A model generated the notes under the pieces. The model did not search any database and was not told where the DNA came from. It saw only the letters and a program-made list of their open reading frames with translations. A stretch of DNA of 7,640 nucleotides from Pseudomonadota bacterium (GTDB lineage Bacteria; Bdellovibrionota_C; UBA2361; OMIW01): the NCBI GenBank assembly GCA_900299205.1, contig OMIW01000026.1, positions 1 to 7,640 on the forward strand, given 5' to 3'. Both the position numbers and the translations under genes were made by a program. Positions 1 to 7,640 of the stretch are shown here, one piece after another. Each line of letters opens with the position of its first letter. The stretch's first letter is position 1.

Positions 1-10
1 CAAGCGAGAG

Positions 11-2251
11 TTACCCCTTCGCGAACCGAGCCATCTTCTGATGAGTGCCGGGGTTCTTCACCAGCTCCACGAATACCTGACGCTCGAGAGCGTACAGATA
101 CTGCGGAGACACCACTGCTGCATCGGAGAGATCTCCTCCCGTAATCGCCCACGCGAGCCGACGTGCCAGATAGGCATCGTACTCGGTGATTTGACCACCG
201 GCGAGGAATCCTTCGATACCGACCTCAAGGACGGCTCGTCCATTTGCCCCGGGGACGAGGAATGGAGCACGGGGGGCTCGAGGGATATAGTTCCCTTCGG
301 CGAACTCCAAGACAGCTGCCTTTGAAGCTTCGAGAACATTGCCCGGCCGCATCTCAATCCGCGATGACGGCGAGAAGAATCCCGCATCGAGAGCCTGATG
401 AGCACTCGTCGTCACCTGACCCATCGCAATCCGCAAGAACGCATCACGAAGGAAGGGCGTCACTTTGCCCGCGTCGGCAACAGTGGTTGCTCCCGCTTGT
501 TGCGCGGCCCTCTGAGCAAAATGAGTCGTGCCACATCCTGCTGGGATTACACCCACCCCCATCTCGACAAGCCCGACATACGAGTCAGGTGCCGCAATGA
601 CCATGGGTGCTGCCATCAGCAATTCGGCACCTCCCCCAAGAGCTTTACCCGAAAGAGCCGCTACCACCGGCTTTTCGAACGAGTACAGCCGGTCGAAAAC
701 CGTCTGCAGCCGGTCGAGGACACCGTTGATACCGTTGAAATCTCCCGCTCGAATCGCTCCACCGATCTGCTTCAGGTTCGCACCTGCACAGAAGGTGTCA
801 CCTTCACCATCGCCGATCACGAGTCCAACATACTTGTCTGACATCGCCTGATCGAGCGCCCGATGGAGGCCGTCGATAACGTCCGAGGAGAGCGTCCTTC
901 CGGTTCCCGTCAGCAGAAACTGGAGCACGCCGTTACCGAGGTAACGGGTCGCAGAATCTGGACCCAGGGGATTCGGCGGCATGAGATTGGACCCACTTCG
1001 ACGGATCGGAATCGCAACGCTTGTTGATGTGGAGACCCACTGGGGCAGAGAGAGCCCATGGTCTCTCATTAGACCAGCGATCTTATTGAAACCGAGCCGA
1101 TTCCAGAGCTCGAAAGGACCCACCTCCCAGGCAAACCCTGCGCGAAGCGCACGGTCAATGTCGCCGGGAGTATCCGCCACCTCACCCACACGCCAGGCGC
1201 AATAGTTGAGAAAGCGGAGATAAAAGTCCGTAACGAACCCACCAACCCTATCGGTCCGCTCCATAAGGGCAGCGATGCGGTCAGCTGGATGTGGTGTCGA
1301 TTTAACCGAGGGCAGCTCTCCAAGATTATCCGCGGTCAGCGGTAGATAGCCACCGCTCGACGGATCGAAGGAAAGAATGACCCGTTTCTGCCGATCTTTG
1401 AACGAGAAGGCACCGTTCTGAGCAACCAACGCATCAAGAAACGCCGGTGGCTGAAACACATCCCGTTCGCGATCATCGGTAAGATTCGCGTAGAGGTACT
1501 TCGTCAGGTTGAGCATTGTCGGCAAACCGACAACATCAGCCGTTCGGAACGTACCGGATTTGGGACGCCCCACGAGCGGACCGGTCAGCACCTCAAGCTC
1601 AGGAATGGAGAACTCCCCCCGAGCAAGCGCCTGCATGACAAGCATCATCGCGTAGGCTCCCACGCGATTTCCCGCAAATCCCGGGCGATCCTTCGCCCTC
1701 ACGACCTCTTTCCCCAATCGATCGCGGAAGAAGTCCGCAATCTCGGTTCGCTCCTCGCCCGACACATGATCGGTGAAGATGAGCTCAAGGAGAGGTAGCC
1801 GGGTGGGATTGAAGAAATGAATACCACCAATGAAATGAGGCTTCATTGAGTCAGGCATCACCTCCTCAAGGCTCGCCATAAGAATGCCACTCGTGTTGGT
1901 GGCAACCTTGGTCTGAGGGCCGAGGAAAGGCGCGATCATTTCGAGGACCGAGGCTTTCACATCCAGCCTCTCGAGAACCACCTCAATAACAAGGTCGGCT
2001 TGAGAAATAGCCGCAAGATCATCGCGATAATTGCCACACCGCACGCGAGCGAGGTCTCCCGTACGGTAGAAGGATGGCCACGAGGCCTTGCGACACTGAG
2101 CCAAACCCTTCTCCGAACGCTCGTTCGGAGAGGATTCGCCCAGCAGATCCAGGAGCGATACGTTGCAACCTGCCGATGCAAACGCAGCGGCGATCTGGGC
2201 GCCCATGATTCCGGCACCAAGGATGACGACGGTCTTGGGATTGAATGACAT
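11..2251 (-). CDS. fadN: FadN-type 3-hydroxyacyl-CoA dehydrogenase / enoyl-CoA hydratase
   Basis: Fatty-acid beta-oxidation fusion enzyme of 746 aa. It should hydrate trans-2-enoyl-CoA and oxidise the L-3-hydroxyacyl-CoA to 3-ketoacyl-CoA with NAD+, in the cytoplasm. Seen: a Rossmann loop GAGIMG (residues 12-17), NTSGI (119-123), catalytic-His motif HFFNP (145-149), PGFAGNR (190-196) and a second dehydrogenase C-terminal block GFAWEVGPFELWN (372-384). The crotonase domain follows, with oxyanion loop CAGANL (488-493) and both catalytic glutamates, Glu543 in GGGAELL and Glu563 in GLVEMGVG. The dehydrogenase-then-hydratase order and the tail (TGGDLSD, then YLYALERQVF) match Bacillus FadN rather than E. 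coli FadB. It is somewhat shorter than FadN (about 790 aa) and lacks the usual GKPLRN-like end. ATG 2251 is chosen over the adjacent GTG 2254 because GGGAGG lies 5 nt upstream. No thiolase or acyl-CoA dehydrogenase gene is adjacent in the window. Function is well supported; substrate chain length is unknown. Confidence 0.93.
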   Translation of the reverse strand: MSFNPKTVVILGAGIMGAQIAAAFASAGCNVSLLDLLGESSPNERSEKGLAQCRKASWPSFYRTGDLARVRCGNYRDDLAAISQADLVIEVVLERLDVKASVLEMIAPFLGPQTKVATNTSGILMASLEEVMPDSMKPHFIGGIHFFNPTRLPLLELIFTDHVSGEERTEIADFFRDRLGKEVVRAKDRPGFAGNRVGAYAMMLVMQALARGEFSIPELEVLTGPLVGRPKSGTFRTADVVGLPTMLNLTKYLYANLTDDRERDVFQPPAFLDALVAQNGAFSFKDRQKRVILSFDPSSGGYLPLTADNLGELPSVKSTPHPADRIAALMERTDRVGGFVTDFYLRFLNYCAWRVGEVADTPGDIDRALRAGFAWEVGPFELWNRLGFNKIAGLMRDHGLSLPQWVSTSTSVAIPIRRSGSNLMPPNPLGPDSATRYLGNGVLQFLLTGTGRTLSSDVIDGLHRALDQAMSDKYVGLVIGDGEGDTFCAGANLKQIGGAIRAGDFNGINGVLDRLQTVFDRLYSFEKPVVAALSGKALGGGAELLMAAPMVIAAPDSYVGLVEMGVGVIPAGCGTTHFAQRAAQQAGATTVADAGKVTPFLRDAFLRIAMGQVTTSAHQALDAGFFSPSSRIEMRPGNVLEASKAAVLEFAEGNYIPRAPRAPFLVPGANGRAVLEVGIEGFLAGGQITEYDAYLARRLAWAITGGDLSDAAVVSPQYLYALERQVFVELVKNPGTHQKMARFAKG

Positions 2252-2256
2252 CACAA

Positions 2257-2262
2257 CCTCCC
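2257..2262 (-). promoter_or_regulatory. Shine-Dalgarno of the FadN-like gene
   Basis: The minus strand reads GGGAGG, then TTGTG, then ATG. The 5-nt spacing favours ATG 2251 over GTG 2254, which would leave only 2 nt. One base upstream of this site the 3' arm of a long stem-loop ends (2264), so access to the site could be affected by that structure. Confidence 0.75.
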
Positions 2263-2263
2263 A

Positions 2264-2319
2264 GTTGTTTCCTCATCCTCCGCGCGGCACTATCACCACG
2301 CGACTGATGAGGAAACAAC
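2264..2319 (-). promoter_or_regulatory. 56-nt leader stem-loop abutting the fadN ribosome binding site
   Basis: A perfect 14-base inverted repeat (2264-2277 with 2306-2319; plus-strand left arm GTTGTTTCCTCATC) encloses a symmetrical 3x3 internal loop (2278-2280 / 2303-2305). Inside it is a second stem of 7 pairs (2281-2287 with 2296-2302, one G-U pair on the minus strand) closed by an 8-nt loop. In the minus-strand RNA the 3' arm ends one base before the Shine-Dalgarno. There is no T-run after it on either strand, so it is not an intrinsic terminator. It could be an RNA control element or, as DNA, a two-half-site operator. No known riboswitch class is recognised. Confidence 0.6.
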
Positions 2320-2341
2320 CGGGTAAAACCTACAAAACCCG
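2320..2341 (-). repeat. Short inverted repeat with tandem AAAACC in the fadN leader
   Basis: CGGGT (2320-2324) and ACCCG (2337-2341) can pair around a 12-base loop. Two copies of AAAACC lie here, 9 bases apart (2325-2330 and 2334-2339). A further CGGGTA/TACCCG pairing is possible between 2320-2325 and 2365-2370. The repeats are short and may be chance, but they fall directly between the proposed transcription start and the large stem-loop. Confidence 0.3.
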
Positions 2342-2359
2342 TTGATTAATTTTATCAAC
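2341..2359. promoter_or_regulatory. Candidate operator palindrome near the fadN transcription start
   Basis: GTTGAT (2341-2346) and ATCAAC (2354-2359) are perfect inverted half-sites separated by 7 A/T bases. The site lies just downstream of the proposed -10 element of the FadN-like gene, covering about +4 to +22. That is a typical position for a repressor of the TetR or GntR type. The sequence does not match the E. coli FadR or Bacillus FadR consensus as I remember them, so the regulator is unknown. Confidence 0.4.
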
Positions 2360-2369
2360 TCTTCTACCC

Positions 2370-2398
2370 GATATAAAATGTGGGGCCGAGACTAGCAA
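2370..2398 (-). promoter_or_regulatory. Likely sigma70-type promoter of the FadN-like gene
   Basis: On the minus strand TTGCTA (-35, 2398-2393) and TATATC (-10, 2375-2370) are separated by exactly 17 bases. Each matches the consensus at 4 of 6 positions. Transcription would start near 2363, giving a leader of about 110 nt that holds the inverted repeats at 2341-2359, 2320-2341 and 2264-2319. The terminator of the next gene upstream (2581-2621) means that this gene needs its own promoter, which supports the call. Confidence 0.45.
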
Positions 2399-2542
2399 AG
2401 GCAGGTGGCCCGTTGCAAGCTGAAGAAGATGGGAGAATTAGCCGATTGGGGGATATATAGAACAATTCTTCCAGCGGACAGGAGATATCCTTCGTAAGCT
2501 CACCTCACACAGAGGATGCATCAGGAAAACGGTAAGAGGATC
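2399..2542. other. Intergenic stretch with no recognised feature
   Basis: This part of the 412-base gap between the FadN-like and hydrolase genes holds no convincing reading frame on either strand, no RNA gene and no strong inverted repeat. The only in-frame ATG start noticed, at 2516 on the plus strand, gives a 16-codon frame with no Shine-Dalgarno at proper spacing. Confidence 0.5.
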
Positions 2543-2587
2543 GGGAGAAGAAAAGGAGAGGGATAAGGAGAAGGAAAAGGAAAAAGG
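2543..2587 (+). repeat. Polypurine tract
   Basis: Forty-four of 45 plus-strand bases are A or G; the single exception is a T at 2564. The pattern is loosely iterated GGAGAAGGAAAAGG-like units. On the minus strand the tract is C/T-rich and begins inside the T-rich tail of the hydrolase terminator. It may be a low-complexity tail or have a structural (triplex-prone) role; no function is assigned. Confidence 0.6.
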
Positions 2588-2621
2588 TGGAGCCTCGACA
2601 TATCATGCCGGGACTCCACCT
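2579..2621 (-). terminator. Intrinsic terminator of the alpha/beta hydrolase gene
   Basis: On the minus strand a perfect 8-bp outer stem, AGGTGGAG with CTCCACCT (2614-2621 with 2585-2592), is followed by partly paired inner segments. The T-rich run TTTTT-CC-TTTT comes directly after the stem (from 2585 downward). It starts 43 bases past the hydrolase stop codon. It should separate hydrolase transcription from the downstream FadN-like gene. Confidence 0.75.
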
Positions 2622-2663
2622 GAACCGATAAGAAAACCGAGAGCGTGCATCCCGAGACATCTC

Positions 2664-3353
2664 CTACCCCTGGGCTTCACGGGCCTGAATCGCTTCGAAT
2701 ACCGCCTGAAAGCAGGCGGGATGGGCGATGAGCCGATTGTGACCGATCACGGGAACCAGTCGGTTGGTACCGACGGGGAGCCTGCCATTGGTCGCCGGAA
2801 CGATGAGATGATCGAAAGGCGTCCACAACTGGGTGAACGTGGTCATTCCATCAGCCCGGACACACTCCTCAAGAGAACCGTGAAGGGAGCGAATCTGACC
2901 ACTCGTCGGTCGCATGTCCCTCACTCCCGGTGCCTGTTTCAGGTAGGCCATCACGGTACCCGCATGAGGCGAGGCGATCGAGATGACAGACTTGGTGAAC
3001 GATGCACCACCCCGCTGTTGGTAGGCGATCCGCGAGACCAGACCACCCATGCTGAATCCAACCAAGTGCACCCGAACCGAGGATGGTAGCGGGGCTTCTT
3101 CATCAAGGCGGAAATTGGCGTCCCGCGACCTCTCCTCTTCGATCCGGCCCAATACAAGCTGTCGAAGGGAGGACACCACCTGGTCAGCAAGGGTAACAAG
3201 GCTGCTTCGGCCATCGGCAGGGTACAGATCGATTCCATGAACCGATACGTCGCTTTCAAAGCGCGAGGCAAGGAACTCCGCTAACGGCCGCATCTGATGA
3301 TGGTCGTGGTTAAACCCATGAACCACCAAAATAGATGTTCGTGAACCTTCCAT
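2664..3353 (-). CDS. Alpha/beta hydrolase, lipase/esterase type
   Basis: A 229-aa protein with the layout of small lipase-like alpha/beta hydrolases that cleave carboxylic esters. Seen: the oxyanion-strand motif LVVHGFN (9-15), nucleophile elbow GFSMGG with Ser101, the segment SIASPHAGT (125-133) typical of lipase/PGAP1-like members, likely acid Asp181 in PFDHLIVP, and likely His205 in VIGHNRLIAHP. All three catalytic positions are present and in the expected order. There is no signal peptide or membrane segment, so it should act in the cytoplasm; the substrate is unknown. An in-frame TTG lies at 3362, but ATG 3353 is preferred. Neither has a clear Shine-Dalgarno, and the predicted promoter leaves a leader of only about 17 nt. 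The gene is divergent from the acyl-CoA ligase-like gene and ends in its own terminator. Confidence 0.88.
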   Translation of the reverse strand: MEGSRTSILVVHGFNHDHHQMRPLAEFLASRFESDVSVHGIDLYPADGRSSLVTLADQVVSSLRQLVLGRIEEERSRDANFRLDEEAPLPSSVRVHLVGFSMGGLVSRIAYQQRGGASFTKSVISIASPHAGTVMAYLKQAPGVRDMRPTSGQIRSLHGSLEECVRADGMTTFTQLWTPFDHLIVPATNGRLPVGTNRLVPVIGHNRLIAHPACFQAVFEAIQAREAQG

Positions 3354-3374
3354 AACAACCAACGCGAACGGCGA

Positions 3375-3395
3375 CGAGTATACTCATACGACTCG
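3375..3395. promoter_or_regulatory. Nested palindromes in the divergent promoter region
   Basis: GAGTATACTC (3376-3385) is a perfect 10-base palindrome that contains the proposed -10 element of the hydrolase. It is overlapped by a wider inverted repeat, CGAGT (3375-3379) with ACTCG (3391-3395). A separate 8-base palindrome AACCGGTT sits at 3499-3506, near the ligase-like gene. A protein bound at 3375-3395 would block the hydrolase promoter. Confidence 0.35.
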
Positions 3396-3406
3396 TGTGC
3401 AGTCCA
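3377..3406 (-). promoter_or_regulatory. Likely promoter of the alpha/beta hydrolase
   Basis: The minus strand has TGGACT (3406-3401, 4 of 6 to the -35 consensus), an 18-base spacer, then TATACT (3382-3377, 5 of 6 to the -10 consensus). The start would fall near 3370, only about 17 bases before ATG 3353. That agrees with the lack of a recognisable Shine-Dalgarno. Confidence 0.45.
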
Positions 3407-3468
3407 CCTCTCGCCCAACCCACGCAGCTGTGACCACTACATCCAAACACCTTCTCAATAGCCTCTCT

Positions 3469-3498
3469 TTGCACCGGCGATACGACTGTGCTAAGGCT
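3469..3498 (+). promoter_or_regulatory. Possible promoter of the ligase-like gene
   Basis: TTGCAC (3469-3474) is a fair -35 element. The sequence 17-18 bases downstream, TAAGGCT (3492-3498), is a poor -10 element. The start would lie near 3505, by the AACCGGTT palindrome. No better pair was found in the 173-base divergent region, so this is tentative. Confidence 0.22.
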
Positions 3499-3511
3499 AA
3501 CCGGTTCCATC

Positions 3512-3516
3512 GAAGG
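3512..3516 (+). promoter_or_regulatory. Shine-Dalgarno of the ligase-like gene
   Basis: GAAGG followed by a 10-base T-rich spacer precedes ATG 3527. It decides that start over an in-frame GTG at 3488, which has no such site and would add 13 unremarkable residues. Confidence 0.55.
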
Positions 3517-3526
3517 TTTTTTCACT

Positions 3527-5653
3527 ATGACAGACACACCAACGCCGCAAACTCTAGCGGCTGCGCTCGTACGAGCAGTGTCAACCTATCGCGATCTTCC
3601 GTGCATTACCGCGCTTGCTCACCGCAAGGCCGCATCACGAAGTGATCGGTTTGAGAGCTACACCTTTGGCGAATGTGGCGCCGCCATGTATCGGCTCGCG
3701 CACTATTTCCGAGCGTGTGGTCTTCAGCCGGGTGATCGGGTGATGGTCCTCGCGGGCAATTGCCCGCAGACCGTTTGGGCTCACGCCGCAGCAGCTCTTG
3801 CTCGGGTAGCCATCGTCGCTCCCTACATGGGTGAGACGGCTCATGAGATCCACCACCAGCTCCTTGAGAGCGCTCCCCGACTCCTGATCGTGGAGAATTA
3901 TCGACTTCTCGAGAAATGTGGCGATCTCGCTAACAGCCATCTCATCGGTGTGCTCACTATGAGGCCGATTCCAGCCAAGGCACGGTTTCACGGCCCTCCG
4001 GTGTTGGAGATTGACCAGGTCCTCACATCGGATCGGTATTCCTCGAATGAGCCCAACTGGCTCGCCGAGATAGAACCATCCGACGATGCGCTGATCCTGT
4101 TCACGGCGACAAAGCACGGCTACACCCGCGGGGTTGTTCACACTCAGGCGAGTGTTCTAGCAGACATCAATCTGCTTCAGGGACGTCGGCTCGCCCGCCC
4201 AGGCCTGCAAGCTGCGTGTATTCTCCCGTTTGGGCACATGTACCCCATCTACTTGATGTGGCTCTTCATGACCTCAGGGATGAACACCACTTTGCCGAGC
4301 GTCCCAGGAGAACATCCGAAGATCGACGTGGGTGGCATGGTCCAATGTCTGAAAGAGGGTGATGCCACCGTCGTTCCGCTTGTGCCGTACTTCCTCGACC
4401 TGATGAGAGAGGAGGTTGAAAAACGGTATGTGGAACCGGTCGCTTTGCTCCTCGGCCTTGTTCGCAAACCGAACCTTGCGTATGCGTGTCCGATTCGGGT
4501 CCCCTATCGAGTATCTCTCGGGATGCCTCGATGGAACTTTATCGGATTCCTCCAGTTCCGGTCGATCGCGATGGCACGAGAGCGGAAGTCGACTCCCGAT
4601 TCGCTTCGAGAGATCGCACAGGCGTTCTCATCCTTTGTGGCAAATCTTGCAACGACGGTATCCGTCGCCGCAGCGGTCGAATGTCACGAGGCGATCCGCG
4701 AAATCACCGGTGGCACCTACCCTCCCGAGGTATGCGCCATCGAGTATCGCAGCGGCCGACCCCTCATTGTCCACTGGCTCTGGCGATACCTTCTCGCTCC
4801 GATAATCTACCTCCTTACGGGAGAGATTCGGCGGCAGATTCGGCGAGCCTGCTTCGGCAATGGGTGCACCGATCTGATCGTTGGTGGAAGCCGACTATTT
4901 TTCCGAACTCAACAGTTCTGGGAAGCACTCGGCATTCGGGTGTCTGAGGGGTACGGATTCACTCAGGGAGGCATCACCCACCTCGAGCGGTGGCGTCCGT
5001 TTGAACGACACCCCGAGGTTGTAGGGCCACCACTTGGCGAGGCGATCCAGCAGCGGATAGACCCCGATACCGGCGAGCTCTTGCTCTCTTCACCCACCCT
5101 CTTCTCGAGATACCTCACGGGGGATCCCGAGGACGATGAGTTTGTGACGATTGATGGGCGAATCTGGTATCGGACAACTGACACCGTTCAGCTGGTCGAT
5201 ACCGACGGAACTATCCGGATCTCCGGTAACGTAAGTCGGATGTACAACTCGCTTGGCGGAGAAAAGGTATATCCCTTTGCAACCGCAGAGCCAGCGCTTG
5301 ATGCGTGTCCATATGTGAATCGATCTCTCGTGTGGGGGGCTGGTCAGCCGTTCAACGTCGCGATCATTCACCCGGATATCACCCGACTCGAGCCACTGGC
5401 CGTTGAGCGAGGGATGTCAGCGCAAGAGCTGAGTCGCTCGGAAGAGTTCATTCGGATCGTGATGGAGTACATCTCCAGTCACGTCAATCCGCTTGTACCA
5501 CTCCCTGCGCGCATTCGCTCGGTCATAGTCTCACATACTGAATTTAGTGAAGCCGCGGGCTTCCTTAACTCAGATGGCTCACTCAACACCCTCGCGGTGC
5601 TGGTAGCCCATGGTCCTGACCTCGCTCAGCTCTACAGGCGACAACTCCTGTAA
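3527..5653 (+). CDS. Long-chain acyl-CoA synthetase-like protein with degenerate active-site motifs
   Basis: A 708-aa member of the ANL (adenylate-forming) superfamily, most like long-chain acyl-CoA synthetases in length and in the region ALGIRVSEGYGFTQ (467-480). Intact members join fatty acids to CoA through an acyl-AMP. The motifs are recognisable but eroded. The P-loop (A3, usually TSGTTG..PKG) reads TATKHGYTRG (193-202). A5 ends YGFTQ instead of YGxTE. A7 is WYRTTD (547-552) instead of xxTGD, with Asp552 kept. A8 has GN (567-568) in place of GR, while GGEKVYP (577-583) is kept. At the C-terminus, where TLK.KR-type sequence with the catalytic lysine is expected, it reads GSLNTLAVLVAHGP (684-697), with Ala690 at the apparent lysine position. 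The frame is long and uninterrupted, so it is not an obvious pseudogene. A hydrophobic stretch (about 416-431) may touch the membrane. It could be a divergent enzyme, an acyl-binding pseudoenzyme or an AMP ligase with altered chemistry. Family assignment is sure; activity is doubtful. Confidence 0.85.
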   Translation: MTDTPTPQTLAAALVRAVSTYRDLPCITALAHRKAASRSDRFESYTFGECGAAMYRLAHYFRACGLQPGDRVMVLAGNCPQTVWAHAAAALARVAIVAPYMGETAHEIHHQLLESAPRLLIVENYRLLEKCGDLANSHLIGVLTMRPIPAKARFHGPPVLEIDQVLTSDRYSSNEPNWLAEIEPSDDALILFTATKHGYTRGVVHTQASVLADINLLQGRRLARPGLQAACILPFGHMYPIYLMWLFMTSGMNTTLPSVPGEHPKIDVGGMVQCLKEGDATVVPLVPYFLDLMREEVEKRYVEPVALLLGLVRKPNLAYACPIRVPYRVSLGMPRWNFIGFLQFRSIAMARERKSTPDSLREIAQAFSSFVANLATTVSVAAAVECHEAIREITGGTYPPEVCAIEYRSGRPLIVHWLWRYLLAPIIYLLTGEIRRQIRRACFGNGCTDLIVGGSRLFFRTQQFWEALGIRVSEGYGFTQGGITHLERWRPFERHPEVVGPPLGEAIQQRIDPDTGELLLSSPTLFSRYLTGDPEDDEFVTIDGRIWYRTTDTVQLVDTDGTIRISGNVSRMYNSLGGEKVYPFATAEPALDACPYVNRSLVWGAGQPFNVAIIHPDITRLEPLAVERGMSAQELSRSEEFIRIVMEYISSHVNPLVPLPARIRSVIVSHTEFSEAAGFLNSDGSLNTLAVLVAHGPDLAQLYRRQLL

Positions 5654-5697
5654 ACGAACTGCACCGATTCACCATGAAAGAAGGTTTCGTCCTTTAG

Positions 5698-5729
5698 GGG
5701 AAGGTGGCCACTATCACCTTCCCTTTTTT
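5698..5729 (+). terminator. Intrinsic terminator of the ligase-like gene
   Basis: GGGAAGGTG (5698-5706) and CACCTTCCC (5715-5723) form a perfect 9-bp stem with an 8-base loop, followed at once by TTTTTT (5724-5729). It lies 44 bases after the stop codon at 5653. On the minus strand the same hairpin has no T-run downstream, so it should terminate mainly plus-strand transcription. The T-run overlaps the stop codon of the convergent gene (5728-5730). Confidence 0.9.
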
Positions 5730-7161
5730 ACCGCACGCCGACCCATCGATCCCCGCGCAATCGGGAAAAAGAGAATCCTACAACTATCGCACACAGCCCC
5801 AGAAAATGCGCGAGATACGGGATTGGATAGAAAGTCTCCATCGTAAAAGATGCGATCTGGAGGCCGATAAGGGCACATAGTACCGGCTTTGTTCCCCTTT
5901 CAAATCGAATTAAGGTCGTCATAAGGAAGCTGACTATTCCACCATAAACAAGAAAGCCGAGAATCCCCAGTTCAAAGAGGTACTGCAACGGCGTCATGTG
6001 GCAACTTCGATTCGGCGTTATGGGGTATGAGGCACCAAGCCCTGCGCCAACAAGAAAGGTGCTTGGGTGTTCCATCATGAAGGTGGCATACGATTTCCAG
6101 ATACCACCCCGTCCGCTCAGATTATCTCCCTCGGTTGCAGCAAGAGTCGTTTGTTGTCTCTCCAAAGTAGCGCTAACCGGAGTCCTCGACTCACCAAAAA
6201 GGGCAACACATACCAAGGCAACGGGCAATGTTGCGACAAGAAGCTTTGGACTCCGGACAAATTGGGTCGAAAGAAAAAAGATCAGAGCTGCAAATCCCGC
6301 CCGCGATTCAGTAACAAACGACGCGACGACAGCCGTTAACAGGACCACCCCACTCCACAGACTCACCCGCATCGGCACAATCGCAAAACGAAAGGCCGTC
6401 AGGGCCAGAATCTGCACACCCGCATACGCATGATTATAGCCAACAAATCCAATACCGCGTCCATCATCTGGAAACTTCTCTTTGAGGGGATACGCCATCC
6501 ACGGGCCAGCGGCGTCACGGGTCAGCGGAAGGTGCGCAACGAGCGATCCGAGAGGAATCAAGCCAAAAAAGGTGAGTAATACCCCAACACAGGTAATAAC
6601 GAGAACCAGATCAATGATGATCCGCAGCCGACTAATTCGTTCCGGTGTCCACACCATCTGCGATATCGCCCAGAAAAGGATCGCGAACTCAACGAAACGG
6701 CGAAGAAAATAGGCACCATATAATAGGGACTCTCTGCCCGAATGACTGACCCAGGTGTGAAGCAGCCCAAGAGATGCAACGCAGACGAGTGCGATAACAA
6801 GCGCGACACCCAGCCGGTGATATCGGTTCATCGCTCGTTTCGATCGATAGCCCCCTAACGCGACGAGCACCACCGGCACCAAACCGATGTCCGCAAGGGA
6901 TGGCCAAAGAGCCCACGAGGGACCAACTGCCGCTATCGGAATCATAAACGACTGAGAAAGGAGGTAGAGGCAAGTAAAAAAGAAAAGTGGACCAGTTTTC
7001 TTGATTGCGCGTCGTTGCCGGTCCGATGGGGATGAAGGAGAGAAAATCGGCCTCTTTACACCGCTAAGACCACCGTACGAACACGAGGGAGCTATACATC
7101 GAGGAACGTCCTCTCTACACATTCCCGCCGCGCAACCCGCACCATCTCGAATCGTCTCCAT
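5728..7161 (-). CDS. O-antigen ligase / polysaccharide polymerase-like membrane protein
   Basis: A 477-aa multi-spanning inner-membrane protein of the O-antigen ligase (Wzy/WaaL-like) superfamily, which polymerises or transfers undecaprenyl-linked glycans on the periplasmic side. Seen: a soluble N-terminus of about 56 residues, then about ten hydrophobic segments, the first at about 57-77. The family region includes VTESRAGF (Arg287), SGRGGIW (Arg351), a GAGLG turn (372-376), CHMTPLQYLFELGILG (His388) and closing membrane helices. The usual HN pair reads HM here. The start is supported by GGGG 5 nt upstream and by a 9-base gap after the flippase stop. The N-terminus contains four cysteines (10, 15, 22, 27), which is odd for this family. 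Hand counts over four 60-base lines of this gene give about 50% G+C, lower than its neighbours. Ligase and polymerase cannot be told apart from sequence alone. Confidence 0.85.
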   Translation of the reverse strand: METIRDGAGCAAGMCREDVPRCIAPSCSYGGLSGVKRPIFSPSSPSDRQRRAIKKTGPLFFFTCLYLLSQSFMIPIAAVGPSWALWPSLADIGLVPVVLVALGGYRSKRAMNRYHRLGVALVIALVCVASLGLLHTWVSHSGRESLLYGAYFLRRFVEFAILFWAISQMVWTPERISRLRIIIDLVLVITCVGVLLTFFGLIPLGSLVAHLPLTRDAAGPWMAYPLKEKFPDDGRGIGFVGYNHAYAGVQILALTAFRFAIVPMRVSLWSGVVLLTAVVASFVTESRAGFAALIFFLSTQFVRSPKLLVATLPVALVCVALFGESRTPVSATLERQQTTLAATEGDNLSGRGGIWKSYATFMMEHPSTFLVGAGLGASYPITPNRSCHMTPLQYLFELGILGFLVYGGIVSFLMTTLIRFERGTKPVLCALIGLQIASFTMETFYPIPYLAHFLGLCAIVVGFSFSRLRGDRWVGVR

Positions 7162-7166
7162 ATCTT

Positions 7167-7172
7167 CCCCTC
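7167..7172 (-). promoter_or_regulatory. Ribosome binding site overlapping the flippase stop codon
   Basis: The minus strand reads TGAGGGG-AAGAT-ATG. The GAGGGG Shine-Dalgarno shares bases with the upstream TGA stop (7173-7171), and the spacing to ATG 7161 is 5 nt. This arrangement suggests translational coupling of the two membrane proteins. Confidence 0.65.
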
Positions 7173-7640
7173 ATCCTGGAGCCACCTCCCTCATCCCTCG
7201 GACGACCATCACCAACACCATCGCCCGACCAACAAGGGCGACAAGCTGACCTATGACGAGGGTCCAACACGCTCCGGTGATACCCCCTGTCGGGATCAAG
7301 AGCCACGACGCGATCACTGTCACACCGAGCGAAGCCCCCGCAGGAATCACCTGAGCACGAAATTCCCGCGCAGCCGTAATACCGTACTCGATAAAGGTCG
7401 CCAGATACTGGAGTGCGGCCGCGAACATCACGATGGTCAAAGCGCCACCGTAATCTCCATATTCAGCTGTGTACAGCGATCGAAGCACCAATCCGCCCGC
7501 ACCCACGGCACCTGCCATTCCTCCGATCCCAACCACCGCCCCGAAAAGACAAAGCTTACCGAGCAATCGAAGATATTCCTGCCGGTCCCCACCCGCGGAG
7601 AGTCGCGCAAGTCGCGGGCTCGCCGACTGCCCCACTGCAG
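7171..7640 (-). CDS. Wzx-type polysaccharide flippase, C-terminal part (cut by window edge)
   Basis: The last 156 or so codons of a membrane transporter of the oligosaccharide flippase (MOP/MATE-like) family, which moves lipid-linked glycan units across the inner membrane. Seen: GQSASPRLARLSAGGD near the right edge, a phrase that in this family follows the membrane helices of the first half, then about four hydrophobic helices separated by YTAEYGDYGG and REFRAQVIP. The frame is open to the window edge, so the beginning lies outside. The GTG at 7635 is internal, not the start. It sits 9 bases upstream of the O-antigen ligase-like gene on the same strand, which supports a surface-polysaccharide operon. 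The family is inferred from these phrases and the helix pattern. Confidence 0.8.
   Translation of the reverse strand, partial: AVGQSASPRLARLSAGGDRQEYLRLLGKLCLFGAVVGIGGMAGAVGAGGLVLRSLYTAEYGDYGGALTIVMFAAALQYLATFIEYGITAAREFRAQVIPAGASLGVTVIASWLLIPTGGITGACWTLVIGQLVALVGRAMVLVMVVRGMREVAPG

Follow-up and report, generated by a model that had tools for sequence, protein, structure and literature searches.

The gene at positions 3,527 to 5,653 of the window (the whole stretch of DNA analysed, that is contig C26 with its 7,640 bases, from a metagenome-assembled genome of 2.45 Mb) encodes a protein that, as judged by its sequence, belongs to the ANL superfamily and has jointly lost the phosphate-loop residues, the Mg-binding glutamate, the hinge/ribose arginine and the adenylation lysine, with a normal FadD present elsewhere in the genome. 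The protein is probably a pseudoenzyme derived from FadD that no longer adenylates, perhaps maintained as a binding protein or partner. The window contains the following features.

11 to 2,254, minus strand: second FadN-type 3-hydroxyacyl-CoA dehydrogenase/enoyl-CoA hydratase (NF052272, 439 bits; catalytic motifs intact)
2,664 to 3,353 (from the ATG), minus strand: small, divergent cytosolic alpha/beta hydrolase (Palm_thioest/PGAP1-like) with a GFSMGG nucleophile motif
3,512 to 3,516, plus strand: Shine-Dalgarno-like GAAGG, read from the sequence
3,527 to 5,653, plus strand: ANL-fold acyl-CoA synthetase (FadD)-like protein of 708 amino acids (Pfam, alignment, AlphaFold, PDB matches)
4,103 to 4,132, plus strand: A3 (P-loop), residues 193-202, TATKHGYTRG in place of TSGTTGxPKG (alignment)
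4,457 to 4,762, plus strand: helical segment of about 100 residues (residues 311-412), for the most part an insertion that canonical relatives lack, pLDDT mostly below 60
4,949 to 4,966, plus strand: A5, residues 475-480, GYGFTQ in place of GYGLTE (alignment)
5,171 to 5,236, plus strand: A7, RTTD (residues 549-552) in place of HTGD, and A8, GNVS (residues 567-570) in place of GRKK (alignment)
5,561 to 5,590, plus strand: A10, residues 679-688, FLNSDGSLNT in place of LLTPTxKxxR (alignment)
5,696 to 5,731, plus strand: intrinsic terminator with a 12-pair stem, a 6-base loop and T6 (fold -18.5 kcal/mol, z -3.9)
5,728 to 7,161, minus strand: Wzy_C-type membrane protein (O-antigen ligase/polymerase-like)

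The ANL-like gene is the sole gene on its own strand and is separated by about 170 bases from the divergent hydrolase gene. A purine-rich run was noticed at 2,540-2,590, inside the 410-base gap between the FadN and hydrolase genes. The Wzy_C-type gene is followed by the end of a further gene, probably for a membrane protein and without a Pfam match; the G+C content of this part of the window (5,728-7,638) is lower and its codon usage is unlike that of the fad genes.

Membership of the ANL superfamily follows from the match to the Pfam AMP-binding profile (PF00501), which scored 123.4 bits (cut-off 29.9) and covered profile positions 13-384. Structure prediction, one of the checks proposed in the original prediction, gave a complete two-domain ANL model (pLDDT 83, pTM 0.82) when AlphaFold was supplied with an alignment of 48 canonical relatives, and the best PDB matches of this model were ANL enzymes without exception (Z 42-46, with 350-490 residues matched). 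The highest of these, FadD13/FACL13 of Mycobacterium tuberculosis and LC-FACS of Thermus thermophilus (Z 43.6-46.2, 18-21% identity), are both catalytic enzymes. The model was poor solely around the inserted segment at about residues 311-412. AlphaFold did not produce a confident model without the alignment (pLDDT 37.5), so that the predicted fold partly rests on the canonical rows; this failure is uninformative and not contrary evidence. The protein resembles the long-chain fatty acid-CoA ligase FadD (PF00501) in its domain order, its predicted fold, the A4 His, the A5 Tyr, Gly and Thr and the A7 Asp. It differs from FadD in being only about 24% identical, in lacking A3 and the Glu of A5, the Gly of A7, the Arg of A8 and the Lys of A10, in its low lysine content and in an extra insertion of about 80-100 residues.

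To compare the catalytic motifs, the protein was aligned with 30 canonical FadDs from the phylum, one of them being the FadD encoded on contig C108 of the same genome. The alignment had no gaps at A3, A5 and A8, and at the motif columns the canonical rows showed little or no variation. All the altered motifs that had been read from the sequence at the outset (TATKHGYTRG, YGFTQ, TTD and GN) were recovered. Relative to the canonical FadDs the substitutions are S194A, G195T, T196K, T197H, P200T, K201R, E480Q, G551T, R568N and K570S. The P-loop pattern of a competent FadD, [ST]SGTTGxPKG, is hence replaced by TATKHGYTRG; its Mg-binding A5 Glu, its A7 TGD and its A8 Arg are absent by virtue of E480Q, G551T and R568N. 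At A10, where FLNSDGSLNTLAVLVAHGP begins at residue 679, the column of the adenylation lysine is filled by Ser685. After residue 580 the ANL-like protein has 0 lysines, where the canonical rows have 3-15. Since there is no lysine beyond this residue, the loss of the A10 lysine, already claimed in the original prediction, is independent of the alignment, and none can be placed in A10. The protein is lysine-poor and not lysine-free (1.4% lysine versus 2.75-8.9%); the neighbouring hydrolase is also lysine-poor (0.87%).

A displaced A10 lysine was considered as well, as a misaligned A10 makes the OleC domain (beta-lactone synthetase) encoded on contig C98 of this genome look lysine-less; it was ruled out by the lack of any lysine beyond residue 580. 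OleC is likewise of the ANL family, but unlike the ANL-like protein it has its lysine, in RHNAKIFR, and normal A3, A5, A7 and A8 motifs. On C98 (L047, 170-5163) genes for an OleA-like protein (FabH-type), an OleB-OleC fusion (alpha/beta hydrolase plus AMP-binding) and an OleD-like protein (3Beta_HSD/epimerase) are consecutive, and these apparently represent a head-to-head hydrocarbon (olefin) pathway in the lineage.

The effect of equivalent mutations has been described for 4-chlorobenzoate:CoA ligase, in which mutants are 1,000-fold lower for the A3 Gly, 50-fold lower for the A5 Glu and 100-fold lower for the A8 Arg (PMC8388817). The positions hit in these published mutants are all lost together in the ANL-like protein. 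We infer that acyl-AMP would not be made at a useful rate, and the sequence gives good support for a loss of adenylation. An active, though very divergent, acyl-CoA synthetase that works with non-standard residues would agree with the full ANL domain order, with the predicted fold and with the retention of T193, G198, H237, T479 and D552, and the function of the lost residues might in principle be taken over by others. However, five classes of catalytic residue would have to be dispensed with at once, several of which singly cost 50- to 1,000-fold or abolish adenylation, and this explanation is considered highly improbable.

The original prediction called the motifs eroded. This holds for the loss of individual residues; it does not hold in the sense that the motifs are eroded beyond the rest of the protein. 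Invariants were defined as the 120 columns with a conservation of 95% or more among canonical FadDs; of these the ANL-like protein had kept 17/40 within the motifs versus 31/80 elsewhere (p 0.70), and the idea that the motifs as a whole are more eroded was rejected. Compared with the remaining distant ANL proteins that the genome encodes, it kept fewer of the A3 invariants (4/11 versus 6-10/11) and a larger share of the non-motif invariants (0.39 versus 0.24-0.30). This pattern, seen in a single sequence, would fit a lost selection on catalysis combined with some retained selection on the fold.

The retained motif residues are T193 and G198 of A3, H237 of A4, Y476 and T479 of A5, and D552 of A7. 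The ribose-binding Asp and the ATP-stabilising aromatic residue (PMC11253843) are among them. From these few residues it would appear that the pocket has lost its phosphate, metal and lysine side and has preserved some of its adenosine and acyl side. As both domains and part of the adenine/ribose/acyl-chain pocket (T193, G198, H237, Y476, T479 and D552) persist, ligand binding may persist too, and the ligand could be a nucleotide, an acyl-adenylate or a fatty acyl group. With few binding residues retained, and with motifs kept no better than other invariants, even such binding is no more than tentative.

The main rival to the pseudoenzyme reading is an altered chemistry, in which the protein would not adenylate and yet would act on acyl-AMP, acyl-CoA or another acyl substrate within the ANL scaffold by means of new residues (e.g. 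K196 and H197, where the P-loop used to be). A3 has indeed been swapped for the charged TATKHGYTRG of equal length and not deleted, the A4 His and the A7 Asp are still present, and the adjoining lipid enzymes look active. Moreover, A10-lysine mutants of known enzymes retain the second half-reaction (PMC11255334). Yet the A8 Arg is gone too, and a family of homologues with the new residues, which would be a sign of their conservation, was not found, so that this rival appears rather unlikely. The original prediction had proposed either a pseudoenzyme or an enzyme of altered chemistry. The absence of normal adenylation that both imply is favoured, whereas the sensor or partner role that it added is conjecture; a binding or partner function remains the one that we infer for the pseudoenzyme.

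Relatives that share the altered motifs were sought as the original prediction had advised, and none with TATKHG was found. The best matches anywhere were canonical FadDs, with 20-32% identity over the matched parts, and the best overall FadD matches scored 120-134 bits. An alignment-based scan yielded at least 80 loci, and all those listed had canonical motifs. The altered motif set was present in 0 of about 100 relatives examined; the few that miss single motif patterns are partial sequences or pattern variants. The phylum is small, and an orthologue of the ANL-like protein was not found in the 45 genomes of it that were examined. Single-sequence scans of genome contigs and IMG/VR, which require exact 8-residue words and so detect close kin only, revealed no relative. 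Nor was one detected at E 1e-22 to 1e-24 in 377-396 genomes sampled from three other phyla, which in a search lacking a positive control is weak evidence, and plasmids gave partial matches only, below 30%. In a tree of 55 proteins the ANL-like protein sits on an end branch of 6.1 changes per site; the median is 0.64. The free tree nested the gene in the FadDs of the phylum; placement outside them was not rejected (p-AU 0.55), and therefore no claim is made on a duplication.

Closest homologues with normal motifs had been named in the original prediction as a pointer to recent decay or sequence error. The closest homologues do have normal motifs; however, the identity of about 24%, the branch of 6.1 and the open frame oppose both. 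The 708 open codons, from the ATG at 3,527 to the stop that is included at 5,653, were confirmed. GAAGG lies about 10 nt upstream of the ATG and is a plausible Shine-Dalgarno sequence. The terminator, which was seen by folding and missed by a pattern scan, is real: its 12 pairs span 5,696-5,725 and are followed by T6. Codon usage of the frame correlated with that of native genes at r = 0.85, compared with 0.23-0.61 for the other five frames. This is on par with fadD, fadN and fadA (r = 0.86-0.88), whose own values are somewhat inflated because they are part of the reference set. In simulations of neutral drift, in which the paralogue was mutated down to 22% identity, a mean of 22 stops arose, and 0/300 runs were stop-free from 80% identity down.

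The stop-free frame at about 24% identity, the host-like codons and the neutral simulation suggest that the ANL-like gene has been kept. The coding frame has thus been shown, if indirectly, to be intact through a very large divergence, and frame integrity and codon usage may point to purifying selection. Given the codon-usage correlation and the stops expected under neutral drift, the gene is poorly explained by chance or sequencing error, and the lack of stops at this identity, the host-like codon usage and the terminator make recent decay very unlikely. A non-functional gene in early decay, or a redundant fadD copy that has survived by chance once selection on it was relaxed, would be in keeping with the existence of a canonical FadD in the genome, with a gene known from one genome only, and with the similar survival of motif and non-motif invariants that is expected once catalysis is unselected. 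As the frame has remained open over 708 codons, the codons are as native as those of the fad genes and the terminator is strong, this explanation is regarded as unlikely.

The neighbours of the gene were also compared with paralogues in the genome, which has a canonical fadA-fadN pair on contig C160. The FadN of the window is a second copy, 45% identical to that on C160 (L042, 4620-6998), with intact dehydrogenase and hydratase catalytic contexts; the contig ends beside it, where any following thiolase gene would lie. The hydrolase of the window is 41% identical over its C-terminal 134 residues to a paralogue on contig C122, and the Ser, Asp and His contexts are conserved in both. This supports the earlier claim of a divergent hydrolase with intact nucleophile, acid and histidine. 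The hydrolase (2,664-3,353) and the small cytosolic hydrolase of L043 (2994-3623) both carry GAPGxRDMRPxS and GxSMGG. Among the other 44 genomes of the phylum a FadN-type match was absent at E 1e-30 and a comparable hydrolase match at the thresholds used. This, and the fact that the window makes up an entire small contig of a metagenome bin, could point to an assembly error, contamination or a foreign contig. However, the bin carries the paralogues of both proteins on C160 and C122, the codon usage of the ANL-like gene equals that of the fad genes of the bin, and the gene would be equally odd even if foreign, which makes such an origin extremely improbable.

The ANL-like gene sits in a small lipid-catabolism neighbourhood, of which the other members look active. 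As a pseudoenzyme, its product might be a non-catalytic partner or a ligand-responsive regulator, and it might regulate either the adjoining lipid-catabolism genes (the hydrolase and the second FadN) or the genuine FadD. A more specific proposal can be made only tentatively, namely that of a lineage-specific ANL pseudoenzyme, converted from a fatty acyl-CoA synthetase, that has discarded the phosphate side of the pocket but preserved its adenine/ribose side and that, as a ligand-binding sensor or non-catalytic partner, controls the cluster of hydrolase and second FadN.

With its catalytic residues lost, its frame kept and an active paralogue in the genome, the ANL-like protein resembles pseudoenzymes of other families. 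A narrow search of the literature found no described pseudoenzyme among ANL acyl-CoA synthetases. Bacteria carry many acyl-CoA synthetases, and if judged by its family match only, this gene would be labelled a fatty acid-CoA ligase despite having lost most of the catalytic residues. The retained residues point to the part of the pocket that is worth testing. If ligands are bound without turnover, the protein would be a bacterial case in which an acyl-CoA synthetase fold has been reused as a regulator or partner.
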